Assembly: GCF_040448675.1 (NCBI RefSeq)
Contig: NZ_CP159289.1
Coordinates: 5,315,001 to 5,379,000 of the forward strand
Source of the DNA: Dyadobacter sp. 676
GTDB lineage: Bacteria; Bacteroidota; Bacteroidia; Cytophagales; Spirosomataceae
Length of the DNA: 64,000 nt
Direction: 5' to 3'
The translations under genes were made by a program, and so were the position numbers. The first letter of the stretch is position 1; every line of letters starts with the position of its first letter. The notes below the pieces were generated by a model. It was not told where the DNA came from, did not search any database, and was given only the letters and a program-made list of their open reading frames with translations. Shown one piece after another: positions 1-64,000 of this stretch.

Positions 1-1
1 A

Positions 2-481
2 ATGAATATGGAACTGCTCAACCAGCCGCTGGTATTCGGTTATCCGCCCTATTATCAGGTGGGATATTCCAAAAACTGGATCAATGGCTCGACGATCACC
101 GCCCGGCGCGGTAACAGCGATTCGATCGTTTTTCCTAACCTTCAGATCAAGCCGGGTTACATGCTTGGAATCGACTTCCTTCAATGGATACAAAAGATAC
201 AGCCCAACTTCCCGAGTGTGTCCACCACGCCGTCCATTACACCGGATGTGGTTTTGGCCGAGTTCTCGAAAAATCTTTTTGCGCTTGAACTTACCGACAC
301 GCAGAAGAACTTCCTCATCGACGCCGTACTGATGAATTACCTGCCAAGGGTTGAATGGCAGTACGAGTTGAATAACTATCGCAACAACCCTGCGAGCACC
401 AGCGCGCAAAAGGCTGTCCGCGACAGGTGTGCAACCCTGATGCGGTATATGATCAGAATGGCCGAATATGAGGTTTTTTAA
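2..481 (+). CDS. DUF1800 family protein, C-terminal part (cut by window start)
   Basis: This is the last ~159 residues of a protein whose start lies before the window; the frame is open to the left edge, so the ATG at 2 is probably internal. The stretch LLNQPLVFGYPPY matches the 'L..P..V.GYP' signature near the C-terminus of DUF1800 proteins. It sits 12 nt before a DUF1501 gene on the same strand, and DUF1800 plus DUF1501 is a recurrent two-gene module in Bacteroidota and Planctomycetota. Its biochemical role is unknown; export is expected for the family. The family call rests on the motif plus this context. Confidence 0.75.
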   Translation: MNMELLNQPLVFGYPPYYQVGYSKNWINGSTITARRGNSDSIVFPNLQIKPGYMLGIDFLQWIQKIQPNFPSVSTTPSITPDVVLAEFSKNLFALELTDTQKNFLIDAVLMNYLPRVEWQYELNNYRNNPASTSAQKAVRDRCATLMRYMIRMAEYEVF

Positions 482-493
482 TCGAGTAATTTT

Positions 494-2026
494 ATGAAAA
501 GAAGAAATTTTCTGGCATCCGCCTCAGCCATGGCCTTACCTGTAATGGTAAACGGATTTGGCATAACCAGTTTGAGCAGCCGTTCTTCGCTGGTGCAGTC
601 ACTTATGAACACCGCGGCTGTAAATACGGACCGTATCCTGGTAATCATTTACCTCAATGGCGGTAACGACGGGCTTAATACCGTAATCCCGCTTCAATAT
701 TATTCCAAATATCAGAGCATCCGCAGCAACATCGCCATCCCTCAAAACAAGGTGCTGCCGCTCTCGGGAATGCCCGAGGCCGGCCTCCATCCGGTGATGA
801 CGGGTATGCGGGATATGTATAACAATGGCGAACTGGCGATCATCAATTCGGTGGCCTATCCGAACTTCAACCAGTCGCATCACCGGTCGTCCGATATCTG
901 GATGACGGCTGTGGATTCCGACAAGTATGCCAATAGCGGCTGGGCCGGGCGGTACCTTAACAACCGTTTTCCGGGATACCCGCAAAACTATCCGAACGAT
1001 ACGATGAAGGACCCTCTGGCCCTGCAGATCGGCGTGCTCAACTCGACGAGCTTGCTGGGACCGGAAAGCCCGATGAATATTTCGGTGGAAAATATTACCA
1101 ATTTTTACAATCTGATGAATGGTGGCCGCGGAATATCGTCGAGTGATTTGCCTTGCTGCGATGCGGGCGAAATGATCGAGCACGTCAGACAGCAGCAGGT
1201 TCTTTCCACAGGTTATTCGGGGCAGATCAAGAAAGCCTATGAACTCGGGGCTACCAAAGCGACGTATCCGACACCGGTGGGGACGTCGGACCTTTCCGAA
1301 CAGCTTAAAATCGTGGCCCGGCTGATCCACGGCGGAATGCAAACTAAGATCTACTTTGTGGAGCTGGGCGGGTTCGATACCCACGGCGACCAGGTTTCGG
1401 CCAGCGATACGACGATTGGCTTGCATGCCAATTTGCTGAAACGTCTTTCGGACGGCGTGGCGGCGTTTCAGAACGACCTGAAATTGCAGGGAACCGCCGA
1501 TCGCGTGGTGGGAATGACTTTCTCCGACTTTGGACGCCGGGCAAATTCCAACGCTTCCCGCGGAACCGACCATGGTGTTGCAGCCCCGATGTTCGTCTTC
1601 GGTAAAGGTATCAAAAGGCAAATGGTAGGCGTAGTACCGGATTTGAACAATGATCTGGAACCACCCACCACATCGCCATCCAACCAGAACCAGGAGGTGA
1701 AGATGCAGGTGGATTTCAGAAGGGTGTATTCCGATATTCTCAGGGACTGGTTCGGTACGGCAAGTTCGACGACCGACTCGTTGCTGTTCCGGAATTTCCG
1801 CACGACCTCCCTTTTCTCGAACGTGATCGAGACCACCGGGTCGGGTGCATGGCTCGACCGCTCGATTTGGTCGGCCGGACGCGCGCCGGGGGTGGCCGAC
1901 TATGTGAGGGTGAATCCCGGGCATGTCGTGTCGATAGGGCAGAATATCACCGTTCGCAACATTCAGGTAGAAGGCGGAGGAGAGCTCAATATTCTTGGAA
2001 ATTTTACCATTAATACCACGGGCTAA
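494..2026 (+). CDS. DUF1501 domain protein with C-terminal beta-module
   Basis: A 510-residue exported protein of the alkaline-phosphatase-like DUF1501 family. It begins MKRRNFLASASAMALP, a Tat-like signal with a single RR. Recognisable DUF1501 blocks are VIIYLNGGNDGLNT (~residue 50), FNQSHHRSSDIW (~133), ELGGFDTHGDQ (~293) and DFGRRANSN...TDHG (~345), where His and Asp would bind metal. After the catalytic part (~residue 445 on) comes a short module of the form W..W.aGR.Pg..D.V.V.pGH.V, typical of Gly-rich beta repeats on Bacteroidota secreted proteins. It is translated just after the DUF1800 gene and ends before a strong terminator. No substrate is known. Confidence 0.9.
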   Translation: MKRRNFLASASAMALPVMVNGFGITSLSSRSSLVQSLMNTAAVNTDRILVIIYLNGGNDGLNTVIPLQYYSKYQSIRSNIAIPQNKVLPLSGMPEAGLHPVMTGMRDMYNNGELAIINSVAYPNFNQSHHRSSDIWMTAVDSDKYANSGWAGRYLNNRFPGYPQNYPNDTMKDPLALQIGVLNSTSLLGPESPMNISVENITNFYNLMNGGRGISSSDLPCCDAGEMIEHVRQQQVLSTGYSGQIKKAYELGATKATYPTPVGTSDLSEQLKIVARLIHGGMQTKIYFVELGGFDTHGDQVSASDTTIGLHANLLKRLSDGVAAFQNDLKLQGTADRVVGMTFSDFGRRANSNASRGTDHGVAAPMFVFGKGIKRQMVGVVPDLNNDLEPPTTSPSNQNQEVKMQVDFRRVYSDILRDWFGTASSTTDSLLFRNFRTTSLFSNVIETTGSGAWLDRSIWSAGRAPGVADYVRVNPGHVVSIGQNITVRNIQVEGGGELNILGNFTINTTG

Positions 2027-2054
2027 CCAGCGAACCAGCCCGATAACGATATTG

Positions 2055-2094
2055 AAAGTGCCGGAGAACTTTGATTTCTTCCGGCACTTTTCGT
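2055..2094 (+). terminator. Rho-independent terminator after DUF1800-DUF1501
   Basis: A perfect 10-bp stem (2055-2064 with 2081-2090, GTGCCGG/CCGGCAC core) encloses a 16-nt loop and is followed by TTTTCGTTT. It lies 28 nt after the DUF1501 stop and closes the two-gene unit. Confidence 0.85.
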
Positions 2095-2125
2095 TTACTT
2101 TACGGATTCTCAACCATTATCTTCC

Positions 2126-3904
2126 ATGAAAAAACTGGTTTATTACGTGCTTACGGCCACGGTTCTCCTTGTTCTGGCCTGCCGGCAGAAATCAGAAAAA
2201 GCAGAACAGACCATGCCGCCGATTAGTGAAGTTTTCGCAAAATATTACGAAGAAAGGCTTCCGCTTTATCCGCTGGAAGCGACCATGAACGGGGACAACC
2301 GTTATAACGACAAGATGTCCGACGACCTCTCGCAGGCCGGCAAATCGCGGATGATCGCTTTTTACCGGAAGTATCAGGACGAACTTGCCAAATACGACCG
2401 CGAGAAGCTGACCCCCGAGGAGCGGACCAGCTGGGACCTGATCGAATGGGAATGCGGGATCAACCTGGAAGGCCTTCAATACCCGACCGAGCTCATGCCG
2501 ATCAATCAGATCTTTTCGACGCACCTGATGATCGGTCAGATGGCCAGCGGGAGCAGTTTGCAGCCGTTCAAGACGGTTAAGGACTATGACAACTGGCTCA
2601 AACGGGTCGACGGCTTTGTGGTGTGGTGCGACACGGCAGTCGTGAATATGCGCAAAGGGATTAAACTGGGTTATGTTCTGCCCGCCCCGTTGATCAAAAA
2701 GGTGATCCCGCAGCTGGCCGACATGGATCACGGGCCGGTGAAGGACCATCTCTTTTATTCACCTGTAAAAAACTTCCCGAAAGATTTTTCCAGCGAAGAC
2801 AAGGCCCGGCTCGAAAAGGAATATGCTTCGATGGTCGAATCCAAAGTCATTCCGGCATTCGAGAAAATGCACGTATTTATGGAAAAGGAATACCTGCCCG
2901 CAGGCCGTACTTCGGACGGCTTTGCCGCATTGCCGAACGGCAAAGCCTTATACAACTATTACATCAAATATTTCACCACCACCGAGCTCACCGCCGAGGA
3001 AATCCACCAGATCGGATTGAAGGAAGTGGCGCGGATTTCGGCCGAAATGGAGAAAGTAAAAGTGCAGGTAGGCTACCAGGGCGACTTGAAATCCTTTTTC
3101 AACGCCGTCAGGAGCAATCCGAAACTGATGCCGTTTACCAAAGCCGAGCAGGTGATCGCCCATTTCAACGAGATCCACGAGCGGATGAAGCCGAATTTGC
3201 AGAAGCTGTTCGAGCTGACCCCGAAAACGCCTTTCGAGGTGCGGAGAACGGAGGCTTTCAGGGAGGCGTCCGCATCCGCCGAATACAATCCGGGCCTTCC
3301 CGACGGCTCCCGCCCTGGGATATTCTACGTGCCGGTGCCCGACGCGAAAGCCTATAATATCGTTTCCGACGAAAGCCTTTTTCTGCACGAGGCCATTCCG
3401 GGTCATCATTATCAGATTTCCCTGCAGCAGGAAAATACCGCGTTGCCCGAATTCCGCAAGAACCTGTGGTATAGCGCCTACGGCGAAGGCTGGGCGCTGT
3501 ACACCGAGTCGCTGGGGAAAGAGCTGGGCCTTTATACCGACCCGTACCAGTACTTCGGAATGCTGAGCGCGGAAATGCACCGGGCGATCCGCCTGGTGGT
3601 GGATACGGGCCTGCATTCCAAGGGCTGGACGCGTGACCAGGCGATCAAATACTCGCTGGATCACGAAGCGGAGTCGGAGGAGAGCATTACCGCGGAGGTG
3701 GAAAGGTATATGGCCGGCGCGGGGCAGGCATTATCGTATAAAATCGGGCAGCTGAAAATCCGTGAGCTTCGTTCAAGGGCGGAAAAGCAAATGGGGGCAA
3801 AGTTCGATATCCGGGCATTCCACAAGCTCGTGCTGGAATCGGGGTGCGTGCCGTTGAAGCTGCTGGAAGAAAAAATCGATGCCTGGATCAAGGCTGCGAA
3901 ATAG
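2126..3904 (+). CDS. DUF885 family lipoprotein, putative zinc peptidase
   Basis: A 592-residue protein with a lipoprotein signal (MKKLVYYVLTATVLLVLAC, Cys at 19), so it should be anchored in the envelope. The DUF885 hallmark HEAIPGHH (His421-Glu422, His427/His428) is the presumed zinc site of a gluzincin-like peptidase. Nearby conserved blocks are RPGIFYVPVPD before it and SAYGEGWALYTE after it, where the Glu could be the third ligand. The length fits the family. It stands alone, with terminators on both sides. Peptidase activity is inferred from the motif; no substrate can be read from the sequence. Confidence 0.9.
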   Translation: MKKLVYYVLTATVLLVLACRQKSEKAEQTMPPISEVFAKYYEERLPLYPLEATMNGDNRYNDKMSDDLSQAGKSRMIAFYRKYQDELAKYDREKLTPEERTSWDLIEWECGINLEGLQYPTELMPINQIFSTHLMIGQMASGSSLQPFKTVKDYDNWLKRVDGFVVWCDTAVVNMRKGIKLGYVLPAPLIKKVIPQLADMDHGPVKDHLFYSPVKNFPKDFSSEDKARLEKEYASMVESKVIPAFEKMHVFMEKEYLPAGRTSDGFAALPNGKALYNYYIKYFTTTELTAEEIHQIGLKEVARISAEMEKVKVQVGYQGDLKSFFNAVRSNPKLMPFTKAEQVIAHFNEIHERMKPNLQKLFELTPKTPFEVRRTEAFREASASAEYNPGLPDGSRPGIFYVPVPDAKAYNIVSDESLFLHEAIPGHHYQISLQQENTALPEFRKNLWYSAYGEGWALYTESLGKELGLYTDPYQYFGMLSAEMHRAIRLVVDTGLHSKGWTRDQAIKYSLDHEAESEESITAEVERYMAGAGQALSYKIGQLKIRELRSRAEKQMGAKFDIRAFHKLVLESGCVPLKLLEEKIDAWIKAAK

Positions 3905-3928
3905 CCGGTCGTCCGACTAAAAAGCATG

Positions 3929-3969
3929 AGAGAGCGATGCCGGTAGCGGCGTTGCTCTCTTTTGTTTTG
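3929..3969 (+). terminator. Rho-independent terminator after DUF885 gene
   Basis: Outer stem AGAGAGC/GCTCTCT (3929-3935 with 3954-3960) and inner stem GCCG/CGGC (3939-3942 with 3947-3950) precede TTTTGTTTT. It begins 25 nt after the stop codon. Confidence 0.85.
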
Positions 3970-4260
3970 GGCTGAACCGCCGGTCCCGTGGATGCTGGCT
4001 GCCTCCGAAAAGCTCCATTGGCTTATTTTAACCCCGAATTGCGCCTGGCCGACACGAATAAACATTGCCAACACAATAATTGTCAGTAGAATAACTAAAA
4101 TGGTGCTTTGTTAAGAAAAGTAAAATAATTCGGCATGAACAGTATAGAACAGGATAGTTAGCTGTTTTGAAATTGGCATTATTGCTTCAATAAATGTGCA
4201 TTTTTTTAGTTAGATTTATATACTGGGTAAAAAAATGTAACGAGTGAACCTGAACCCAAG
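3970..4260 (+). promoter_or_regulatory. AT-rich intergenic leader of the PSCyt1 cluster
   Basis: A 290-nt gap with no coding potential that I can support. From about 4070 it becomes clearly AT-rich, unlike the flanking genes, and holds runs such as TTTTTTTAGTTAGATTTATATACTG just before the next gene. It probably carries the promoter and leader of the downstream cluster. I cannot point to a clear TTG/TAnnTTTG pair. Confidence 0.35.
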
Positions 4261-6582
4261 ATGATGTATTTGAGGAAAAGCTTTTTGCTTCTGGCCGGGG
4301 CGGTAGCCGCTGCTTTGAGCTTCCAGTCGTGTAACAACAAGTCGGGAAGCGCCACGGAGGAAAAACTGCCCGAGCAGGTCAGTTATAATTTCGACATCAG
4401 GCCAATTCTGTCCGACAAGTGCCTGGCCTGCCATGGTCCCGATGCGAACAAGCGCGAGGCCGGGCTACGCCTAGACGATCCCGCGAGTGCTTTCGCCGCA
4501 TTGAAGGATAATCCCGGGGCGCACGCCATCGTAGCCGGTAAGCCCGAGCTTTCGCAGGCATATCTGCGCCTGACGACCGAAGATACATCACTGCGCATGC
4601 CGCCACCCGCTTCCAATCTCAAACTTACCCAGCGGGAGATCGACCTCATAGGCAAATGGATCAAACAGGGTGCCAAATACGAAAAGCACTGGGCATTCGT
4701 GGCACCGAAAAAGCCAAAGCTGCCCCAGGTAGACCACAAGGATTGGCCCAGGAACGATATTGACTATTTTATTCTCGAAAAGCAGGAACAAAAAGGATTG
4801 GAACCGAGCGCCGAAGCAGACAAGGAGCGTTTGCTGAAACGCCTCTGCCTGGATCTGAACGGCTTGCCGCCCAGCCTGCAACAAATGGACGAATTCCTGG
4901 CCGACAATAGCCCGGACGCCTATGAGAAAATGGTAGATAAATTACTGGCCAACCCCGCATACGGGGAAAAAATGGCGGTCCATTGGCTTGATCTCGCCCG
5001 TTATGCCGACTCACACGGTTACCAGGACGACGGCTACCGTACCCAATGGCCCTGGCGCGACTGGGTGATCCACGCCTTCAATAAAAACATGCATTATAAT
5101 GACTTTGTGACCTGGCAACTGGCCGGCGACCTGCTTCCCAACTCGTCCAAGGAGCAGTTGCTGGCAACGGGATTCAACCGGAACCATAAAATCACTGAGG
5201 AAGGCGGCGTAATTCCGGAGGAGTACCGAATTATGTACGTCACCGACCGTAACGACCTCTTTGGAAAAGGATTGCTGGGCGTAACCCTGGAATGCGCACA
5301 TTGCCACGACCACAAGTACGACCCGTTTTCGCAAAAGGAATATTACCAGATGTTCGCGTTCTTCAATAATGTGAACGAGGTCGGGATAGAATCGGTGATC
5401 GGTGGACCGGAAACTTACGCGAAAAAGCCGTTGATGGAGATCACCGACAAGGATGTGAAAGAGATACTCACATTCATTAACAAGCCGGATACCAACCAGT
5501 TGATCGTGTCGGTAATGGGCGATCTGGACACGCTGCGCAAGACTTACGTCCTCAAACGCGGTGCTTACGATGCTCCGGGCGAGGAAGTGCAGGCAGGCAC
5601 GCCGACCGCTATCCTTCCTTTCGACGAAAAATATCCCAAAAACCGCCTCGGCCTCGCGCAGTGGCTGTTTGATAAACGCAATCCGCTGACAGCCCGGGTG
5701 TACGTGAACATTCTCTGGCAGGAGTTCTTTGGGAAGGGTATCGTCAAAACCTCCGGGGATTTCGGCATGCAGGGCGAATTGCCCACGCATCCAGCATTGC
5801 TCGACTGGCTCGCCGTCGATTTCATGGAGCATAACTGGGATATCAAGCGGTTCGTAAAGCAAATGGTGATGTCGGCTACTTACCGGCAATCGGCCGTAGT
5901 GACGAAAGAGCACCTGGCGCGCGACCCCGACAACGTGTACCTCGCGCGGGGGCCGCGTTACCGCATCCACGCGGAGTTCGTAAAAGATCTCGTCCTTGCC
6001 AGCAGCGGCTTGCTCAACCGTACCATCGGCGGACCGAGCGTGAAGCCCTACCAGCCCGCGGGGCTTTGGGAAGGCGCCACTTCCGGACGTGGCCTGCTCT
6101 CGGTTTACAATCAGGACCATGGTGCCAGCTTGTATCGCCGTGGCATGTACACGCTCATCAAGCGCACCGTGCCGCCGCCTACGATGGCGATTTTCGATGC
6201 GAGCAACCGGGATTTGTGCGAGGTAAGACGCCTGAAAACGAACACCCCGCTGCAGGCGCTGGTGATGATGAACGACCCGACCGTGCTTGAAGCGTCGCGC
6301 GTGCTGGCCTCGAAACTGTTGCAGGAGAAAAGCAGCACCGAGGATAAGATCACCAGGGCGTTCAGGCAGATCGTTTGCCGTAAACCAAGCAGGAAAGAAC
6401 TGGATATCCTGACGGGCTATTATCAAAAGGAATTGACGGAAATGAAGCCGGAAACGGCCGGTAAAATGATCTCGGTTGGCGAATACCCGCTCACCAAGAA
6501 TGTCGATAAAAAGGCATTGGCCTCGCTGATGCGTGTCATTTCCACCATTTATAATCTCGAAGAAACCATCACGAAATCTTAA
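4261..6582 (+). CDS. PSCyt1-DUF1549-DUF1553 lipoprotein
   Basis: A 773-residue protein. The N-terminus MMYLRKSFLLLAGAVAAALSFQSC gives a lipobox Cys near residue 24. The planctomycete cytochrome C-like domain follows, with the haem-type motif CLACH (Cys54, Cys57, His58). Next is DUF1549 (ending near TLECAHCHDHKYDPF, a second CxxCH at ~residue 345), then DUF1553 (NRLGLAQWLFDKRNPLTARV... to the LKTNTPLQALVMMNDP block). The two start codons ATG ATG are adjacent (4261/4264); neither has a ribosome site. The DUF1501 gene downstream is its usual partner. The pair probably forms a secreted or periplasmic redox/degradative complex; the substrate is unknown. Confidence 0.93.
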   Translation: MMYLRKSFLLLAGAVAAALSFQSCNNKSGSATEEKLPEQVSYNFDIRPILSDKCLACHGPDANKREAGLRLDDPASAFAALKDNPGAHAIVAGKPELSQAYLRLTTEDTSLRMPPPASNLKLTQREIDLIGKWIKQGAKYEKHWAFVAPKKPKLPQVDHKDWPRNDIDYFILEKQEQKGLEPSAEADKERLLKRLCLDLNGLPPSLQQMDEFLADNSPDAYEKMVDKLLANPAYGEKMAVHWLDLARYADSHGYQDDGYRTQWPWRDWVIHAFNKNMHYNDFVTWQLAGDLLPNSSKEQLLATGFNRNHKITEEGGVIPEEYRIMYVTDRNDLFGKGLLGVTLECAHCHDHKYDPFSQKEYYQMFAFFNNVNEVGIESVIGGPETYAKKPLMEITDKDVKEILTFINKPDTNQLIVSVMGDLDTLRKTYVLKRGAYDAPGEEVQAGTPTAILPFDEKYPKNRLGLAQWLFDKRNPLTARVYVNILWQEFFGKGIVKTSGDFGMQGELPTHPALLDWLAVDFMEHNWDIKRFVKQMVMSATYRQSAVVTKEHLARDPDNVYLARGPRYRIHAEFVKDLVLASSGLLNRTIGGPSVKPYQPAGLWEGATSGRGLLSVYNQDHGASLYRRGMYTLIKRTVPPPTMAIFDASNRDLCEVRRLKTNTPLQALVMMNDPTVLEASRVLASKLLQEKSSTEDKITRAFRQIVCRKPSRKELDILTGYYQKELTEMKPETAGKMISVGEYPLTKNVDKKALASLMRVISTIYNLEETITKS

Positions 6583-6682
6583 CGGCATTCGGCTGTCGGC
6601 AATCGGCTGTCGAATAATGTGATGTTGTAATACCATAGGTGCAGTAATTAAATAAACGCGGACGGCTGATTGCCGAATGCCG
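6583..6682. repeat. Intergenic repeat: two direct 14-mers and an inverted copy
   Basis: CGGCATTCGGCTGT (6583-6596) is followed directly by CGGCAATCGGCTGT (6597-6610), a one-mismatch tandem. At 6661-6682 the sequence returns inverted: GCCGAATGCCG (6672-6682) is the exact reverse complement of 6583-6593, and 6661-6671 matches the complement of 6601-6611 with two mismatches. The arms enclose ~50 nt. It looks like a small REP- or MITE-like intergenic element between cotranscribed genes. Confidence 0.6.
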
Positions 6683-6692
6683 GAGTCAAAAA

Positions 6693-8148
6693 ATGGAAAA
6701 GGAAATCATTGAACACGGATTCAGTTTTAACAGACGGCGCTTTCTTTCCACGATGAGCCTGGGGATAGGAAGCGTGGCGCTTGGCTCGCTGCTGATGCCC
6801 GACCTGTTGAAAGGAGGAGGTTTGGAGGAGGAAGGGCTGGCGCCCGGCATCCCGCATTTCGCGCCCAAGGCCAAACGGGTGATTTACCTGTTTCAGAACG
6901 GTGCACCTTCGCAGCAGGAGCTCTTCGACTACAAGCCGAAACTCCGTGAAATGTTCGGGCAGGAAATTCCGCCGTCGGTGCGTGGTACGCAGAGGCTTAC
7001 CGGCATGACGGCCAACCAGGCGTCGTTCCCGCTGGTGGGATCTTTTGTGGATTTCAAACAATACGGCCAGTCGCAGGCATGGGTGAGCAACCTTCTGCCT
7101 TATACTTCCAAGATCGTCGACGATTTGTGCATTATAAAGTCTATGTACACCGAGGCGATCAACCACGACCCCGCATTGACATTCCTTCAAACCGGTTCAC
7201 AGCAGGGCAACCGGCCGAGTATGGGCGCCTGGCTGAGCTACGGACTGGGTAACGAAAATAAAAATCTGCCGAATTTTACGGTATTGCTCTCGCGCGGCGT
7301 GGGAAACGGGCAGGGGGGTTTATTCCAAATTATGGTCGAACGGCTTTCTGGATTCGGTGCACCAGGGCGTTCAGTTCAGCAAAGGGGAAGACCCTGTGCT
7401 TTACCTGCGCGACCCGGACGGGATGGACCGCAAGGAGCGCCGCGAAATGCTCGACAAGCTTTCGGAATTGAACGAATTGTCCTATCAGGAATTCGGCGAT
7501 CCGGAGATTACCGCCAAGATCAAACAATATGAAATGGCCTACCGCATGCAGACAGCCGTGCCGGAGGTAATGGACCTTTCCAAAGAGTCGGACGATATTA
7601 TCAAGCTGTATGGTCCCGAATGCCTGGTTCCGGGTACGTACGCGGCCAACTGCCTGCTTGCCCGGAAGCTGTCCGAGAATGGCGTGCGGTTTGTGCAGCT
7701 TTATCACCAGGGCTGGGACCAGCACGGTAACCTGCCGTTTGAAATCACCAAACAAGCCATGGATGTAGACCAGGCATCCGCCGCATTGGTAACCGACCTG
7801 AAACAGAGGGGATTGCTGGACGAGACACTCGTGATCTGGGGCGGTGAATTTGGCCGCACCAGTTACACCCAGGGCAAACTTACGGCCGATAATTACGGCC
7901 GCGACCACCATCCGCGCTGCTTTACGATCTGGATGGCCGGCGGGGGCATCAAGCCCGGTATCGTTTACGGGGAAACCGACGAGCTCGGCTACAATATCGC
8001 TAAAGACCCCGTGCATGTCCATGACTTCCAGGCGACGGTTCTGCATCAGCTTGGCCTGAACCACGAAAAGCTCGTATTCAAGCATCTGGGACGTCGTTAC
8101 AGGCTTACGGACGTTTCGGGAAAAGTGGTGAAGGACATTATCGCCTGA
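6693..8148 (+). pseudogene. DUF1501 protein, partner of PSCyt1 gene, frameshifted at G6
   Basis: The two halves of a 484-residue DUF1501 protein lie in different frames. The first half (from MEKEIIEHGFSFNRRRFL, with Tat-like RRRF) contains RVIYLFQNGAPSQQELFDYKP and TVLLSRGVGNGQG; the second contains VHQGVQFSKGEDPVLYL, FGRTSYTQG, GRDHHPRCFTIWMAGGG and the usual C-terminus. The run of six G at 7313-7318 is one too long: with five, the reading is GQGVYSKLWSNGFLDSVHQG, exactly the family pattern. It is therefore either a one-base sequencing insertion or a recent mutation. It pairs with the PSCyt1-DUF1553 gene just upstream. Confidence 0.88.
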
Positions 8149-8194
8149 TCCGTTAAGTGTTTTATCATCGGTCAATTTTTTGGTGGAATTCTAA

Positions 8195-10369
8195 ATGCAT
8201 TTGAAACTCAGGGTTTTCGCGGAACAGTTACTAGTTGCTTCCAATATTTTCATATTGTTTTTACTGCTCTTCGAAAGCAAGCTCGTCATTCCGGCCTGGC
8301 TGCAGACCATCGGCCGGATGCACCCGCTCATCCTGCATTTCCCTATTGTGATCCTGCTGCTGGCAATGCTGCTGGAATTCTTCCGCTTTAAGCCGGAGTA
8401 CGCGTCCAATGCGTTTTATCGCAACTTTCTGCAAGGCTTGTTGCTGATAGGCGCACTGTTCGCGGCGGTGACGGTGATTATGGGCCTGTTTTTGTCCCGC
8501 GAAGAGGGCTATGCGGGCGATACGCTGACTTACCACAAGTGGACCGGCGCGGGTATCTTCTTTTTCGCCTCGATAATTTACTGGATAAGAAATGCGAAAT
8601 GGTATAAATCGGTTGCTGCCAGGGCAGGGGCGTTGCTGGCGGTGGCGGCACTGGTATTGACCGGCCATTATGGCGCCGCGCTCACGCATGGGAGCAATTT
8701 TATTTGGGAACCCATTTCAAACCAGCGCGAAATAGCGGAAGTGCCCCTGGACCAGGCGGTTGTTTATACGAACGTGATCAAGCCTATTTTCGAGCAGAAA
8801 TGTACGAGCTGCCACAATCCCGACAAACTGAAAGGCGAACTGGGGCTTACCGACCCGCGTTCGATCGTGAAGGGCGGCAAATCAGGCAAGCTGATCGTTC
8901 CCGGTAATCCGCAGATGAGCCTGCTGCTGCAACGGGTGCATTTACCCATGGAGGAAAAAAAACACATGCCGCCGTCGGGCAAGGCCCAGCTTACGTTACA
9001 GGAAATCTCATTGCTTACATTATGGGTAAAGCAAAAAGCCGATTTCACTAAAAAACTGACTGATTTACCTGTTTCCGACTCGCTGAGGATCCTTGCAACG
9101 GCCTATTTGCAACCACAAAACCAGGAGCAGGAATACGATTTTGAGGCGGCCGACGAAGAGAAGGTCAAGGCATTAAATACCGATTATCGCACGATCCTGC
9201 CGCTCGCGCGCGAATCTCCGGCGCTGGCGGTGAATATTTACAATGCGTCGGCTTACAATGTGAAGCAGCTCGACGAACTGGAAGACATCCGCAAGCAGGT
9301 TATTTCCTTGAATTTGAATAAAATGCCTGTGAAGGACGCGGACATCAAGAGTATCGTGAAATTCGAAAACCTGCGTAAGCTCGACCTGAACTTTACCGAC
9401 GTCACCGCAGCCGGGTTGAAAGATCTCGCGGTTTTGAAGCATTTGCAAAACCTGACCTTATCGGGCACCGGCCTGGATCTGAATGGCTTGAAAGGTCTGC
9501 TGCCTCAGTTAAAGAGCGTTAAAACGGTCGCTGTCTGGGATACGAAACTGTCGGCGGCCGATGTGCGGCAATTACAGGAGGCAAATAAAGGCGTGAACAT
9601 CATCGGGGGTTTCAAAGACGATGGCAAGAACCCTTTGAAGCTCAACCCGCCGCAAATGAAGAACGCCTCGCCGATTTTCGCCGAGTCGCTGATCGTCGAC
9701 ATTCAGCACCCGATCAAAGGAGTGGATGTACGTTTTACGATGGACGGTTCTGAGCCCGACAGCGTGAAGTCTCCGGTGCTCGATCATAAAACGGTGATCC
9801 GGGGCAATACCACCGTTCGTGCCAGGGCCTTCAAAAATGGCTGGTACGGCAGCGATATGGTTACCTTCGATTATTATAAAAGCGCCTATAAGCCCGACAG
9901 CGGCACAATGCTCGCCCCGCTGAACCGTGTGCATCAGGCCGATGGGGTAAAGACTTTTTTTGATCACAAATTGGGTGTTATCGGAGCTAACAATCCCGCC
10001 TGGGCCAACAACTGGGCGGGTGTTAGGAACAACGATATGGCATTCGTTTCCGAGTTCAAAAAGCCGGTTATGCTTTCCTCGCTGGGTGTTCGTTACATGG
10101 TGGAGGAGGATACGGGCATTTTCCCGCCCGAGCTGGTCGAAATATGGGGCGGTACTACCCGGGATAACATGAAGCTGCTCACCAAATTCAAGGCGCCTAT
10201 GCCTGTGAAAGGGGAGAGGGCCTCATTGCGGAGCGTAACGGGCAGTTTTAAGCCACAGCAGGTCTCCTACATTAAAATCGTAGCCAAACCGCTGAGCAAA
10301 ATACCCGACTGGCATCGCAGCAAAGGTAACCGGGCGCTATTGCTGGTGGATGAAATGTTCCTGAATTAA
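8195..10369 (+). CDS. Membrane protein with cytochrome-like, LRR-like and chitobiase-like domains
   Basis: A 724-residue composite protein. Residues ~1-165 form about five membrane helices of the DUF2231 type (HPLILHFPIVILLLAML). A PSCyt1-like domain follows with CTSCH (Cys203, Cys206, His207), ending in HMPPSGKAQLT. Residues ~370-480 have leucine-rich spacing (LRKLDLNFTDVTAAGLKDLAVLKHLQNLTLSG). Next is a chitobiase/hexosaminidase C-terminal-like fold (VRFTMDGSEPD...TTVRARAFKNGW), then a beta-sandwich-like C-terminus. It lies 46 nt after the DUF1501 gene and probably completes a three-gene redox or surface complex in the inner membrane. Its substrate is unknown. Confidence 0.85.
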   Translation: MHLKLRVFAEQLLVASNIFILFLLLFESKLVIPAWLQTIGRMHPLILHFPIVILLLAMLLEFFRFKPEYASNAFYRNFLQGLLLIGALFAAVTVIMGLFLSREEGYAGDTLTYHKWTGAGIFFFASIIYWIRNAKWYKSVAARAGALLAVAALVLTGHYGAALTHGSNFIWEPISNQREIAEVPLDQAVVYTNVIKPIFEQKCTSCHNPDKLKGELGLTDPRSIVKGGKSGKLIVPGNPQMSLLLQRVHLPMEEKKHMPPSGKAQLTLQEISLLTLWVKQKADFTKKLTDLPVSDSLRILATAYLQPQNQEQEYDFEAADEEKVKALNTDYRTILPLARESPALAVNIYNASAYNVKQLDELEDIRKQVISLNLNKMPVKDADIKSIVKFENLRKLDLNFTDVTAAGLKDLAVLKHLQNLTLSGTGLDLNGLKGLLPQLKSVKTVAVWDTKLSAADVRQLQEANKGVNIIGGFKDDGKNPLKLNPPQMKNASPIFAESLIVDIQHPIKGVDVRFTMDGSEPDSVKSPVLDHKTVIRGNTTVRARAFKNGWYGSDMVTFDYYKSAYKPDSGTMLAPLNRVHQADGVKTFFDHKLGVIGANNPAWANNWAGVRNNDMAFVSEFKKPVMLSSLGVRYMVEEDTGIFPPELVEIWGGTTRDNMKLLTKFKAPMPVKGERASLRSVTGSFKPQQVSYIKIVAKPLSKIPDWHRSKGNRALLLVDEMFLN

Positions 10370-10376
10370 TGCGAGA

Positions 10377-11555
10377 TTACGCTTTGCTTACCCTGCGCCA
10401 CATTTCCGCACAGGCGCGTGCATTGTGATAGGGACATTTCCAGAAATTGATCTTGTCGCCCTTAACCGGCGTTCCGTCTTCTTTGACAGTCCCGAACCAT
10501 TCGCCGCGCTCGTGGTCTATAAATTCATCGACAATGTAATCCCAGCTCTTTTCAGCCCTGGTTTTAAACTGCGGATCTTTGGTGAGCTGATAGGCATTGT
10601 AAAAACCGACAAGTTGCTCTGCGACAACCCACCAGCTCCGGTCGGTTTGGGTATGTTTGGTTTCGGGGTCGTATTCGTAGTTCAATGCGCCGTCGGGACC
10701 GAGGCCCTTCAAAGCGGCGGAGGCCATCGCAACCGACTTTTTCTTCATCCGCGCGATCAGCTTTTCATCGCGCAGTATTTCGGCCGTTTCAAAAAGCAGC
10801 CATGAAGCTTCGATATCGTGACCGAAGGAAACGATACGGTCCTTTGCTTTCCATTTCTCGTCAAAGAACAACTGCATTGTTTCTGTCTGCGGATTGACGA
10901 TATGCGTAATAATCGCGTCGAGCATTCCGGCGGTCTGTTTTTTTAGACTGGCGTCCGGCCATACGCTGTACAGGTTCGTATAGGCTTCCACCAGGTGCAA
11001 ATGCGTATTCATGCTCTTGATCCACGGGCTTTTGCTCAGAATGTAATCGTCGGTATTCGACCAGTCACGAGCAAATGCCTCGCGGTAACCGCCATTAACC
11101 GGGTCGAATGCATGTTTTTCGATGATTTCGAAAAGCGACTGTGCTTTCTCGAGTGCGGGTTTGAAGTGGGTGATGCGGTAATATTCGGCCAGGCCGTACA
11201 TTGCGAACGCGTTGCCGTAAATCTGCTTTTTCGTTTCCAGCGGCGAGCCGTCCGCATTCACCGACCAGTATACGCCGCCATGTTCGGGATCAAAAAAATA
11301 CCTGACCAGCTGCTGGTAGGCGCGGTCGGCCAGCGTAAGGTACCTGGGTTCTTTCAGCAACCGGTGCGCCAGCGAGAATGTCCACAGGATACGCCCGGTC
11401 AGCACCACCGATCGCGGCGAGTCCTTCACAGGCTGGTTTTCATAATTGACCCGGCCGTAAAAACCTCCTTTTTCAGGATCGGGCCCGTATTTTTCCCAAT
11501 AATCGAGAATAGCGATGAATTCTTTTCTGAATGCTTCGGGGGTAAATGCGGCCAT
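10377..11555 (-). CDS. AGE-family epimerase, probable cellobiose 2-epimerase
   Basis: A 392-residue (alpha/alpha)6-barrel isomerase with no signal peptide, hence cytoplasmic. Family blocks are GGFYGRVNYEN near the N-terminus, TGRILWTFSLAHRLL, HGGVYWSVNADG, KSMNTHLHLVEAYTNLY, SFGHDIEASWLL and KCPYHNARACAEMWRR at the end. The MNTHLH, GHDIE and WKCPYHN-type motifs (catalytic His residues in known enzymes) fit cellobiose 2-epimerases better than N-acylglucosamine 2-epimerases. The reaction would interconvert glucose and mannose at the reducing end of beta-1,4-disaccharides. It converges on the membrane cytochrome gene with an 8-nt gap. N-acylglucosamine epimerase is the main alternative. Confidence 0.85.
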   Translation of the reverse strand: MAAFTPEAFRKEFIAILDYWEKYGPDPEKGGFYGRVNYENQPVKDSPRSVVLTGRILWTFSLAHRLLKEPRYLTLADRAYQQLVRYFFDPEHGGVYWSVNADGSPLETKKQIYGNAFAMYGLAEYYRITHFKPALEKAQSLFEIIEKHAFDPVNGGYREAFARDWSNTDDYILSKSPWIKSMNTHLHLVEAYTNLYSVWPDASLKKQTAGMLDAIITHIVNPQTETMQLFFDEKWKAKDRIVSFGHDIEASWLLFETAEILRDEKLIARMKKKSVAMASAALKGLGPDGALNYEYDPETKHTQTDRSWWVVAEQLVGFYNAYQLTKDPQFKTRAEKSWDYIVDEFIDHERGEWFGTVKEDGTPVKGDKINFWKCPYHNARACAEMWRRVSKA

Positions 11556-11760
11556 GGCTCCGGGTTGTTTTTTAGGAAAAAGCAGCCACCGGGGAGATCA
11601 TACTTGTTCCGGTGTGCGTAGCATCCTTAGCAAACAAAAGAGCTATTTGTTCGACAATCTGCGAATTTCGGCGGTCTGATGACCTACATGATCCGGCTGA
11701 ATTGCCCATCGTCAGGTATTCACCTAGGTTTTTAATCGAAGAATAGTGGTTTGCCAGACA

Positions 11761-11793
11761 TAAAAAAACCTGATGCGCATTGCATCAGGTTTT
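11761..11793 (-). terminator. Strong terminator of the small acidic gene
   Basis: A perfect 12-bp stem (11765-11776 with 11782-11793) and 5-nt loop. On the minus strand it ends in a run of seven T, placing it just after the small acidic-protein gene at 11811-12137. Confidence 0.9.
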
Positions 11794-11810
11794 CCCGGGC
11801 GGGCTATCCG

Positions 11811-12137
11811 TTAGTCGCCCTGGTTTTCCTCCTGGCTCTCGTGGTTGTCGCCGCCCAGGCTGTAATAGTTGTTTTCCTCGTCTTCCCGGCCGATTTCTTC
11901 GTCGTCATCGTCGTATTCCGAGCCAGGCACGTCCAGATCGTCGCCGACCATATCGTCTTCGAACGATCTTTCGTTCCATTCGTCCGAATCGATTTCGACA
12001 GCACGTTTGGCGCGGGAGGGATCTTCGGGATCTATATCCGGGTCAATGAGCCCCTGCCGGTAAATATCTTCATTAGCCGGATAGTTTCCGGGAAGGTCAT
12101 CGTCATATAATTCGTCGTCATCATCGTATGGGCCCAT
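11811..12137 (-). CDS. Small highly acidic protein of unknown function
   Basis: A 108-residue protein dominated by Asp and Glu, with runs such as YDDDDELYDDD and SEYDDDDEEIGREDEEN. It has no signal peptide, no membrane helix and almost no hydrophobic core, so it is probably disordered. The reading frame is supported by its own clear terminator 18 nt downstream and by a non-coding gap upstream. I recognise no domain. Such proteins may bind cations or basic partners, but that is only inference. Confidence 0.75.
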   Translation of the reverse strand: MGPYDDDDELYDDDLPGNYPANEDIYRQGLIDPDIDPEDPSRAKRAVEIDSDEWNERSFEDDMVGDDLDVPGSEYDDDDEEIGREDEENNYYSLGGDNHESQEENQGD

Positions 12138-12314
12138 AGTCGTAATGGTTAAGTGGACTAAAAAATCAGGTAGTCAGTTTTCCTGTTTCCGGATATTGGT
12201 TAAAAAAGCATTCCTGCGGCATTCCTTCGGAAACCCGGCGTTAGTCAGGTTATAAAACAGCCCGCCGGCGCTTTTACCTAAAATAAATGTTTTTCACCCA
12301 ATTTTACGATTTGC

Positions 12315-13598
12315 ATGCAAAGAAAATTAATGCGGTCAACCGGCGCCCTGGCAATGCTGGCGGCAGCCGCGGCGCTGTTTGGTTACCGAAACGAAACCCT
12401 GACCCGTTCCGAAAAATCCCCTCTTTACACTCCCATCGAAGCAAAAGAACTGAAACTGCCCGCCGGCTTTTCGGCGACCATACTGGCTACCGACCTGGGT
12501 GCTACCCGGCATATGGCGGTGGGTAAAAACGGCGACATGTATGTAAAGCTTTCCAAACTTAAAGATGGCAAAGGCATTTACCTGTTGCGCGATACCAACG
12601 GCGACGGGGCGATCGACGAGCAGAAACTCTTCGGCGATTATCCCGGCACCGGCATCGCGATCAAGGCCGGCTACTTGTACAGTTCCTCCAATAAAGGTGT
12701 TTTCAGGTATAAATTAAATGAAAAGGACGAGATCATCGATTTCGAAAAACCGGAAACCATCGTAAGCGGGCTGGCCGATCACGGCCGCGACAATGCCAAA
12801 CCCGTCGCGCTCGACAACGCGGGCAATATCTATGTAACGGTGGGTTCCTACAATGACAATTGCCGGGCCGCAGGTTCGGCCAAAGGCATGTCGCCCTGCA
12901 CGATCCTCGATTCGGCGGGTGGTATCTGGCGCTTCAAAGCCGGGCAGCTTAACCAGCAGTTTTCCGACGGTACCCGTTACGCCACGGGCGTGAAAAATGC
13001 CGTCGGCATCGATTGGGACAATAAGACCAATGCACTGTATGCGACATCACATGGCCGGGGCAAGTTCGACGACATGTATCCGCAATATTATACTCCCAAA
13101 CACAGCGCCGAGCTGCCCTCCGAAACGCTTTATCGTTTGAAGGAAGGCGACGATGCCGGCTGGCCGTATATTTATTACGATCATTTTCAGAACAAGAAAA
13201 TGCTCGCACCCGAGTACGGCGGTGACGGCAAAAAGACAGCGGGCGAAAAGGCGGTAGACCCGCTGGTGGCGTTCCCTGCGCACCTGGGGCCGAATGCATT
13301 GATGTTTTATACAGGCAATATGTTTCCCGCACGCTATAAAAACGGTGCCTTTATCGCCTTTCACAGCCAGTCGGCGGAGTTGAAAAAGGGTTATATGGTC
13401 GCATTTGTACCGTTCGTGAACGGTAAACCGGGCAAATGGGAAATTTTTGCGGATAACTTCGCGGGCACCGATCTGGTTAAACCCACAGGGCCTATCCAGC
13501 ACCGTCCGTGCGGGCTGGCACAGGGGCCCGACGGCGCCCTGTATGTGACCGACGACCTTAACGGCACTATTTTCAAGATCGCTTACAGGATGAAGTAA
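12315..13598 (+). CDS. PQQ-type sugar/sorbosone dehydrogenase-like beta-propeller protein
   Basis: A 427-residue exported protein; the N-terminus MQRKLMRSTGALAMLAAAAALFGY acts as a signal sequence. The body reads as a six-bladed propeller of the soluble glucose/L-sorbosone dehydrogenase group: LPAGFSATILATDLG at the start, DTNGDGAIDE (a calcium-type loop) at ~residue 94, VSGLADHGRDNAKPVALD (His in the active-site region), TGVKNAVGIDWD, and RPCGLAQGPDGALYVTDDLNGTIFKI at the end. It would oxidise sugars or aldehydes in the periplasm with PQQ. No PQQ synthesis genes are in view, and many such homologues lack proven activity. It is monocistronic. Confidence 0.85.
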   Translation: MQRKLMRSTGALAMLAAAAALFGYRNETLTRSEKSPLYTPIEAKELKLPAGFSATILATDLGATRHMAVGKNGDMYVKLSKLKDGKGIYLLRDTNGDGAIDEQKLFGDYPGTGIAIKAGYLYSSSNKGVFRYKLNEKDEIIDFEKPETIVSGLADHGRDNAKPVALDNAGNIYVTVGSYNDNCRAAGSAKGMSPCTILDSAGGIWRFKAGQLNQQFSDGTRYATGVKNAVGIDWDNKTNALYATSHGRGKFDDMYPQYYTPKHSAELPSETLYRLKEGDDAGWPYIYYDHFQNKKMLAPEYGGDGKKTAGEKAVDPLVAFPAHLGPNALMFYTGNMFPARYKNGAFIAFHSQSAELKKGYMVAFVPFVNGKPGKWEIFADNFAGTDLVKPTGPIQHRPCGLAQGPDGALYVTDDLNGTIFKIAYRMK

Positions 13599-13660
13599 CC
13601 AAAGGCGGTACTTTACGATGGTATCGCGAGGGACGTAGTTTTGTGGGAAAACAGGATTGC

Positions 13661-13694
13661 CACAGGTATGCGAGCGCCCGCCCGCATACTTGTG
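13661..13694. terminator. Hairpin between convergent genes
   Basis: CACA-g-GTATGCG (13661-13672) pairs with CGCATAC-t-TGTG (13683-13694) around a GC-rich 10-nt loop. It lies between the convergent dehydrogenase and cyclase genes. There is no T tract, so termination is only likely. Confidence 0.45.
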
Positions 13695-13709
13695 CGCTTA
13701 ACGGGTCGT

Positions 13710-14612
13710 CTACGATTTGAGTAAAGTTGCGAACGCCCGCACCGGGAACGTTCCGACGCCCTTGAACCCTGGCGGAACCGCGCTGAACAGGTACCCGGAA
13801 GCCGGCAGTTTTTCGAGGTTGCACAAATGCTCGACGATCAGGATTTCGGCGCCGAGCAGAATGGTGTGCACGGGCCGGCTGTTGCCGCGGGTGTCGTCGA
13901 TATTATGGCTGTCGATGCCCACCAGCTTTACGCCGCAGTCGCGCAGGTATTCGGCTGCCTGGGCTGTCAGGAACGGATGATTTTCAAAATAGGCTTCGGT
14001 ATTCCAGTTTTTCGACCACCCTGTGCGTACGATAACCGCCTTGCCACGGATTTCGAGATTCCTGAAAAACCCGGTGCCGATTTCCGACACGCCGGTTGCG
14101 TCGACGGTCACTGCTTCCAGGTTTGCGAATGCGTCCAGTTCGACTTCCGAAAGGTCTTTCCCATGCCCGTAGCGGTGAAAAGGACAGTCGATGTAGGTGC
14201 CGGTGTTGCTTACCATTTCGATCTTTCCGATTTGAAATTCGGTGCCCTCCTCGTACCTGCCCCGGGATTCCTCCCGGCTGAGAAAATCACAAATGGCCGG
14301 GGCGGGAAGGCCTTTGTAGGTAACCAGCCCGTCAAAGATGGTATGGCTCAGATCGACCAGTCGTTCCGGCAACAGCTGGTCGATGGGCTGGCGCTTGTGC
14401 TTTTCCTGAATGTAGTATTTATTGAGGATACTGACTTTTCCGACCATCAGCAAGCGGAGGTCTTTTACAATATAATCGGCCAGTTCGGCATCGGAAATGG
14501 TTTCCCCGGCAATATCGAGCCGAAAATCCTGTCCCTGGATGCCGCCGCCGTTGGTAAACTCGATGTCAAAATCAAAAACTACCCTGTGATCCATTATGCG
14601 TTTGTCAAACAT
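13710..14612 (-). CDS. Cyclase family protein (kynurenine formamidase-like) with N-terminal extension
   Basis: A 300-residue protein. The C-terminal ~210 residues are a PF04199 cyclase: LVDLSHTIFDG, then SNTGTYIDCPFHRYGHGKD, which carries the HxGTHxDxPxH-like metal motif in modified form (N-TGTYID-PFHR), and VGIDSHNIDD. The first ~70 residues (FDFDIEFTNGGGIQGQDFRLD...LRLLMVG) are an added domain seen in a subset of cyclases. The start ATG overlaps the stop of the DUF1080 gene (ATGA), so the two are translationally coupled. It probably hydrolyses a cyclic amide or ester in the cytoplasm. Replacement of the first motif His by Asn may alter metal binding. Confidence 0.85.
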   Translation of the reverse strand: MFDKRIMDHRVVFDFDIEFTNGGGIQGQDFRLDIAGETISDAELADYIVKDLRLLMVGKVSILNKYYIQEKHKRQPIDQLLPERLVDLSHTIFDGLVTYKGLPAPAICDFLSREESRGRYEEGTEFQIGKIEMVSNTGTYIDCPFHRYGHGKDLSEVELDAFANLEAVTVDATGVSEIGTGFFRNLEIRGKAVIVRTGWSKNWNTEAYFENHPFLTAQAAEYLRDCGVKLVGIDSHNIDDTRGNSRPVHTILLGAEILIVEHLCNLEKLPASGYLFSAVPPGFKGVGTFPVRAFATLLKS

Positions 14613-15397
14613 CAGAAATCCGTATCCGCCTTATCGAGTTTCTCCTCTTTGATCCAGATATTGCGGTAATAGACGTCGTGCCCTTCCGATTGCAGTTTCA
14701 GGCCGCCGGGCGTGTCGGTAATGCCTTTGCCGCCGTCGTTGCCGCCATCGATTCCCGAATTAGGACCGCCCCACACCTGGCTGATCTTCTGATTGGTGTG
14801 TACTTTTTTGCCGTTGAAATACAAAGTGACCATCGGCTGTTCTACCAGCTTGCCGTCTTTGAAACGCGCGGCGCGGAAAAGGATATCATACGAATTCCAT
14901 TTCCCGATCCCGTTATAGGCATAATAGGGTGATTTGGACTCATTGATCACCGCCGCCATTCCATGGGAGGTGGTATCGCCGTCGAGCACCTGGATCTCGT
15001 AGCGGTTTTGCAGGTAAACGCCGCTATTACCACCCGGTTTAGTGATCAGAAACTCCACATGCGCCCGAAAGTCCCTGAATTGCTTCTTGGTAACAATGTC
15101 GGCTGCCCCGTACAGTCCGCCGGCGGAGGCGGGATCATTGCAATTGATTACCGTTCCCTTGTCGATAGGATCGTTTACCACCGTCCATTTTATCGGAGGT
15201 TTGGCGGCAAAGCGCGGGCCTTCCCAGTAGACCCATTTTTCGTCGAGCATTTTGCGGCTGCCGTCAAGATACACTTCTGCGCCTTTGGGCGGCTTCGCGC
15301 CCACGCCTACCTGTCCATATGCGAGTCCTGTAAAAGCCAGGGCAGCGATGGCCTGGCCGAGGATTATGCGTTTCAGTTTTGGAAGATTTCCGTTCAT
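14612..15397 (-). CDS. DUF1080 / 3-keto-disaccharide hydrolase family protein
   Basis: A 261-residue exported protein; residues 1-28 (LKRIILGQAIAALAFTGLAYGQ) form a signal peptide. The rest is a concanavalin-like DUF1080 jelly roll: FRDFRAHVEFLI, GNSGVYLQNRYEIQVLD, GKWNSYDILFRAARF and VTLYFNGKKVH are the family strands. Members cleave 3-keto-glycosides or bind glycans. It is the first gene of a two-gene unit with the cyclase (ATGA overlap). With the epimerase and sugar dehydrogenase nearby it suggests disaccharide handling in this neighbourhood, which is inference. Confidence 0.88.
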   Translation of the reverse strand: MNGNLPKLKRIILGQAIAALAFTGLAYGQVGVGAKPPKGAEVYLDGSRKMLDEKWVYWEGPRFAAKPPIKWTVVNDPIDKGTVINCNDPASAGGLYGAADIVTKKQFRDFRAHVEFLITKPGGNSGVYLQNRYEIQVLDGDTTSHGMAAVINESKSPYYAYNGIGKWNSYDILFRAARFKDGKLVEQPMVTLYFNGKKVHTNQKISQVWGGPNSGIDGGNDGGKGITDTPGGLKLQSEGHDVYYRNIWIKEEKLDKADTDF

Positions 15398-15497
15398 TGT
15401 TGTGGTTTGTTTGAGTATTGGTTTGCGCCGGAAAATGGCTCGGCAACGGATATAAGAGGCGGTTTTTTTAGAATTACTCGCCCACGACGGTTTTCCC

Positions 15498-17864
15498 TCA
15501 TAATTTCTCTTCGAACAGCTTTAAAATCCGCTTGTACTCGTCGGTCCATGACGATGCTTCCACAAACGCGTGGTCTTCCATAGGATAGGAGGCCAGCTCC
15601 CAGTTATTTTTACCCAGCTCGATGAGCCGTTGCGAGAGCCGCACCACGTCCTGGTAATGCACATTCACATCGACCATCCCATGACAGATCAGCAAGTGAC
15701 TGTTCAAACCGGCGGCATGGTAAATGGGCGAACTTTTGCGGTATGCCAGGCTGTCGGCCTGTGGTTCGTTGAGGATATTGGCTGTGTACGACTGGTTATA
15801 TGCAGCCCAGTCGGTAACGGGCCGCAATGCCGCGCCTGCCGCGAAAACATCGGGCGTGGTGAAAAGCGCCATCAATGTGATAAACCCGCCATAGGAACCA
15901 CCGTAAATGCCGATCCTGGCGGGTTCGATCCCATAGGTTTTGACAAGCCATTGGGCGCCGTCGGTATGATCGGTGAGGTCTTTGCCGCCCATGAAGCGGT
16001 AAATGCCCGTGCGCCAGTCACGGCCGTAGCCCGAGCTTGCGCGGTAGTCCATATCCAGGACCGTATAGCCTTTGTCGGTGAGTAAGTTATGGAACATGTA
16101 TTCTCTGAAATACTGGCTCCACCATTTGTGCGCATTCTGCAAATAGCCCGCCCCGTGGACGAATATCACCGCTTTGCCGTTCGATCGTTTCGGTTCGTAT
16201 ACCCTGGCGTAAATATCCTGTCCGTCGCCCGCCCTGATAGTCACTACCTTCGCCTCCCGCCAGGGATAGGAGAGAAATTCGGGAGAAACGGAATGCGTAA
16301 CCTGCACCGGTTGCGCATTCTTTGCGATCCCGTTTTCCAGCAGATAGAGCTCCCAGGGCCTATTGCTTTTCGAAAACCGGATGGCGAGGTTCTTTTCGTC
16401 GGGCGACAGGGTCATCTCGTGTGCGCCGGGCGTATGCGTGAGGCGCGTCCGCGGGCCGCCCGCTGCCGGCATCCGGTAAATGTGTTGCTCACCCGGATGT
16501 GCTTCGTTGGTAATCAGATAGAACGTCTTTTTGTCTTTCGAAAGTACTACGTTCTGTACTTCGAACCGGCCGGAGGTCAATGCGTTTTTCTTCCAGGTTG
16601 CGATATTAAGCGAATACAAATGCGAGTAACCGGTGGCCTCGCTCTGAAAGTAGATTGTCTGATCGTCGAGCCAGCCGATTTCACCGGCCGCCTGCGGGTA
16701 GCTGCCAATGCCCGGCCCGCCGATCCAGGCCTCGTCGCGCTGACGGTCGATAAGTTTTAATCCGGACGTCGAAGGATCGAACGTCATGATCCAGCGGTCC
16801 TTGCTATCCAGCGAACGGATTACCACCACGGCATTCCGGCCATTCTCCGACCAGAATGGTCCGTGGAAAATGACCTTGCGTTCCTTTTTCTTCCAGGCGG
16901 AATCCTGTTTGGGATAATCTTTCAGATAATCGGGTTTGTCGTAAATGCCGGGAATATCGGTAGTTGTTACTTTCCGGGTAGTGTCCTTTTTAATATCGTA
17001 TACCCAGAACTCTGTTTCCGATTCGGGCGCACCTACTTTTGTTCTGGCCGGAATCTCCTCGGTGAAACCGCTTTCCGTCACATAATTGGGCACAATCGTC
17101 GACTTGGCATCTTTATCGCGTCGGGTAAGCCGGTAGGTGACAAACCGCCCGTCGGGACTTACCTGCTGGTTCGATACCTGCTTATCTCCAAGATAAATTT
17201 CCCTGGGACGCCAGGGTTTGCCGGCGTCCGTAATCTTTTTGCCCGCATCTTTTTTGTCTTTTCTTTCTTTCAAAACTTCAAATATGGCCAGCTGATCGGC
17301 TTTCAGGAACTTTTCCTGCTCGCCGGGCTTGCCGTCGGCCTTCCCGGTTCCCGTCTTGAAATCCGTAAGCTGGCTTACGAGCCCCGACCCCAGGCCGATG
17401 CTGAAAAGATTATCGCCTCGCTCGAAAATGACGGCACTTTCATCCCCGCTGAATGCCGGGTTGGTCTCGCGTTCGGTAGTATTGGTAAGCTGGCGGATAG
17501 TGAAGTCCTTATAGTCGATCACAAAAATGTCGCCATTCTTTTCATATGCGCGCAGTGAGCGATTGCGATTGTAAACACCGCTTCTGCCGGGGATCCGCCG
17601 CCTGTCGGCCGGGGACACTTTACTGATCTTTTTCGCAGCCAGCGAATAGGCATAGAGCGAATCGGATGGGTTCTTGTCCGGGTTCCAGTTGAAATACACT
17701 GTTTTGGAATCGTCGGCCCAGGTAATATCGGTAGGGGAAGTTCCCATCCACATTTTCGGATCGCGCATGATTTTCTCGACGGTAAGGGGCGTCAGGGATT
17801 GGGCATTGAGGTTATTGATAAAGAAAAGTGAAGCGAAAAAAATGAATTTGTTAAAATGGTTCAT
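15498..17864 (-). CDS. S9 family serine peptidase (prolyl oligopeptidase/DPP4-like)
   Basis: A 788-residue exported peptidase. MNHFNKFIFFASLFFINNLNAQ is a signal peptide. A beta-propeller covers roughly residues 40-520, and an alpha/beta-hydrolase domain follows. The nucleophile lies in GIYGGSYGG (Ser657); MVDVNVHYQD and YPMEDHAF supply the acid and the His. It would cut small peptides, often after proline, in the periplasm or at the surface. It is transcribed away from the M1 aminopeptidase, sharing a ~170-nt divergent region with a palindrome. It stands alone. Confidence 0.92.
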   Translation of the reverse strand: MNHFNKFIFFASLFFINNLNAQSLTPLTVEKIMRDPKMWMGTSPTDITWADDSKTVYFNWNPDKNPSDSLYAYSLAAKKISKVSPADRRRIPGRSGVYNRNRSLRAYEKNGDIFVIDYKDFTIRQLTNTTERETNPAFSGDESAVIFERGDNLFSIGLGSGLVSQLTDFKTGTGKADGKPGEQEKFLKADQLAIFEVLKERKDKKDAGKKITDAGKPWRPREIYLGDKQVSNQQVSPDGRFVTYRLTRRDKDAKSTIVPNYVTESGFTEEIPARTKVGAPESETEFWVYDIKKDTTRKVTTTDIPGIYDKPDYLKDYPKQDSAWKKKERKVIFHGPFWSENGRNAVVVIRSLDSKDRWIMTFDPSTSGLKLIDRQRDEAWIGGPGIGSYPQAAGEIGWLDDQTIYFQSEATGYSHLYSLNIATWKKNALTSGRFEVQNVVLSKDKKTFYLITNEAHPGEQHIYRMPAAGGPRTRLTHTPGAHEMTLSPDEKNLAIRFSKSNRPWELYLLENGIAKNAQPVQVTHSVSPEFLSYPWREAKVVTIRAGDGQDIYARVYEPKRSNGKAVIFVHGAGYLQNAHKWWSQYFREYMFHNLLTDKGYTVLDMDYRASSGYGRDWRTGIYRFMGGKDLTDHTDGAQWLVKTYGIEPARIGIYGGSYGGFITLMALFTTPDVFAAGAALRPVTDWAAYNQSYTANILNEPQADSLAYRKSSPIYHAAGLNSHLLICHGMVDVNVHYQDVVRLSQRLIELGKNNWELASYPMEDHAFVEASSWTDEYKRILKLFEEKL

Positions 17865-17957
17865 GTTTGAAATTATGAAAATGCAATGCTGTCAGCAAAT
17901 TTTCTTCCCGGAAGGGGGCCGCTTTGATCAGGTGGATTATTGTTCGTCCCAATATAC

Positions 17958-17972
17958 GAAACGTTACGTTTC
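17958..17972. promoter_or_regulatory. Palindrome in the S9/M1 divergent promoter region
   Basis: GAAACGT-T-ACGTTTC is a perfect 7+1+7 inverted repeat, 94 nt upstream of the S9 peptidase start and 62 nt upstream of the M1 start. It is the right size and place for a dimeric regulator site serving both genes. No cognate regulator can be named. Confidence 0.45.
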
Positions 17973-18033
17973 CCGGCAGAATAGGCGCCTTGTTTCGCAT
18001 TGCTTTAAAATTGAAATGCTATTTTTGGACACG

Positions 18034-20561
18034 ATGACGACCATATACTCCTTACTTTTCTGCACAGCCTTTGTTTGGGCCGCTTCTTCATGCACTACAC
18101 CGCAAGGCTCCGTTCCTGAAAAAGGGGTCTCATTCGCGCTGAACGAATATCGCAGGCAACATATCGACAGTATCCGCTATAAAATCGAGCTGGACATTCC
18201 GTTGGGGAAGACGGCCGGAATCATGGGTAAAGAGACGATCACGTTTCATCTGAATGCCCTGGATTTGGCGCTGGTGCTGGATTTCAATGCGGATGCGGGC
18301 CATTTGCAGGAGGTTCGGGTGGGCGGCCAAAAGATCGGATACCGGTTTGTGAATGAGCATATCGTCATCGAAGCGAGGTATTTGAACAAGGGCAAAAACG
18401 AGGTCAGCATCGATTTTACCGCGGGCGACCAGTCGCTGAACCGGAGCGACGACTATCTCTACACACTTTTCGTTCCGGACCGGGCTTCAACTTGTTTTCC
18501 GCTTTTCGACCAGCCCAACCTGAAAGCTTCCTACCAGCTAACGCTGAAAACGCCCGGTGACTGGGAGGCGGTTTCGAATGGGGAATTGGAGGCCCGCGGA
18601 CAGGAAAAAGGCAGGCGTATCTACCGGTTCGGCGAAACGAAGCCGATCAGTTCTTACCTTTTTGCGTTTTCGGCAGGTAAATTTTTCAAAAAGAGCAAAG
18701 TGGCGGATGGCCGGGAAATGACGATGTACTACCGGGAGACGGACACGGCAAAAGTCAACCGTAACAGCGACGAGGTGTTCCGGCTTCATGCCCGGTCACT
18801 TGCCTGGCTCGAAGACTACACAGGCATCGGTTACCCTTTCGGGAAGTTCGATTTCGTATTGCTGCCTTCATTTCAATATGGCGGAATGGAACATCCCGGC
18901 GCTATTTTTTATAACGAACCGGCACTTTTTCTGGACGAAAACGCATCCGTCAATCGCCGGATGGCGCGTGCGAGCGTGATCGCCCACGAATCGGCGCACA
19001 TGTGGTTCGGCGACCTGGTTACGATGGACTGGTTCAACGACGTCTGGCTCAAAGAGGTTTTTGCCAATTTCATGGCCGCGAAAATAGTCCACCCGAGCTT
19101 CCCTGAAATCGATCACGAGCTGCGCTTTCTGCTGGCACATTATCCTAATGCCTACGAAGTGGATCGTACGGCGGGCACCAACCCGATTCTGCAACAACTG
19201 GAGAACCTGAAAAACGCCGGAACCTTGTACGGGGCGATCATTTACATGAAAGCGCCCATTGTGATGCGGCAGCTCGAACGGAAAATCGGCCGGCAAATGA
19301 TGCGGGAAAGCCTCCGCGAATACCTTGGAACCTACGCTTTCGGCAATGCCCGTTGGGACGATCTCATCGGCATTATCGACAAACGCACGCCGCAGGACAT
19401 CGCCGGATGGAGTAATGTATGGGTAAAAACGCCCGGAATGCCAGAGTATGACATGGACGCGGGTAAACTGGTTCAGGCGAAGGATTCTGCGTCGGGGCGT
19501 GTGTGGGAGCAGCCTTTGGTTTTGAAATCTATTCAAAACGGCCGCCTGGTTTTTCCCAATAGCGATGGTGCTGGCTATGGTTATTTCAAAATGGATACGG
19601 CTTCCAAAGCGTGGTTCTTTGAGAATTATGGTAATGCAAATGCGGTGTCGTCCGATCCGGTTTTCAAGGGCGCGATGCTGGTGAATATTTGGGAAGGATT
19701 ACTGCGCGGTGATGGACCGGCGCCGGAGCAGTTGGTGCATTACATATTGAATGCATTGCCCAAAGAGCATGACCCGCTGCTGGTCGATTACCTGCTGGGT
19801 AATTTACAAAGCAGCTGGTGGGTGTTCCTGAACGTCGGGCAGCGCGCAGCATATCAGGAGCGTGCAGAGCAGGTACTCTGGCAACTTTTAAACCAAACCA
19901 AAGACAAAGGCATTCAGACGTCCTATTTCCGTGCGTTCAAAGCGCTGGCAGAAACAGACGACGGCTGGCAGCGGTTGCATGGGTTATGGACGGGGAAGTT
20001 GCAGGTGAAAGGCCTTGCGCTTTCGGAAGAAGACAAAATCGCGCTGGCTTACGAGCTGGCATTGAAAGGGAAAAGCGACGGCAAGGCCATCCTGGACGAG
20101 CAGCTGAATGCCACCGGAAACCCCGACCGTAAAGCCAGAATGCAGTTTGTGATACCGGCATTGAGCCGGAGTGAGGCGGAACGCGATGCATTTTTCGAGT
20201 CGTTGAAAAAAGAAGAAAACCGGGAAAAAGAAGCCGGGTACTGGATGCATTGCTCTACCTGCACCATCCGCTACGGGCGCAGAGCGCGGTAAAATACCTG
20301 CGGCCGTCACTCGATCTGTTGCAGGAAATCCAGCTTACCGGCGACATTTTCTTTCCCACGCGCTGGCTGCACAATACATTCGCGGGCCATACTTCTCTGG
20401 AAGCGGCCGGTATTGTCCGCACTTTTTTGAAAGAGCATCCGGATTATCCCTACTTTTTAAAAAACAAAATTCTGCAAGCGACCGACCTGCTCGATCGTTC
20501 AGTAAAACTTTCTGCAAACCATGCCCAAAAAGAGCATTCCGCTGCATTATCTGGAAAATGA
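18034..20561 (+). pseudogene. M1 family aminopeptidase lipoprotein, frameshifted near C-terminus
   Basis: The start MTTIYSLLFCTAFVWAASSC gives a lipoprotein signal; an in-frame ATG at 18016 is an alternative. The M1 features are all present: substrate motif GGMEHPG (variant of GAMEN), zinc site HESAH (His318, Glu319, His322) and WLKE (Glu341). Near 20235 the frame breaks. Adding one T (GCC TGG GTA CTG GAT) restores EAWVLDALLYLHHPLRAQSA, and the reading then continues in phase to a stop at 20559-20561, giving ~842 residues. The C-terminal ARM-like part is otherwise intact. This is a one-base deletion or an error; the last 40 nt overlap the AraC gene. Confidence 0.87.
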
Positions 20562-21369
20562 GTCGGGAATAGGGATTTCCATGCACCGGATCGACCGGAT
20601 GAACCGGATGAATGCGCCCCACATGGACGCGCACCGCGACGACTATGGTAATTTCTTTTTTCAGGAAGACGGACGCGCGCGCCTGATGGTCGATTTTCGG
20701 GAAGTGGAGCTGGAAGGAAGCGGGGTGTTTTGTATCCTGCCCGGCCAGGTCCATTATCCTTTGCACACCGAAGGTTCCTACGGCTGGTTTCTGGCTGTGG
20801 ATATGAGCCTGCTGGACGAGCATCACAGGTCGGTGGTCGACGAATATGCATTACACGGGTTTCCGGTGAGCGTCGACACCCGGCAGGCGGATATGCTCAC
20901 ACGCAGCCTGGGTTTGCTTTTGGATTTGTACCAATCGCCTGGCGAATACGGCCAGCAGGTGGTGCAGTCGATGCTGAAAACCTGCCTGGGCATTTTTACT
21001 TCGCTTTTTGAACGCGAGATCTTGCAGCAGACCGTGCAATCGCGGCCGTCGTCGATCACCACACAGTTTCGCAAACTTTTGTCACAGCATTTCAAAACAG
21101 TGAAAAGTCCTTCTGAATACGCGGGAATGCTCAACATCACATCGTCGTATCTGAATGAGGTGGTGAAAGAAACATCCGGCCAGCCGGTAAGCCACTGGAT
21201 TCAGAATGAAGTGATGATGGAAGCTAAAAGGCTGCTTTATTATACTGATTTGAGTATTAAGGAGATCGCTTTCGGGTTGGGTTATGAAGATCACGCCTAT
21301 TTTTCCCGGTTGTTTCGTAAAGTTTCGGGGCGGTCGGCGGGACAGTTCCGAAATGAATGCCGGAGATAG
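20521..21369 (+). CDS. AraC family transcriptional regulator
   Basis: A 282-residue cytoplasmic regulator. Its N-terminal ~150 residues form a cupin-like sensor (FCILPGQVHYPLHTEGSYGWFLAVD). The C-terminal ~100 residues carry two helix-turn-helix units: SPSEYAGMLNITSSYLNEVVKETSG and DLSIKEIAFGLGYEDHAYFSRLFRKVSG, a textbook AraC signature. It precedes the siderophore-interacting flavoprotein on the same strand (137-nt gap) and may control it. AraC plus siderophore-interacting protein is a common pair in Bacteroidota, so an iron- or stress-linked role is inferred. Its start lies within the end of the corrected M1 gene. Confidence 0.9.
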   Translation: MPKKSIPLHYLENESGIGISMHRIDRMNRMNAPHMDAHRDDYGNFFFQEDGRARLMVDFREVELEGSGVFCILPGQVHYPLHTEGSYGWFLAVDMSLLDEHHRSVVDEYALHGFPVSVDTRQADMLTRSLGLLLDLYQSPGEYGQQVVQSMLKTCLGIFTSLFEREILQQTVQSRPSSITTQFRKLLSQHFKTVKSPSEYAGMLNITSSYLNEVVKETSGQPVSHWIQNEVMMEAKRLLYYTDLSIKEIAFGLGYEDHAYFSRLFRKVSGRSAGQFRNECRR

Positions 21370-21506
21370 GGGGCGTGATTAAAACCGCGATTTATCCAAT
21401 CATTCCCTGTCTTGCTCCCTTTATCCGATGCGCCCGCGCGTGTTGTTTTGTAAAGTAAAATTTCGGCTGGACCGTCAGCCAGGGAACAACACCAATCGCA
21501 CGAAAA

Positions 21507-22196
21507 ATGAACATCATCAAACAGAAAGCGCTGCACCTGCTCGAAACCGCCTTCGGCAAAACCGGGACCGTCCTGGCGATCAGGGCCTGGGAGCCCGCTA
21601 CCTTTTTCGAAGTGGACGTCCACTTTCCCGATATGGATATGAGCGGCTGGAAACGCGTCCAGCATATTAAGGTACGCGTTGGCGAAGGCATTTACCGCGA
21701 TTATACACCGGCCGGGTGGGACGCGGACATCCGCACCTGTACATTATACATCAATGCCGAACAGGATGGCCCGGGCGCGCAGTTGATCCGCTCGCTTCGC
21801 ACGGGCGACCGCGTTACCTACGTAGGCGTGGGAGCAACCATGCACAGGCCGGCGGCCAATGGCGAAATGGTAGTGTTCGGCGATATGAGCAGCATAGGGC
21901 ATTACCTGGCTTTGCAGCAACTGGCCGGCGCCCGGGAAATCAGCGGGGCCATCACCATCGCGCATGAAAATCACCGCGAGGAGTTTAGGGAATATTTCAA
22001 CTGGAAAATCCAGCCGGTGAAAAAGAATGGCGACGGCGGGCTGGCCTCGATGCTCAAATGGACCAGCGACAGGCCGCTGGCCAATTCGAACATCTACATT
22101 TCAGGGCACATTCCTACCTGCATCCGCTTGCGTAAGGAGCTCAAAAAGCGGGAACAGCCGCCGCTTGGAATACAGGTCCAGGGATTCTGGTCATGA
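21507..22196 (+). CDS. Siderophore-interacting FAD-binding reductase
   Basis: A 229-residue soluble flavoprotein of the siderophore-interacting family. An FAD-binding barrel comes first, with GIYRDYTPAGWD (the R-x-Y-T flavin motif, residues ~59-70), then an NAD(P)H-binding half with VVFGDMSSIGHYLALQQL (~123) and IYISGHIPTCIRLRKELKKR. It would reduce Fe(III)-siderophores in the cytoplasm to release iron. It follows an AraC regulator and converges exactly on map: the stop codons abut at 22196/22197. Members of the ferredoxin-reductase-like superfamily are the alternative. Confidence 0.88.
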   Translation: MNIIKQKALHLLETAFGKTGTVLAIRAWEPATFFEVDVHFPDMDMSGWKRVQHIKVRVGEGIYRDYTPAGWDADIRTCTLYINAEQDGPGAQLIRSLRTGDRVTYVGVGATMHRPAANGEMVVFGDMSSIGHYLALQQLAGAREISGAITIAHENHREEFREYFNWKIQPVKKNGDGGLASMLKWTSDRPLANSNIYISGHIPTCIRLRKELKKREQPPLGIQVQGFWS

Positions 22197-22961
22197 TCAG
22201 TCGAAAATGCCGTTCATCGCAGTCAGAATGACCGGCTTGCCGTCCGTCACGACGATCGTGTGCTCGTGCTGCGCCACATATCCGCCGCGCGAGCCTACCA
22301 GCGTCCAGCCGTCACGATCCGCGGCGGCGGTGGAGGATAGCGTTGAAATGAAAGTTTCCACAGCCACGACACTGTTTTTACGGAAGCGGGTAGTGTTGTG
22401 GCGATCGTAATAGTTGGCGATTTCGTGCGGCTCTTCATGCAGGCTGCGCCCGATTCCGTGGCCCGTCAGGTTCTTGATCACCTTGTAACCCGATCTTTTC
22501 GCTTCCGTTTCGATCAAACGCCCGATATCGGCGATCCGGACGCCGCCCCTGATCTGCCCGAGCGCCTTGTTCAGAATGCGTTTGGAGGCATCGACCAGCT
22601 TCCCGTGACCGTGTATATCCCGGCCGAGTACGAACGAGCCGCCATTATCTGACCAAAACCCATTTAATTCGGCTGAAACATCGATATTTATAAGATCGCC
22701 TTCCCGCAACACCTTATGTTCCGAAGGCACGCCGTGGGCAACCTCGTTGTTGATGCTGATACAGGTCCAGCCCGGGAAACCGTAGGTAAGTTTAGGCGCC
22801 GACCTGGCCCCAAGGCTGTTCAGCATTTCTCCTCCGAACTCGTCGAGCTCCCGGGCCGTCATTCCGGGTTTGGCGTGCTCGCGCATGGCACGCAAGGTGG
22901 TAGCCACCGCCCGGCTGGCTTCCTGCATTCCTGTCAGTTCGTATTCTTTGGTAATAGACAT
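22197..22961 (-). CDS. map: Type I methionine aminopeptidase
   Basis: A 254-residue cytoplasmic enzyme that removes the N-terminal Met from new proteins. I chose the start MSITKEYELTG at 22961 because the upstream extension has no family similarity. All five metal ligands are visible: Asp in NIDVSAELNGFWSD (two Asp), His in LTGHGIGRSLHEEP, Glu in AVETFIS and Glu in QHEHTIVV. The length matches type Ia. It stands alone here rather than in a ribosomal-protein operon, so it may be a second map copy; that cannot be judged from the window. Confidence 0.93.
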   Translation of the reverse strand: MSITKEYELTGMQEASRAVATTLRAMREHAKPGMTARELDEFGGEMLNSLGARSAPKLTYGFPGWTCISINNEVAHGVPSEHKVLREGDLINIDVSAELNGFWSDNGGSFVLGRDIHGHGKLVDASKRILNKALGQIRGGVRIADIGRLIETEAKRSGYKVIKNLTGHGIGRSLHEEPHEIANYYDRHNTTRFRKNSVVAVETFISTLSSTAAADRDGWTLVGSRGGYVAQHEHTIVVTDGKPVILTAMNGIFD

Positions 22962-23171
22962 ACGTGAGTCGATATATTGATTAAGCGTTTCCCTTGCATT
23001 CTTCGCAAGGCCGTACTGGCAGGCCAAGCGCGGTCCCGGAAGGGACAAATCCGCTTATGGCCGTCGCGGCGTTACTTCGATATGCGTTTCAAGGTAACAC
23101 TTAAAAATGGAAATGTTTCGGGAAATTTCGGCGGATGTCTCCGGCAATATACATCTTGCCTGCAAACTCGG

Positions 23172-23645
23172 CTAGTTGCCTTGCTGCGGGAAATATCTGA
23201 CAAAATCGATGCCGATGCCGTTCGGGTCGAGAACAGCGAAATGCCGGTCGCCCCAGGGCTCGTCGCGGAGCCCGATCTGGATAGCCGTACCTTTTTGTTT
23301 CAATTCTTCGTAGAGCTTATCGACGTCGTCCACCTCGATAGTAAGGTACATTCCTTGTCCCTGAAACGCTTTGTGAAAAAGCGGTTGTTGTGAGGGATGG
23401 TCGGGCAGCAGGAAGCTGATTTCCGAACCGCGGTCCGGCGTGTGCAGCAACAGGTAAAATTCGTTTTCGAAAGTCACGCCGAATCCGAGGGTTTCGGTGT
23501 AAAATGCCTTGGTTTCGGCTAGTTTTGAAGTGATAATGCCCGCGTTCAGTTTCATTTTCTGTTTGGTTTGAGTGGATGAAATGGTTTGAGAGAAAGCGTT
23601 ACAGCAGATGCACGCTAACGCGAATAGGGTGATGAGCCGTTTCAT
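23172..23645 (-). CDS. VOC (glyoxalase/bleomycin-resistance) family protein
   Basis: From MKRLITLFALACICCNAFSQ, 157 residues: a signal-peptide-like segment then one vicinal-oxygen-chelate domain. The domain shows KLAETKAFYTETLGF at its start and RDEPWGDRHFAVLDPNGIGIDFV at its end, the usual beta-alpha-beta-beta-beta pattern. MKLNAGIITSK ~30 residues in is an alternative start that would give a cytoplasmic protein. The AraC gene upstream on the same strand probably regulates it. The reaction is unknown. Confidence 0.82.
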   Translation of the reverse strand: MKRLITLFALACICCNAFSQTISSTQTKQKMKLNAGIITSKLAETKAFYTETLGFGVTFENEFYLLLHTPDRGSEISFLLPDHPSQQPLFHKAFQGQGMYLTIEVDDVDKLYEELKQKGTAIQIGLRDEPWGDRHFAVLDPNGIGIDFVRYFPQQGN

Positions 23646-23723
23646 AATACTGACCGTTTTGTATTGTCGACGATACAAATTTCGGTTGGGGAAGGAAGGC
23701 TGTATTGTAAAAAACGGACAAAA

Positions 23724-24539
23724 TCACCGCCCGAACGCCTTCCCGGGTGTCACGCCGTAAAGGTTTCTGAATTCTTTGATGAAATGCGCCTGATCGTAGT
23801 AGCCGTTTTCGTAAAAGAGCTTGTTTTCGCGCAGGCTCTGCCCGGAAGGTTTTGCGCGGAGGATGTTCTGGAAACGCACGACCTGGCTGAATGTTTTGGC
23901 CGAGTCGCCGATGTAATATTCGAACAACCTGCGCAGCTGGCGCGGGCTCAGGCCGGTATCGAGGTCTTTTTCGACATTCAACACGCCGTAATTTTGCAGG
24001 ATAATGGATAATGCATGATAAAAACGGGGATCGTGGTTGAAGCCGACGCCGGCCGCCAGCCGGAGAAAGTAATTGTCCAGCCGTGCCGCTATTTGTTCCG
24101 TCGACAATCCGGCGCCGAAATCCGAGGAAATGAACCGGGCGGTTTCGGGTACCACCGCATCCAGGCATTCAAAGCGGTTGCTGAGCCCGGCGGCGTTGAT
24201 TTTGAAGAGTTGGGGGAACATCGTGGGTAAAAATCGTACACCCACGTAGTTGAAACTGTTTTCGAGCGGGAATTCGGTGTACTTTTTACAAAATCCCATG
24301 ACGAAATTTTCGGCGGGATTATCGAGCTCGAAAAAAATATCGATGCAGCCGTCGGCTACGACGCGGTAGGTAAATGGCTCATCGAGCCGAAGCGTAGTCC
24401 GTAATTGCCAGTAACAGTAAATAATGCCCTGCAAGGCCGGATCGGGGAGAAACTCCTGGTAAGTCACCCGCTCCGCCGACTGCCTGACGGTCGGTTGAAT
24501 GGGTATGTACAACCCGCGGATATCTGGCGTTCGAAACAT
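23724..24539 (-). CDS. AraC family regulator with DUF6597-like sensor domain
   Basis: A 271-residue regulator. The N-terminal region (YQEFLPDPALQGIIYCYWQL, VADGCIDIFFEL, GVRFLPTMFPQLF) matches the sensor domain found on many Bacteroidota AraC proteins. The C-terminal DNA-binding domain shows LDTGLSPRQLRRLFEYYIGDS and the second helix pair NKLFYENGYYDQAHFIKEFRNLYGVTPGKAF. It lies 78 nt upstream of the VOC gene on the same strand, so control of that gene is likely. Confidence 0.88.
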   Translation of the reverse strand: MFRTPDIRGLYIPIQPTVRQSAERVTYQEFLPDPALQGIIYCYWQLRTTLRLDEPFTYRVVADGCIDIFFELDNPAENFVMGFCKKYTEFPLENSFNYVGVRFLPTMFPQLFKINAAGLSNRFECLDAVVPETARFISSDFGAGLSTEQIAARLDNYFLRLAAGVGFNHDPRFYHALSIILQNYGVLNVEKDLDTGLSPRQLRRLFEYYIGDSAKTFSQVVRFQNILRAKPSGQSLRENKLFYENGYYDQAHFIKEFRNLYGVTPGKAFGR

Positions 24540-24735
24540 TCGGCTCGGGCCTTTTTAGGAGTTAGTGATGGGCTTTGATGATCTGTGTGGCACGGATTTT
24601 GAAATCTGATAAAAACATATTTATTTGTAAATCAATACTTTCACTCTGTTTGCTGCCGTTTATTAATTCTTTCCGGTGACAAAATCCGGGACATTTCGAT
24701 TGCCATGCAGCGTTGAATTTAACACATACACAACT

Positions 24736-25530
24736 ATGAGCAAAGCATTTGACAATCTGCGCCTGTATGCAGGCGTTGTGAAAAGGGTAGGCTACACACT
24801 CACGCTCGGCATGCTGCATTCCGGTTTCAGGGATGAGCTGCTGAAATTGTACAACAGTTGCAGTGGCCAGGAACCTTCCGGCGACGATACGCCGATGGAC
24901 CCGTTTGTTATCCCCAAAACCGATGTTTTCGAACTTTTTGGCAACGATGCGGCTGCGTACGAAGGCGTATATGAGTGCGGCTTCGGGCATACCACCGAGT
25001 TCGAGCTCAAAGTAATCAGCAATCTGGTGAAAAAATGGAACCCCCGCCGCATTTTCGAAATCGGGACATTCCAGGGGAGGACTACTTTGAATATGGCGCT
25101 CAACAGCGGCAGCGACACCGAGATTGTAACGCTCGATCTTCCTGCGGGAGAGCTGGCTAGCACCAAAATGGATATCGAGGACGGAGAAGTGCGCTATGTA
25201 AAAAAAGAGGTTTCCGGTGAGCGCTTTATCGGGCACCCGGCCGCTTCCAAAATCCGGCAGGTGTTTGGCGATTCCGCTTCTTTTTCCTTCGACGAATACA
25301 AGGATTCGGTCGATGTGGCCTTCATCGACGGCTCGCATGCCTATGAATATGTGTTGAACGACAGTGAGAAAGTGTTCCCTATCATGCGGAAGGGGGGCCT
25401 TATCATCTGGCACGACTACACCAACTGGCCGGGCGTCTGGACGGCGCTTAACGAGCTTTACGAGCACGACAGCCGGTTCAGGGGCCTCAGGCACATTGGC
25501 GGCACCAGTATCGCGATTTTGACTTTATGA
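24736..25530 (+). CDS. Class I SAM-dependent methyltransferase
   Basis: A 264-residue cytoplasmic protein beginning MSKAFDNLRLYAG. SAM motif I is RRIFEIGTFQGRTTLNMAL (~residue 107), an acidic post-I strand is EIVTLDLPAG, and motif IV-like VDVAFIDGSHAYEYVLND (~196) resembles the class I family often annotated 'methyltransferase_24'. The GGLIIWHDYTNWPGV loop follows. Substrates of this group include sugars and small metabolites; none is indicated here. It has its own ~195-nt upstream region and converges on the NADAR gene. Confidence 0.85.
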   Translation: MSKAFDNLRLYAGVVKRVGYTLTLGMLHSGFRDELLKLYNSCSGQEPSGDDTPMDPFVIPKTDVFELFGNDAAAYEGVYECGFGHTTEFELKVISNLVKKWNPRRIFEIGTFQGRTTLNMALNSGSDTEIVTLDLPAGELASTKMDIEDGEVRYVKKEVSGERFIGHPAASKIRQVFGDSASFSFDEYKDSVDVAFIDGSHAYEYVLNDSEKVFPIMRKGGLIIWHDYTNWPGVWTALNELYEHDSRFRGLRHIGGTSIAILTL

Positions 25531-25554
25531 TGCGGCGGAAGTAACGTATAGGAG

Positions 25555-26106
25555 CTATCGGTCTGTGAGAATATCCCGGGTTTCCATCAGGGCAAATCCC
25601 AGCAGGTTGAGACCCTTCCATTTCCGCGGGTCGGCGGCATGCGGATCGTCGGCGGCTAAACCGATACCCCAGACCGGATCCACGGGGCTCGCCTCGACCA
25701 GGATTCTCGCGCCGGTATTCAACAGGAACCCGCGGAGTTCGGGGTTTTGGCTGAATTTCTGAATACTGCCTTCGAGCACGATCGCGCACCGGTTTTCCAT
25801 CCAAACCTCCTCCCGGAAGTTCTGGACCATTCGGCCTAGTGCTTTTGCCTCGCCGGGTGAATGACAGGCGATGATCTTGTCGCGCAATGCATCATTACCG
25901 AACACACGGGCCTTTTCGGCCATCATCCAATGCTCGGCGGTGCGATACTGTACGCCGCCAATTGTAAACGGCGCGTGCCACCATTGGCTTAGGCATGACC
26001 GGGTAATCAATCCGATCTTTGCGGGCTGGTGGCCCCAGAAATGAAGGAACTTCATTTTTGAATCCTGGTTTGACTTTTCCAGGAGCCATTCGAGATCGTA
26101 TTTCAT
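25555..26106 (-). CDS. NADAR family protein (DUF1768, YbiA-like)
   Basis: A 183-residue protein from MKYDLEWLLEKSN. The family blocks are clear: FLHFWGHQPA, CLSQWWHAPFTIGGVQYRTAEHWMMAEKA (conserved Glu and Trp), AKALGRMVQNF, KFSQNPELRGFLLNTG, EASPVDPVWGIGL and NLLGFALMETRDIL. NADAR proteins are N-glycosidases acting on riboflavin intermediates or on ADP-ribosyl/modified-nucleotide conjugates, and some act with anti-phage or toxin systems. The gene is divergent from the DinB gene with a ~90-nt gap. No partner for a defence role is adjacent. Confidence 0.88.
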   Translation of the reverse strand: MKYDLEWLLEKSNQDSKMKFLHFWGHQPAKIGLITRSCLSQWWHAPFTIGGVQYRTAEHWMMAEKARVFGNDALRDKIIACHSPGEAKALGRMVQNFREEVWMENRCAIVLEGSIQKFSQNPELRGFLLNTGARILVEASPVDPVWGIGLAADDPHAADPRKWKGLNLLGFALMETRDILTDR

Positions 26107-26195
26107 TGCGGCGGCACAGCGTTTGCCGTTTGATTTCCCGACCGGGATTTGCGGCACTATTTTTATAAATCGTTTAAAAAAAGAACAACTATCCT

Positions 26196-26697
26196 ATGAG
26201 CAACAGAATCTTAACCGACGCCTACATCAAAGAGCTGGAAGCGGAGTACATTTCGACCCGTAAGTGTCTGGAACGCATTCCGGTGACCTTGTTTGACTTT
26301 AAGCCGCATCCCAGATCCATGGAACTGGGTTACCTGGCTCTTTTGGTTGCCGAGATCCCCCCTGTGGATCACTTTTATGGTGGAACAGGGCGAAGTCGAT
26401 TTTGCCACTTACAAACGTTTTGAATTCACGACAACCGATGAATTGCTCGACCATTTCGAGGAGGTTTTCGACGGCGCCAAAAAGTCGTTGGCGGGTGCCA
26501 GCGACGATGACCTCGATGCTCCCTTCTATCTCAAACGGCAGGGCCAGGTGCTGTTCACCCAGCCCAAACGCGAGGGTATCGGTTCGACGATCAACCACTG
26601 GGTGCATCACCGCGGACAACTGACGGTTTATATGCGGCTGAAAGACATCGCCGTTCCGTCGATTTACGGCCCGTCGGCAGACGACCGCACATTCTGA
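26196..26697 (+). pseudogene. DinB-like protein, frameshifted at C6
   Basis: A 166-residue DinB-family (YfiT/DinB four-helix bundle) protein split by one base. The first part reads MSNRILTDAYIKELEAEY...MELGYLALLVAEIP. The run of six C at 26357-26362 is one too long; with five it continues AEIPLWITFMVEQGEVDFATY in the second frame, to GIGSTINHWVHHRGQLTVYMRL (His residues of the metal triad) and the natural end at 26697. Members are metal-dependent thiol or stress enzymes of mostly unknown role. A real mutation and a sequencing error are both possible. Confidence 0.85.
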
Positions 26698-27339
26698 TCA
26701 GCGGGGAGGACCGAACCGGTCGAACTGTTCTTTTTTGAGCTCTTCGAGGATTTCCTTCGTCGATTCGAAACTGGTATGCTGGTAGGCCCTCAATCCCAGG
26801 GTTTTAGCCATATTGGCGAACATAATGCGGTCGTCGAAATACACGCACTGGCTGGGCGTTGCCTGCGCGATGCCCATCGCCAACTCGAAAATGCGCGGGT
26901 CGGGCTTGCGCATTTTTACCTCGCACGACGAAATGAATGCATCGAAACAGGTGTGTAGTTTGAACTTCTGAATGCGGTAATCGTTCAATTCCTTACCCTC
27001 GTTATTGATGGAAATGATCCGGAAACCGCAATCTTTCTTCCATTCTTTGAGCCAGGCCAGCATTCCCGGCAATTCCACGGACTGCGAATACATGAATTCC
27101 TTGAAATCCTCCCGCACAAAATCACGCGGGTGGTTGAATATCACGGTGTCAAGGTACTGATCGAGGTTGACGCTACCGATTTCGTACACATTGAATATGA
27201 AATTGTGGAGCTGGTCCATTTCCTTATAGTTGAGGCCGAACTTTTCGGCCGCCAGGATGCGGGACTCATGGCCCCAGCCATTGCTTAAAAGGACGCCGCC
27301 GATGTCGAAAAAGAGGATCTTGAGATCGCTGGTCTGCAT
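26698..27339 (-). CDS. HAD-superfamily phosphatase (subfamily IA)
   Basis: A 213-residue cytoplasmic hydrolase. Motif I is ILFFDIGGVLLSNGW: the nucleophile Asp is present, but the +2 position is Gly rather than Asp, as in YihX-like members. Motif II is RIISINNEG, motif III KMRKPDPRIF (Lys), motif IV VYFDDRIMF (paired Asp). A helical cap lies between residues ~20 and 90. It would dephosphorylate a small sugar phosphate or nucleotide. The stop abuts that of the DinB gene (26697/26698). Confidence 0.87.
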   Translation of the reverse strand: MQTSDLKILFFDIGGVLLSNGWGHESRILAAEKFGLNYKEMDQLHNFIFNVYEIGSVNLDQYLDTVIFNHPRDFVREDFKEFMYSQSVELPGMLAWLKEWKKDCGFRIISINNEGKELNDYRIQKFKLHTCFDAFISSCEVKMRKPDPRIFELAMGIAQATPSQCVYFDDRIMFANMAKTLGLRAYQHTSFESTKEILEELKKEQFDRFGPPR

Positions 27340-27504
27340 GGAAAATATCTTAAAGGTTTGCCGTAAAGATGTGGGGATAATTTGTGATTTCCACTTGTAT
27401 AATCAGAATTGGTTTCGAAAGTATGTTTGTCTGAAATCTGGAACAATCTTGTAGATAATTATTGACACATTTGTATTCCACTATCTACTCAAAGCTCCTT
27501 GACA

Positions 27505-27798
27505 ATGATGAATGAAACTGTAAAACGCTACGAACGCATTGTTATGAACATTGGAGAACTAATTGAGATATCCGGGTATCGCAATGATTATCTGGCCGGT
27601 AAACTAGGGCTGACTACCGTCAATTTTTCGGCGAAGAAGAACCGGAAAACTTTCACGTTGGAAGAAATAAAGAAGTTGGCGGCAATTATCGACAACGAGG
27701 ACGTACAGGATTATCTCATGGCTGCCGAAATGGATGAGCGGGAGGATGACGCGACCATTACCCACGAAGAGCTTTTTAAACGGATGGGATGGAAATAG
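27505..27798 (+). CDS. Antitoxin of a RelE-type toxin-antitoxin pair
   Basis: A 97-residue protein starting at ATG 27505 (ATG 27508 is also possible). The N-terminal half is a helix-turn-helix-like region (NIGELIEISGYRNDYLAGKLGLTTVNFSAKKNRKTFTLEEIKKLAAII), suggesting DNA binding and autoregulation. The acidic C-terminal tail (MAAEMDEREDDATITHEELFKRMGW) is typical for wrapping a toxin. It overlaps the toxin start by 10 nt. The low-GC upstream stretch is likely the promoter-operator. Confidence 0.82.
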   Translation: MMNETVKRYERIVMNIGELIEISGYRNDYLAGKLGLTTVNFSAKKNRKTFTLEEIKKLAAIIDNEDVQDYLMAAEMDEREDDATITHEELFKRMGWK

Positions 27799-28064
27799 TA
27801 TACGCCGAAAGATTTTATAAGGAGCTCAGCAAATTGCCCGCCCGGGTTCAGCAGTCGGTGAAGCAGGTTTTGATAAAACTTAAAGCAGCAAGTAATCTGG
27901 AATCATCCGGCGTCGACTATGCGTTGATGCGTGGTAGAGCGAAAGGCGCCAAGTATTACAGGATTCGTGTCGGCGATTACCGGATAGGTGTTAAATACAT
28001 TCATCCGGATATGATTGTGATCATCATTGCCCGACGCGGCGAGATTTATAAGCTTTCCTCCTGA
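27789..28064 (+). CDS. RelE/ParE superfamily toxin
   Basis: A 91-residue basic protein with the RelE/ParE fold pattern: YAERFYKELSKLPARVQQSVKQVL, then LMRGRAKGAKYYRIRVGDYRIGVKYI, then IVIIIARRGEIYKL. The RIRVGDYRIGVKY strand pair is the usual core of mRNA-cleaving RelE-like members, with Arg and Lys as catalytic candidates and the final Tyr conserved. The upstream antitoxin gene overlaps by 10 nt, so the two are coupled. ParE-type gyrase inhibition is the alternative. Confidence 0.87.
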   Translation: MEIVYAERFYKELSKLPARVQQSVKQVLIKLKAASNLESSGVDYALMRGRAKGAKYYRIRVGDYRIGVKYIHPDMIVIIIARRGEIYKLSS

Positions 28065-28070
28065 GTAAAT

Positions 28071-28102
28071 GGCAATCGGTGCCGATATTCGCATCGATTG
28101 CC
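28071..28102 (+). terminator. Hairpin downstream of the toxin gene
   Basis: GGCAATCG (28071-28078) pairs with CGATTGCC (28095-28102) 7 nt after the toxin stop. The loop is 16 nt and no T tract follows, so it is only a probable 3' end. Confidence 0.4.
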
Positions 28103-28168
28103 AAGGCAGATTAAACAAAGTAAATTATCATTTAAAGGTCATCTTCAAACCACCACCCGGGGGACGTC

Positions 28169-29479
28169 TTACCGCCGCCCGCCGCGGAAGCCGCCGCCGC
28201 TAAAACCGCCCCGGCTAAATCCGCCGCCTCCTCCGTTAAAGGTGCGGGGGCCAAACGAACCATAGGACCGCGAAGGTGTGCTGAACGTATTGCCCCGCGT
28301 GATCGGACGATAACTTTGTGAGGGTATCGGCCGGAACGACGGGCCCCTGTCGAAGAGATAGGACCGCGAGCCGACGCGCGGATTGAAATGCCTGGCGGCC
28401 GAGCCGATAAACGCCGTTCCCGGCGAATACGCGTAATGCCGAGGGGCAATGGTGTGGTAGTAATGGTCATACTGGCGGTACAGGTGCGGATAATACCGGT
28501 AGGCCCCGCCAAAGAACCATCTGGAAAAGCCCGGCGAAGGCATCGCATACACAACCGGATATCCGCCTAACCCAAAATAGAAACCCGAGCCATAACCATA
28601 CAGGCCGGGATACCAGATCGGCGAGCCGTACCAGTAAGGGTAGCCGAACCAGTAAGAATACGGGCTGCCATAATTCACCACTTTATCGCCGGTGGGCGCG
28701 GGATAGCTGTAACCGCCCCGGGTAGCGTATTGCTGCGAAGCCTGGCTAAGCTCCTGCATGGCCTGGGGATTTTGTTTCAATTCATCCTGATAAGCGGCAA
28801 GCTCCTCCTTGTTCCCGGCTTCGATCTGGTCGTGGATCATGGCCAGGTCTTGCCGCACGTCGGCCGGATTGTCTTTGAAGCGTTCGCCCAGCCGCGCCAC
28901 AAGGTCGGAATGATCGTTCAGCAGCGAAAGAGCGTCCGGCATTTCTTCCAGGGTTTTGAAAGCTTGCCGCGCATCTGGGCTAAGCGGGGCAATCATATCC
29001 TGGAACGATCGGCTGGCTTCTTCATTGAGGTTGTCGACTCTCACCAGGTCGTCGTGGTGGTTGTGGTACAACTTCCAGGCCGCTTCTTTCAATTCGGTCG
29101 ACTGTTCGGGCAGCATACCCTCGATTGTTTCACGGGAATTTTTACGCGGAAGCGTCGCCAGCCGGTGCATCAGCTCGGGGTAGCGGCTGATCTCGTAAAA
29201 CCAGTTCTGTTTTTTCTGTGCGTAACCCTGAATGATTTGCAGGAACCCGGCACTGGTTTTCTCCCGGATTTGCGCGAGTTTAGCCAGAATGTCGGGATAT
29301 TGGGTGGCAACGAGGATATCGTTGCGTACGTCGTCATTGTAAGGTGCAATGGCTTTGAGGAGGCTTTGGTCAGTAACTATATTTTGTTGCGCGTTATCAA
29401 CCATTTGGTCGTCCTGGCCGTAACCGGTAAGGCTGGTGGCGGAGAGCAGAATAGTGGCAAACAAATGAAGCGGTTTCAT
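28169..29479 (-). CDS. Secreted Tyr/Gly-rich protein with DUF3300-like N-terminal half
   Basis: A 436-residue exported protein (signal MKPLHLFATILLSATSLTGYGQ). Residues ~35-250 are helical and hydrophilic with LLKAIAPYNDDVRNDILVATQYPDILAKL, reminiscent of the DUF3300 opening. Residues ~265-345 are Tyr/Pro/Gly-rich (YGSPYSYWFGYPYWYGSP), and the last ~60 residues become Arg/Ser/Gly-rich, ending in GGGGGFSRGGFSGGGFRGGRR. This suggests a structural or surface-adhesive protein. It lies upstream of no co-directional partner closer than ~100 nt. The family call is tentative. Confidence 0.7.
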   Translation of the reverse strand: MKPLHLFATILLSATSLTGYGQDDQMVDNAQQNIVTDQSLLKAIAPYNDDVRNDILVATQYPDILAKLAQIREKTSAGFLQIIQGYAQKKQNWFYEISRYPELMHRLATLPRKNSRETIEGMLPEQSTELKEAAWKLYHNHHDDLVRVDNLNEEASRSFQDMIAPLSPDARQAFKTLEEMPDALSLLNDHSDLVARLGERFKDNPADVRQDLAMIHDQIEAGNKEELAAYQDELKQNPQAMQELSQASQQYATRGGYSYPAPTGDKVVNYGSPYSYWFGYPYWYGSPIWYPGLYGYGSGFYFGLGGYPVVYAMPSPGFSRWFFGGAYRYYPHLYRQYDHYYHTIAPRHYAYSPGTAFIGSAARHFNPRVGSRSYLFDRGPSFRPIPSQSYRPITRGNTFSTPSRSYGSFGPRTFNGGGGGFSRGGFSGGGFRGGRR

Positions 29480-29666
29480 GGTATGATACTGTTAAAATTG
29501 AATGGCTTCCGAACTTTGATGATACCAAGGTATCGGTCGATTCTGTTGAAAAATTGAAGATCCGGCCATTTTGAAAATAAATTTCCCGCATAATTTTCCG
29601 GACCCACCACATTCCCCCAAACCGAAACCGTGAATACGAAAATGCCTGCGGGAAATATCTTTTAAA

Positions 29667-30230
29667 TTATCCCTGCTGCTGAACAGGGAAACTTTTCATC
29701 AGCTTTTTAACACCCTTGTTAATCTGCTTTTCAAGCCGGTTCGGATTGCTCACATCACCCGAAATCGCCTTTTGCCAGATTATATCCCCGCTTTTGGTGT
29801 CCACCACGTCGAGGACCAGCGTACCGTCGGTGCTGGTCGTGGAATAGGGGTAGCCGCCATATCCGCCGAAGCCATAGTAGGGGAGTCCCCAGCCAAACCG
29901 GCTCCAGCCCATCATCATGGGATAGGGTGGTCCTCCGTAATAGTTTCTGCGCACGCGTTGCGTATACGTATGAAATTGCAGGAGCAAATCGGGGTGTTGG
30001 GTATTGCGCGTCAGGCCCCGGCTTTCCAATGCCTTATCGAAGGCTGCCTGAATGTGATGGCGTGCCAATGAGCTGGCATACATCGGGTTCTGGTTAGTTT
30101 TCATGTCTGGTACAATCCAGTTGTAGGTCAATGCCTTGCCGGAAGCATTTCCCGGCTGTTGGGGACTTTGTGCGAACACCGCGGCGCTCAGCACAGTCAG
30201 CATTCCCAACAAGATAAGTTTCCTTTTCAT
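29667..30230 (-). CDS. DUF4136 domain protein
   Basis: A 187-residue exported protein (signal MKRKLILLGMLTVLSAAVFAQ). The DUF4136 pattern is visible: YNWIVPDMKTNQNPMYASSLARHHIQAAFDKALESRGLTR, PDLLLQFHTYTQ, and GTLVLDVVDTKSGDIIWQKAISGDV near the end. A Gly/Tyr-rich insert (FGWGLPYYGFGGYGGYPY) lies in the middle, echoing the neighbouring gene. Members are periplasmic or lipid-anchored and of unknown function. It is 58 nt downstream of the HtrA gene on the same strand. Confidence 0.85.
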   Translation of the reverse strand: MKRKLILLGMLTVLSAAVFAQSPQQPGNASGKALTYNWIVPDMKTNQNPMYASSLARHHIQAAFDKALESRGLTRNTQHPDLLLQFHTYTQRVRRNYYGGPPYPMMMGWSRFGWGLPYYGFGGYGGYPYSTTSTDGTLVLDVVDTKSGDIIWQKAISGDVSNPNRLEKQINKGVKKLMKSFPVQQQG

Positions 30231-30288
30231 TTTAAAAGGGTCGTTTGAAGGGTTTTCCGGGTTCCGAGCCCGGAAAACCGGGGTTACA

Positions 30289-31815
30289 TTACAGTCCGAT
30301 TGCGAAGTACCGGGTTTCCTCGTTGCCGGGATAAACCCCTTCGATCATCACTCCGCCTTTTTTGCCTTGCAGCATTTTCACGGCCTCCCGGGCATTGGCA
30401 ACCGGTGTTTTATCGATTTTGGTAATTACGAAACCCTCCTCCATGTCGGTATTCTGACGGATCTTGCCGGCATTGATCTGCGCCACCTGTACGCCGGAAC
30501 CGATTCCATACTCTTTTTTCTGCTGATTGGTCAGGTCTTTCAGTTCGATACCGAGCTGCTCCATCACGGCCGGGGAAGGGCGTTCGACGGCGGAAGGTTC
30601 CGAGATGCCTTTCAACGTCACGGTGATCGCTTTTTCGACCCCGTCGCGGTTCACATTCATGGTTACTTTGTCGGAAGGCTTGTGCTGGGCGATGGCTTCC
30701 TGCAATTGCGGCACGCTGGTAATGTCGTGGCCGTCGATTTTGGTGATCACATCCCCGATTTTGATGCCTGCCTCCCTGGCCGCACTTTCATCGGCGAAGT
30801 TCTCGACACGGACGCCTTCATCGACTTTCAGGTCAAACGATTTGACTTTTGCCGCATCCACCTCGCTGATTCCCACGCCCAGGTACCCGCGTTGTACAGA
30901 TCCGAATTTGGATATGTCTTCCACCACTTTATGGGCAATGCTGGAAGGGACCGCGAACGAATAACCCGCAAATGAGCCCGTTTGGCTTGCTATGGCGGTG
31001 TTGATGCCGATCAGGTTGCCGTTCAGGTCCACCAGCGCACCGCCCGAGTTGCCGGGGTTCACGGCCGCGTCGGTCTGGATGAACGATTCGATCGGCGCCT
31101 TGGCATTTTCGCCGAGAATATTGATGTTTCGGCCTTTGGCGCTGACGATACCGGCAGTTACGGTCGAAGTGAGGTTGTACGGGTTACCCACCGCGAGCAC
31201 CCACTGGCCTACCTGCACGTTTTCGGAGTTGCCGAACGACAGCGACGGAAGGTTCTTCGCGTCGATTTTAATCAGCGCAATATCGGTGTTCGGGTCGCTG
31301 CCGATTACTTCGGCCTTGTAGGTGTGCTTGTCGGCCAGGGTTACTTCGAGTGTTTCGGCACCCTGGATCACGTGGTTGTTGGTTACAATATATCCATCGG
31401 GATTGATGATTACCCCCGAGCCTGTGGCTTGCGGTTTTTCCATTTTACCGTCCGGGGCCTGCTGGCCGAACGGATTGCGATCACCGAAGAAGTCCCTGAA
31501 CTCCTCGGGTATGTCCATCTGACTAACCGTGCGCTCCGGTTTCAGCGTCGACTTGATGTGTACGACCGCCGCAGTGGCTTTTTTGGACGCAAACGAAAAG
31601 TCGGCGGGGATCATGGCAGCGGGTGCGCCGGCGCCCGGCGTAGCCGCTTTGCCGTCGAGCCGTGCAGGCCTTACAAATGGGGTGGCATTGTTGACCCAGG
31701 TAGAAATAGTGTCGGGTTTGCCGAAATGTTCGTAGGTAGCATAGGAGGTACCGCCTAACAGCGCGGATGCGAGGGCTATTGCGGTAATTTTTCTAAAATT
31801 TCTGGATGTTGACAT
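30289..31815 (-). CDS. HtrA/Deg-family periplasmic serine protease
   Basis: A 508-residue Do-type protease. An N-terminal helix (KITAIALASALLGGTSY) anchors or exports it. The trypsin-like domain has the triad in VTNNHVI (His), NTDIALIKID (Asp) and VNPGNSGGALVD (Ser). Two PDZ domains follow: GYLGVGISEVDAAKV...IKIGDVITKIDGHDI, and ELKDLTNQQKKEYGIGSGV...FVITKIDKTPVANA. It degrades or refolds damaged envelope proteins. The DUF4136 gene follows closely; the two-component system genes lie upstream on the same strand. Confidence 0.94.
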   Translation of the reverse strand: MSTSRNFRKITAIALASALLGGTSYATYEHFGKPDTISTWVNNATPFVRPARLDGKAATPGAGAPAAMIPADFSFASKKATAAVVHIKSTLKPERTVSQMDIPEEFRDFFGDRNPFGQQAPDGKMEKPQATGSGVIINPDGYIVTNNHVIQGAETLEVTLADKHTYKAEVIGSDPNTDIALIKIDAKNLPSLSFGNSENVQVGQWVLAVGNPYNLTSTVTAGIVSAKGRNINILGENAKAPIESFIQTDAAVNPGNSGGALVDLNGNLIGINTAIASQTGSFAGYSFAVPSSIAHKVVEDISKFGSVQRGYLGVGISEVDAAKVKSFDLKVDEGVRVENFADESAAREAGIKIGDVITKIDGHDITSVPQLQEAIAQHKPSDKVTMNVNRDGVEKAITVTLKGISEPSAVERPSPAVMEQLGIELKDLTNQQKKEYGIGSGVQVAQINAGKIRQNTDMEEGFVITKIDKTPVANAREAVKMLQGKKGGVMIEGVYPGNEETRYFAIGL

Positions 31816-31985
31816 AGCTATTAAATTGATTAAGTGTATTCAAATTTCAATAGCAATCCTGTCGTAATCCTGTGGACATTCTGAAGACATTTTGTAGTTG
31901 GCCTTGTTTTTCCGGAATCATAAAAAAGGAGGAATCAAAGACCCTCCCTTTATGCACTACCAGCCATGAAAATCCTTGTATTCTG

Positions 31986-33239
31986 CTACCAGTCCACCGT
32001 CAGAATGTGCCACGGACCGTCTGTTTTGTAAGTAAGCGTTTGTCCGTTCACCTGGCAGATCGTTTTTGCCAATGCCAATCCCAGTCCTAAAGATGCCGAA
32101 TGCGTACCCTCTTTACGAAACCGTTCGAAAAGCAGCTCCGGATCGATGTGGATCGGCGTGCCCGTATTTCGGACGATCAGTTTGCCCGCCGTAAGCGTGA
32201 CTTCAATAGTACCGCCCTGAATATTGTAACGGATCGCGTTCGTCAGCAGGTTATTCACCAGTACTTCGGCCAATGCCGGGTGCATGACCGGGCCTGTCGC
32301 TTCCGCGCTGGTTTTTACGGTAATTCCCCGCTGCTCGATCAGATCTTCCAGGTCGCGGAGTTTCCGGTTGATAATCGGCGCCAGATCGATCGGCTCGGTT
32401 CCGGCCAGAAACTGCCGGTTTTCAATTTTTGTCAATAGTAGCAATGCCTGGTTGAGCCTGGCGAGCCGGTTTGCCGCTTCGCTGATCTCCGAAAGCGCAA
32501 CCAGCTGGGATTCTTTCAGGCTTTCGTCCTGAAACAGCCCCTCGATTTTGGACAAAATCACCGCGAGCGGCGTCTGGATTTCATGCGACGCGTTTTCGGT
32601 AAATTCTTTCAGGTTCTGGTAAGTGGCCGCCAGCCGGTCGGTAAATTGTGTTACCGACTGATTCAGTTGTTCGAATTCGATGGTATGCTGTCTCGAAAAG
32701 GTCAATACCTCGTGCTTTTCGAGTTGGTAGGAGTCCAGGGCGCGCAATGTCTTGTAAAACGGCCGCCAGAGCCGGCGGGACAGCCAGCTGTTGAGGATGA
32801 GCAGTGAAATCAGCAGCAAGGCTACGATGAATGTCACGGTCATCACCACCGCTTCGAGCAATTGCCGGCGCTGGGCCAGCAGCTTGCTGATCGTCACACG
32901 GTACCAGGTGCCCTCCACGCGCTCGTAAAAAATAAGTTGCCGGTAAGGCTGGTATTCGTTTTCGAACTGATTGAACAGCTTCCGTTCGACAAGCACCGTA
33001 TGCCCCGGCGAGCGGACCGGTTCCAGCTGGAGGCTGTCGCCCAGTTGCAGGATGTACACCGGCAGCTCGTCGATGTGCCGCAGCTGCCAGCTGACCTTCG
33101 TCCTGCTGTGCATCAGTTCCTTGTTTACCTCCTGGTTGATCAGGTAATTCACGGAAAAATAAAAAAGAATCGCTCCCAGGGTAAGCACGCAAAGCGAGGT
33201 AATGATCTGGTATTTCAGGATGCGTTCCAGCAGTTTCAT
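31986..33239 (-). CDS. Sensor histidine kinase
   Basis: A 417-residue membrane kinase. Helix 1 is at residues ~9-30 and helix 2 at ~130-152 (VVMTVTFIVALLLISLLIL), with a ~100-residue periplasmic sensor between. The HisKA box is FTENASHEIQTPLAVILSKIEG, and the ATPase has an N box (VNNLLTNAIRYN) and G box (SLGLGLALAKTICQVNG). The start overlaps the response-regulator stop (ATGA at 33236-33239), so the regulator is translated first and the kinase is coupled. The signal is unknown; nearness to htrA suggests envelope stress, which is inference. Confidence 0.92.
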   Translation of the reverse strand: MKLLERILKYQIITSLCVLTLGAILFYFSVNYLINQEVNKELMHSRTKVSWQLRHIDELPVYILQLGDSLQLEPVRSPGHTVLVERKLFNQFENEYQPYRQLIFYERVEGTWYRVTISKLLAQRRQLLEAVVMTVTFIVALLLISLLILNSWLSRRLWRPFYKTLRALDSYQLEKHEVLTFSRQHTIEFEQLNQSVTQFTDRLAATYQNLKEFTENASHEIQTPLAVILSKIEGLFQDESLKESQLVALSEISEAANRLARLNQALLLLTKIENRQFLAGTEPIDLAPIINRKLRDLEDLIEQRGITVKTSAEATGPVMHPALAEVLVNNLLTNAIRYNIQGGTIEVTLTAGKLIVRNTGTPIHIDPELLFERFRKEGTHSASLGLGLALAKTICQVNGQTLTYKTDGPWHILTVDW

Positions 33240-33913
33240 TGTTCGCTGAATTTATAGCCTACGCCGTAGATGGATTTCAAGTAATCGGGGCAGCCTTTAT
33301 CCATGAGCTTTTTCCGCAGGTTTTTGATGTGTGTGTATATAAAATCGAAATTGTCCATCAGATCGGCATCGTCGCCCCAGAGGTGCTCGGCGATGGACTC
33401 CTTGGTAAGTACGCGGTTTTTATTGGCGATCAGATACACCAGAAGGTCATATTCCTTGCGCGTGAGGATAATTTCGTGCCCGTCGACGAGCACCAGATGC
33501 TCCTGCGGCTCGATCTGGATTTTGCCGAAACGGATCTGCTGGCTTCCCTGAAAATTCCGCCTGCGTATGACGGCTTGCACGCGCGCATTGAGCTCCGAAA
33601 GGTGAAAAGGTTTGGTAAGGTAATCGTCCGAGCCCAGATTCAGGCCGGTAATGCGGTCGTCGAGCGAGTTTTTGGCGGAGATAATGATGATGCCGGTTTC
33701 GGGATAATTGCGTTTGAGCTCCCGGACGGCATCGAGACCATCGCCATCGGGCAGCATCAGATCGATCAGCACGCAGTCGTAACGGTAAATATTGATCTTC
33801 TCTACGGCCGTCCGGTAATCCGCTGCCCATTCGCAAATGAAGTTTTCGCGCTGAAAATAGTTCTGGATGCTGGTGGCAAGTGCTTTTTCGTCTTCAATGA
33901 GCAGCAGTTTCAT
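33236..33913 (-). CDS. OmpR-family response regulator
   Basis: A 225-residue regulator starting MKLLLIEDEKALATSIQ at 33913; the frame runs further upstream but without similarity. The receiver has acidic IEDE, phosphoacceptor Asp in CVLIDLMLPDGDG (~residue 52), Thr/Ser-type IIIISAKNS and Lys in LTKPFH. The winged-helix output ends GVGYKFSEQ, with LTRKEYDLLVYLIANKNRVLTKESIAEHLWG as the OmpR signature. It is cotranscribed with the sensor kinase through a 4-nt overlap. Confidence 0.94.
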   Translation of the reverse strand: MKLLLIEDEKALATSIQNYFQRENFICEWAADYRTAVEKINIYRYDCVLIDLMLPDGDGLDAVRELKRNYPETGIIIISAKNSLDDRITGLNLGSDDYLTKPFHLSELNARVQAVIRRRNFQGSQQIRFGKIQIEPQEHLVLVDGHEIILTRKEYDLLVYLIANKNRVLTKESIAEHLWGDDADLMDNFDFIYTHIKNLRKKLMDKGCPDYLKSIYGVGYKFSEQ

Positions 33914-33981
33914 AGCTAGGTCTTTTGTGCAAATGAAACTACGAATTCTGGAGGAAATCTGAAGTCGCAATTCCTGCGGGG

Positions 33982-34989
33982 CTATTTCACCGTCCGCTTT
34001 GCCCAGTTAAAGATGGTGGAGTACACTTCGTCGCGGACGGGCTGTTTGGAAAGCACCAGATCGTGCATGCCGCCCTGAACCGCCTGGATGCTGTATTGTC
34101 CGATGATGTTCTGCGCCTGCCGGGCGATGTCCTCCACATTCAGCACCGCGTCGCCGGCGAAGAAAACATCGCTCCATTTCTTTTCGTCGATGGATTTGGC
34201 CGAGTGCAGTACCAGTACGGGTTTATCGATTTGAATGCCCTGGGAAACGCGCTCCTGGCCGTTATGTACCGCCCGTATCCAACCCAGATTTACCGGAGGG
34301 GCGATGAATGGCTTCAAGCCCAGGCTGTACGACCATTCGCCATGCGCGGTAATGTGCAGGCTCTCGCCATAAAGCGGGTTCAGGCCCAGGTCGAAGTTCG
34401 TTTCCGGATGTTTTTCGGCCCGTTTAAGAAGCAACGGCAGGGCTGTTTTTTTAAGACCGGATTTGATATTTAATGCAAACATCGGGCTATTGAGCAGCAC
34501 CGCGTCGAATTGCTCGCGGCCTGTCCGTTCGCTTGCATAGAGCGATACGACCAGCCCCCCGAGGGAATGCCCGCTCAGAAGCACCTTCCCGTTTCCTTCG
34601 CTTTTGATAACCGCCAATGCCGTGTCGATATCGGCGTAATATTCGGAAAGGTCCCTTACGTTATTGAATTTCTGATGGCTCAGCCACGACCGCCCGCATT
34701 TGCGCAGATCGACGGCGTAAAAATTGAAACCTTCCCGGATGTACCGCTCGGCCATTTCCTCCTGGAAGAAATAGTCGTTGAAACCGTGAACGTAAAGTAC
34801 CGCTTTGGTACTTTTTTCCGGTGTAGTTTTCCGAATGATGGTGCAGGTTACGCTGCCTTCGTAATCGGAGGGCTGCACGATCGTCGCCTGTTTGAAGCCT
34901 TTGCCCATCAAATCTGCAAAATAGGTGACCTGCGCCTGGGCTGCGCCGGCGGAAATCACGATGAGGAGAGCAACGAGGCGGTGTTTCAT
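33982..34989 (-). CDS. Secreted alpha/beta hydrolase (monoacylglycerol-lipase-like)
   Basis: From MKHRLVALLIVISAGAAQAQ, 335 residues with a clear signal peptide; the upstream in-frame extension is not conserved-looking. The hydrolase core shows VLYVHGFNDYFF (oxyanion region), YAVDLRKCGRS, nucleophile VLLSGHSLGGLVVSLYASE, and late acid/His blocks PVLVLHSAKSIDEKKW and AVQGGMHDLVLS. It resembles serine aminopeptidase S33/monoglyceride lipases. It lies 68 nt upstream of the response regulator on the same strand and diverges from the dipeptidase. Confidence 0.88.
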   Translation of the reverse strand: MKHRLVALLIVISAGAAQAQVTYFADLMGKGFKQATIVQPSDYEGSVTCTIIRKTTPEKSTKAVLYVHGFNDYFFQEEMAERYIREGFNFYAVDLRKCGRSWLSHQKFNNVRDLSEYYADIDTALAVIKSEGNGKVLLSGHSLGGLVVSLYASERTGREQFDAVLLNSPMFALNIKSGLKKTALPLLLKRAEKHPETNFDLGLNPLYGESLHITAHGEWSYSLGLKPFIAPPVNLGWIRAVHNGQERVSQGIQIDKPVLVLHSAKSIDEKKWSDVFFAGDAVLNVEDIARQAQNIIGQYSIQAVQGGMHDLVLSKQPVRDEVYSTIFNWAKRTVK

Positions 34990-35210
34990 AGGGAGTTTTC
35001 GCAAATCAGGCGTAAATATAAAACCTGTAATACCTCCCGGCAACTTTGCGTAACGCGGCGCGACATATCGGTTAAAAGTTTTCATAGAATCCTGCGCAGG
35101 ATATTTTGGAAAATAGCAGGGAAAGCGGCGGCACAATTGATAATCCGGAAAAAAAGGATCAACTTATAAACAGCAAATATTCCTTTACCAATCACCAATT
35201 ATTCCCAAAA

Positions 35211-36419
35211 ATGAAAAGATTTTTACTGCTGTTACTCGTTCCTGCGTTCACGCACGCGCAACTCGCACCACCTGTGATGTCGGACAAGGCCAGGAGGATC
35301 CACGAGGCCGCGCTGACCATCGACACCCACGCCGACGTGCCTATCAATATGATGAAACCCGGCTTCGATGTGGCCGTCGAACACGATTTTGAAAAGGACC
35401 GCTCCCAGATCGATTTCCCCCGGATGATCCGGGGTGGAATGGACGGAATGTTTTTCGCCGTGTATCTCGGCCAGGGCAAGCGTACCGAGGAAGCCAACGC
35501 CGAAGCCAAAAAGAAAGCACTCGCCATTTTTGACAAGATACACGAAGCGGTGAAAGCCAATCCGGCCGTTTGTGGATTGGCTACGACGTCCAAAGACGCC
35601 TATCGACTTCAAAAAGAAGGCAAGCGCGCCGTTTTCATCGGTATGGAAAACGGCTGGCCTATCGGCAGGGATTTGTCCAATCTTAAATTCTACTATGATC
35701 TCGGGCTGCGCTACGTTACCCTTTCGCATTCGCTGAACAACGATATTTGCGACTCTTCAACCGACGGCGACGGCCCCGAGCACAACGGATTGAGCAAATT
35801 CGGGGAGGAAGTGGTGAAAGAAATGAACCGACTGGGTATTATGGTGGACATTTCGCACGTTTCCGACTCGACTTTTTACGACGTGATCAAACTTACGAAA
35901 GCACCTGTGATCGCTTCCCATTCATCGTGCAGGACATTGTGCGACGTGCCGCGGAATATGACCGACGATATGATCAAAACACTGGCCAAAAATGGCGGCG
36001 TAATCCAGATCAACTTTGTGCCGGGCTTTGTGAAAAAACCTTCGGAACCGCATGAAATGTCGCTGAAAGCCTTACGGTTAAAGATCCGTCAGACCGACCT
36101 CTCCGATGCGGACAAGCAGGCGCTGCGCGATGAGATGAAGGCGATAGGCGAGAAGTATAAGTCGGATATGCCAACCGTGCAGGACGCGGTTGACCATATC
36201 GAGCACGTTATCCGGCTTACCAGCGTGGACCACGTAGGCATTGGCATGGATATGGATGGCGGCGGGGAGGTAATAGGCTTGCAGGATGTGAGCCAAATCG
36301 GCGCCATTACGGAGGAACTGGTCAAAAGAGGTTATTCTGCGCAGGATATCGAAAAGATCTGGGGCGGCAACATCATGCGTGTTCTGGATCAGGCAGAAAG
36401 GGTCGCCGGTAATCTCTGA
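35211..36419 (+). CDS. Membrane dipeptidase (M19, renal dipeptidase family)
   Basis: A 402-residue exported zinc peptidase. MKRFLLLLLVPAFTHAQ is the signal peptide and fixes the start. The M19 ligands are visible: LTIDTHADVP (His-x-Asp), FIGMENGWPIG (bridging Glu), LSHSLNNDICDSS (His), PVIASHSSCRTLCDVPRNM (His) and HVGIGMDMDGGG (Asp). It cleaves dipeptides, including D-amino-acid forms, in the periplasm. It stands alone, divergent from the lipase-like gene by ~220 nt. Confidence 0.93.
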   Translation: MKRFLLLLLVPAFTHAQLAPPVMSDKARRIHEAALTIDTHADVPINMMKPGFDVAVEHDFEKDRSQIDFPRMIRGGMDGMFFAVYLGQGKRTEEANAEAKKKALAIFDKIHEAVKANPAVCGLATTSKDAYRLQKEGKRAVFIGMENGWPIGRDLSNLKFYYDLGLRYVTLSHSLNNDICDSSTDGDGPEHNGLSKFGEEVVKEMNRLGIMVDISHVSDSTFYDVIKLTKAPVIASHSSCRTLCDVPRNMTDDMIKTLAKNGGVIQINFVPGFVKKPSEPHEMSLKALRLKIRQTDLSDADKQALRDEMKAIGEKYKSDMPTVQDAVDHIEHVIRLTSVDHVGIGMDMDGGGEVIGLQDVSQIGAITEELVKRGYSAQDIEKIWGGNIMRVLDQAERVAGNL

Positions 36420-36545
36420 TCCCGTTTTTAGCGGCGTCCCGGACGTTAAAGGAGGACTAAAAAATATATACATTTTAATAAATAGTTTAATAAAATTGTA
36501 AATCTTACGTCCTCGAACAGATTACACTTAATTGAAGAATTACAA

Positions 36546-38552
36546 ATGGCTAAGTCAACCGGAAAGAAAAAAACAAACGCAACCATCGATCCCGCCGAAG
36601 ACGCCGGCATCCCTGTCGCGGCCCAATCGGTGAATGCTGTGGAAACAATTAGCCGTTTTACAGACTTCGATATACACCTGTTCCGTCAGGGAAAGCATTA
36701 CAAGCTTTACGATAAGCTGGGCTCGCATGTGATGGAGGTTAACGGGGTGGTAGGGACCTATTTCGCGGTTTGGGCACCCAACGCGACCTACCTGTCGGTG
36801 ATAGGGAACTTCAATGGCTGGAACCACGGCAGTCATTCGCTGGCGCCCCGGTGGGACAGTTCGGGAATTTGGGAAGGCTGGATACCGAATGTGGGGGTAG
36901 GAGAGGTTTACAAATACTACATTATCTCACAGAACGGGCAGCATCTCGAAAAGTCGGACCCTTTTGCGCTCTGGTGCGAGGTAGCGCCTAGGACGGCTTC
37001 CATCGTTTGGGATACCTGGTATGAATGGGGGGACGCCGAATGGATGAAGGTGCGCAAGGAAAAGAACAAGCTGAACGCACCGATCTCCGTCTATGAAGTG
37101 CATCTGGGCTCCTGGCAGCGCGACCCGTCGAACCCCGAGCGGCATTTGACCTACAAGGAAATCGCGGCGGGCCTGGTGCCCTATGTAAAGGAAATGGGCT
37201 TTACGCACGTGGAGTTTATGCCGGTGATGGAACATCCCTATGCGCCGTCGTGGGGGTACCAGATAACAGGCTATTTTTCATGCTCGTCGCGCATGGGCAC
37301 GCCGCAGGAACTGATGTACCTGGTCGACCAGTTGCACCAGGCGGGCATCGGCGTGTATATGGACTGGGTACCTTCGCATTTCCCGGGTGATTTGCACGGC
37401 CTGTTCCGTTTCGACGGCACGGCGCTTTACGAGCATGAAGACCCGCGCAAAGGTTACCATCCCGACTGGAAAAGCTATATTTTCAATTATGGCAGAAATG
37501 AGGTCCGCTCGTTTTTGATCAGTAACGCTATTTTCTGGCTCGACCGGTATCATTCCGACGGCTTGCGCGTGGATGCGGTGGCCTCGATGCTCTACCTGGA
37601 TTATTCCCGCAAGCACGGGGAATGGATCCCGAACGAATTTGGCGGCAGGGAGAACCTGGAAGCGATATCGCTCCTGCGGGAAATGAACGTGGCCGTTTAT
37701 ACCGAATTCCCCGACATACAAACCATTGCCGAGGAATCGACCGCATTCCCGGGCGTATCGCGGCCTGTTTTTGTGGGAGGCCTGGGCTTCGGTATGAAGT
37801 GGATGATGGGCTGGATGAACGATACTTTGAAGTATTTCGAAAAAGACCCCACATTCAGAAAGTGGCATCAGGACCAGCTCACTTTCAGTCTGGTATATGC
37901 GTTTTCTGAAAATTTTATGCTCCCATTCTCGCACGACGAGGTGGTGTATGGCAAGAAATCGCTGATCAACAAGATGCCGGGCGATGAATGGCAGCGGTTT
38001 GCGAACCTGCGCCTGATGTTCACGTATATGTTCACCCACCCGGGCACGAAGCTGATGTTTATGGGCGGGGAGTTCGGGCAGACTTCGGAATGGAACTTCC
38101 AGCAGAGTCTCGACTGGCATTTGCTCGAATTTGCGCCGCATAAGGGCATGAGCGAATGTGTAAAAGCGCTGAACAGGCTTTACAAGGAAGAGCCGGCACT
38201 TTTCGACTACTCATTCTCGCATGACGGCTTTGAATGGATCGATACCCAGGACCGGGAAAATTCGGTGCTGGTGTACGCAAGAAAATCCTCGGACCCGTCG
38301 CGCAACCTTATTATCGCGCTCAATCTCACACCGGTGCCGCGAAAAGGTTACCGTGTAGGCGTTATTTCGGAGGGAACCTGGCAGGAGATATTCAATTCGG
38401 ACGCGGAACAATTCGGCGGAAGCGGCATCATCAATTACGATCCGGTGACCGCACAAGTGCACCAGTGGCACGGGAAGGCCCATTCGCTGATCCTCGATCT
38501 GCCACCGCTGGGTGCTGTCGTGCTTCGGAAAGTGGCACAGAAACAAAAATAG
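36546..38552 (+). CDS. glgB: 1,4-alpha-glucan branching enzyme
   Basis: A 668-residue GH13 enzyme that introduces alpha-1,6 branches into glycogen. An N-terminal CBM48-like domain (FAVWAPNATYLSVIGNFNGWN, ~residues 78-97) precedes the barrel. Catalytic regions are DWVPSHFPGD (region I), GLRVDAVASMLYLDY (nucleophile Asp), TIAEESTAFPGVSRP (acid Glu) and LPFSHDEVVYGKKSL (His-Asp). A C-terminal beta domain follows. The first ~45 residues are a charged, low-complexity extension (KSTGKKKTNATID). It is a single gene here, with two terminators downstream. Confidence 0.95.
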   Translation: MAKSTGKKKTNATIDPAEDAGIPVAAQSVNAVETISRFTDFDIHLFRQGKHYKLYDKLGSHVMEVNGVVGTYFAVWAPNATYLSVIGNFNGWNHGSHSLAPRWDSSGIWEGWIPNVGVGEVYKYYIISQNGQHLEKSDPFALWCEVAPRTASIVWDTWYEWGDAEWMKVRKEKNKLNAPISVYEVHLGSWQRDPSNPERHLTYKEIAAGLVPYVKEMGFTHVEFMPVMEHPYAPSWGYQITGYFSCSSRMGTPQELMYLVDQLHQAGIGVYMDWVPSHFPGDLHGLFRFDGTALYEHEDPRKGYHPDWKSYIFNYGRNEVRSFLISNAIFWLDRYHSDGLRVDAVASMLYLDYSRKHGEWIPNEFGGRENLEAISLLREMNVAVYTEFPDIQTIAEESTAFPGVSRPVFVGGLGFGMKWMMGWMNDTLKYFEKDPTFRKWHQDQLTFSLVYAFSENFMLPFSHDEVVYGKKSLINKMPGDEWQRFANLRLMFTYMFTHPGTKLMFMGGEFGQTSEWNFQQSLDWHLLEFAPHKGMSECVKALNRLYKEEPALFDYSFSHDGFEWIDTQDRENSVLVYARKSSDPSRNLIIALNLTPVPRKGYRVGVISEGTWQEIFNSDAEQFGGSGIINYDPVTAQVHQWHGKAHSLILDLPPLGAVVLRKVAQKQK

Positions 38553-38554
38553 TT

Positions 38555-38600
38555 CGGCAGACAGGCAACGATGAAATGGCTTATGCGTGTCTGCCGTTTA
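38555..38600 (+). terminator. Terminator hairpin immediately after glgB
   Basis: CGGCAGACA (38555-38563) pairs with TGTCTGCCG (38588-38596), followed by TTTACTT. It begins 3 nt after the stop. Confidence 0.65.
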
Positions 38601-38622
38601 CTTAATTCACCGATGATCTTGC

Positions 38623-38654
38623 GGCAGAGGCTCAGGTCTCTGCCTTATTTTTTT
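38623..38654 (+). terminator. Second terminator, T-rich
   Basis: GGCAGAG (38623-38629) pairs with CTCTGCC (38638-38644), followed by TTATTTTTTT. With the hairpin just before it this makes a tandem terminator for glgB. Confidence 0.7.
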
Positions 38655-38661
38655 ACCTTTG
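38654..38661 (+). promoter_or_regulatory. Possible -7 box TACCTTTG
   Basis: Matches the Bacteroidota -7 consensus TAnnTTTG, 23 nt before the ATG of the next gene. No clear TTG lies at the right distance upstream, so the call is weak. Confidence 0.4.
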
Positions 38662-38683
38662 CCGATCAAAACATCACGGGCCA

Positions 38684-39364
38684 ATGAAAAGCATTCGATT
38701 AGTAGTACTTTTTGTTTTTTTTATTTCAGTAAAATCATTTTCTCAGGATTTCTCCCGCGTTACATCTGGCATCGACCTTGGCCTGGGCTATCAGGACAAA
38801 GTTTGGGTGCCATCCGTTACATATCATCAGGAGTTGAGTCTCAGTAACTTCCCATGGTTCAGGATAGGCTGGGGCGTGCGCGGCTGGGGCTATTATGCCG
38901 GCCGCACCGATATGCTTCCCAAAACCAGCGCCCTCAACGCGGATACGCTTAAGTTCGGAAAAATCTCAACGAACGGCGCCAGTTTCCTGCTGGGGGCTAA
39001 TGTCAGGCTATGGAAATTCGATATCGGCGCAAACACTGATCTTTTCGGCATCGCGTTCGGTTTGAAACGCAGCGCGCTATACGCCGGCGGCGGGCTATCC
39101 GGGAAGGGCGGCGACCATTATAATTCGTACCTGAAAAGCGGCCCGGCCACGCTGAACGCATTACCGCTTTTCATGGACAAACAAAACGGGCAGTCGGAAG
39201 CATATGTCCGTTTTTGGATTACCGACCGGATAGGCGTAAAAGTAGCCTTTGTGCATGGCCGGGTAACGTACGCCTCGCCCGAAAAGCTCATCAACCGGCA
39301 GACGCGCTACTCGACCACCTATGGCGTTCCTTACGTGGCGTTGGCGTTTCCGCTATATAACTAA
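38684..39364 (+). CDS. Exported protein, probable outer-membrane beta-barrel
   Basis: A 226-residue protein with signal MKSIRLVVLFVFFISVKSFSQ. The mature part alternates aromatic/hydrophobic strands with turns (SNFPWFRIGWGVRGWGYYAG, FLLGANVRLWKFDIGAN, RIGVKVAFVHGRVTYA) and ends in YVALAFPLYN, an aromatic-rich C-terminal strand. This fits a small barrel, but I recognise no named family. It lies 23 nt before the Nudix gene on the same strand. Confidence 0.75.
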   Translation: MKSIRLVVLFVFFISVKSFSQDFSRVTSGIDLGLGYQDKVWVPSVTYHQELSLSNFPWFRIGWGVRGWGYYAGRTDMLPKTSALNADTLKFGKISTNGASFLLGANVRLWKFDIGANTDLFGIAFGLKRSALYAGGGLSGKGGDHYNSYLKSGPATLNALPLFMDKQNGQSEAYVRFWITDRIGVKVAFVHGRVTYASPEKLINRQTRYSTTYGVPYVALAFPLYN

Positions 39365-39387
39365 ATCACCGATATACTCATTGGCTT

Positions 39388-40059
39388 ATGGCAGAGAATC
39401 TGACGGATTCCCATAAATATAACCTCTGGAAAAACCGGCTGACAGCGAACGGTCTGGATATCCACAGGATAGACGAACTTTATACACGCCGCAACGGTCA
39501 TGGCGAAGTGCTGTTCTCGCTGCTGTACACCGACGCCACTACGCCCGAAGGGAATAAAATCCCGCCCATTTGCTTTTTGAAAGGCGAGGTGGTGAGTGTT
39601 CTGGTCTGTTTCATCGATGTGGTTTCCAGGGAAAAATACCTTCTTCTGGTGCAGCAACGCCGCATCTGCGACGGCTCGATGACCTACGAGCACCCTGCCG
39701 GCATGCTCGACAGCGAAAGCGATGCCGCCTCCGTAGCCGCACGCGAAGTTTTCGAGGAAACCGGTATTGCCGTCGATAAATCGCAGCTGATCAGTGTTAA
39801 CAGCGAGCCCTTCTACCCCTCGACCGGCACCAGCGACGAGGCCATGTACATGTTTTATTGCGAGCTGGAACTCACTTCGGAAGCGATCCGGTCCTATCAC
39901 GATACCGTCCAGGGCCTGTTATCGGACCACGAATACATCAAAACCTACGTTGTACCTTTCGAAGAGGGCCACAAACTGATCACGAACGTAAACGGCGTGT
40001 TGCTGGATTATCTTTATCTGAAGAGCGTGGGCGACTGGGAGTTACTGAAAAAGTTGTGA
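39388..40059 (+). CDS. Nudix hydrolase
   Basis: A 223-residue protein of the ADP-ribose-pyrophosphatase-like Nudix group. The Nudix box reads GMLDSESDAASVAAREVFEETGI. The REVxEExGI part is canonical, while the first Glu of GX5E is shifted by one position (Ser where Glu is usual, Glu just before). The upstream strand LVQQRRICDGSMTYEHPAG leads into it as in NudF-like enzymes. It would hydrolyse nucleoside diphosphate derivatives in the cytoplasm. It follows the barrel gene by 23 nt. Confidence 0.9.
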   Translation: MAENLTDSHKYNLWKNRLTANGLDIHRIDELYTRRNGHGEVLFSLLYTDATTPEGNKIPPICFLKGEVVSVLVCFIDVVSREKYLLLVQQRRICDGSMTYEHPAGMLDSESDAASVAAREVFEETGIAVDKSQLISVNSEPFYPSTGTSDEAMYMFYCELELTSEAIRSYHDTVQGLLSDHEYIKTYVVPFEEGHKLITNVNGVLLDYLYLKSVGDWELLKKL

Positions 40060-40098
40060 TTCCGGCAGCAAAAATTTACAAACAAAATAGGGCCTGAT

Positions 40099-40130
40099 TT
40101 GGTCAAGATTCAAAATAGGAGCTATATTTG
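40099..40130 (+). promoter_or_regulatory. Bacteroidota promoter of tRNA-Arg
   Basis: TTG at 40099-40101 and a perfect TATATTTG (TAnnTTTG) at 40123-40130, spaced by 21 nt, about 30 nt before the tRNA 5' end. This is the primary-sigma promoter form of the phylum. Confidence 0.8.
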
Positions 40131-40160
40131 CACCCCAATAAGGCCTAAAAGCCAACAAGC

Positions 40161-40232
40161 GCACCCGTAGTTCAATGGATAGAATTATGGTTTCCGGTAC
40201 CATCGATAGGGGTTCGAATCCCTTCGGGTGCA
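40161..40232 (+). tRNA. tRNA-Arg (anticodon CCG)
   Basis: A 72-nt cloverleaf. Acceptor GCACCCG (40161-40167) pairs with CGGGTGC (40225-40231) and A40232 is the discriminator. The D arm has GTTC/GAAT, the anticodon arm ATGGT-TTCCGGT-ACCAT gives anticodon CCG (codon CGG), and the T arm has GGTTCGAATCC. CCA is not encoded. It has its own promoter and terminator and marks the left edge of the accessory region. Confidence 0.95.
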
Positions 40233-41747
40233 CTTGGAGGGATTTCTTCGTGAAATCCCTCTTTTTTATTGAAAATGAGTAGTTCTTTTTGCTTCATTTT
40301 CAATGTATTATGGGTGAGTAGTTCCATCATGGTAGGTGTTCGATAGGTGCCATTTTCATAGTAAAGATTGTTATCGAACACCAGAGAAATAACCTCTCTT
40401 TTTTTGCAAGCTGTTAGCACTGGCAAAAATTTCCGGAATATCGGTTAACAGGTGCAGGCTTCTTTTGATTTTCAAAGATGCTTCATTTTGGCCCTTACCT
40501 AACAAACCAATGGCCGCCTTCAGGCTGGTAATTTCGAATGTGTACTCTGAATGCCATCTCTGGTAGGTATCGCGTTTAATTTCATTTTTGATCCATTTTT
40601 CTTCGACGGTCAATAATTTTGCCTGGGTTTGCTCCAGAAGCTTTTTCTTCTCAGCCACAAGTAGCAGATTTGATTGGCGTTGCTTGTCAATCGTTTGCTG
40701 GCAGCTATTCATGACCGATTTCAAACGGGCGGCAGAAAGGCTCATTAAACTCAACGCAGCCAGTAACTGCTCATGGGCCTTTTTTGCACTGATGTTGTTG
40801 TGCCCGGTAAATTTACATTTGTAGTAGTAAAAGTATTTCCCCGATTTGCCACGAGAAGCTGCGCCCGTTAACGGTTGTCCGCAATGGCACCTGAGAAGTC
40901 CTCTTAGCGGAATTTCGTCGTCGATTACTGTTCTTTGTTTCGAGGGCTTTTTCATCTTGCGTTGAACCAACTGCCAACTTGCCCAGTCTATAATGGGTTC
41001 GTGCGTGGCAGGAAATAAACCTCCGGGATATTCTTTGAAAGGTTCTGCATACAGCATTCCTGCGTAGGCCGGATTTGAAAGGATTCTCTCGATGGCCATA
41101 TTTCCCTTCCGATCATGCCCCAGCAGACGCGCTTGCTTCTTGATCAGGTACAAAGGAACATTTTTAAGATAAGCCTCGAAGATATACCTGATAATTGGGG
41201 CTTCCCTTTCATCGATGACCAAACGCCTTTGTTTGCGTTCGCCTTCCTTTTTATATCCGAATGGCGCATGACTATATACATAGCGCCCCTCTTTTGCCTT
41301 AGCAGTATAAAGTCCTCCTCTTACCTTGATGCTTCTATTTATATTGTCCTCCTCAGCAAGGAGTAATTGCAGACCTGCCCTAAAAAAGCTTCCAGGAGTG
41401 TCATAGTCAAAAGTGATTCCTTCTGAGACGCTGACAACTTGAATATTGTATTTTCTCTGCAGGTTTTTAACCATGCTCATTGCTTCCCCTGCATCGCGGC
41501 TGAATCGGTCCAGTTGATCGACCAGTAAATAGTCGACATGCCTGAAATGTTTGGCAATGAACTGTTGAAGCTTGATGAAGTCCGGGCGATCGAAGGTTTT
41601 GGCGCTCTTGCCCCGGTCAATGAATGTGTCAACAAGTTCCACACCGTTGACTTTAAGCCACTGGTCGGTATACAGTTCTTGTCGTTCGATTGAGCTGTTA
41701 CTTTGGCCCACCTGGCTAAAGCGCAAATATCTGATTGCCCGTTTCAT
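40172..41747 (-). pseudogene. Serine recombinase, frameshifted near C-terminus
   Basis: A resolvase-type recombinase beginning MKRAIRYLRFSQVGQSNSS (catalytic Ser11) with DQLDRFSRD (Arg), followed by a Recombinase domain (APFGYKKEGERKQRRLVID) and a zinc ribbon (LLRCHCGQPLTGAASRG...YYKC) and a coiled coil. At T7 (40399-40405; A7 on the coding strand) the frame breaks after ANSLQKK. With one A fewer it reads SLQKREVISLVFDNNLYYENGTYRTP, matching the end of the second recombinase (LYYEKGSYRTP). Beyond that, its tail runs antisense through the terminator and tRNA-Arg, so the last ~20 residues are not native sequence. It would integrate or excise an element. Confidence 0.85.
40237..40267 (+). terminator. 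Terminator of tRNA-Arg
   Basis: A perfect 10-bp stem GAGGGATTTC (40237-40246) with GAAATCCCTC (40252-40261), 5-nt loop, followed by T6. Confidence 0.9.
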
Positions 41748-42060
41748 GAATTCTGAAATAAAGGTCCCAAGACAATTTCAATTTAATGAATTTTATGCTT
41801 TTCAGTTTTATTTTCCTGTACCCTGAATCGGGTTATCGATAGGGTTGTGATCGCTGTAGTGGTTGGACAATGGTTCTTATTCCTTTTTCAACTTTGGCGG
41901 CAGCGATTTGTTAGGTCCGTAGAATGCATGTCATCGCAATTCTTCTCGCGCTAAGTTATGAATGTTCGACAATTAAAACGAAATTTAGTGCATCAAAAAA
42001 AACGATTTTTTGTACTTCGTGAAGAACGAAGAATAATACAACAGCAAAAACGAAGTTAAT
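41748..42060 (+). promoter_or_regulatory. Intergenic region with putative operator of the Fic gene
   Basis: A 313-nt AT-rich gap between the divergent recombinase and Fic genes. It contains the inverted repeat CTTCGT-gaaga-ACGAAG (42015-42031), and the half-site ACGAAG recurs at 42050-42055 just before the start codon, with related AACGA words at ~41978 and ~42001. This arrangement suits an autoregulatory site for an AbiEi-like winged-helix protein. No RNA gene or further coding sequence is seen. Confidence 0.45.
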
Positions 42061-43599
42061 GTGGCTACACCGTCCGAAAAACTGGCAGATTCATTAGAGG
42101 CTCTTCACAAGTTACAGGAGCATAAAACGGTCATACGAACCGGTGAACTTAGTCGAACCCACCGAGAACGGCTACTGAAAAATGGTTTCTTACGGGAAGT
42201 GATCAAAGGTTGGTATATGCCATCCCGGCCAGAAGACGTAGAAGGGGATACTACCGGATGGTACACGTCATTTTGGCACTTTTGCGCTGCCTATCTAAAC
42301 AGTCGTTTTGGCCAAGACTGGATATTGTCTCCCGAGCAGTCTTTGTCAATACATGGAGCTAATCGAAAGGTTCCCCGGCAACTCCTGGTAAGATCGCCAC
42401 TCGCACATAACAACGTGCTCAATCTGCCCTACGATACATCTATTTTTGACTTTCGGTTAGCGTTACCCGCGAAAGGTCAAATGATAGAATTAGAAGGGCT
42501 GAGATTGTATTCCTTGGAATCTGCGCTGATCTCGACTCCCCCTGGTTATTTTACAAGCAGTTCAACGGATGCACGCACGGCATTATCCATGGTTCGGGAT
42601 GGATCAGATTTACTTGCCTTGTTGCTTGATGGCGGGCACAGTGTAGTCGCAGGGCGACTTGCCGGGGCTTTTCGCAATATTGGTAACGGCCGTATTGCCG
42701 ACCAGATTATAGAGACGATGAGAGCTGCTGGCTATGACACCCGTGAGCATGACCCGTTTGAAGATAAATTGTCATCGGTGTTTTCGTTCCGTGAGATTTC
42801 CCCTTACGTTAACCGCGTCAGGCTCATGTGGCATCAAATGCGTGAAACGGTGATTGCCGGCTTTCCAGTTCCGCCTGGCGGTCCGACTGATCCGGACGAA
42901 TATCTGAAAACTGTGGACGATATTTTCGTAACGGATGCTTACCATTCGCTTTCAATCGAAGGATATCACGTTACACCGGAGCTGATTGAAAGGGTTCGTA
43001 AGGGGGAGTGGAATCCTGACAATATTCAGGCCGATTACGATCAGAAGAATGCATTGGCTGCCCGGGGCTACTGGCAAGCGTTTGTAGCGGTAAAGAGTAG
43101 CATCGCTGAGATTTTAAAAGGAGATAATCCCGGCGAAGTTTTGGATAATGACCATCGTGTCTGGTACAGGGAGTTATTTGCACCGAGTGTAACAGCGGGC
43201 TTGTTAAGAGCAAGTGATCTAGCCGGATATCGTAACGGACAGGTCTATATACGAAATTCCATGCACGTACCCCTGAACAGAGATGCCGTCCGCGATACGA
43301 TGCCCCTACTTTTCGATTTGTTGAAAGAAGAAAAGGAGGCGTGCGTAAGAGCGGTGCTTGGACATTTTATCTTTGTTTACATTCATCCTTATATGGACGG
43401 GAACGGAAGGATCGGAAGGTTTTTAATGAATGTAATGCTCGCCTCAGGCGGATATCCCTGGACAATTGTACCGCTCGGGCAGCGGAAGAGCTATATGCAA
43501 GCGCTTGAAAAGGCAAGCGTTAACCAGGATATCACAGAGTTTACTGAATTTATAGCAAAATTGGTTAAGAAGGGATTAAAGGGGGGGCGCGTTACCTGA
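42061..43599 (+). CDS. Fic domain AMPylase-like protein with AbiEi-antitoxin-like N-terminus
   Basis: A 512-residue protein starting at GTG 42061. Residues ~15-200 resemble an AbiEi-type antitoxin/winged helix (VIRTGELSRTHRERLLKNGFLREVIKGWYMPSRP, then a sequence around LSPEQSLSIHG). Residues ~280-500 are a Fic domain: inhibitory motif SLSIEG (S296-x-x-x-E300-G) and active site HPYMDGNGRIGR (His442), both complete. It would transfer AMP to a target, held inactive by the intramolecular Glu. It lies between two serine recombinases, in sequence of lower GC. Whether it acts as self-contained toxin-antitoxin or in phage defence is inference. Confidence 0.88.
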   Translation: MATPSEKLADSLEALHKLQEHKTVIRTGELSRTHRERLLKNGFLREVIKGWYMPSRPEDVEGDTTGWYTSFWHFCAAYLNSRFGQDWILSPEQSLSIHGANRKVPRQLLVRSPLAHNNVLNLPYDTSIFDFRLALPAKGQMIELEGLRLYSLESALISTPPGYFTSSSTDARTALSMVRDGSDLLALLLDGGHSVVAGRLAGAFRNIGNGRIADQIIETMRAAGYDTREHDPFEDKLSSVFSFREISPYVNRVRLMWHQMRETVIAGFPVPPGGPTDPDEYLKTVDDIFVTDAYHSLSIEGYHVTPELIERVRKGEWNPDNIQADYDQKNALAARGYWQAFVAVKSSIAEILKGDNPGEVLDNDHRVWYRELFAPSVTAGLLRASDLAGYRNGQVYIRNSMHVPLNRDAVRDTMPLLFDLLKEEKEACVRAVLGHFIFVYIHPYMDGNGRIGRFLMNVMLASGGYPWTIVPLGQRKSYMQALEKASVNQDITEFTEFIAKLVKKGLKGGRVT

Positions 43600-43755
43600 A
43601 ATACCTCTTGGCTCTCATGAGTAACAAATAAATGTAATGGAGGTGCTCGCGCAACAGTTCTGTGTTATGCTAATGTTAGCAACAAATTGACATTGCGCTG
43701 TACCTGACATATAGGGGAACTTGACTTAAGTTGGCTTAAAAGACAGCTATGCTCA

Positions 43756-45207
43756 TTACCGCAACGGTAGCTGATCTTTGAAAATGTAAAAAATGTGGGG
43801 CGTTCGGTAACTACCTTTTTCATAGTAAAGCTGGTTACCAAATATCATCCGGACAATCTGGTGTTTTGCAGGCGTAGCAGCCAATTCATATAAATGTCGC
43901 ATGTGAAGAGACTTGCGCAAGTGCAGCTTGAAATTCCTGGTGATTTCGCTTTGAGTCTGACTCAAATTGTCGATATTTTCCCTTAGCACTTGGCGCTGGG
44001 TATTTAACTCTGAATGCCATCGAGAATATGTCTCATGCGAAATCTGGTTATTAATCCATTTTTCCTCGATACTGTAAAGCTTTTTCTTCACGGCTTCATA
44101 GTCGGATGTCTTGATTTTAAGCAATTGACGGTCTGCATTCAACTTTCTCTCAAACATCTCAACCGAGGTCTTTTCAATGGCCCTGATCACTTCGGGAGTC
44201 AAATCCAATTGAGTGAGCAGCTTTTGAAATTGGTCATGAGCTTTGATAGCCGAGATATTGTTATGGCCTCGTATTTTGCATTTGTAGTAAAAATAGTAAT
44301 TGCCAGCTTTTCCCCTTGAAGCTGCGCCGGTCAGATATAACCCGCAGTGGCATTTTAGAACACCTCGCAACGGCAAGTCATCTGAAAGCTGAACATGCGG
44401 TCGCAATGGTTTAAACCGGTCCTGGACTTGCTGCCAGGTGATATCATCGATGATCGGTTGGTGGATTCCTTTGACGAGCTCATCGGGGTGTTCTCGGTAG
44501 GCTTTAACGCGGAGCAGACCACAGTAAACAGGGTTTTGCAGTATCCTGTGAATCGCGCTGTTACCTTGTAGTTTAAATCCAAGTTGGGTTATTTCTTTTC
44601 TGATCAAATAAATAGGAACGTTCATTAGAAACTGTCGGTAAATGAACTTGACAATCTCGCTAGACTCCGTGTCGGGAACTATGATCGGCTTTCTGTTTTC
44701 ATCCCTTTCGTTTCTGTACCCAAACGGGGCGGCCCCCAAGTAACGACCATACTTTTTCTTTGCGGTGTATATGCCCAGATTGATTCTAACTTTATTGCGT
44801 ATGATTTCGTCTTCACCTTTGAGCAGCATAAGGCCCGCGTAGAAAAAGCTGCCTGGGTCGTCGGCATCAAAAGTAACGCCCTCGGACACGCTGACGACCT
44901 TTATGGCAAATTGACGTTGCAATTTCTTAATGGCGAGGATGGCTTCACCCGCATCCCGGCTGAATCTGTCAAACGCGAATACGAGAAGATGATCGACTGT
45001 CCGGTAATGCTGCTCAATAAAACGGTACAGTCTTTTAAAGTCGGGTCTGTCGAAGTTGCGAGCGCTGAAACCCACGTCCTTGAATACATCGACGATTTCC
45101 ACCTCATTTCTCTCACACCAGCTTTGGACCATCATTTGCTGACCGGCGATGCTGTGGTTGCTCTGACGATCGTTGGATATTCTCAGATATGCTATTCCTC
45201 TTTTCAT
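43756..45207 (-). CDS. Serine recombinase (resolvase N-terminus, recombinase domain, zinc ribbon)
   Basis: A 483-residue intact recombinase. MKRGIAYLRISNDRQSNHS has the nucleophile Ser11; FAFDRFSRDAGEA carries the conserved Arg. The Recombinase domain (APFGYRNERDENRKPIIV), zinc ribbon (VLKCHCGLYLTGAASRGKAGNYYFYYKC) and coiled coil follow, ending LYYEKGSYRTP plus a short tail. It is a paralogue of the broken recombinase at 40.2-41.7 kb. The two may act as a pair on the same element, bracketing the Fic gene. Confidence 0.92.
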   Translation of the reverse strand: MKRGIAYLRISNDRQSNHSIAGQQMMVQSWCERNEVEIVDVFKDVGFSARNFDRPDFKRLYRFIEQHYRTVDHLLVFAFDRFSRDAGEAILAIKKLQRQFAIKVVSVSEGVTFDADDPGSFFYAGLMLLKGEDEIIRNKVRINLGIYTAKKKYGRYLGAAPFGYRNERDENRKPIIVPDTESSEIVKFIYRQFLMNVPIYLIRKEITQLGFKLQGNSAIHRILQNPVYCGLLRVKAYREHPDELVKGIHQPIIDDITWQQVQDRFKPLRPHVQLSDDLPLRGVLKCHCGLYLTGAASRGKAGNYYFYYKCKIRGHNNISAIKAHDQFQKLLTQLDLTPEVIRAIEKTSVEMFERKLNADRQLLKIKTSDYEAVKKKLYSIEEKWINNQISHETYSRWHSELNTQRQVLRENIDNLSQTQSEITRNFKLHLRKSLHMRHLYELAATPAKHQIVRMIFGNQLYYEKGSYRTPHIFYIFKDQLPLR

Positions 45208-45316
45208 GATTCACTTTTTTAAAGAAAGATTCAACCAATGTCGAGGCAATCAAATTTACAAATGCTTCCTCCGTTTCCTGGTTTCTTCGCTGCTGTGCCT
45301 TTTCCAGTTTCTCCAT
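45113..45316 (-). CDS. Possible small protein upstream of the recombinase
   Basis: A 67-residue frame reading MEKLEKAQQRRNQETEEAFVNLIASTLVESFFKK, a plausible charged helix, before overlapping the recombinase start by 95 nt in another frame. Such short helical proteins often precede recombinases. The overlap makes the natural end uncertain, and there is no other support. Confidence 0.3.
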   Translation of the reverse strand: MEKLEKAQQRRNQETEEAFVNLIASTLVESFFKKVNHEKRNSISENIQRSSEQPQHRRSANDGPKLV

Positions 45317-45985
45317 TTCTCCTCATTTATACTTCAGACCAGGTAGTCGCTGCGAATAGTGAAATCTCCACACGTTCAATGACGATCAAGTTTGTGAAAT
45401 GTATTCGTACGGTGATATTTGACCACTCGACGAGTGGCCTGCCTCAGGTGAATTTAGTCAACTACAGTTTATTTGACCTGTCCACAATGCATTTTGGGTG
45501 GGATGGTGTAAGGGTTCAAGCAATCTCTACAGGTTGTCCAATTTCTCGGCATCTTAGTCAAAGTGCAAAAAGGGGTAAGGGAACCGCTTGTCAGGCCTAT
45601 TCTTGCAGAAACCGCTGCTTTCGTTTTCTGTGTCGGCGACCTTAACAGAGTGACTTGTACGATCGAATTACGGTCCTCTGTGTCGAATCGGACGGCCGAA
45701 GCCGTCCGATTTGTTTACTGGTGATTGCAATATTAAATGGGGCTAATCGGAACGAGGACATGACTGTTCTGATAATTCTGTCCAATTAGTTAAGGGGCCA
45801 AGAAACAGGCGGATCTGCCCGGAAAGAAGGCGTTGAAGCTCCCGAGGATAAAATCAAGTCCGGGACAGGCTGTTGGCATCAATGAAGAGCAGACAATTGT
45901 ATAGCTGCTTTTTTTTTATACCTAACAGTGATTTCCGTCATCTCCGAAATAGACAGGTGTAGGGGAGTGGAAACAGAAAAATGTT
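45317..45985. other. Stretch without recognisable gene
   Basis: About 670 nt with only short frames that match nothing I know in either strand, plus the terminator-like hairpin at 45686-45712. It is probably remnant sequence between the recombinase and the degraded exporter gene. Confidence 0.5.
45686..45714. terminator. Strong hairpin, bidirectional terminator
   Basis: An 11-bp perfect stem (45686-45696 with 45701-45711, GGACGGC/GCCGTCC core) with a CGAA tetraloop, flanked by A and T residues on the two sides. No intact gene ends close to it, so it may be left from a deleted gene. Confidence 0.65.
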
Positions 45986-45988
45986 CTA

Positions 45989-46283
45989 GTGGCACTTGTT
46001 TTCGAGCAAATATCTTTTTCAGCACGTTCGCAGTTGAAACGGCAGCTTATTGCCGGGCAGGAATTTCAGACAATAGGGCCGGCCGGCGGGGCGGTGGCCG
46101 GGATACTATCGATTCGGCAGACTAATCTCGGGAAAATCAGGGCCGGGCAAAAATGTGTTAATCAAATTGGAAGGTTTTCCTTACAGAGAGTATGGAGTGC
46201 CGGAAGGCCGACTCACTAAGGTGTCCGCCACGCCGAAGGACAGCACATATTTGGGAAGCGTTGAACTTCCACGGAAACTCAAT
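45989..46283 (+). pseudogene. Remnant of an HlyD-family secretion (membrane fusion) protein
   Basis: The reading GQEFQTIGPAGGAVAGILS...NLGKIRAGQK continues, after a one-base shift near 46152, as VLIKLEGFPYREYGVPEGRLTKVS and ends near VELPRKL. This is the lipoyl/beta-barrel part of HlyD-type adaptors of peptide ABC exporters (the 'ikLe.yPyreyG.v.G.v..is' block). Both ends are lost and no ABC partner remains. It is clearly decayed. Confidence 0.65.
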
Positions 46284-46522
46284 TATCACCTTACTTTGGT
46301 CCCAGGTATTCCGGGACCTTCGTTTTTCAATGCTGTCGCCGAGGCGCTTGTTTCCAGGTATCAATTGCACCGGCCATTTCCCGTTTCGGAGAGCAATGCC
46401 AAGCATTTGCAGAAATTTCCCGAGACTTGTCGATCGCATGCCTCCAACCTAATTCGAAAGGTAAGTTCTGTTCCGGCACAATCATTTTAGCTAACAAAGC
46501 CCTGAAAAAATGTTAGATCAAA

Positions 46523-47879
46523 ATGGCAACCGATATGCAGAAAAGAAAGCAGGTGATCGTAATTGGAGGAGGCCTTGCCGGACTTAGCACGGCTGTACAT
46601 CTTTGTGAGAACGGTGCAGCAGTCCAGCTGTTTGAAGCCAGGGCCTGCCTTGGGGGGGCGGACGAGCTCATGGAATGAGGGTGGTATGATGGTCGAGTCC
46701 GGCCTACACAGATACCTGGGCTTTTATAAAGAAATGCCTGCCTTGCTCAAAAGAGCCGGAATTGATATTGATAAGCTGTTTTACTGGGAGGATGAAATTA
46801 TTATCCGGCTCAAAGGAGGCATCTGTGGCACCTTCGGATTGGCACCGCTTTTTAGTCCCTTCCGAACTTTAAAGAGCATTTTCGGCAATTCCCATATATT
46901 TTCTTCACGCCAGAAATTGCTAATCCTTCGCTTCTTCGTTTCCGGTTTGTGGAAAACCGCCCGCCAGCCAACAGTGATGGATGGACTGACGATACTGGAA
47001 TATGCGCAGCAAAAACGCTTGCCTGAGGATATTGTGACGAAACTTCTGACGCCACTCTCTGCGGGTCTGTTCTTTTTGCAGCCAGATAAGTATTCAGCGT
47101 TTGTTTTCTTTGGTCTGTTTCTGCCATTCCTGCACCGCTCCTACCGGAATCGAGTCGGTGCCTTCAACGGCGGAATGACGGAGGTAATGGCCGCACCAAT
47201 CGGAGAGTATATTCAAAAACTGGGTGGTGAGATCTTCCTGTCTTCCCCTGTCGATGAACTTGTCATTAAGGACGGTCAAGCAACCGGTGTGATCGTGGCT
47301 GGCCGGCGGTATGATGCTGACAGTGTGGTTTTGGCTACATCTCTGGCCCCGGCACAAAGGTTGCTCGCAGATCTGGTACCCCATTATCCTTCTTTTTCTA
47401 CAATGCTGAAACTGCAAACGATGCCTTCTGTCACCATTCAAATTGAGCTTTCTCAGAGATGCATGCCAAAGGACAGGACCACCTTTGCGCCACAGACCTG
47501 CCTTGCAAGCTTTTCTGAACAAGCCGGCAGCACGTTTAAAGCGTCAAAAGGACGCCTATCAATTATCTTGACACCACCTGAACAGTTTGTCAATTTGGAC
47601 AAAGAAACCATTTTGCAGCGGGTCACTGCCGATCTTGAAGCGATTGACATCCATATTAGGAATACCATCCTAGATTCACGGATAGTCATTGAGGCCGAAG
47701 ATTTTTATGCGTTAGTGCCCGGTGCCGAAGCACTGAAACCCGAACAACGAACAGCGGTGAAAGGACTTGTCCTCGCCGGAGATTACACCAGACAGCGTTA
47801 CTTGGCTACCATGGAAGGGGCGGTGTATTCCGGGAAACAGGCCGCGCACATCATCCTAGACCAAGACCGGAATACATGA
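46523..47879 (+). pseudogene. FAD-dependent carotenoid-desaturase/HpnE-like oxidoreductase, frameshifted at G7
   Basis: A 451-residue flavoprotein. It starts MATDMQKRKQVIVIGGG (ATG 46535 is also possible) with dinucleotide motif VIVIGGGLAGLSTAVHLCENG. At 46652-46658 a run of seven G is one too long; with six it reads ACLGGRTSSWNEGGMMVESGLHRYLGFY, then stays open to the end. The C-terminal flavin motif GLVLAGDYTRQRYLATMEGAVYSG is typical of plant-type phytoene/zeta-carotene desaturases and hydroxysqualene dehydroxylases. No carotenoid or hopanoid partners adjoin. The following membrane protein overlaps by 4 nt. Confidence 0.83.
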
Positions 47880-48265
47880 AACCTAAAAAATCGACAAAGG
47901 CAACTATGCGGCGCCTATTCTTCATCCAGGGCTGCTATTATATCGGGTCAGGTATCTGGCCTGTAATACACATAGAGAGTTTTATGTGGGTGACCGGGGA
48001 AAAAACGGACCTTTGGCTCGTAAAAATGGTTGGACTGCTGTCTTGCTCGATTGGTGTCACCTTACTTGCAGCAACGCAGTCTCCCGGTCGCGTTGCCACG
48101 GTACTTGCGGCAGGCTCGGCGCTTGCTTTTGCGGCCATCGACATATATTATACCGCAACAGGTGTTATCTCGAAGATCTATTTGGCGGACTCCCTGGTTC
48201 AGCTTGTACTTCTTGCCATTCTGATTGTGGTGACACAAAAAGGAAAGGTCAATAGAACGAAGTAA
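47876..48265 (+). CDS. Small membrane protein coupled to the flavoprotein
   Basis: A 129-residue protein with about four helices (LFFIQGCYYIGSGIWPVIHI, WLVKMVGLLSCSIGVTLLAA, ATVLAAGSALAFAAIDIYYTA, ADSLVQLVLLAILIVVT). The start overlaps the stop of the preceding gene (ATGA), so the two are coupled. I do not recognise the family; a role beside the oxidoreductase is likely only from this overlap. Confidence 0.75.
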   Translation: MKPKKSTKATMRRLFFIQGCYYIGSGIWPVIHIESFMWVTGEKTDLWLVKMVGLLSCSIGVTLLAATQSPGRVATVLAAGSALAFAAIDIYYTATGVISKIYLADSLVQLVLLAILIVVTQKGKVNRTK

Positions 48266-48531
48266 GCTTAGGGATATGCTCATTGTGCAATGTGAATTAT
48301 CTGATGTTCTACTGCAAGGTTACACTTCAACGGGCATTCGACATGCCTTTCCTTGCTTAGTCCAATCTTTCCCGAAGTTGACTGTTTTGATCAAAGACCG
48401 TTATGAACTGGTGCCTTTCCGGCAAGCGCGAAGCCATCACGTTTGCTGACATCGGTTGAGGCATAAAATTTGTGCATCAAGCCAAGATCGCTAATTCGAC
48501 CAGCCCCCACGAGACGGTGAACATCCAGACT

Positions 48532-48729
48532 ATGAAGATAGCTACGTATAACATCAACGGGGTTAACGGAAGGCTTCCGGTATTGCTAAGATGGTTGCAA
48601 CAGGCCAGGCCTGATATAGTCTGTCTGCAGGAATTGAAGGCTGTTCACGACAAATTTCCCGTCAGACACATTGAGCGGCTTGGCTATGAAGCGCTATGGA
48701 TCGGGCAAAAAAGCTGGAACGGTGTCGCC
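48532..48729 (+). pseudogene. xth: Exodeoxyribonuclease III, 5' fragment only
   Basis: From MKIATYNINGVNGRLPVLL through RPDIVCLQELKAVHDKFP to IGQKSWNGVA, the first ~66 residues match exonuclease III/AP endonuclease (the LQE Glu is a metal ligand). The remaining ~190 residues, including the His and Asp catalytic residues, are missing. At about 48,729 the sequence changes into a subtilase, so this is a recombination or deletion junction. Confidence 0.8.
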
Positions 48730-49920
48730 TTTCCTGCCAGCCATGCTAAATAATATCGCGGTCGGCGCCATACAAAACACTGGCGCCATATAGGACTACA
48801 GCGGAAAAAGGGTCACCTATGGCCTGCTGGCGCCATCCGGCTCACCTGATGACGGTGGCAACGTAATGACGACTGATCGGATGTCAACTGCGGGCTACGT
48901 ACCAAGCAATTACTTCGCAAATTTCGGCGGCACATCTGCTGCGCGTCCGCAGGTTGCCGGGGTAGCCGCATTGACGCTTTCTGTTAATCCTACGCCAACA
49001 GAAGTCCAGGTAAGAACGAAATTGCAACAAACAGCCATCGACATGGGACCGGGCGGTTTCGACAATTCCTTTGGCTACGGCCGAGTAAATGCGCTTGCAG
49101 CTGTTCAGTCTTCGTTGCCTACATCCTTCGTCTCCGGACCATCCGTGGTATGCCCTTCAGCGAGCTATTCCGTAACGAATATGCTTGCTGGGGCTACAGT
49201 AACCTGGTCGAGCAGCAATACCAGTATCCTTACCATCAATGCCCCTACAGCTGCAGCCACGCGGGTCGGAGATGGGCAAGCGACTATTACTGCAAACATA
49301 CAATACACTGCCGGTTGTACCCCATTTCGCGTGACCAAGACCGTCAACGTCGGCAAACCGATAATCAGTTTCACCGTCAATGGGCAGCCTTTCACTAACG
49401 GGTAGCTCTGTGCCGGACAGACGCATTATATCGACCTCGTGGGCCATGATCTTATGAATTCTTATTCGTGGTCATTACAGGCAGGGTCTAGTGCAAGTTT
49501 AAGCGGCAATGGCCCAAGCGCATCGTTCTCCGACTATAATATTGCCTGTTCCGGCATTAGTCTCGCTGCATCAAATTCCTGCGGTACAACAAATACAGGG
49601 CTATCCATCTGCACCAAGAACTGCTTTATGGCAGCTTACACCGTTTACCTAATCCGGCAAAGGATTATTTGAACATTACCTTTGAAGACACAAAAACACT
49701 GGCAGCCCTGCCAGAACAGATCATCCTTTACAGCGAGAAGTCTACTGCACCGGCAAGAAGCGTTTTGGTAAAAGGTACTTACAATCAAGGTGCCTTTAAA
49801 AACGGCAATACGATCGAATTGCCGGTTCGGGATTTACCACGCGGCAATTATTTTTTACATGTAGTACCGGGAAAAGATTCCGATCAAAAAACGGACAAAA
49901 TCAGGATAGTGCTCGAATAA
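48730..49920 (+). pseudogene. Subtilisin-like (S8) protease with T9SS tail, truncated and multiply broken
   Basis: Begins inside the catalytic domain: FPASHA, then after a one-base shift at the AAA 48748-48750, NNIAVGAIQNTGA. TAG at 48791 interrupts, then DYSGKRVTYGLLAPSG and FGGTSAARPQVAGVAAL (catalytic Ser) follow. A PKD-like region comes next. TAG at 49403 sits where Gln is expected (NG-stop-LCAGQTHYIDL). One missing C near 49648 shifts YPNPAKDYLNITF, the type IX sorting signal, which then runs to 49920. The catalytic Asp and His lie in the missing 5' half, so the protein cannot work. Confidence 0.82.
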
Positions 49921-49935
49921 GTAAGCGATGTTCTT

Positions 49936-49964
49936 AAAGAGGCGGTTATTCCGCCTCTTTTCCA
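49936..49964 (+). terminator. Terminator of the subtilase remnant
   Basis: A perfect 10-bp stem AAAGAGGCGG (49936-49945) with CCGCCTCTTT (49951-49960), 5-nt loop, followed by TTCC. Confidence 0.85.
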
Positions 49965-50263
49965 TTAAGCTCGCCCGCCGGAACCACATGCAGGACGTTT
50001 GCAGATTGGTTATGCTGACGGCAACCGCCTGCTTTTTGTTTTTATTTCAAATCTACTTGCAATGATAAGTCTATCCATGGCTTTTGCATTCCATATACAA
50101 GTGAAAGTACTGGCCGCTCGGCACTATAAGTTTATTGATGCGGGTAGCCTTATCATTAAAAAAATAAAGCTCCGGGACCTTTTTTGATAATTATCAAAGC
50201 AATTTAGTTTCCGGGAAATGAGATTTGATGGAAAATTTATCCATCAATTAAATGCTCATTTGA
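49965..50263 (+). promoter_or_regulatory. Intergenic leader with FNR-type palindrome (50184-50197)
   Basis: No supported gene; a 62-residue frame at 49999 looks like chance. TTTGATAATTATCAAA (50183-50198) is a perfect 16-bp palindrome and contains TTGAT-AATT-ATCAA, exactly the FNR/ANR box form, centred 73 nt before the lipoprotein start. Confidence 0.5.
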
Positions 50264-51655
50264 ATGAAAACAATTTCCAAGTCACTGGCGCTATTAATGA
50301 TCTTGCTTGCCGCTATCATGGGTTGCGATAAGCCCGAAGTTCACACGCCATTAATAGATCGGGCAGACTCTACATCCTTTTTATCCAACGAAGTTTCTGT
50401 TCCAATTGCTAAAAAATGGTTTTACGAAGAGTACCTTAAAGAGCAGGAACGCACTGCAACAAACGATTCGAAAAACCTTGTTCGAAATGTTTACTGGGAG
50501 CGCGCTAGGTTTGGCAAAATGGAAAATGGCCAAGACCTGCTTATTATCCCGATCGAGCACCACCAGCCAGGCGAACCTGCGAACGCAGACACCTATCTAT
50601 GGGTTTTCCGCCATAAAGAAAACAAGCTTACAGCCAAGGTAATCGAATACCTCAGTTCGGCAAAAGACAATGACTTCAAGGTTGACATAGAACATTTTTC
50701 CGGCGCGATGACCGTACGAGATTGGAACGGCAAACTGTTAAACGGTTTTACCTACAAGAACAATAAACTTGTTGGCCTTCTTCAAAGTGTGCAGGGCGTC
50801 GAAACGGAAATGGTCAAGGGTGTAAAATCCGGACGGATCGATATGACCATCTGTGATGTTGTCGTCTTTAAAGCCGGCACCTGTACCAACTTCTTTTATG
50901 CTATATGTAAAAATGGCGATTGCACCCCTTTACAGCCCAACAGCACGCCTACTTATTGTGAGTTCTATGAGATCATAGTTCCACAGTGTTATTGGGTCCC
51001 AGATTTTCCCACGCAGCCAAACCCCAACGCCGGTGGTCCATCTGACCTGACGATCACGTCGCCTTCCCAGATGACAATGCCTGGCTCGTCACACCCCGCC
51101 ATCAACCTTCGCAAGCACCTTGACTGCTTCGGCACCAATACAGCGGCATCTACCTATAAGATGACAGTTTATGTAGCCGAACCTATGTCGGGAACCGGGA
51201 AAACGGTAAAAGGATCAAACGTCGGCCATGCTTTTATCGGCCTCGAAAAAACGACGAATGGCGTCATCACGCGGCAGGTTGTTGGCTTTTATCCTAATTC
51301 AATGGGCACTGGTTGGGTGAGCTCGCACGCGGCAAGCAACGGCGGCGACAGCTACACGGTGTCCGCCTCATGGGATCTAGACTATCAAGGATTTACCAGT
51401 GCCATAAACGGCGTAATTTCAGCGTTCGGGATGATGTATGATGTAAATGAGTATAATTGTACTACTGCTGTGGCGTCCGTGGCCGACGCCGTTGGCTTGA
51501 CGTTTCCAAAAACAGAAACGGATTTCCCATTTGGAATCGGGAAAGGGATGTCCCCAGGGCAACTCGGAAAGGATCTGAGAGACCATCAAAGCTCATCCGG
51601 AGACCTTGATCTTGATGGGGGTACCGCGCCGGCAAGTAAAGGACCATGCAACTAA
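50264..51655 (+). CDS. Lipoprotein with papain-like (permuted NlpC/P60 type) C-terminal domain
   Basis: A 463-residue lipoprotein (SLALLMILLAAIMGC, lipobox Cys ~24). Residues ~45-210 form a beta-rich region of unknown type. A Cys-containing linker (CDVVVFKAGTC...CKNGDC) and a Pro/Ser-rich spacer come next. From ~310 on, SNVGHAFIGLEK and later YNCTTAVASVADAVGL give a His-before-Cys order as in circularly permuted NlpC/P60 or LRAT-like hydrolases. It might cleave peptides or amides in the envelope. A three-helix membrane protein follows 11 nt later. The domain assignment is inference from two motifs. Confidence 0.65.
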   Translation: MKTISKSLALLMILLAAIMGCDKPEVHTPLIDRADSTSFLSNEVSVPIAKKWFYEEYLKEQERTATNDSKNLVRNVYWERARFGKMENGQDLLIIPIEHHQPGEPANADTYLWVFRHKENKLTAKVIEYLSSAKDNDFKVDIEHFSGAMTVRDWNGKLLNGFTYKNNKLVGLLQSVQGVETEMVKGVKSGRIDMTICDVVVFKAGTCTNFFYAICKNGDCTPLQPNSTPTYCEFYEIIVPQCYWVPDFPTQPNPNAGGPSDLTITSPSQMTMPGSSHPAINLRKHLDCFGTNTAASTYKMTVYVAEPMSGTGKTVKGSNVGHAFIGLEKTTNGVITRQVVGFYPNSMGTGWVSSHAASNGGDSYTVSASWDLDYQGFTSAINGVISAFGMMYDVNEYNCTTAVASVADAVGLTFPKTETDFPFGIGKGMSPGQLGKDLRDHQSSSGDLDLDGGTAPASKGPCN

Positions 51656-51666
51656 CTCTTTGAACC

Positions 51667-51957
51667 ATGGAAATTCTAATACCCGCAGCAATCTACCTAA
51701 TCGTAGTAAGTTACATCATCGTAAAGCTGCTTAATGGTCTTTATCATAGTGATAAAGATATCATCAGAACGCTCGCGATCGCATTTTCAGGTGTTTTCTT
51801 CGTTTACCTTGCCTGGGAACTTGTGGGATTCTTTCGAAACGAACATGGCAAATCCTTCACTGTCGGCTGGTTCGCATTGGCTAACATGCTTGTGATATCG
51901 TCTACTGTATTTGCGGTCGTATGCTGGATACTGCGGCTGGTGGGAAGGCGGTCGTGA
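51667..51957 (+). CDS. Small three-helix membrane protein, partner of the lipoprotein
   Basis: A 96-residue inner-membrane protein with helices at ~4-24, ~37-58 and ~70-92 (IPAAIYLIVVSYIIVKLL, LAIAFSGVFFVYLAWELVGFF, LANMLVISSTVFAVVCWILRLV). Only 11 nt separate it from the lipoprotein stop, so they form an operon. It could be an immunity or anchoring protein for the putative hydrolase, but no family is recognised. Confidence 0.7.
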   Translation: MEILIPAAIYLIVVSYIIVKLLNGLYHSDKDIIRTLAIAFSGVFFVYLAWELVGFFRNEHGKSFTVGWFALANMLVISSTVFAVVCWILRLVGRRS

Positions 51958-52011
51958 TTTCCAGCAGCCTGTGATAGATACTGGCAGTTCATAAATGGCT
52001 GTTATGGACTG

Positions 52012-52587
52012 TCAGTTATTTTTTCTGTACGCACTCCTGATCCTGCTTAGATGTTCCTGACTGATGCCCAAGTAAGAGGCAACATGGCCCAGCTTCACCC
52101 TTTGAAATACGTCCGGCAGCTGTTGCAGAAGGCGCTCATATCTTTCCTCAGCAGTGCAAAAAGCGAACAGCTTCATCCGCTCATCCAATAGCAAGTAGTT
52201 ATGGGTCACAAGAAGCCTTCCTAACCGCTCTACGACCGGATGTTGCCTGAGGACCAATTCTAATTTGTGATATTGGAGACTGTAAATGTCGGAATCCTCC
52301 AAAAGCTCGATATTGTACATCGAGGGATTGCCCGAAAACAAACTATCTATGGCACTGGCTATCGCCTTTTCGGCAGCAAACCAGGCGGTAACGTCTTTAC
52401 CACTTTTGTAATAGAAAACTCTCACAAGCCCTGAAGCTAAAAAATGGAATTCTTTGCAGACATCTCCATTGGCAAGCAGTAAGCTACCTCGCGGGAGCTC
52501 TCGATGAATGGTTATTGATTCAATCGCTTGCTGCGCCTCTATCGGCAATGTAACGAATGTATTTAGGTAAGAAATAAATGGGTTCAT
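52012..52587 (-). CDS. Crp/Fnr family transcriptional regulator
   Basis: A 191-residue regulator starting MNPFISYLNTF (an ATG at 52617 adds 10 residues). The cyclic-nucleotide-binding-like barrel has LPRGSLLLANGDVCKEFHFLASGLVRVFYY. The C-terminal helix-turn-helix is LGHVASYLGISQEHLSRIRSAYR, with Glu-x-x-Ser-Arg in the recognition helix as in FNR proteins. It has no Cys cluster for Fe-S, so it does not sense oxygen as FNR does. It converges on the small membrane gene. Confidence 0.88.
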   Translation of the reverse strand: MNPFISYLNTFVTLPIEAQQAIESITIHRELPRGSLLLANGDVCKEFHFLASGLVRVFYYKSGKDVTAWFAAEKAIASAIDSLFSGNPSMYNIELLEDSDIYSLQYHKLELVLRQHPVVERLGRLLVTHNYLLLDERMKLFAFCTAEERYERLLQQLPDVFQRVKLGHVASYLGISQEHLSRIRSAYRKNN

Positions 52588-52617
52588 TCTTGCAATCAGC
52601 GTAAGAAGCGCGGCCAT

Positions 52618-53001
52618 GTGATAATAGTGAGGGCGCTTCCTATTTTAAACTTTCCGGTCAAAGCATTTATTGTTACCCGTGGCGACAAACAGCAATCAAA
52701 ACCTTCCCTTGTATTAAAGACGATCATTTGCGGGTTTCATATTTCATCAATATTAGATTAAAGTGCTAACTAAATTTGCTACCCAATTTTGTATTTTCGG
52801 TTTACGGATCACCCAAATCTTTTTCGTCCTTATTCCTCTTCTGAGGAGCCAATGAAATGAATAGCTTTACCAAAATGTGCACTTGTCCAATTCCCACTCA
52901 ATGATTAAGATTTACTCCGCATGGCTCCACCTACCCGGTATAAAGACATCACCATCGCTTACAATTTGGAAGATTAGCTATTCCTGAATAGCCGTCTCTA
53001 G
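52618..53001. other. Non-coding or remnant stretch upstream of the DJ-1 fragment
   Basis: About 380 nt of AT-rich sequence with no open frame that I can assign. It probably holds the promoter of the Crp/Fnr gene on its left and lost coding sequence of the DJ-1-like gene on its right. Confidence 0.5.
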
Positions 53002-53501
53002 TCAAACCGGCGCTTCAATAATGATGCGGCTGCCCAAGCTGCATTTGATAATACCCGCGTGTTTACTGACGTTGACCCACTCGGTTTGATGCCATCTTCT
53101 ATCTCGGGGGACAAAGTCCGCTTTGGGACCTTGCGTCCAATGAATTCAGCGGGCGCTTGATCCTGGATTTCATCACGGCAGCAAAACCAGTCGGCGCGGT
53201 ATGTCATGGCCCGGCTGCGTTGATCAAAGCTGCCGAGTTGCAGCCTGGTTTTTTGAGCGGAAAGCGGATTGCAGCTTTCACCAACACGGAAGAAACGCTG
53301 ACACTGCGAGCGGACAACGTGCCCTACAAATTAGAGACAAGGCCTAAAGAGCTCGGTGCGGACTTTCATAGTGCAACGCTCCCGTTCACAAGTCATGTAG
53401 AAACAGACGGTCTACTGGTAACTGGACAAAACCCGCTATCGGCCGGACCAACGGCCCGGGCGCTTATTAGCCTGCTTGAAGAACAGCGGGTGCATGCTTA
53501 A
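53002..53501 (+). pseudogene. DJ-1/PfpI family protein, 5'-truncated and frameshifted
   Basis: Reads FNNDAAAQAAFDNTRVFTDVDP and then, after one missing base near 53084 in a T run, GFDAIFYLGGQSPLWDLASN, continuing to VGAVCHGPAALI (the nucleophile-elbow Cys of the family) and a full C-terminus at 53501. An in-frame TAG at 52999 precedes it, and the first ~75 residues (with the conserved Glu) are missing. It was a class I glutamine-amidotransferase-like chaperone/glyoxalase. It converges on the glycosylase gene. Confidence 0.75.
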
Positions 53502-53503
53502 CG

Positions 53504-54283
53504 CTATTTGTATAGCTTCTGCTCATCTGTATAATAGGTCTTACGGCCACCGACAGTGGCCGTAAGAATTTCAGCCCCGCCAGGGCTCCTTTCTTTGTTG
53601 GGATTATGAATCTCTAGAAAATCCCTGATTTCACCACTAATAATATCCGGGTGCTTTTTGACAATAGCATCTTCTGCACGCTTCAGAACCTGGCCAATCA
53701 CCGAGCTCAACTTCCTTACAACATCATCAGGAATTTTACCGGCGATAGATTCGGGATTGATCTTCGCTTTCCAAAGTATCTCATCGGCATACGCATTGCC
53801 TATCCCGGCGATGACTTTCTGATCCATCAAAATGGATTTGATCTTCGCACGACTCCTTTCAAGCTTCGCGGTCAGCCAACTGGCGGTCAGCTCATCTGAA
53901 AGTGCATCGACGGCCCGGCTTGACTCGGGATTCAACAGTAAGTGCGCTGCCTTTTGAAAGTCGGTTAAGTAGAGTGTGTTGTTATCGAACCGGAGCTCTG
54001 CGATTACGTGTTTCGGTGGCTCCGCATTGCGAGCCTCTAGAACCAGTTTACCATGAAGCATTAGGTGCATAAGTAATTGGGCGTTCTTGGCAAAGTCGAA
54101 GCATAGCTGCTTTCCAACTCTGCGCACTTCGCGAAGCTTTTTGCCGGAAAGCACCTCGTTGAGCTCCTTTTTAGAAACCTTCACTTTCGAGGTATGCAGC
54201 AAGGTAACCTTTTCCAGCTTGCTGCCTTTCAGTGTCTTTGTCAGGTTTCTGGCAAATACCTGCAGATCTGGGAGCTCGGGCAT
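53504..54283 (-). CDS. Fpg/Nei-like DNA glycosylase without classical zinc finger
   Basis: A 259-residue base-excision enzyme. It begins MPELPDLQVFARNL: Pro2 and Glu3 (the catalytic pair of Fpg/Nei) are present, with Asp at position 6. The helix-two-turn-helix is VIAGIGNAYADEILWKAKINPE. At the C-terminus the expected CxxC...CxxC finger is replaced by GGRKTYYTDEQKLYK, with no Cys, as in zinc-less members. It removes oxidised bases. It is 2 nt downstream of the DUF3606 gene and belongs to the leftward repair group. Confidence 0.9.
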   Translation of the reverse strand: MPELPDLQVFARNLTKTLKGSKLEKVTLLHTSKVKVSKKELNEVLSGKKLREVRRVGKQLCFDFAKNAQLLMHLMLHGKLVLEARNAEPPKHVIAELRFDNNTLYLTDFQKAAHLLLNPESSRAVDALSDELTASWLTAKLERSRAKIKSILMDQKVIAGIGNAYADEILWKAKINPESIAGKIPDDVVRKLSSVIGQVLKRAEDAIVKKHPDIISGEIRDFLEIHNPNKERSPGGAEILTATVGGRKTYYTDEQKLYK

Positions 54284-54285
54284 AG

Positions 54286-54471
54286 CTACTTGCTTTGACG
54301 TTTGAGATACTCTTCGACTTTCGACCTTTCATTGCCGACGGCCTTTATCGCATCCAAAACGTCTTGCCTGCTAACACCGTGCTCCTTCGCTACGTAATCG
54401 AGTTCATACTCTTCATCGGCGGCGATCCGGTTACGGTCGCGGAAGTCTCTTTTTGATTTATCGTCTGCCAT
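54286..54471 (-). CDS. DUF3606 domain protein
   Basis: A 61-residue soluble protein: MADDKSKRDFRDRNRIAADEEYELDYVAKEHGVSRQDV...VGNERSKVEEYL, the usual length and pattern of DUF3606 (KxxxGxxDRxRI...YEVxYxxxKxGVSxxxL). Function is unknown. Two nt separate it from the glycosylase, so they are cotranscribed. Confidence 0.88.
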   Translation of the reverse strand: MADDKSKRDFRDRNRIAADEEYELDYVAKEHGVSRQDVLDAIKAVGNERSKVEEYLKRQSK

Positions 54472-54491
54472 AACTTAAGTTTTTATGTCCA

Positions 54492-54504
54492 ACAATTGAC
54501 ATCG
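54492..54504 (-). promoter_or_regulatory. Possible third copy of the repair-island operator
   Basis: ACAATTGACATCG resembles the ACAATTGGTATCA repeats of the lexA-imuA region (10 of 13 bases), 21 nt before the DUF3606 start. Weak evidence; it could be chance. Confidence 0.3.
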
Positions 54505-54545
54505 GCGAATGTTCAGGCAAAAATTGTGCTAATGGTCAGCCATAG

Positions 54546-56576
54546 CTATCTATGCAAGAAAAATAGTAGTTTCTCCGCGTTCCTAGCGGCGATTTTCGCG
54601 TCCAGGACCGAAGAAAATATATCGCCTTTCTTTTCCAGCCGTTTGAATATGGTGTCCTTGTTGTAAGCATAGCGATCGAGCGTTGGCGTAACTTCCCGCC
54701 AGTCCAGCGGGGTGCTTACCGTAGGCTGGTGGTAAGGACGAATGCAGTAGGGTGCAGCCAGCGTGTCGGCATAGTCATTCTGATTGGCGTCTATATAGAC
54801 CCGGTCACCACGTAGGCTGATCGTTTCGCTTCTGGTACTGATCGCCTTAACAAGTGGGTGGATTTGATCGGCCAGAGCGTTAGCAATGATACGGCTCTGT
54901 GTGAAATCGAACCCCTGGCAAGGAATATAAATGTGTAACCCTGTCTTACCCGAGGTTTTGATCAGCGATTTTACTTTATGGCTCGCCAACACGTCTTTTG
55001 CTGCCAAAGCCACATCGACGGCTTTTTTAAATCCAGCCTCTTCCGAACCTGAATCCCCTTTGCTGACGGTCGGGTCCAGGTCCAGCCAAATGTAATCCGG
55101 AGTCTCCGGCGCCTCGGTCCTGGATGCCCATGTGTTGATATCCACGCAGCCGCAATCGACCATAAACAGCAGCGTTTCCAGGTTGTTGCACACCAGGTAG
55201 TCAATCCGGTTTCGTTTTCCTGCTTTGGCGACTCTCCGCTTATCGGTAAAAATGTCTGCACAAGCCGGCTGGCGGTTCTCCATGTCTTTTATAAAGGTGG
55301 TCGGACCGCCGGCATGGGTAAGCTTTAAGTTGAGCGACTGCGGTCTATCGGCAAGATGTGGTAAAATGTAATGAGCAACCCGATTGTAATACAGTGCCAG
55401 GTCACCCTTAGCCACACCGGACCATATTTCACGCTCAATGTCATGTAATTGTATCCTGCAGTGCTCAAGGTCAAAGTCTGTTACCTCCTTGCCTTCATAG
55501 CTTTCGTCGACGCGCCGCCAGTTACTGCCTTCATTCAGGTAGGTTTTCTTTTTGGCTGAGGCTGTTTTCTGTTTACGGGTTGACACCCGATTCTGCGTTT
55601 CTTCTGCTTCGGCCTCGATAATCTCTGTCTCTTTGGGCACCTCACGGACGACATCCTTAGCCTTTTTATCTTTACGAAAACCAAGAAAGGTTGCGGGCTT
55701 GCGAATCCTGCCGGACTTTGTCCAAGTAGCAAACTCAAAATTTGCTACCAGCTCCGGGCGGACATAGTGCATAACCGCGCCCTTTGTATCCAGGATAGGA
55801 TTTGCAAAGGGCGATTTGTCTATTTCCAAAGCCTTGAGCTTTTTTAGGATTTCGGGCATTTCTTTGTCCTTGTAGCCTCCACCGCTGCGGCCTATCCAGA
55901 TAAACTTGCCGTTTTCATAGGCACCGAAAAGCAAACTTTTGAAAGATCGTGATTTTGTCGATTCCGCCCAGGCACCGATGACAAATTCCTGCCGCTTCCT
56001 TGTCGGAATCTTCAGCCAGTCGTTGCCCCGTTCACCCTGGGCGTAAACACTGTCTTTTCTTTTGGCGACAATCCCTTCCAGGTTTTCTGCCAATATCTGT
56101 TCATACAAAGCTTTGCCATCATCGAAGCTCTCACTGAATTTCAATACCGGCTGATCCTTGATAACGGACCTTAATAGTTCCTTTCGTTTGGTCAGCGGCA
56201 AGTCCATTAGACTTTTACCGTCCATCCACAGCAGGTCAAAGACACAATAGCTGATCGGTGTGTTGTGGCCATTGTACTTTTGCAGCGCATCAAAATCTGG
56301 TTTGCCCTCCTGGTTAAAAACAACAACCTCGCCATCAATGACTACGTCATGTTTAAGCGCTTTAAGCGCCTGCTCAACCGGTGGATACTTCGCCGTATAG
56401 TTGAGGCCGCTTCGCGAGTCCATCCGGACTTTTTCCGACTTTACGTAGGATACGATCCGGTAGCCGTCCCATTTCACTTCAAAAAGATAGTCAGGTAAGC
56501 TTGGCACCTCCTTTACCAGTGTGCATAACATTGGATCGATGCGTTCCGGCATTGGGTCTTTCTTGCGCTTTACCAT
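54546..56576 (-). CDS. ligD: LigD-type ATP-dependent DNA ligase/polymerase
   Basis: A 676-residue two-domain protein. The ligase comes first: nucleotidyl Lys in EVKWDGYR (Lys35), VIDGEVVVF, EGIVAKRKDSVY and WLKIPTRKRQE, then the OB domain. After a basic linker (~335-360) comes the archaeo-eukaryotic primase-type polymerase, with IDYLVCNN, DYIWLDLDPT (metal Asp pair) and SGKTGLHIYIPC. The 3'-phosphoesterase domain found on many LigD proteins is absent. It would act in non-homologous end joining, but no ku gene is in the window. Its start overlaps the end of the HicB-like gene by 7 nt. Confidence 0.93.
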   Translation of the reverse strand: MVKRKKDPMPERIDPMLCTLVKEVPSLPDYLFEVKWDGYRIVSYVKSEKVRMDSRSGLNYTAKYPPVEQALKALKHDVVIDGEVVVFNQEGKPDFDALQKYNGHNTPISYCVFDLLWMDGKSLMDLPLTKRKELLRSVIKDQPVLKFSESFDDGKALYEQILAENLEGIVAKRKDSVYAQGERGNDWLKIPTRKRQEFVIGAWAESTKSRSFKSLLFGAYENGKFIWIGRSGGGYKDKEMPEILKKLKALEIDKSPFANPILDTKGAVMHYVRPELVANFEFATWTKSGRIRKPATFLGFRKDKKAKDVVREVPKETEIIEAEAEETQNRVSTRKQKTASAKKKTYLNEGSNWRRVDESYEGKEVTDFDLEHCRIQLHDIEREIWSGVAKGDLALYYNRVAHYILPHLADRPQSLNLKLTHAGGPTTFIKDMENRQPACADIFTDKRRVAKAGKRNRIDYLVCNNLETLLFMVDCGCVDINTWASRTEAPETPDYIWLDLDPTVSKGDSGSEEAGFKKAVDVALAAKDVLASHKVKSLIKTSGKTGLHIYIPCQGFDFTQSRIIANALADQIHPLVKAISTRSETISLRGDRVYIDANQNDYADTLAAPYCIRPYHQPTVSTPLDWREVTPTLDRYAYNKDTIFKRLEKKGDIFSSVLDAKIAARNAEKLLFFLHR

Positions 56577-56866
56577 ACGTCGTCCTTTGAGATATTTAGC
56601 GTATCTATAGCGTATTGAGCTATGTCATCTGAGATGCTCGCGTTTTCTATACGCTCGCGCAGGTGTGCTTCCCAATCATTCATTGCGGCCTCAGCCGTGT
56701 TACCGCAACCAAATATTCCTTCCTGGGGATCAGGGCCGAGCAGGCAACAGAAATCCGTCCCCTCTCGCCAAATAACCGGTCGCAGTTCCTTTACCCGATG
56801 TGACAGGCCTTCCGATTCAAAATCGACGGGAACCTGCATTTCCTGTGGTATATCCATCTGTTTCAT
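56570..56866 (-). CDS. HicB-like small protein upstream of ligD
   Basis: A 98-residue protein: REGTDFCCLLGPDPQEGIFGCGNTAEAAMNDWEAHLRERIEN resembles a HicB-type fold (product GCG-T.eeAm.dwe). The second half is helical and acidic. The stop lies inside the ligD start, giving a 7-nt overlap and translational coupling. There is no HicA toxin next to it. Whether it is a solitary regulator or a LigD accessory protein is open. Confidence 0.65.
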   Translation of the reverse strand: MKQMDIPQEMQVPVDFESEGLSHRVKELRPVIWREGTDFCCLLGPDPQEGIFGCGNTAEAAMNDWEAHLRERIENASISDDIAQYAIDTLNISKDDVW

Positions 56867-57049
56867 AACTAGCTCATTTTAGAATGAAAACAATACTGGC
56901 ACATCTTTGTTGTGATGCAACAAGCGTACCAGTCCAAGACCTTTAATCCGGAGGTTCGTATCTATTAAGTCAACATTCCTCAGGCGATGTCAACTCTTGT
57001 ATTTCTGGAACACTTTTTAACTTCTTCTACTTACGTTTAAAGGACTAAT

Positions 57050-57358
57050 ATGCTGCTACTCCAAATGCTATTGCCAATCAAGGATGAGAAGGGCGATCCT
57101 TTCCCAGGACACTACTTTGCAGACCTTCGGGAAGAGTTGGCGACCAAGTTCGGCGGGATAACGATTTATAGCCGCTCACCTGCCAAAGGTCTTTGGAAAG
57201 AATCAGGCAGCTCTCTTGTAACAGATGAAATGATCATTTACGAAATATTGATGCAGGAAGTAGACTTACCTTATTGGCAAGGACAAAAAATGAGGCTTCA
57301 AGAGCTGCTGCGTCAGGATGAGATCTTGATGCGGTACCATGAAGTAGCCACGATATAG
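57050..57358 (+). CDS. Conserved small protein of unknown function
   Basis: A 102-residue soluble protein: LPIKDEKGDPFPGHYFADLREELATKFGGITIYSRSPAKGLWKE...DEMIIYEILMQE. The pattern (LREEL.ekFGG.T.ysr.PAkGlWk) looks like a compact alpha/beta domain, and I recall similar short proteins in other bacteria without a known role. No signal peptide or membrane segment. It converges on the AlkB gene within the repair island. Confidence 0.7.
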   Translation: MLLLQMLLPIKDEKGDPFPGHYFADLREELATKFGGITIYSRSPAKGLWKESGSSLVTDEMIIYEILMQEVDLPYWQGQKMRLQELLRQDEILMRYHEVATI

Positions 57359-57364
57359 AGCTCA

Positions 57365-57964
57365 TTAAACATGCGTCTTTCTAAATGTCAGATTGATCCG
57401 GGCGGTCATAGGAGTACTTGATTTCGCGATCCTGTGCTCCCAATATTTTTGAAGATCGGCTTTCATGAGTAATAGAGAGCCGTGTTCGAGCGCAATGGAA
57501 TACCGCTGGCTATGATTGTCCTTACTCCTGAAGTCGAAATTGCGTACCTGTCCAAGGCTCACCGAGGCAATATCGGTTTTGACGCCAGGGATTGTGTCCT
57601 TATCAGCGTGCCAGGCGACACTATCGTTACCGTCCCGGTAATAATTTAGTAGCACGCCATCAAACCGGATGCCGGTCACAACCATGATCCTTTGCCTGAG
57701 TGATTGCAGTTCCGCGGTCATTGGCCTCGGTGTCCTGACATCATTCTCCCTGATCGGCCTCGGTCCATACCAGGCGCAAAGGCGCGGCGTCACAATCTCT
57801 TTGTCATACATTATCACTTTATGTTGTTCCCAGGGGACTGTTGTTAAGAAGAGCTTCAGCAGCCTGCTTGCCTCGCTCTCATTGATAAAGCCCGGTGTAT
57901 ATTGCATTAAATGCTGCGGCAGCCGGAGCTGCTGTTGATCATCAAATAGTTTGAACTGCATCAC
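57365..57964 (-). CDS. AlkB-like Fe(II)/2-oxoglutarate dioxygenase
   Basis: A 199-residue enzyme of DNA alkylation repair. The iron site is WHADKD (His-x-Asp) with a distal His in YWEHRIAKS, and RINLTFR carries the 2-oxoglutarate-binding Arg residues. RLCAWYGPRP and GVLLNYYRDGNDSVAWH are the usual substrate and core strands. It demethylates alkylated bases. Its ATG overlaps the stop of the LexA-like repressor (ATGA), so it is under the same promoter and translationally coupled. An RNA- or protein-directed AlkB homologue is less likely in this context. Confidence 0.92.
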   Translation of the reverse strand: MMQFKLFDDQQQLRLPQHLMQYTPGFINESEASRLLKLFLTTVPWEQHKVIMYDKEIVTPRLCAWYGPRPIRENDVRTPRPMTAELQSLRQRIMVVTGIRFDGVLLNYYRDGNDSVAWHADKDTIPGVKTDIASVSLGQVRNFDFRSKDNHSQRYSIALEHGSLLLMKADLQKYWEHRIAKSSTPMTARINLTFRKTHV

Positions 57965-58776
57965 TTCTCTACCTTTTCTTCTATTTTACTTAATCGCTTC
58001 AACACCTCACTTAACGTATGGGATATGTGTTGAACATCAGCAACCGGCTCCGGAATCGCCTTGGACTGATAGCTGTGGTACTTCCAGATTTCAAGCACTT
58101 CTTTAATTTCCACCTCATAAGGCTTGTATTGCGGATTGAGGGATTCCAAAAGAAGTGATCTCTTTTCAGCATTAACCGTTACTTTTTTGAAAACAAAGTC
58201 CTGCTCGCCTTTGAGAATGACGATGCATAAAGTTCCGGCCTTTATCGCTGTCCAATCCTCCGCAAACTGACAGAGAACATCTGCACCCTCGGGCAAGGGC
58301 AGCATCGAATCGCCTGATGTCGGAAACATCCTGAACGTGCCTGAGGGAAGGTTAGGAAAGGAAAACTTAGGCAGCGCAGCAATATATTCCGGGTTCGCAT
58401 GCCCGTCACGGTATCCCGCCTTGGCCTTCACCGGCACATACTCAACATTTTCCTTATTGGCTTTGTCGACGGTGATCGCAAGTATCCGCAGATTACTTCC
58501 GGCCAGGTAGACATCGTTGCCCGCCTGAAGGTCCCGTAGCTTCAATTCCCCAAGCTTGGAGATATCTATCCGCATCAGCGTGTCGATGCTAAGCCGGAAA
58601 TAGTCAGAGAATTTGAAATAATCCTCCGGCTGCGGGGCGGCTGTCCTTCCGGATTCCAAGGCATGTAATTTCACCCGCGTCATAAAAAGCTCGTCAGCAA
58701 GCTCTTGCTGCGTTTTTCTCTTTCGCTCCCGGAGAAATTTAATGTTCTGTGCAAAAAAATATTTTGGAGGATTCAT
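57961..58776 (-). CDS. LexA/S24-type repressor with XRE helix-turn-helix
   Basis: A 271-residue regulator. Residues ~10-65 are an XRE HTH (NIKFLRERKRKTQQELADELFMTRVKLHALESGR). After a linker comes an S24 peptidase fold: VKAKAGYRDGH supplies an Ala-Gly cleavage site, TSGDSMLP the catalytic Ser, and the VILKGEQDFVFKKV region the Lys. A short coiled coil ends the protein. It should self-cleave upon RecA-ssDNA activation and derepress its targets. It is divergent from imuA, with two direct repeats in the gap, and coupled to AlkB. Confidence 0.9.
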   Translation of the reverse strand: MNPPKYFFAQNIKFLRERKRKTQQELADELFMTRVKLHALESGRTAAPQPEDYFKFSDYFRLSIDTLMRIDISKLGELKLRDLQAGNDVYLAGSNLRILAITVDKANKENVEYVPVKAKAGYRDGHANPEYIAALPKFSFPNLPSGTFRMFPTSGDSMLPLPEGADVLCQFAEDWTAIKAGTLCIVILKGEQDFVFKKVTVNAEKRSLLLESLNPQYKPYEVEIKEVLEIWKYHSYQSKAIPEPVADVQHISHTLSEVLKRLSKIEEKVEK

Positions 58777-58786
58777 CGAGTTTAGC

Positions 58787-58823
58787 TACAATTGGTATCA
58801 TTAGTTTGTTACAATTAGTATCA
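58787..58823. promoter_or_regulatory. Paired operator candidates between the repressor and imuA
   Basis: TACAATTGGTATCA (58787-58800) and TACAATTAGTATCA (58810-58823) differ at one base and are 23 bp apart. The first is 11 nt before the repressor start and the second 24 nt before the imuA start. They are the best candidates for sites of the LexA-like protein. Confidence 0.7.
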
Positions 58824-58847
58824 AAGTTAAAGTAAAATTGTGATGCG

Positions 58848-59591
58848 ATGGAAACTGCGAAGAAAAAAAATGAGCTGATTGCCAAGCTGCGGAGTGAGAT
58901 TCTTTCGCTGCAAGGTTTCCGCCCACCTTCACCAGGGGGCAGCCATACCAATTTAGGCTTAGGTCCGATCGAAAAGGCTTTCCCGGGCGGTGTTTTTCCA
59001 ACCGGCGCAATCCACGAATTCATCAGCAGTCTGCCAGAAGAGTCGGCGGCTACTACCGGCTTTATGGCGGCATTGGCTGGTCGGCTCATGAAAACAGACG
59101 GCATGTGCGCCTGGATCGGCACCAAACGAAACGTCTTCCCTCTAGGGCTTTCTCCGTTTGGCGTAGCCGCCGACAGGATCATCTTTGTTGACCTCAAAAG
59201 GGACCGCGATCTGTTGTGGGCGCTTGAAGAAGCCCTAAAATGCGACGCACTTTCTGTGGTGGTTGGCCAGATAAAAGAGTTGAACCTCACCGAATCACGC
59301 CGCCTTCAGCTGGCTGTGGAAGAAAGCCGGGTCACCGGACTCATCCATAGAGCTAACCCACGTATAGCCACCGCCGTTGCAGCGGCCTGCAGGTGGCAGA
59401 TAAAACCGGTACCCGCGAAGCCCGTGGGTGGACAGCTCCCCGGTGTTGGTTATGCCACCTGGGATGTTTCCGTCCTCAAAATCCGCAACGGCGAACCGGG
59501 CAGATGGCGCATCAATTGGGCAGAAGACCATTTTGAGCATATAACCGAAACACAGCAAGTTTCTCAGGAACACCTACTACAAGTCGGATAG
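58848..59591 (+). CDS. imuA: ImuA (RecA-like mutasome accessory protein)
   Basis: A 247-residue protein with a RecA/SulA-like fold. GLGPIEKAFPGGVFPTGAIHEFI is the family's N-terminal strand, MCAWIGTKRNVFPLGLSPFGVAADRIIFVD the central block and VVVGQIKELNLTESRRLQLAVEES the following helix. The Walker A loop is degenerate (PEESAATTG), as expected for ImuA. It brings RecA-type function to damage-induced translesion synthesis. It is the first gene of imuA-imuB-dnaE2; 2 nt separate it from imuB. Confidence 0.92.
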   Translation: METAKKKNELIAKLRSEILSLQGFRPPSPGGSHTNLGLGPIEKAFPGGVFPTGAIHEFISSLPEESAATTGFMAALAGRLMKTDGMCAWIGTKRNVFPLGLSPFGVAADRIIFVDLKRDRDLLWALEEALKCDALSVVVGQIKELNLTESRRLQLAVEESRVTGLIHRANPRIATAVAAACRWQIKPVPAKPVGGQLPGVGYATWDVSVLKIRNGEPGRWRINWAEDHFEHITETQQVSQEHLLQVG

Positions 59592-59593
59592 AG

Positions 59594-61094
59594 ATGAAAC
59601 GGTATGTGGCCATATGGTTCCGGCATCTGCTTACAGATCGCGAGCTGCTCAGAAGGCCCGAGCTTGCGGGAGAGCCGTTTGTGCTCGCTGCCAAGCAGAG
59701 GGGACGCATGATCGTGATGGCTTCCAGCAGTATCGCCGAGAAGGCGGGGGTAGTAACTGGCATGGTGGTCGCCGATGCGCGTGCCGTGCTTCCGAAATTA
59801 ATAGTAATTGACTATGATCCTTCGATTGAACAGAGCCTTCTGACAACGATTGCCGAATGGGCGATCCGTTACACGCCGCTTGTGGCATTGGACCTGCCCG
59901 ACGGGCTGATCCTGGATGCGACCGGTTGTGCGCATCTATGGGGAGGCGAAACGCCATACCTAAAAGACATCATGGGCCGCCTGAAAACGTCTGGCTATGA
60001 TGTACGCGCCGCGATGGCCGACACGATCGGAGCTGCATGGGCTATGTCCCGGTTTAGCCGGGCTTTCCCTATTATCGCTCCCGGCGGACAAATGGAGGCT
60101 ATTATGCCACTGCCGCCCAATGCGCTCAGGCTACCGGGTGAAGTCGTAGAGAAGTTGCATAAGTTGGGCCTGTATCAAATTAAAAGCTTCATTTCAATGC
60201 CACGGCCGGTGCTCAGGCGCAGGTTTGGGCAAATCATGCTTGATCAATTAGGAAAAGCGCTTGGCCATGTCCATCAAGGATTTATGCCCGTACAGCCTCT
60301 TGAACCTTTCCAGGAGCGCCTACCAAGCATGGAACCGATCCGCACGGCAACGGGCATCGAGATAGCTCTCCAAAAGCTGCTTGAAAAGATGTGCACCAGG
60401 CTTGCAGCCGAGGATAAAGGACTTCGGCAGGCCATTTTAAAATGTTACCGCTTAGATGGCGAAATCAGGCAGGTCGAGATTGGAACCAGCGGCCCTTCGT
60501 GCAGTACAGCTCACCTGTACAAGCTGTTTGAACTTAAAATTCCAACTATTGAGCCGGCGCTAGGTATAGAGCTATTCGTACTCGATGCCCCGGTGGTCGA
60601 GCCCATGCCAGCAGCCCAGGAAGCACTATGGAACCTGAGCAGCGGCAATAAAAAAGGTGGCTATCGCCGAACTGCTGGACCGCCTGGCAGCCCGGGCCGG
60701 CAGCGAGGTGATACACCGGTATCTTCCGGCAGAACATCACTGGCCGGAGCGCTCAATAGTGGAAGCCTCATCTCTTGAAGACCATCCGCAAACTTATTGG
60801 CGCACAGACCAGCCAAGGCCTGTTGAGCTTTTGGCCAACCCCGAACGAATTGAGGTGAGTGCGCCAGTGCCGGATTATCCGCCTATGGTTTTCCGCTACA
60901 AGGGCACGGTGCACAAGGTAAAGCGAGCCGATGGCCCTGACCGCATTGAACAAGAATGGTGGCTTTCCGACGGATTGCACCGCGACTATTACCTGGTTGA
61001 AGATGAAAACGGAAACCGTTACTGGATATTCCGCCTGGGGCATTATGGAGATGATCATAATCCTGATTGGTTCCTCCACGGCTTCTTCGCTTAA
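59594..61094 (+). pseudogene. imuB: ImuB (inactive Y-family polymerase), frameshifted at A6
   Basis: A 499-residue protein. The Y-family core is present but lacks the catalytic acidic residues: MKRYVAIWFRHLL replaces the D-x-D strand, and LILDATGCAHLWGGE lacks the SIDE motif, as in true ImuB. A beta-clamp-type peptide QEALWNL lies at ~345. Right after it, the A6 at 60650-60655 is one too long; with five A the reading is SSGNKKVAIAELLDRLAARAG and continues to FLHGFFA at 61094. It bridges DnaE2, ImuA and the clamp. The break would remove the C-terminal DnaE2-binding part. Confidence 0.88.
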
Positions 61095-61106
61095 AAAGTA
61101 TTTGCA

Positions 61107-64000
61107 ATGAGATACACTGAACTACAAGTGACCACCAATTTTAGCTTTCTTAGGGGCGGCTCGCATCCTGAGGAACTGGTCGAGCAGGCTGGTCTGTTGG
61201 GTTACGATAAAATTGCTATAACAGACCGCAACACACTCGCTGGAATCGTTCGGGCACATGCTGCCGCCCGTGACACCAAATTACAGATCATCCCGGCGGC
61301 TCGCCTGGACCTGATGGACGGCCCCAGTTTACTGGCATATCCGACAGATAAAGAAGCCTATACTCGCTTGTCAGCCCTGCTCTCCAAAGGGAACCTGAGG
61401 ACGGAGAAAGGAAAATGTGAGTTGTACAGGCGTGATGTTTATGAGCATGCCCAGGGTATGAAATTCGTTGCAGTTTCACCGGATTGCCTCTCGTCAGGCT
61501 ATAAATTTGAACCGGGATTTGAGACTGCGCTGAAGGATTATCGCTCCGAACTCGGCCAGGACCTGTACCTTTCAGCGTGCCGCTCGTACCTGGGAACCGA
61601 TCACAAAAAGCTGTTCAGGATCTCAGAGCTATGTGAAAAGCTTGGCATCCCCATGATCGCAACTAATGATGTCTACTACCATCACCCCGAGCGCCGCCAG
61701 CTGCAGGATGTTGTGACGTGCATCCGCGAAAAGTGCACGATATACGATGCAGGCTTCCGCCTTCATCAAAATGCTGAGCGCTATCTAAAAGACCAGGCGG
61801 AGATGCTACGCTTATTCCGTAATTACCCGGACGCGATCCGGCGTACGCAGGAAATAGCCGAAGCATGCACTTTTTCCTTGGATAGCCTGAAATATGTCTA
61901 CCCGGAAGAGATTACGAGCGAAGGCCGCACGCCGCTGGAAGAACTTACCTTTTTGGCCTGGAAAGGAGCACGCGACTTCTATGGCGAGCCGTTACCTGAA
62001 AAGGTGGTAAACGCCATCAACCATGAATTACGGTTTGTCGAGGAAATGGACTATTCAGCGTATTTTCTAACAGTATATGATATTGTCCGTTTCGCCCGCG
62101 AGCGCGGCATCCTTTGCCAGGGACGCGGATCGGCCGCGAATTCCACCGTATGCTTCTGTCTGGGAATTACTAGTGTCGATCCAACGAAGTTCGATTTGCT
62201 CTTTGAGCGGTTTATATCTTCGGCTCGAAATGAACCACCGGACATAGACGTGGATTTTGAGCATGAGCGGCGCGAGGAAGTCATTCAATACATCTATGAG
62301 AAGTATGGTCGCGACCGCTCGGCTATTGTGGCTACTGTTACGCAGCTACACCAGAAAGGAGCCATCCGCGACGTCGCAAAGGTAATGGGGATGTCAGTGG
62401 ATGCTATTAACAAGCTTTCCAGCTCCATTTGGGAGTTTACCGATGAATGGTTTGAGGGTAAGCGGATTTCAGATCAGGGTTTTAATGCAGACGATCCTCA
62501 TTTAATTAAAACTCTTGATTTAACCCGTCAGTTCATGGGCTTTCCTCGGCAGCTTGGCCAGCATACAGGTGGCTTTGTGATCACCCAAGGAAAGATTACG
62601 GACCTTTGCCCGATCCTGAATGCCCGAATGCCGGGCCGCACAAACATCGAATGGAACAAAGATGACATTGATGCGCTTGGCTTTCTCAAAATTGATGTGC
62701 TTGCCCTGGGTATGCTCACCTGTATCCGCAAAGCGTTCGACCTTGCTAAGTTGCATTACGGGCTCAATCTCACGCTGGCCAATATCCCGCAGGACGACCC
62801 GGCAGTCTATGAAATGATCGGCCATGCCGACACTATCGGCGTGTTCCAGATTGAGAGCCGTGCACAACAATCAATGCTACCACGGCTAAAGCCAAAGGAC
62901 TTTTATGACCTGGTCATAGAAGTAGCGATCGTGCGGCCTGGACCGATCCAGGGTGATATGGTGCATCCCTATTTGCGACGCCGGAACGGCGAGGAGCCTG
63001 TCGAATTTCCTTCCAAGGAGCTGGAAGACATTTTGGGAAGGACGCTTGGGGTACCACTGTTTCAAGAACAGGCAATGAAAATTGCGATTGTAGCCGCAGG
63101 TTTTACTCCTACAGAGGCAGACAAGTTGCGCCGCAGCATGGCAACTTTCAAACTTAGCGGTATGGTCACCCAATTTGAAAAAAATTGGTTGACGGCATGA
63201 CCGGTCGCGGTTATACGGAAGAGTACGCAAGGCGTATTTTTAAGCAACTAGAAGGCTTTGGCAGTTACGGCTTCCCGGAAAGCCATGCGGCCAGCTTCGC
63301 CTTACTGGTCTATGTTTCCTGTTGGCTCAAATACTATTACCCGGATGTGTTTTGCGCTGCTCTGCTCAACAGCCAGCCCATGGGATTTTATCAGCCGGCG
63401 CAGATAGTTGGCGATGCGCGAAACCACGGGGTTGTTGTTCGCCCGGTAGATGTAAACCTTTCCTATTGGGACAACACCCTTGAAGAGCAGGATGGCAAAT
63501 ACCGCGCAGTGCGCCTGGGATTTCGCCAAATAAAAGGTATCCGTCAGGAGGACATGGAACTGCTGGTGAGTGGAAGAGTAACACCTTATAAAGCCATTCA
63601 TCACATAAGGGATGCCGGTGTGTCGCAGGCGGCATTGGAAAGACTCGCGGATGCCGACGCCTTTCGCTCAATGGGCATGGATCGCAGGAAAGCTATGTGG
63701 GAAGCCACCGCACTTTCTGATCGTCCGATGGGCATATTTACCGGCCATCAATCAGCAAGCGATTTCGAAGAGCCTGTTTCGCTTCCCAAATTGTCTTTGT
63801 CAGAGCACGTCGTTCAGGACTACGCTTCTATTGCTCTGTCGCTTAAGGCACATCCCGTGAGCTTTGTCCGCCAGCAGCTTACCGCAAACTTTGTCACTTG
63901 CAACAGCGATCTTTCTAAGTTTAAGGATGGTATGATCATCAGAGTGGCTGGTCTTGTCCTGGTACGCCAAAGGCCGGGCACCGCAGGTGGCGTATGCTTC
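61107..64000 (+). pseudogene. dnaE2: Error-prone DNA polymerase DnaE2 (ImuC), frameshifted at A7 and cut by window end
   Basis: A C-family polymerase alpha-subunit homologue. It begins MRYTELQVTTNFSFLRGGSHPEELVE (PHP domain). The palm catalytic Asp residues are in PPDIDVDFEHERREEV and KIDVLALGML. At 63178-63184 the run of seven A is one short; with eight, the frame continues QFEKKLVDGMTGRGYTEEYARRIF and is open to the window edge, with the OB region (VIRVAGLVLVRQRPGTAGGV-like) at the end. It performs damage-induced mutagenic synthesis with ImuA and ImuB. It begins 12 nt after imuB. The gene continues past 64,000. Confidence 0.92.

Follow-up and report, generated by a model that had tools for sequence, protein, structure and literature searches.

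A repair-gene locus of Dyadobacter sp. 676 with a divergent gene for a putative S24-type repressor, twin palindromes and a coupled alkB gene

Genes and flanks of the repair locus

The window, i.e., the whole stretch of 64,000 nucleotides that was analysed, is part of the chromosome of Dyadobacter sp. 676, a genus placed in the Cytophagales, Spirosomataceae, in the record of a D. chenhuakuii plasmid. Profile searches confirmed all seven repair or control genes of the original prediction (Fpg/Nei-like, LigD, AlkB-like, LexA-like, ImuA, ImuB, and DnaE2), and the order imuA-imuB-dnaE2 was established from these searches and from the order in relatives (Table 1). The glycosylase, described earlier as zinc-less, indeed contains a single cysteine, and thus lacks the four-cysteine zinc finger, as seen by direct reading and in the alignment. 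LigD scored above the NCBIfam cut-off for TIGR02776 and combines the ligase and polymerase domains of bacterial non-homologous end joining; no nuclease domain was matched in the profile search. Ku is not encoded with LigD, the only Ku match of the genome being located 1.36 Mb away (position 4009421). This Ku match adjoins a polymerase-only LigD match.

The HxD...H motif is characteristic of 2OG-Fe(II) oxygenases. It is present in the 2OG-Fe(II) domain of the AlkB-type protein (WHAD and EHR align with ALKBH3), whose closest solved relatives by sequence are human ALKBH3, then ALKBH2, and which matched the NCBIfam AlkB equivalogs below their cut-off.

Among the small proteins noticed earlier, DUF3606 was matched and both other open reading frames, encoding P98 and P102, exist, but the label "HicB-like" given to one of them was not borne out. 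Neither P98 nor P102 matched a Pfam or NCBIfam family, and no separate hicA-sized reading frame (ATG-started, at least 30 aa) was detected beside P98 in 56401-57400. The predicted fold of P98, with a beta-beta-beta-alpha core, resembles the HicB N-domain or a dsRBD weakly. P98 was thus rejected as a HicB antitoxin.

The island had been delimited at 64000. The genes of the interval are real, but downstream of dnaE2 the locus continues with genes for a small protein of its own kind, here called D166, and for SRAP, after which comes a dnd cassette. No Pfam match was obtained for D166, nor a useful match in a PDB fold search. On the other side, the recombinase- and remnant-rich flank was confirmed, two large serine recombinase genes and truncated genes being found between 40.2 and 53.5 kb. 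The gene order shared with 10 relatives breaks off within 9 bp of the tRNA-Arg 3' end, and no att repeat for this site was detected within 116 kb. The exonuclease III (ExoIII) fragment shares 67% identity over 72 residues with the ExoIII of a D. chenhuakuii plasmid; ExoIII of this kind is intact in related islands.

Table 1. Features of the repair locus and its flank, in window coordinates. Operators are predicted.
Feature	Position	Strand	Basis or remark
tRNA-Arg(CCG)	40161-40233	+	Conserved synteny stops at 3' end
Truncated exonuclease III gene	48472-48753	+	Pfam Exo_endo_phos, N-terminal part only
Subtilase fragment	48866-49405		
DJ-1/PfpI fragment	53157-53501		
Fpg/Nei-type glycosylase	53504-54283	-	Pfam Fapy_DNA_glyco, H2TH
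DUF3606 protein, 61 aa	54286-54471	-	Pfam PF12244, 7.9e-17; 2 bp upstream of fpg
LigD, ligase then polymerase domain	54546-56576	-	Pfam and NCBIfam profiles
P98, 98 aa	56570-56866	-	ORF; overlaps ligD start by 7 bp
P102, 102 aa	57050-57358	+	ORF; widespread family
AlkB-type 2OG-Fe(II) dioxygenase	57365-57964	-	Pfam 2OG-FeII_Oxy_2
HTH + S24 peptidase protein	57961-58776	-	Pfam HTH_31/HTH_3, Peptidase_S24
Operator O1 (TTGnTA-N7-TAnCAA type)	58783-58801	.	11.3 bits
Operator O2	58806-58824	.	25.6 bits, top site of 76 kb scanned
imuA	58848-59591	+	NCBIfam ImuA 2.2e-17, under family cut-off; order kept in relatives
imuB, two frames	59594-61094	+	Pfam IMS; break near 60650 (A6)
dnaE2, two frames	61107 to about 64339 (past window end 64000)	+	Pfam DNA_pol3 domains, HHH_6; break near 63178 (A7)
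D166 and SRAP genes	about 64369-65675 (beyond window end)	+	Continue dnaE2 unit

In this assembly, a single break interrupts the reading frame of imuB, and another that of dnaE2. An unbroken ImuB frame was found in 58 of 59 loci, and an unbroken DnaE2 frame in 53 of 55, counts that exclude the island locus of D. fermentans JDP9, where imuA is truncated, and, for DnaE2, four further loci in which the gene was cut by the locus ends. All broken frames belong to Dyadobacter sp. 676, including both its dnaE2 copies, and since they are confined to this genome, assembly indels are their likeliest cause. A genuine decay of the locus, leaving a dead mutasome in this strain, would fit with both genes being broken, with the truncated genes nearby, with a core dnaE2 break located outside any long homopolymer, and with the truncated imuA of the matching JDP9 locus. 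It appears improbable, however, as the two island breaks fall on runs of A6 and A7, as this genome also has broken frames in core dnaE2 and in dndD, which are intact in relatives with complete genes, and as the genome, although a single contig of 7.28 Mb, is rated 95.3% complete, as expected from indel errors.

The S24 protein and the twin palindromes

The S24 protein possesses an N-terminal CI/Cro-type HTH and a C-terminal S24 peptidase domain, the architecture of a non-canonical LexA. In an alignment of 11 sequences, G121, S157, and K197 were invariant and A120 nearly so; we take S157, K197, and A120-G121 to be the self-cleavage residues (Ser, Lys, Ala-Gly) of an S24 repressor, which are thus present in this protein by sequence. 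Neither of the published Bacteroidetes LexA cluster motifs was found at its promoter, which contains a related TAC-N5-GTA core instead. As the HTH/S24 architecture is present and the published motif is not, the protein was filed as working like the non-canonical LexA family, and we infer a LexA-type repressor with a diverged operator.

In the 71 bp between its gene and imuA lie two TTGnTA-N7-TAnCAA palindromes, 23 bp apart. They were scored with a matrix trained on the loci of 15 relatives, the window's own locus being unused, and the same O1-O2 spacing was found in 14 of these 15 loci. O2 (25.6 bits) exceeds the highest score obtained when these 76 kb were mononucleotide-shuffled 20 times (21.7 bits), whereas O1 taken singly scores no better than chance matches. 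The region between S24 and imuA holds the sole strong operator of the 53504-64000 interval. The fetched sequence, about 2.1 Mb in all, contained 64 pairs of sites (at least 9 bits) spaced by 23 bp, compared to 3 at most for each alternative spacing between 12 and 60; this sample is biased, as it mostly comprises loci chosen around imuA or AlkB, and the count is inflated by near copies. Once a second D. chenhuakuii plasmid copy was removed, 62 twins remained, 56 of them distinct. In this biased sample, all 62 were located at most 330 bp before damage genes, namely imuA/S24 (28), imuA alone (16), dinD/imuB (6), imuB (6), f16 (3), and SRAP, dinD, and alkB (one each).

The genus sample of ImuA comprised 57 full-length places, the surroundings of 40 of which were fetched, the other 17 being mostly lower-scoring. 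A site above 13.5 bits was detected at core-type imuA in all 15 fetched loci, none of which was used for training, and a twin in 13 of them; the background was seven such hits across 340 kb from loci that had been retrieved for different purposes. None of these 15 stretches contained an S24 gene, although operators were present, so another regulator must act there.

Taken alone, the exact palindrome is scarcely enriched genome-wide, with 9 matches against 6 for the backwards pattern in Dyadobacter sp. 676, and 6 against 3 and 16 against 14 in two relatives (G403 and G398). O2 is among these nine matches in the 7.28-Mb genome; of the eight inspected (4395962 excluded), only two, at imuA, precede damage genes. 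No operator was found before the genes for LigD, ExoIII, Fpg, DUF3606, P98, or P102, here or in the relatives' copies examined. True gene starts were used for LigD, as the shorter LigD of the window matches inside most relatives' genes. A single operator serving all units of the neighbourhood was thus ruled out.

The available parts of PMC8565304 describe Bacteroidetes S24 repressors, with a CI-like HTH and an S24 peptidase, that adjoin error-prone polymerase genes, have palindromic dyad-N5-dyad operators in their own promoters, and are predicted to control imuABC, together with SRAP in several species. A TAC-N5-GTA core is shared by the Dyadobacter operator and the site verified there for E. 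anophelis, TTAC-AAATT-GTAA. In the 76 kb scanned, CTAA-N5-TTAG and exact TTAC-N5-GTAA were absent, and GGA-N5-TCC occurred 31 times, never between S24 and imuA. The same parts of that study leave Cytophagaceae homologs unassigned to a motif cluster and report diverged operators. Two features of Dyadobacter go beyond the systems described there, namely the pairing of TTGnTA-N7-TAnCAA palindromes at a distance of 23 bp and the inclusion of AlkB.

AlkB linkage, recurrence and mobility

The start of alkB overlaps the stop of the repressor gene (TGATG), a coupling kept in D. fermentans JDP9 (G404), the only other genome with this adjacency. Among 12 other genomes with an AlkB of the same type, a site above 13.5 bits precedes alkB or dinD-alkB in nine, reaches 12.4 bits in two, and is missing in one. 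AlkB also adjoins imuB elsewhere in the genus, with an operator, and stands opposite imuA in four of 16 loci outside the family, these four pairs being devoid of the 23-bp twin. The proposed tie between alkylation reversal and the mutasome is thus well supported by gene position and operator, and AlkB is predicted to belong to the twin-operator damage set. The text of PMC3765255 nowhere mentions "AlkB", and the literature searched (mostly titles and abstracts, with subscription papers largely outside) contained neither AlkB with imuABC in Bacteroidetes nor a report of this twin operator.

The adjacency expected from the original prediction was only partly conserved. When 24 S24-type imu loci from the genus were surveyed for neighbours up to about 10 kb away, D166 was present in 17 cases, directly after dnaE2, and SRAP in 14, but LigD in four, AlkB in two, and Fpg in two, and P98 and P102 solely in this strain and JDP9. 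LigD/Fpg/ExoIII blocks do recur beside S24-imu cassettes, although seldom (related blocks in G051, G417, G104, and G397), and the full gene set was found only in Dyadobacter sp. 676, with a partial one in JDP9.

A near-equivalent set, however, is carried by the D. chenhuakuii plasmid NZ_CP099631.1 (94.6 kb, circular, with an annotated relaxase), where about 22 kb encode two Fpg, DUF3606, LigD, ExoIII, SRAP, ThpR, a LexA-like protein, ImuA, ImuB, DnaE2, and D166. As in the window, S24 diverges from imuABC-D166 with Fpg, DUF3606, LigD, and SRAP nearby. The plasmid LigD is only 36% identical to that of the window and is extended at its N-terminus. The plasmid further differs from the window by an intact ExoIII, by ThpR, and by f16, which is preceded by a twin operator, and AlkB, P98, and P102 have no match anywhere in the D. 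chenhuakuii genome. For the window copy, mobility is at most a possibility: synteny breaks off at the tRNA gene and two serine recombinases are present, but no att repeat was found.

The idea that the small proteins always accompany the island did not hold. P98 matched in seven and P102 in eight of 48 genus genomes, and no imu gene was found within 10 kb of the copies located outside this locus and JDP9 whose surroundings were fetched (P98, four of five, L081-L084; P102, eight of eight, L074-L080). Since both families occur without this neighbourhood, and without the operator, they were discarded as island parts. In G397, however, both P102 copies share a contig with an imuA, at a distance of 20-25 kb.

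A probable self-regulated damage cassette with AlkB

Genes, couplings, twin operators, and operator conservation can be read directly from the DNA, and they probably represent a variant, with AlkB included, of the known type of SOS cassette that regulates itself. We infer that the S24/HTH protein would bind the two palindromes lying between imuA and the repressor gene, and thereby shut two divergent units, repressor-alkB and imuA-imuB-dnaE2-D166-SRAP. Upon damage, RecA filaments would provoke self-cleavage of the repressor, and both units would be expressed. AlkB may then reverse N-alkylated bases, ImuA/ImuB/DnaE2 may copy past the lesions still present, and SRAP, whose role is the shielding of abasic sites, may protect such sites; D166 may also have a role. 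The pairs LigD-P98 and Fpg-DUF3606, as well as P102, would be transcribed separately, as cargo of a neighbourhood rich in repair genes and prone to recombination.

That all these genes, including LigD, Fpg, and the small proteins, form one mobile package working and induced together is quite doubtful. The plasmid set, the LigD-containing blocks of several genomes, and the gene contexts in the available text of PMC3765255 that combine SRAP with Ku, ATP-dependent ligase, and mutagenic polymerases would agree with it, but the operator is missing before LigD, ExoIII, Fpg, and the small genes in the copies examined, the complete set is confined to this strain, Ku is remote, and P98 and P102 are not island-specific. 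The opposite extreme, a mere accumulation at a tRNA-adjacent hotspot in which only imuABC and the repressor are linked and AlkB is a chance neighbour, seems unlikely, if somewhat less so. The remnants and recombinases close by, the break at tRNA-Arg, and the rarity of LigD, Fpg, P98, P102, and an S24-side AlkB are consistent with such an accumulation; it does not account for the recurrence of AlkB, next to imuB with an operator in the genus and opposite imuA beyond the family, nor for the TGATG coupling kept in JDP9.

The self-regulated cassette resembles the published lexA-imuA-imuB-dnaE2 cassette, for which SRAP is also a neighbour (PMC3765255, available text), and the P. putida lexA2-imuABC cassette as recounted in PMC5261740, in that a local repressor accompanies imuA-imuB-dnaE2. 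It differs from them, as far as these accounts go, by a divergent repressor of another class, by alkB coupled to the repressor, and by D166 after dnaE2. The core, an S24/HTH gene diverging from imuA-imuB-dnaE2, is of known kind, and the twin palindromes are new relative to the literature searched. More tentatively, it is possible that the twin-operator damage regulon spreads together with its repressor on plasmids and islands, makes AlkB a partner of ImuABC ("reverse first, bypass what remains"), and includes D166 as a new mutasome part.

The 2021 study (PMC8565304) left the Cytophagaceae repressors without a motif cluster. The twin operator provides a concrete, testable candidate motif for Dyadobacter, and its rigid 23-bp spacing lets members of the regulon be read from sequence. 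D166 replaces the small proteins proposed earlier as a candidate part, being better supported by conservation, and alkylation reversal and mutagenic bypass are predicted to be switched together in these bacteria.

Gene units of the island and frame breaks

All of the repair genes named in the original prediction were found in the window by profile search and sequence reading, and direct reading placed the island genes in five units, listed with neighbouring features in the table. The host, taken as a Dyadobacter because its best named relatives belong to that genus, has a genome of 7.28 Mb in one contig, of which the window covers positions 5315001-5379000. In the window, imuB and dnaE2 carry one frame change each. 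ImuB is single-frame in 58 of 59 loci and DnaE2 in 53 of 55 (four loci whose ends cut the gene being left out), and both broken dnaE2 copies are those of the host genome; no long run lies at the break in its core copy. Because breaks were seen only in the host, those of the island sit at A6 and A7 runs and the host dndD is also broken, we read these changes as probable assembly error rather than decay.

Units and neighbouring features of the island (window coordinates, continued past 64000)
Feature	Position	Strand	Remark
Repressor-alkB unit		-	stop/start overlap TGATG
imuA-imuB-dnaE2 unit		+	extends beyond the window into D166 and SRAP
D166	about 64369-64869	+	outside the window, directly 3' of dnaE2
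SRAP	about 64878-65675	+	outside the window, 3' of D166
P98-ligD unit		-	genes overlap by 7 bp
DUF3606-fpg unit		-	gap 2 bp
P102 unit		+	single gene
Twin operator sites	58783 and 58806		23 bp apart (matrix scan)
ExoIII fragment	48472-48753		67% identity over 72 residues to ExoIII of NZ_CP099631.1
tRNA-Arg	40161-40233
dnd-type cassette	about 66059-75965 (L003 10060-19966)		outside the window, after SRAP; DndC, frame-broken DndD/PbeC, DndE-HerA fusion, two HATPase proteins; DndA on the opposite strand to the remainder

Candidate twin operator sites

The operator matrix was trained on the gaps between the S24 repressor gene and imuA in 15 relatives, the window locus being left out. Two palindromes lie 23 bp apart in 14 of these gaps and 24 bp apart in the remaining one. 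Across 112 loci (2.14 Mb), 64 site pairs were found at spacing 23 and at most three at any other spacing from 12 to 60. Dropping the second copy of the D. chenhuakuii plasmid left 62 twins, 56 of them distinct, a number raised by near copies and by loci mostly chosen for damage genes. Every one of the 62 is followed within 330 bp by the start of S24, imuA, imuB, dinD, alkB, f16 or SRAP; the SRAP twin, from genome G064, is turned towards a UmuD/UmuC-type unit as well, judging by the coordinates of L008 against L038. A twin also occurs in a locus from another family of the order (L112), whose S24 is 59% identical, and no twin turned up in loci selected on account of P98, P102, core LigD or the tRNA flank. 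The exact single palindrome barely exceeds its backwards control genome-wide (9/6, 6/3 and 16/14 in three genomes), so the operator signal resides in the pair and its spacing.

The host core locus has a single site before imuA (L004 8206) and sites at L004 14433/14456 between imuB and a Bro-N gene, which we take to be DinD-like. In several core loci (L004 8248-16020, L032, L034-L037, L068, L073, L086 and L087), about 4-7.5 kb of other genes part imuA from imuB-dnaE2; several split loci keep the operator at both halves. The gene f16, encoding an uncharacterized 175-aa protein, has its own 23-bp twin and heads an f16-f10-SRAP run (L025 6115-6642; also L026 and L067), and a complete twin is retained at a 46-residue imuA remnant in G120 (L043 9987-10124). 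A site resembling the operator, TTGTTACTTTGGGTATCAG (10.4 bits), stands at 66010 (L003 10011), 49 bp upstream of dndC; being single, not twin, it may be a chance match.

At true gene starts (-300 to +90), no site exceeded the 13.5-bit threshold for LigD (best 9.2; 14 starts of genes or gene pieces, 12 loci), ExoIII (6.6; 6 starts), Fpg (6.6; 6), DUF3606 (7.9; 5), P98 (5.6; 6) or P102 (13.3; 10). None preceded D166 (0/18) or DnaE2 (0/29), as would be expected were both co-transcribed with imuA. LigD or Fpg may have other regulators.

AlkB and other neighbours of the cassette

Among the 48 genus genomes, host included, ImuA was found in 41, a LigD-type match in 45, AlkB in 40, P102 in 8 and P98 in 7. 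Neighbourhoods were fetched for 40 of the 57 full-length ImuA places and for the truncated ImuA of D. fermentans JDP9. Within about 10 kb each side, where the contig allowed, the 24 S24-bearing loci had DnaE2 (24), ImuB (23), D166 (17) and SRAP (14) nearby. LigD was near 4 of the 24, AlkB and Fpg near 2 each, P98 and P102 near 2 each and DUF3606 near 1. Over the same distance, S24, D166, SRAP, LigD and Fpg were absent from all 15 core-type loci, and AlkB was near five. The AlkB-P102-P98-LigD arrangement is common to the window and D. fermentans only, where ligD and imuA are truncated; at the DNA level the two are 88% identical over this 2.9-kb block and 83% over a conserved stretch of the core next to tRNA-Arg.

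Twelve other genomes carry AlkB of this type (59-68% identical). A site above 13.5 bits precedes alkB or a dinD-alkB unit in nine, a 12.4-bit site does so in two, and the last has none; alkB is divergent from imuB in 9 of the 12, either immediately next to it or separated from it by dinD. Of 16 imu loci from beyond the family, four carry AlkB opposite imuA, and none of these four has a twin. In two such loci (L098 8057-9399 and L104), a 164-aa protein, which in L098 bears a Cdd1 domain, and an unknown protein of 86 aa precede AlkB, all opposite imuA. Joint use of AlkB and the mutasome is plausible, since Pseudomonas ImuC is reported to participate in alkylation-damage tolerance, though mainly with other functions missing (PMC5261740).

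As to the small proteins, P98 has 30 relatives and a predicted beta-beta-beta-alpha core (pLDDT 90) that matches HicB and dsRBD structures weakly (best E of any chain 0.58). D166 (pLDDT 88) gave no Pfam match and no useful PDB match. P102 has 201 relatives, with Xanthomonas and Chloroflexota entries among the 120 matches listed. In three Dyadobacter loci (L076, L078 and L079, near 6-11 kb), P102 lies near genes that read by eye like small single-domain response regulators, which suggests a general stress role for the family.

Recurrent repair islands and a model of control

Repair islands do recur in Dyadobacter. The circular D. chenhuakuii plasmid NZ_CP099631.1 (94,622 bp), typed non-mobilizable by MOB-suite yet with an annotated relaxase gene, holds two Fpg, DUF3606, LigD, ExoIII, SRAP, ThpR, S24, ImuA, ImuB, DnaE2 and D166 in about 22 kb. 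In G417, SRAP, Fpg and remnants of LigD lie no more than 10 kb from the S24-imu cassette; in G397, LigD and ExoIII lie about 55 kb from imu on one 168-kb contig, and in G051 and G104 the LigD blocks and imu sit on different contigs. Alignment with 10 relatives stops at the 3' end of tRNA-Arg (9 bp past it in one), and the 116 kb that come next in the host are absent after the tRNA in all 10, barring scattered short matches; this end is a likely insertion point.

The repressor displays residues typical of self-cleaving S24 proteins, whose roles we presume here. Given these residues and the published behaviour of the family, the simplest account would be that two repressor dimers bind across both divergent promoters and repress them, and that RecA-stimulated cleavage after damage would release both. 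Since no S24 gene lies near the operator in the core loci, the same putative code must be recognised there by one or more additional regulators.

The island is not the one package originally proposed, nor is it a random list. The mutasome cassette is of a known kind, AlkB has a good new claim to be its partner, the twin sites are a candidate operator code, and the repair cargo around the cassette is recurrent but loose.
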